Assembly (NCBI GenBank): GCA_027021085.1
Contig: JALUVB010000258.1
Coordinates: 1-6,299 of the forward strand
From: a bacterium
Lineage (GTDB): Bacteria; CAIJMQ01; JAADFP01
DNA: 6,299 nucleotides
Reading direction: 5' to 3'
Below are positions 1-6,299 of the stretch, piece by piece. Numbering within the stretch: position 1 is the first letter of the stretch; each line of letters opens with the position of its first letter. Both the position numbers and the translations under genes were made by a program. The notes under the pieces were generated by a model. That model searched no databases and was not told the origin of the DNA. It worked only from the letters and a program-made list of their open reading frames with translations.

Positions 1-3000
1 CCCCTGATTATACCTCCGGAAAAATTGACACTATTTTCAGGATAAAGCATACTGACGCTTGCAATCCTCTTCATACCTAACTTTTCAGCATCAATCTTAA
101 GGTCAATTACCTTGTCCTTCACATCAAAGTTCATCACTATCATAAAAGCCTTTTTCCTATCCGGGGCCATGTAGAAACTTGCCTTAACCTCATCAGGAAG
201 TGATACCGCTTTCTGCTTCCAGTATCCGAGGTAGGTATAGCTTGAGTCAAGGCCATTCTCATCGAAGGCAGAGTACAGCTTGACAGTTGGCTCCGGAGGA
301 ATGTAAAGCGGGAACCAGATCTGGGAGTTATGCAGGAATATCAGCCCCAGCACGTATTCCGCCTGCTGATAACCGAGCTCTTTCCATTCATTGGGCCGAA
401 TGGATCCGGAGCGGTGAAACTCCGGAAGGAAAACAGTGTAAGGGCCAAAATTGTTCTGGGCTGCATACTCGGCAGCGAACTGGTCAAGCCTCAATACCTT
501 CTCGTAACCGCGATTATTCTTGCGGTCAAGGAGCGAAGCATAATTTTCACCGTCCACCATCGCATCAGCAAATGAATACACCGGCATACAAACCTGCCCG
601 GACATGTGAAAGAAGATGAGCCCGTCCGGATGTTTTTGCTTGAGCAGGGTATAGATACGGCGCAGAAGCTGGCGGGTGCCCAGAATGTTCATGGTATAAC
701 CCGGTTTCCCCTCTTTATCTATAACTCCACAACCATGATAAATATTGTTACAGGCATGGGGTTTGGATACATCAAAGTAAAATGCCTGCACCTTTGTTTC
801 GGTAAGCAGTTTGTTCAAACCGTAGAGTATGAAATCCTGGAAACTACGAGCATTCTGACAGGTCTGGACTTTCCACTGTGCCCGGGGGATGGATTCGTTG
901 GGAATATAGAGCTGGTTGATGTTGCTCATCCATTCATCTCCAAACTGCTTGAATTCCGGGCTTGCTGCCCATATTTGCTGAAGACGGGCATAGGGTGCGC
1001 TGTAGAGAGTCATTCCGTAATCCGTTTTGGCTACCCCATAAGACTTACTCAGATTTTCACGGGGAATAGGGTAGAATCCGGTTGCATCAATCCGCCCCTT
1101 ATATCCTTTTTCCGTCTTCCACCAGCCCTGTTGCCAGATATGATAAACTTTAAGTCCCTTGTGCACCTGAAATGCCTTTTTGTAATACTCACCTACAAGC
1201 CCAGTTCCTTTTATTATCGGTATCCAGCGTCCTCCGATGGAAAGAATATCTCGCATATTCGGAACTGTGGGTTTTACCGGGGTAACGATGAATCCCAGGG
1301 CAAAGGTTACAGGTTTTTCAAGCACTACAGGTCTGTTGATCAGATGCAGCCTGAAAGCTACCTCTCTTTGTCCGTTAGTAACTGCAAGTTCTTTCTTTTT
1401 ATCCCGCACTATCCAGTTGTAGGAGGTCTCGGCAAAGACCTGAATACCTCCTTCCTCGTCACCCACCCAGCGTGGCCCCATGGCCGAGGTGTACCCTTCC
1501 GGAGGAAGTTCACCTGTGGTTCTCAGGCTGTAATCATAAGCATTAATGAGATGGGCATATTTCTTCTTCAGGGGGATAGTAAGCGTAAGTTCCCTAATAG
1601 ATACCTCCCCTCCTCTGGGAGCAACTTCTATTTCCATCCACATCATCCCGTCGAATTCAATATAGGATTTATTGGTAATTTTTACTCCCCCGAGATTCTG
1701 GATACGGGTAAAGCTCACCTTGGCAGGAGTCTTTTTCGCCTCGCTTATCCTGCTCACATTATCCGAGCTTACTGCTGATGTCCCGTCAGCCATTTTGATA
1801 GAAAGAGAAACGGGAGAGGAAAGAATCTTTTTACCCTGGTTGATGATCTGCACCGGGAAGAGTCTCCCCTGGAAATCATAGGTTCTGCCCCACATTTTTA
1901 CCGCATCATCTTTTACTTCCAATGGTGTCCAGGGCGGGGGAACCTTATCCGAGATACCCAGCTTATTTCCGAACCATTCCGGGAGTGGCTGCTTATCATA
2001 ATCAATCACTCTGCTGACCAGGATTCTATCCCCCTCCCTTATAGCCATCCTCACCCGGTACTTACCCACCGGGATGCCTTTGGTGCTCACCGTGGTTAAG
2101 CCGTCAAGTGAACCAAGCGGCTGAATGGTTTTTGACCTGATTGCCTTACTGCTACCGGCTGGAATGATTTCCACGGAAGCATTTAATTGGGCTGCCTTTT
2201 TATCTATTTTACGCAACTGCCAGGATACGGTAAGTATTTCTCTGGAAGGATACTTCTTCAGGATTAAGTCCAGTTTGCGGGGAATAAAATAAGGGATGCT
2301 CTGGGAATAGTATTCTTTCCCATCCTTATCTTTTACCTCAAAATAAAGTATGTTGGCTTTCTGCTGGGTTAAATCCACCCGGCTTTGAAAATTTGCTGTC
2401 TCCTCCGGTGCAAGTCTGTATTCCTGGCTGGCTAAAATTTTGTTCCCGGCCTTAAGGACTACAGTAACCACCTTCTCGTTACTGGAGACGTTTCTGAGCT
2501 CCGCTCCAAGTCTCACCTTTCCCACCCGGAAACCGGATAATTCTTTCATCTTTACCGCAAGTCCTTCTCTGCCAGTAAAAACTACCGTCCCAAACCCTTC
2601 ACCGCGTTTTTTGCTGGGGCCGGAGAAGTAGGACCAGGTATCCACCTCCCTCTTTAGTTGTCTCCAGTTGCGAAAAAACTGGAATTTCCATACTTCTCCC
2701 TTTTTAATTTCCTCAATACCAAGATCCTTAAGGGGAATGCGACTCTCCACAGTCCACCCGGACATGCTCAGCTGGGATTTGACATCCCACTTCGGGTCCC
2801 ATTTCAAGTTTGCCTCTCCACGCAAAGAGATGGAATATTCATAGGTAGTTTCTATGCCATTGACCCAGAGTCGGTACATACTCCCTGCCGGGTAACGCGG
2901 GATTATAAATACACCGAAGGCATCGTCAAAGTCAACGTTGGTGTCGTGGTTAAGGGCTGTGCTTTTGAGGATGCCATGGAGAAGACGTTGCTCGGGCATG

Positions 3001-3983
3001 TCCTTTGCTTCTTCAGGGATATCGCTCTGGAAGGCAAGGTAGAGATAGTTTTTATCGTAGGTGATATACACACGGCTCTGGGTTTCGGCGGCAGAAGCAG
3101 TGGTATTGTTGATGAATCCGGAGATAACCACTGCCTCCTTCCACTCCGAGGGATCAATCTTCCCGTCTATGATTATCCTGGCACCGGTCTCAGGAACGAG
3201 AACCTTCTGGCTGGTCATCAATCGGCCCTCCTTTAAAAATTTTTGAAATATCTCATCCTCGTTTAAAGCTTTATTGTAAATCCTGAATTCGTCCATGATG
3301 CGGTTTGGCTCCTCGTCTCCTCCAAAAGATTGCCCTACCCGGAACCAGGCCGGGTGCTGAATGGGTTCCATGCTTGTGTCGCGAGCTGCAAGCTTCCCAT
3401 TCAGATAGATGCTTACACCATTGCCTTTCTGGTAGGTCAGGGCAAAGAAGTTCCATTTTTTTACCTCTATTTTATTCCTTAAATATAATCTCTGGTCAAT
3501 CCTCTCATTATTGGCGCCCTTTTTGGTGATGAGAAACATGAGGCTATCCGAGTTCTTATACTTATAGAACCGTGTCCAGTTACCTCCACCGAACATCTCA
3601 AAGAGTTCCTGGTGATTATTTCTCCGGGAAAGGTAGTTTTTACCTTTAAGCCCCTTTACCCAGAAAGTTACTGTCCAGGAGGAGGGATTGATATTCCACT
3701 TAGCCTTGTAATAAACAACCTGCCCGTTAACACCGGTTAAAAGTCCCCGGCCTCTTAAACCCGGCACCAGCTTTAAAAGCGGGTCTTTCTGGGACTCCAA
3801 TGCTTTATTGAAATCAGGATTATTCTGTTTGGCATTGAAAACGCCCAGGTTGAGACCAGCAGACTTATCCGCATTTACCCCCTGGTCGAAAGAAGCATAA
3901 AAGGTAATCTCTGCTTCCGCTGCTGCCAAATAGATAGTAGCAGTAAACAGGAATAAGCCCACCAAGCTAAAAATTCTCTTCAT
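1..3983 (-). CDS. Giant secreted LamG / CBM9-like / GH123-like (DUF6067) glycoside hydrolase, 3' end missing
   Basis: The frame is open from the ATG at 3983 to the window edge, giving 1327 complete codons and no stop. Residues 1-24 look like a Sec signal peptide (MKRIF, a hydrophobic stretch, then AAAEA before EITFYASF) without a lipobox cysteine, so export is expected. Residues about 25-250 fit a LamG/concanavalin-like domain (SSWTVTFWVKG, KKWNFFALTYQKGNGVSIYLNGK, IMDEFRIYNKAL). Residues about 268-470 fit a CBM9-like sugar-binding domain (DGKIDPSEWKEA, YDKNYLYLAFQSD, DDAFGVFI, SGWTVESRIPLKDLG). Residues about 480-665 look like beta-sandwich repeats. From about 670 the protein resembles the GH123/DUF6067 group (DKVPPPWTPLEV, VKMWGRTYDF, then a barrel-like region from about 910). 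Candidate catalytic acids are D1071 (FYFDVSKP), D1144/E1146 (VDGEN) and E1188 (LPEFH), by inference only. Substrate is unknown; an extracellular polysaccharide or glycan is likely. Family recognition is from memory of motifs; the hydrolase assignment is less certain than the LamG and CBM9 calls. Confidence 0.85.
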   Translation of the reverse strand, partial: MKRIFSLVGLFLFTATIYLAAAEAEITFYASFDQGVNADKSAGLNLGVFNAKQNNPDFNKALESQKDPLLKLVPGLRGRGLLTGVNGQVVYYKAKWNINPSSWTVTFWVKGLKGKNYLSRRNNHQELFEMFGGGNWTRFYKYKNSDSLMFLITKKGANNERIDQRLYLRNKIEVKKWNFFALTYQKGNGVSIYLNGKLAARDTSMEPIQHPAWFRVGQSFGGDEEPNRIMDEFRIYNKALNEDEIFQKFLKEGRLMTSQKVLVPETGARIIIDGKIDPSEWKEAVVISGFINNTTASAAETQSRVYITYDKNYLYLAFQSDIPEEAKDMPEQRLLHGILKSTALNHDTNVDFDDAFGVFIIPRYPAGSMYRLWVNGIETTYEYSISLRGEANLKWDPKWDVKSQLSMSGWTVESRIPLKDLGIEEIKKGEVWKFQFFRNWRQLKREVDTWSYFSGPSKKRGEGFGTVVFTGREGLAVKMKELSGFRVGKVRLGAELRNVSSNEKVVTVVLKAGNKILASQEYRLAPEETANFQSRVDLTQQKANILYFEVKDKDGKEYYSQSIPYFIPRKLDLILKKYPSREILTVSWQLRKIDKKAAQLNASVEIIPAGSSKAIRSKTIQPLGSLDGLTTVSTKGIPVGKYRVRMAIREGDRILVSRVIDYDKQPLPEWFGNKLGISDKVPPPWTPLEVKDDAVKMWGRTYDFQGRLFPVQIINQGKKILSSPVSLSIKMADGTSAVSSDNVSRISEAKKTPAKVSFTRIQNLGGVKITNKSYIEFDGMMWMEIEVAPRGGEVSIRELTLTIPLKKKYAHLINAYDYSLRTTGELPPEGYTSAMGPRWVGDEEGGIQVFAETSYNWIVRDKKKELAVTNGQREVAFRLHLINRPVVLEKPVTFALGFIVTPVKPTVPNMRDILSIGGRWIPIIKGTGLVGEYYKKAFQVHKGLKVYHIWQQGWWKTEKGYKGRIDATGFYPIPRENLSKSYGVAKTDYGMTLYSAPYARLQQIWAASPEFKQFGDEWMSNINQLYIPNESIPRAQWKVQTCQNARSFQDFILYGLNKLLTETKVQAFYFDVSKPHACNNIYHGCGVIDKEGKPGYTMNILGTRQLLRRIYTLLKQKHPDGLIFFHMSGQVCMPVYSFADAMVDGENYASLLDRKNNRGYEKVLRLDQFAAEYAAQNNFGPYTVFLPEFHRSGSIRPNEWKELGYQQAEYVLGLIFLHNSQIWFPLYIPPEPTVKLYSAFDENGLDSSYTYLGYWKQKAVSLPDEVKASFYMAPDRKKAFMIVMNFDVKDKVIDLKIDAEKLGMKRIASVSMLYPENSVNFSGGIIR
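3218..3234 (-). promoter_or_regulatory. Internal Shine-Dalgarno and ATG at the LamG/CBM9 domain junction
   Basis: Inside the giant gene, the minus strand reads AAAGGAGG, eight bases, then an in-frame ATG (Met256, KEGRLMTSQK). The spacing and sequence are those of a real ribosome binding site, and Met256 falls between the end of LamG and the start of the CBM9-like domain. The codons used (K-E-G) could give this motif by chance. A product from here would lack the signal peptide. It is either a true internal start or a scar of a gene fusion. Confidence 0.4.
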
Positions 3984-3989
3984 CCTTTA

Positions 3990-3996
3990 CTCCTCC
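3990..3996 (-). promoter_or_regulatory. Strong Shine-Dalgarno of the giant hydrolase gene
   Basis: On the minus strand GGAGGAG is followed by six bases (TAAAGG) and then the ATG at 3983. This fixes the start and predicts strong translation. It lies 8 bases after the hairpin at 4005-4032, so folding of that hairpin leaves the site free. Confidence 0.8.
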
Positions 3997-4004
3997 CTTT
4001 AGTC

Positions 4005-4032
4005 GGAAAAGGGAAAGAAGAAACCCTTTTCC
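4005..4032 (-). promoter_or_regulatory. Intercistronic hairpin before the giant hydrolase gene
   Basis: GGAAAAGGG (4005-4013) and CCCTTTTCC (4024-4032) form a perfect 9-bp stem with a 10-base purine loop on the plus strand (pyrimidine-rich on the minus strand). In the direction of the genes it is not followed by a T-run, so it is unlikely to be a full terminator. It sits between the pseudopilin stop (4057) and the next Shine-Dalgarno. It may protect or process the mRNA, or lower readthrough between the two genes. Confidence 0.5.
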
Positions 4033-4056
4033 CGTTATATTATTTTGTTTATTTGT

Positions 4057-4791
4057 TTATAGGTGCTTCTTACCTACCACCTCGGGGTTTACTTTCCAGA
4101 GACTTTCATCTATGGAAGCGCTATAATCAGGTTTGGTCGCCTCAAAGGGCAGGGATTCTACATGTCCGTCACAGAATAGCCAGTTAGATACTCCACCATG
4201 CACACCATAGCGGGTAGGGGTATTCCATATTGAAAAGAGTGTGTTTCCCGACTGCCAAACTCTAACAGACATATTATTGGCTCGCAGGGCACCGTTACTT
4301 GCACCATAATTTTCTACAATCATCAACACTCTCGTGGGATTGGGGATACGGCTTAATTTTGCAGGGCCATACCACCGATCACCATCAACATCCGTTAATT
4401 CACTTACCTGGGCATTGAAAGCATAACTCGATTTTAAACCGCCCCAGTTATTTTTGATGAAACTGGCCATCCCGGTTTCATCGCTGGGACAGATGAACAC
4501 GTCCCAATTGCCAGCATAAGTATAAATGAGATTTTCCCAACTCGGGCCATCATTATTATCGACAGAAGCAGGCGGCACATAGCTATTATACTCACCCGCA
4601 TACATAATAATAGCCAGCCCAATTTGCTTCAGATTACTCTGACAAACTGCCTGTCTGGCTTTCTCCCTGGCTCTCTGCAAAGCGGGCAGCAGGATGGCCG
4701 CCAGTATGGCTATGATGGCTATAACCACCAATAGCTCTATCAGCGTGAACCCTCCTTTTGTCCCCCACAACTTACGAATCTTACCCATCAT
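4057..4791 (-). CDS. Type II secretion/type IV pilus-like pseudopilin with H-X9-DG motif (DUF1559-like)
   Basis: The 244-residue protein starts with a short basic leader and a class III signal: [20 protein letters not shown]. The prepilin peptidase would cut between Gly14 and Phe15 and leave the needed Glu at position +5 (Glu19). The hydrophobic helix continues to LLPAL and is followed by the conserved [19 protein letters not shown] region. FICPSDE (about residues 99-105) and [17 protein letters not shown] follow; in the latter His198 is nine residues from Asp208-Gly209, the H-X9-DG signature of a prepilin-associated family common in Planctomycetes and Lentisphaerae. It should sit in the inner membrane and be built into a pseudopilus. 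The start at 4791 is chosen for the perfect Shine-Dalgarno; a longer frame opens at 4842 but lies wholly within the regulator gene and lacks such a site. ATG at 4788 is a possible alternative. It overlaps the regulator gene by 11 bp. No other pilus or secretion component is present nearby, so assembly must use machinery encoded elsewhere. Confidence 0.93.
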
Positions 4792-5875
4792 CTCGCACCT
4801 CCTTTTTTCCCCGGCATTCACCGGGATTAACCTTTCCCACACTCTCTCTTATTACCAGCTCCGTTCCACAGGTCAGTTTTTTGAAAGGAGTCTTATTCCC
4901 TTCTTTAATTCGCCCCTCTAAAAGCTCCATACTCAATTTCCCCATGGCCTCCATGGCCTGGTCTATAGAGGAGAGTGCGGGAGAAACATAGTGACAAGCA
5001 ATAGTATTATCAAAACCAATGACACTTAGGTCCCGCGGAATATTTATGCCTACAGAAGGAGCCTTTTTAATAAAAGTAATACCATAAATATCGTTGTAGG
5101 TTATTACTGCCGTAGGAGGTTTCGGTAAACTTTTCCACTTCTTCAATGTCTGGGACACCAGTTCTTCCAGCTCTTTAACGTCCCTCGTTTTACAAGCGGG
5201 AAGTTGCAGGTATTCTTTATTCATAGGTAACTTATAATCCTCCAGGCCCATGTAATATCCCTGGAGCCGCTCCTTAAATCTCCGGACAGAAGGGATCCCC
5301 CATTTTTGCGGGACCAAGGCAAAAAATCCTATTCTCCGATGTCCAAGTTGATAAAGGTAAGCAAAGGCTTCCCTTACCCCACCCGTATTATCCGGCACCA
5401 CCATGTCACAGATAACGCTTTCCGTGCTCCAGTTCAGGAGAACCACGGGTACGTACTTCTGGATTTGTCTTATATCCTCCTCGGTTAACCCGGACTCAAC
5501 AATAATTACTCCATCCACCTTGTTATTCCAGAAAAGGGAAGACAAATTTTTCCTCCAGACTTCCACAATTATATTCCTGCCAAATTCTTTCCCTGCCTCC
5601 TCAACCCCGACAAAAAACCTGTGGTAATATGGGTTAGAGAGGCGAATGTTACGGGAAATAAGATAACCAATATTTCCTGTCTTTTTAGCCGCGGCAGAAC
5701 CGGGATAAGTATAACCCAACTCCTCTATTGCCTGTATAACCCTTTTCCTCGTTTCCTCACTTATACTTATATCCGTCCTGCCGTTGAGAACAAAGGAAAC
5801 AGTAGTTCTGGAAACCCCCGCTTTCCTTGCTACCTCTATCTGGTTTACTTTTCTCTTCCCCTCTTTTAATAACAT
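4781..5875 (-). CDS. LacI-family transcriptional regulator
   Basis: This 364-residue protein has the LacI layout. Residues about 10-56 are the helix-turn-helix ([21 protein letters not shown], then [18 protein letters not shown]). The rest is a periplasmic-binding-protein-like sensor domain with family marks: VDGVII (120-125), VVPDNTGG (159-166), [11 protein letters not shown] (175-185), [18 protein letters not shown] (256-262), [12 protein letters not shown] (279-290) and [18 protein letters not shown]. It is a cytoplasmic DNA-binding protein, most likely a repressor released by a sugar. The hinge ([14 protein letters not shown]) is three to four residues shorter than in E. coli LacI and has Lys where LacI has the minor-groove leucine (Leu56). 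ATG 5875 is the only plausible start: an in-frame TAA lies five codons upstream and there is no Shine-Dalgarno. The end, after TELVIRES, carries a short charged tail that overlaps the pseudopilin start. Effector and operator specificity cannot be read from the sequence. Confidence 0.95.
4797..4804 (-). promoter_or_regulatory. Near-perfect Shine-Dalgarno of the pseudopilin gene, inside the regulator gene
   Basis: The minus strand reads AAGGAGGT and then GCGAG before ATGATG at 4791. It decides the start over the upstream ATG at 4842. The same bases encode the last Lys-Lys-Glu-Val residues of the LacI-type protein, so the two genes are locked together. Confidence 0.85.
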
Positions 5876-5890
5876 GTTACTAACATGTTA
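5870..5890. promoter_or_regulatory. Tandem palindromic operator (two TAACATGTTA sites)
   Basis: TAACATGTTA occurs at 5870-5879 and again at 5881-5890, with one C between. Each copy is a perfect 10-bp palindrome, and the whole 21-bp block is also palindromic around 5880. The centres are 11 bp apart, about one helical turn. The upstream copy covers the -10 box and the downstream copy covers the regulator's start codon. Most likely this is the autoregulatory operator of the LacI-type protein (inference from position and symmetry). Confidence 0.75.
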
Positions 5891-5912
5891 GCATAAAACC
5901 AGAATTTGTCAA
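5885..5912 (-). promoter_or_regulatory. Sigma-70-type promoter of the regulator/pseudopilin/hydrolase unit
   Basis: The minus strand has a perfect -35 box TTGACA (5907-5912), a 16-bp spacer, and TAACAT (5885-5890) as the -10 box, matching four of six consensus bases. TGC just before it forms an extended -10. Transcription would begin about 5881-5875, so the mRNA would have a leader of zero to six bases before the ATG at 5875, which explains the missing ribosome binding site. Confidence 0.7.
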
Positions 5913-5961
5913 GTCCCTGAGGCGGCAATAGTGAACAGTAGTATAGTAGCGAGGGGGAATA

Positions 5962-5987
5962 GATTCCTGCTTGGGCAGGCATGACAG
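5962..5987. repeat. REP-like palindromic hairpin in the gap
   Basis: CCTGC (5966-5970), TTGG, GCAGG (5975-5979) form a tight stem-loop, extended by an A-T pair and a T-A pair after one mismatch. On the minus strand the edges read GTCATGCCTGC and GCAGGAATC, much like the GTCATTCC...GGAATC dispersed palindromes found in many bacterial genomes. Only one copy is present here. No T-run follows on the minus strand, so it is at best a weak terminator for the upstream gene. Confidence 0.4.
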
Positions 5988-6057
5988 ATAGGAGTGGTGT
6001 TACGATGATTGATACCCACTAACCCCCAGATTATCTTACCAACACAGGGCACAGGCA

Positions 6058-6299
6058 CTACTGAGAGGCAATACCCAGAAGACGGCGAGCAAAGAGCAGG
6101 GCTACCGGATGGCCAGGAGTTCTGCCCGCCAGGGCAATCTGACTTATACGGAAATAACCGTCTCCGTATCTCTTTTCCGCAACTGCCAGGGTCGGTTGCC
6201 AATTGCCGGATTGGTGCTTATTCCCGGTAGTCAGTACAGCATCCCAGCCGGGGGCAGTAAAAGTTGTTGCCAACAGTGGAGTTACATAACCCTTCTCAG
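6058..6299 (-). CDS. C-terminal end of a probable glycoside hydrolase (5' part outside window)
   Basis: The reading frame enters from the window edge at codon 6297 and ends with TAG at 6058-6060, giving 79 residues that begin EKGYVTPLL. The segment AEKRYGDGYFRISQIALAG followed by HPVALLFARRLLG has the shape of the last domain of many large glycoside hydrolases (GH2 and beta-galactosidase-like enzymes), where a phrase like 'yGkGrv...ql.l' is followed by a helix ending 'll..ll'. Which family it belongs to cannot be told from this tail. The codon at 6273 is an internal TTG, not a start, because the frame is open further upstream. It runs in the same direction as the regulator operon but is separated by 182 bp and a fresh promoter. 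Confidence 0.6.
   Translation of the reverse strand, partial: EKGYVTPLLATTFTAPGWDAVLTTGNKHQSGNWQPTLAVAEKRYGDGYFRISQIALAGRTPGHPVALLFARRLLGIASQ

Follow-up and report, generated by a model that had tools for sequence, protein, structure and literature searches.

The window, by which we mean the whole stretch of DNA analysed here, spans 6,299 nucleotides (positions 1-6,299 of the forward strand of contig JALUVB010000258.1, assembly GCA_027021085.1) and derives from a bacterium of lineage CAIJMQ01; JAADFP01. Reading of the open reading frames gave three genes, all on the minus strand, in the order LacI regulator, H-X9-DG pilin and secreted enzyme. The genes and associated features are as follows.

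5885-5912, minus strand: sigma-70-type promoter, TTGACA-16-TAACAT with an extended -10, ahead of the regulator gene
5870-5890, no strand assigned: operator-like perfect palindrome of 21 bp, TAACATGTTAGTAACATGTTA, covering the -10 and the start codon
4781-5875, minus strand: LacI-family regulator of 364 aa, with a LacI HTH and Peripla_BP_3
4792-4826, minus strand: hairpin CCCGGTGAATGCCGGG and Shine-Dalgarno sequence AAAGGAGG before the pilin gene, within the 3' end of the LacI gene; the DNA is conserved among the cassettes of this genome
4057-4791, minus strand: H-X9-DG/DUF1559 type IV pilin-like protein of 244 aa, from the ORF and family profiles, with a predicted pilin fold
3-3983, minus strand: LamG-CBM9-like-PF19543 (GH123-type) secreted enzyme, 1327 aa in the window, from the ORF and profiles

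The pilin gene overlaps the LacI gene by 11 bp and lies 73 bp ahead of the enzyme gene. The ORFs and family calls agreed with a preliminary description of the locus on this gene set and spacing, and its claim of a single good promoter also held, a good promoter being seen before the regulator and not before the pilin or the enzyme. No terminator-like sites were found between the three genes on the minus strand. The gene plan and the placement of the promoter support the proposal of one unit controlled by a sugar regulator; the three genes very likely form a co-regulated operon and are presumably co-transcribed. The enzyme ORF is open at the contig end and was completed on contig C162 by an exact 127-nt overlap, which added 15 codons for a total of 1342 aa. 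The enzyme stop codon is followed on C162 by a G+C-rich hairpin without a T-run and then by a new promoter ahead of the next gene, so that the enzyme is most likely the last gene of the unit. Upstream, 182 bp from the LacI gene, the 79-aa C-terminal tail of another gene lies on the same strand (6058-6297). None of the three genes is SusC- or SusD-like, the pair that marks a Bacteroidota-type PUL.

The regulator combines a LacI HTH (PF00356, 56.8 bits against a cut-off of 27) with a periplasmic-binding-protein-like sensor (PF13377, 105 bits against 26.5), which places it in the LacI family. The palindrome over its promoter and start codon points to autoregulation. At least six cassettes of the same general plan occur in this genome. 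In all six that were scored, the promoter before the regulator reached 10-12 out of 12, whereas 71 other genes averaged 8.3 (P=1e-4); their palindrome arms were also longer than those of other genes (P=0.002). Except in C107, the strong promoter was found before the regulator only. Half of these regulators (3/6) are hybrids of a GntR HTH with a LacI sensor, in keeping with the earlier prediction that LacI or GntR regulators would adjoin such pilins.

The pilin has a type III prepilin N-terminus with Glu+5 (PF07963, 31.3 bits, cut-off 21.2; FTLIE motif), a DUF1559/SBP_bac_10 core (PF07596, 57.9, cut-off 23.3) and the H-X9-DG motif (TIGR04294, 22.5 bits, cut-off 19) as H198-X9-D208G. The canonical Glu+5 suggests that the protein is able to assemble. 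Its score against the GspG equivalog TIGR01710, 39.5 bits, was below the cut-off of 88.85, indicating that the protein is pilin-like rather than GspG itself. An AF2 model (pLDDT 76, pTM 0.74) predicted a helix at residues 17-67 followed by strands. VIA-align of this model gave a best Z of 6.2, to PilA4, with the other rows mostly pilins and the Z values modest, and Foldseek returned no match at E<=0.001. The C-terminal domain did not match carbohydrate-binding families. Among the pilin copies of this genome the N-terminus is conserved (629/780 residues) and the C-terminus is not (531/2090); at the DNA level the RBS and N-terminal part are alike, and 4-fold sites were 49% identical there versus 32% in the C-terminal part.

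In the enzyme, Laminin_G_3 was matched at residues 97-245 and CBM9_1 at residues 272-440, the latter weakly and under the cut-off (17.3 bits). GH123_N/PF19543 was matched at residues 624-855, with the remaining part of the profile at about 1235-1306; the score was 80.8 bits (cut-off 22), with the beginning and the end of the profile both represented, and eight of eight homologues of the enzyme matched the same family. A profile search for the GH123 catalytic domain PF13320 gave no match in the window enzyme, and the sole match of the enzyme profile in the PDB was a CBM9. The invariant residues D1071 and E1146 are candidate residues only.

A pilin lay downstream of six of the nine LacI-type regulators in this genome, five of them within 600 bp (0.03-0.07 expected, P~1e-11). 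The same arrangement was found in two genomes of one genus from another phylum, at 17 of 35 regulators in G098 (0.22 expected, P~1e-28) and at 8 of 22 in G021 (0.10 expected, P~6e-14). Pilins upstream of, or opposite to, regulators numbered 0-2 in these three genomes. The tandem was also seen at no fewer than 5 of 58 regulators in Lentisphaerae RIFOXYA12_64_32 and at two of three in Ca. Zipacnadia Meg22 (Armatimonadota). It was present at none of 71 evaluable named loci, mostly from Planctomycetes and Verrucomicrobia, two of which had a divergent LacI gene beside the pilin. The repeated neighbourhood foreseen in the preliminary description therefore stood, far above chance, for this genome and the others named, but did not extend to the 71 evaluable loci, and we reject the tandem layout as a general property of PVC bacteria. 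Neither the cassette nor a Peripla_BP_3 regulator was found in the same-genus genome G001 (86% complete), suggesting that the plan is dispensable. We found no paper describing a LacI-DUF1559 cassette in the open-licence literature.

The switch-plus-pilin plan is thus present at least six times in the window genome, usually before large secreted proteins. A secreted protein of at least 400 aa followed 23 of 27 regulators with a pilin, compared with 8 of 26 without one (P=8e-5), and the expected enrichment of such proteins beside pilin-linked regulators was accordingly seen. Their domains included LamG (14/30) and CBM9 (5/30), the others being GH123, GH42, NAGLU and similar. When G021 was compared with G098, the best matches agreed for regulator, pilin and enzyme in five of the seven cassettes compared. 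A Mantel-type test of the suggested pilin-enzyme matching was not significant. Similarity of the pilin C-terminal domain did not correlate with that of the enzyme across phyla (rho 0.05, P=0.32) or within G098 (rho 0.15, P=0.12), and we reject pilin-enzyme co-evolution on these results. Regulator-enzyme similarity within G098 gave rho 0.25 (P=0.02, uncorrected for several tests). On a FastTree pilin tree the regulator-linked label changed 18 times, whereas shuffled labels changed 27 times on average and never fewer than 20 times, which suggests that the linkage was gained or lost many times; regulator-linked pilins clustered by genome. The window genome and G001 also contain solo pilins whose neighbours are conserved.

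A shared type II secretion or pilus machine, as had been assumed, is supported by the four secretins of this genome, which are also found in the cassette-free G001, and by GspE/PilT/GspF-type genes, which lie with additional prepilins on contigs C79 and C25; the machine proteins there were named by eye.

Collectively, these results make it rather likely that the locus is a polysaccharide-responsive, probably autorepressed operon whose own pilin handles its glycan outside the cell. An inducing sugar would cause the LacI-type regulator to leave the single promoter, so that all three products, the regulator itself, the pilin and the giant secreted hydrolase, would be made together. Prepilin peptidase would cleave the constant N-terminus of the pilin, which could enter fibres through type IV pilus/type II secretion machinery common to all loci, and the variable C-terminal domain may serve the locus-specific, extracellular handling of that locus's glycan. 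We think it likelier that the pilin keeps the glycan, and perhaps also the enzyme, at the cell surface than that it works as a secretion piston dedicated to a single enzyme. Capture of glycan by induced pilins would fit the data as well as enzyme export does, and has published precedents.

One alternative is that the pilin joins a type II pseudopilus and is required to export or display its cognate giant enzyme. In the window, as in most cassettes, the pilin lies immediately before the secreted enzyme, its Glu+5 permits assembly, secretins are present, and the two loci with the closest enzymes (G021 C39 and G098 C4) hold the second and third best matches to the C-terminal domain of the window pilin. 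However, the best such match (G098 C40, L279) adjoins a different enzyme, with LamG and a weak GH42, pilin and enzyme similarities are uncorrelated overall, and GH123-family paralogues on C216, C211, C191 and C149 of the same genome have no adjoining pilin. Type II systems, moreover, generally rely on one pseudopilin set for the export of many substrates. We consider a dedicated export role unlikely.

The pilin might instead have a general role at the surface or in adhesion, being merely switched on together with feeding operons and only loosely linked to a particular glycan or enzyme. Pilins precede very different secreted proteins, solo pilins occur as described above, and pilin attachment fibres are known in Fimbriimonas (PMC4072686) and Akkermansiaceae (PMC13174399). 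Such a role alone does not require a separate, strongly diverged pilin for each sugar-regulated operon, and we regard it as quite improbable. We regard it as very unlikely that a 5' module (RBS and pilin N-terminus), either mobile or duplicating, spread behind regulators without functional need: this part is alike at the DNA level among the copies of the genome and contigs break near these genes, but the frames are intact, the pilin invariably follows its regulator on the same strand, other phyla have the same plan and cassettes stay intact between species. Contamination of the metagenome-assembled genome (listed at 3.9%), to which the cassette-free G001 might point, is extremely unlikely and was rejected, since the tetranucleotide usage of window and cassette contigs correlates at 0.91-0.98 with core contigs versus 0.50-0.64 with G021/G098, and a dispersed repeat is common to the window, cassette and core contigs and absent from the G021/G098 DNA examined.

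The switch-plus-pilin plan, repeated in this genome and in unrelated bacteria, suggests that each polysaccharide programme may have its own fibre protein. More tentatively, substrate-specific pilins in several phyla could be exchangeable parts plugged singly into one machine, so that the sensed sugar re-tools the fibre for export or capture; this broader scheme is possible but doubtful. If true, polysaccharide utilisation of the SusCD type would have a modular alternative, built on exchangeable fibre subunits. The recurrence of the link with sugar regulators and with secreted enzymes for glycans, which is statistically firm, offers a concrete hypothesis for the DUF1559/H-X9-DG expansions, and a genetic handle: the correct sugar could be used as inducer and one pilin then sought among dozens.

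Parts of this plan have parallels. Verruconatronum alginivorum has 67 pseudopilin homologues, from several transfers and duplications, and a PulG-like pseudopilin in its alginate cluster, which is apparently up-regulated on alginate as a single operon; its authors suggested that the type II system may export lyases (PMC13274419). The position of a pseudopilin gene within a polysaccharide-degradation cluster is common to both, whereas the phylum and the enzymes (PL15/PL39) differ and a repeated plan of LacI first, pilin second and enzyme third was not described there (PMC13274419). Compared by description, the mucin utilization locus MUL2 of Akkermansia likewise ties a pilin-like protein to glycan attachment and use, but is a single four-gene locus with PilM and without a sugar regulator or giant enzyme (PMC13174399). 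Large paralogous sets of the same or related pilin families are known in Planctomycetes and Armatimonadetes, with 74 genes (PMC2754498), 68 genes (PMC10632474) and 79 PulG-type pseudopilins (PMC4072686); these papers gave no function from gene neighbourhood. At least 150 DUF1559/H-X9-DG pilins were counted in the Lentisphaerae genome analysed here. Unlike the present cassettes, LacI-regulated carbohydrate operons, celC-glyR3-licA included, contain no pilin gene to our knowledge. They share with the cassettes a local LacI-family sensor controlling carbohydrate-use genes and, as is probable for the cassettes, autoregulation (comparative study, PMC4052901; celC-glyR3-licA of Clostridium thermocellum, PMC5483248).

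The window is the entire 6299-base contig C258 of G000, a 1.93-Mb metagenome-assembled genome (94% complete, 3.9% contamination). Genes were called with a simple custom-written caller, and the features are:

6058-6297, minus strand: 79-aa C-terminal tail of an upstream gene, on the same strand as the unit
upstream of the regulator, minus strand: regulator promoter, TTGACA-16-TAACAT
5870-5890: perfect 21-bp palindrome spanning the -10 and the regulator start codon
4781-5875, minus strand: LacI-type regulator
4057-4791, minus strand: H-X9-DG/DUF1559 pilin, overlapping the regulator by 11 bp
3983 to contig end, minus strand: secreted LamG-CBM9-like-PF19543 enzyme, 73 bp past the pilin

The enzyme totals 1342 aa and is completed by contig C162 via an exact 127-nt overlap at the window end. 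On C162, the enzyme stop is followed by a G+C-rich hairpin and then by a fresh promoter ahead of the next gene.

G000 encodes nine Peripla_BP_3 regulators, listed by Pfam family independently of the pilin profile, and 20 pilin-like genes, nine of which score above the DUF1559 cut-off. A DUF1559 pilin lies downstream on the same strand for six of the nine regulators (C258, C42, C101, C33, C292 and C107), with a GH130 gene intervening on C42. Assuming uniform random placement, as all P-values for tandem counts do, 0.07 tandems were expected (P ~2e-11). No pilin was found upstream of, or opposite to, any of the nine regulators. The six cassette regulators share a sensor domain, joined to a LacI HTH in three and a GntR HTH in three. 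Binning error was ruled out as the source of the cassettes; tetranucleotide usage and a dispersed repeat link them to core contigs.

The pilin profile used for searches was built from the six G000 cassette pilins, which biases them towards similar pilins. In G021 and G098, two genomes of one genus in another phylum, a pilin was located within 600 bp downstream of 8/22 and 17/35 regulators, respectively (expected, 0.10 and 0.22). The repeated neighbourhood predicted in the preliminary description was thus recovered far above random in all three genomes. Regulators or tandems stand at contig ends in G000 (C48, where a seventh regulator extends past the end), G021 (C69, C123, C70 and C24) and G098 (C9), mostly on the expected pilin side. 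Assemblies probably break at the conserved pilin 5' end, so that tandems would be undercounted.

Further pairs were matched by eye between regulator and pilin lists. Tandems were found at at least 5/58 regulators in Lentisphaerae bacterium RIFOXYA12_64_32, 2/3 in a Zipacnadia (Armatimonadota) genome and 1/13 in a UBP3 genome, and at 0/6 in a Kiritimatiellia and 0/2 in a second Lentisphaerae genome. The RIFOXYA12_64_32 genome, at 10.6 Mb, has at least 150 H-X9-DG-type pilin matches (276 candidates) alongside its 58 LacI-type regulators. G002, of the same family as G000, has the order LacI, two genes, pilin. G001, of the same genus (86% complete), has no Peripla_BP_3 regulator and no cassette, and retains solo pilins. 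Named genomes provided 71 evaluable loci, mostly planctomycete or verrucomicrobial and selected on pilin similarity alone; none had the tandem and two had a divergent LacI-type gene, which argues against a PVC-wide layout. Being present in some genomes and absent from G001 and these 71 loci, the cassettes thus have a patchy distribution that is specific to certain lineages.

A promoter scoring 10-12 of 12 lies just 5' of the regulator in all six G000 cassettes (against a mean of 8.3 for other genes; P=1e-4), and inverted repeats 5' of these regulators are longer than at other genes (P=0.002). Promoter scores ahead of the pilin and enzyme are at background, C107 excepted, which supports one promoter per unit, as had been proposed. 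The regulator ATG lies only ~10 nt past the -10 hexamer in C258 and C101 (L071:5564), so the regulator transcript may be leaderless there.

Within the next three genes, a protein of 400 aa or more that a simple hydrophobicity rule classes as secreted follows 23/27 regulators with a pilin compared to 8/26 without (P=8e-5; G000, G021 and G098). LamG is present in 14 of 30 such proteins and CBM9 in five; the remainder include GH123, GH42, NAGLU and similar. The nearest relatives of the window enzyme, on G021 C39 and G098 C4, lie in the order LacI, pilin, LamG protein, enzyme. For five of seven G021 cassettes, regulator, pilin and enzyme all best-match one single G098 cassette; the other two had no counterpart among the G098 cassettes compared. 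GH123-family paralogues of the window enzyme on G000 contigs C216, C211, C191 and C149 lack a pilin among the genes immediately preceding them.

The window pilin carries a prepilin motif with Glu+5. Its model (pLDDT 76) shows a long helix at the N-terminus and a beta domain, and most closely resembles type IV pilins, with modest scores; assignment as GspG was rejected (below the profile cut-off). Across the six G000 cassette pilins, identity is 81% over the N-terminal 52 residues and 25% over the C-terminal part, and the ribosome-binding site and 5' end are similar even at the DNA level. Silent sites in the pilins of C258, C42, C107 and C292 are closer in the N-termini than in the C-termini, suggesting that a constant 5' module was joined to variable C-terminal domains by recombination or gene conversion. 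A hairpin lies just 5' of the pilin Shine-Dalgarno in four of six cassettes (window 4792-4826, plus C42, C33 and C292; minus strand in the window), with paired changes (CCCGGT-GAAT-GCCGGG, CCCGAT-ACAC-ATCGGG, TCTCCGGTG-TTG-CATCGGAGA). It is possibly an mRNA processing or stabiliser element setting the pilin level.

In a tree, five G000 cassette pilins group together. The C-terminal part of the window pilin is more similar to that of pilins from the phylum of G021, among them the ones next to relatives of the window enzyme, a pattern that looks like cognate pairing. The expectation that pilin and enzyme similarities match was not upheld across all cassettes (formal test, P=0.32), and the single best C-terminal match adjoins a different enzyme.

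We infer all functional steps of the following mechanism. A sugar would relieve autorepression by the regulator, pilin and enzyme would be produced together, and the pilin would join fibres assembled by shared machinery, for which G000 offers four secretins and GspE/PilT/GspF-type genes on C79 and C25 as candidates. The conserved N-terminus would serve assembly, and the variable C-terminus a locus-specific partner, glycan or enzyme. The preliminary description considered a pilin dedicated to export or display. Type II systems normally do not need an enzyme-specific pseudopilin; for this reason, and given the pairing result, we lean towards surface capture. A pseudopilin within a glycan-induced cluster has a precedent in Verruconatronum, where alginate is the inducer and export is the role preferred by the authors of that study (PMC13274419); pilus-linked glycan attachment has a precedent in Akkermansiaceae (PMC13174399).

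The 79-aa upstream tail had no match in a Pfam search and by eye resembles a large glycosidase's C-terminus. The dispersed palindromic repeat (TTCCTGCTTGGGCAGGCATGACAGA) occupies 5927-5992 (plus strand) in the window, immediately 5' of the LacI promoter. No copy was found in the G021/G098 DNA examined; G000 has ~25 additional partial copies (70-96% identity), and related copies occur in DNA of G001 and G003-G006.
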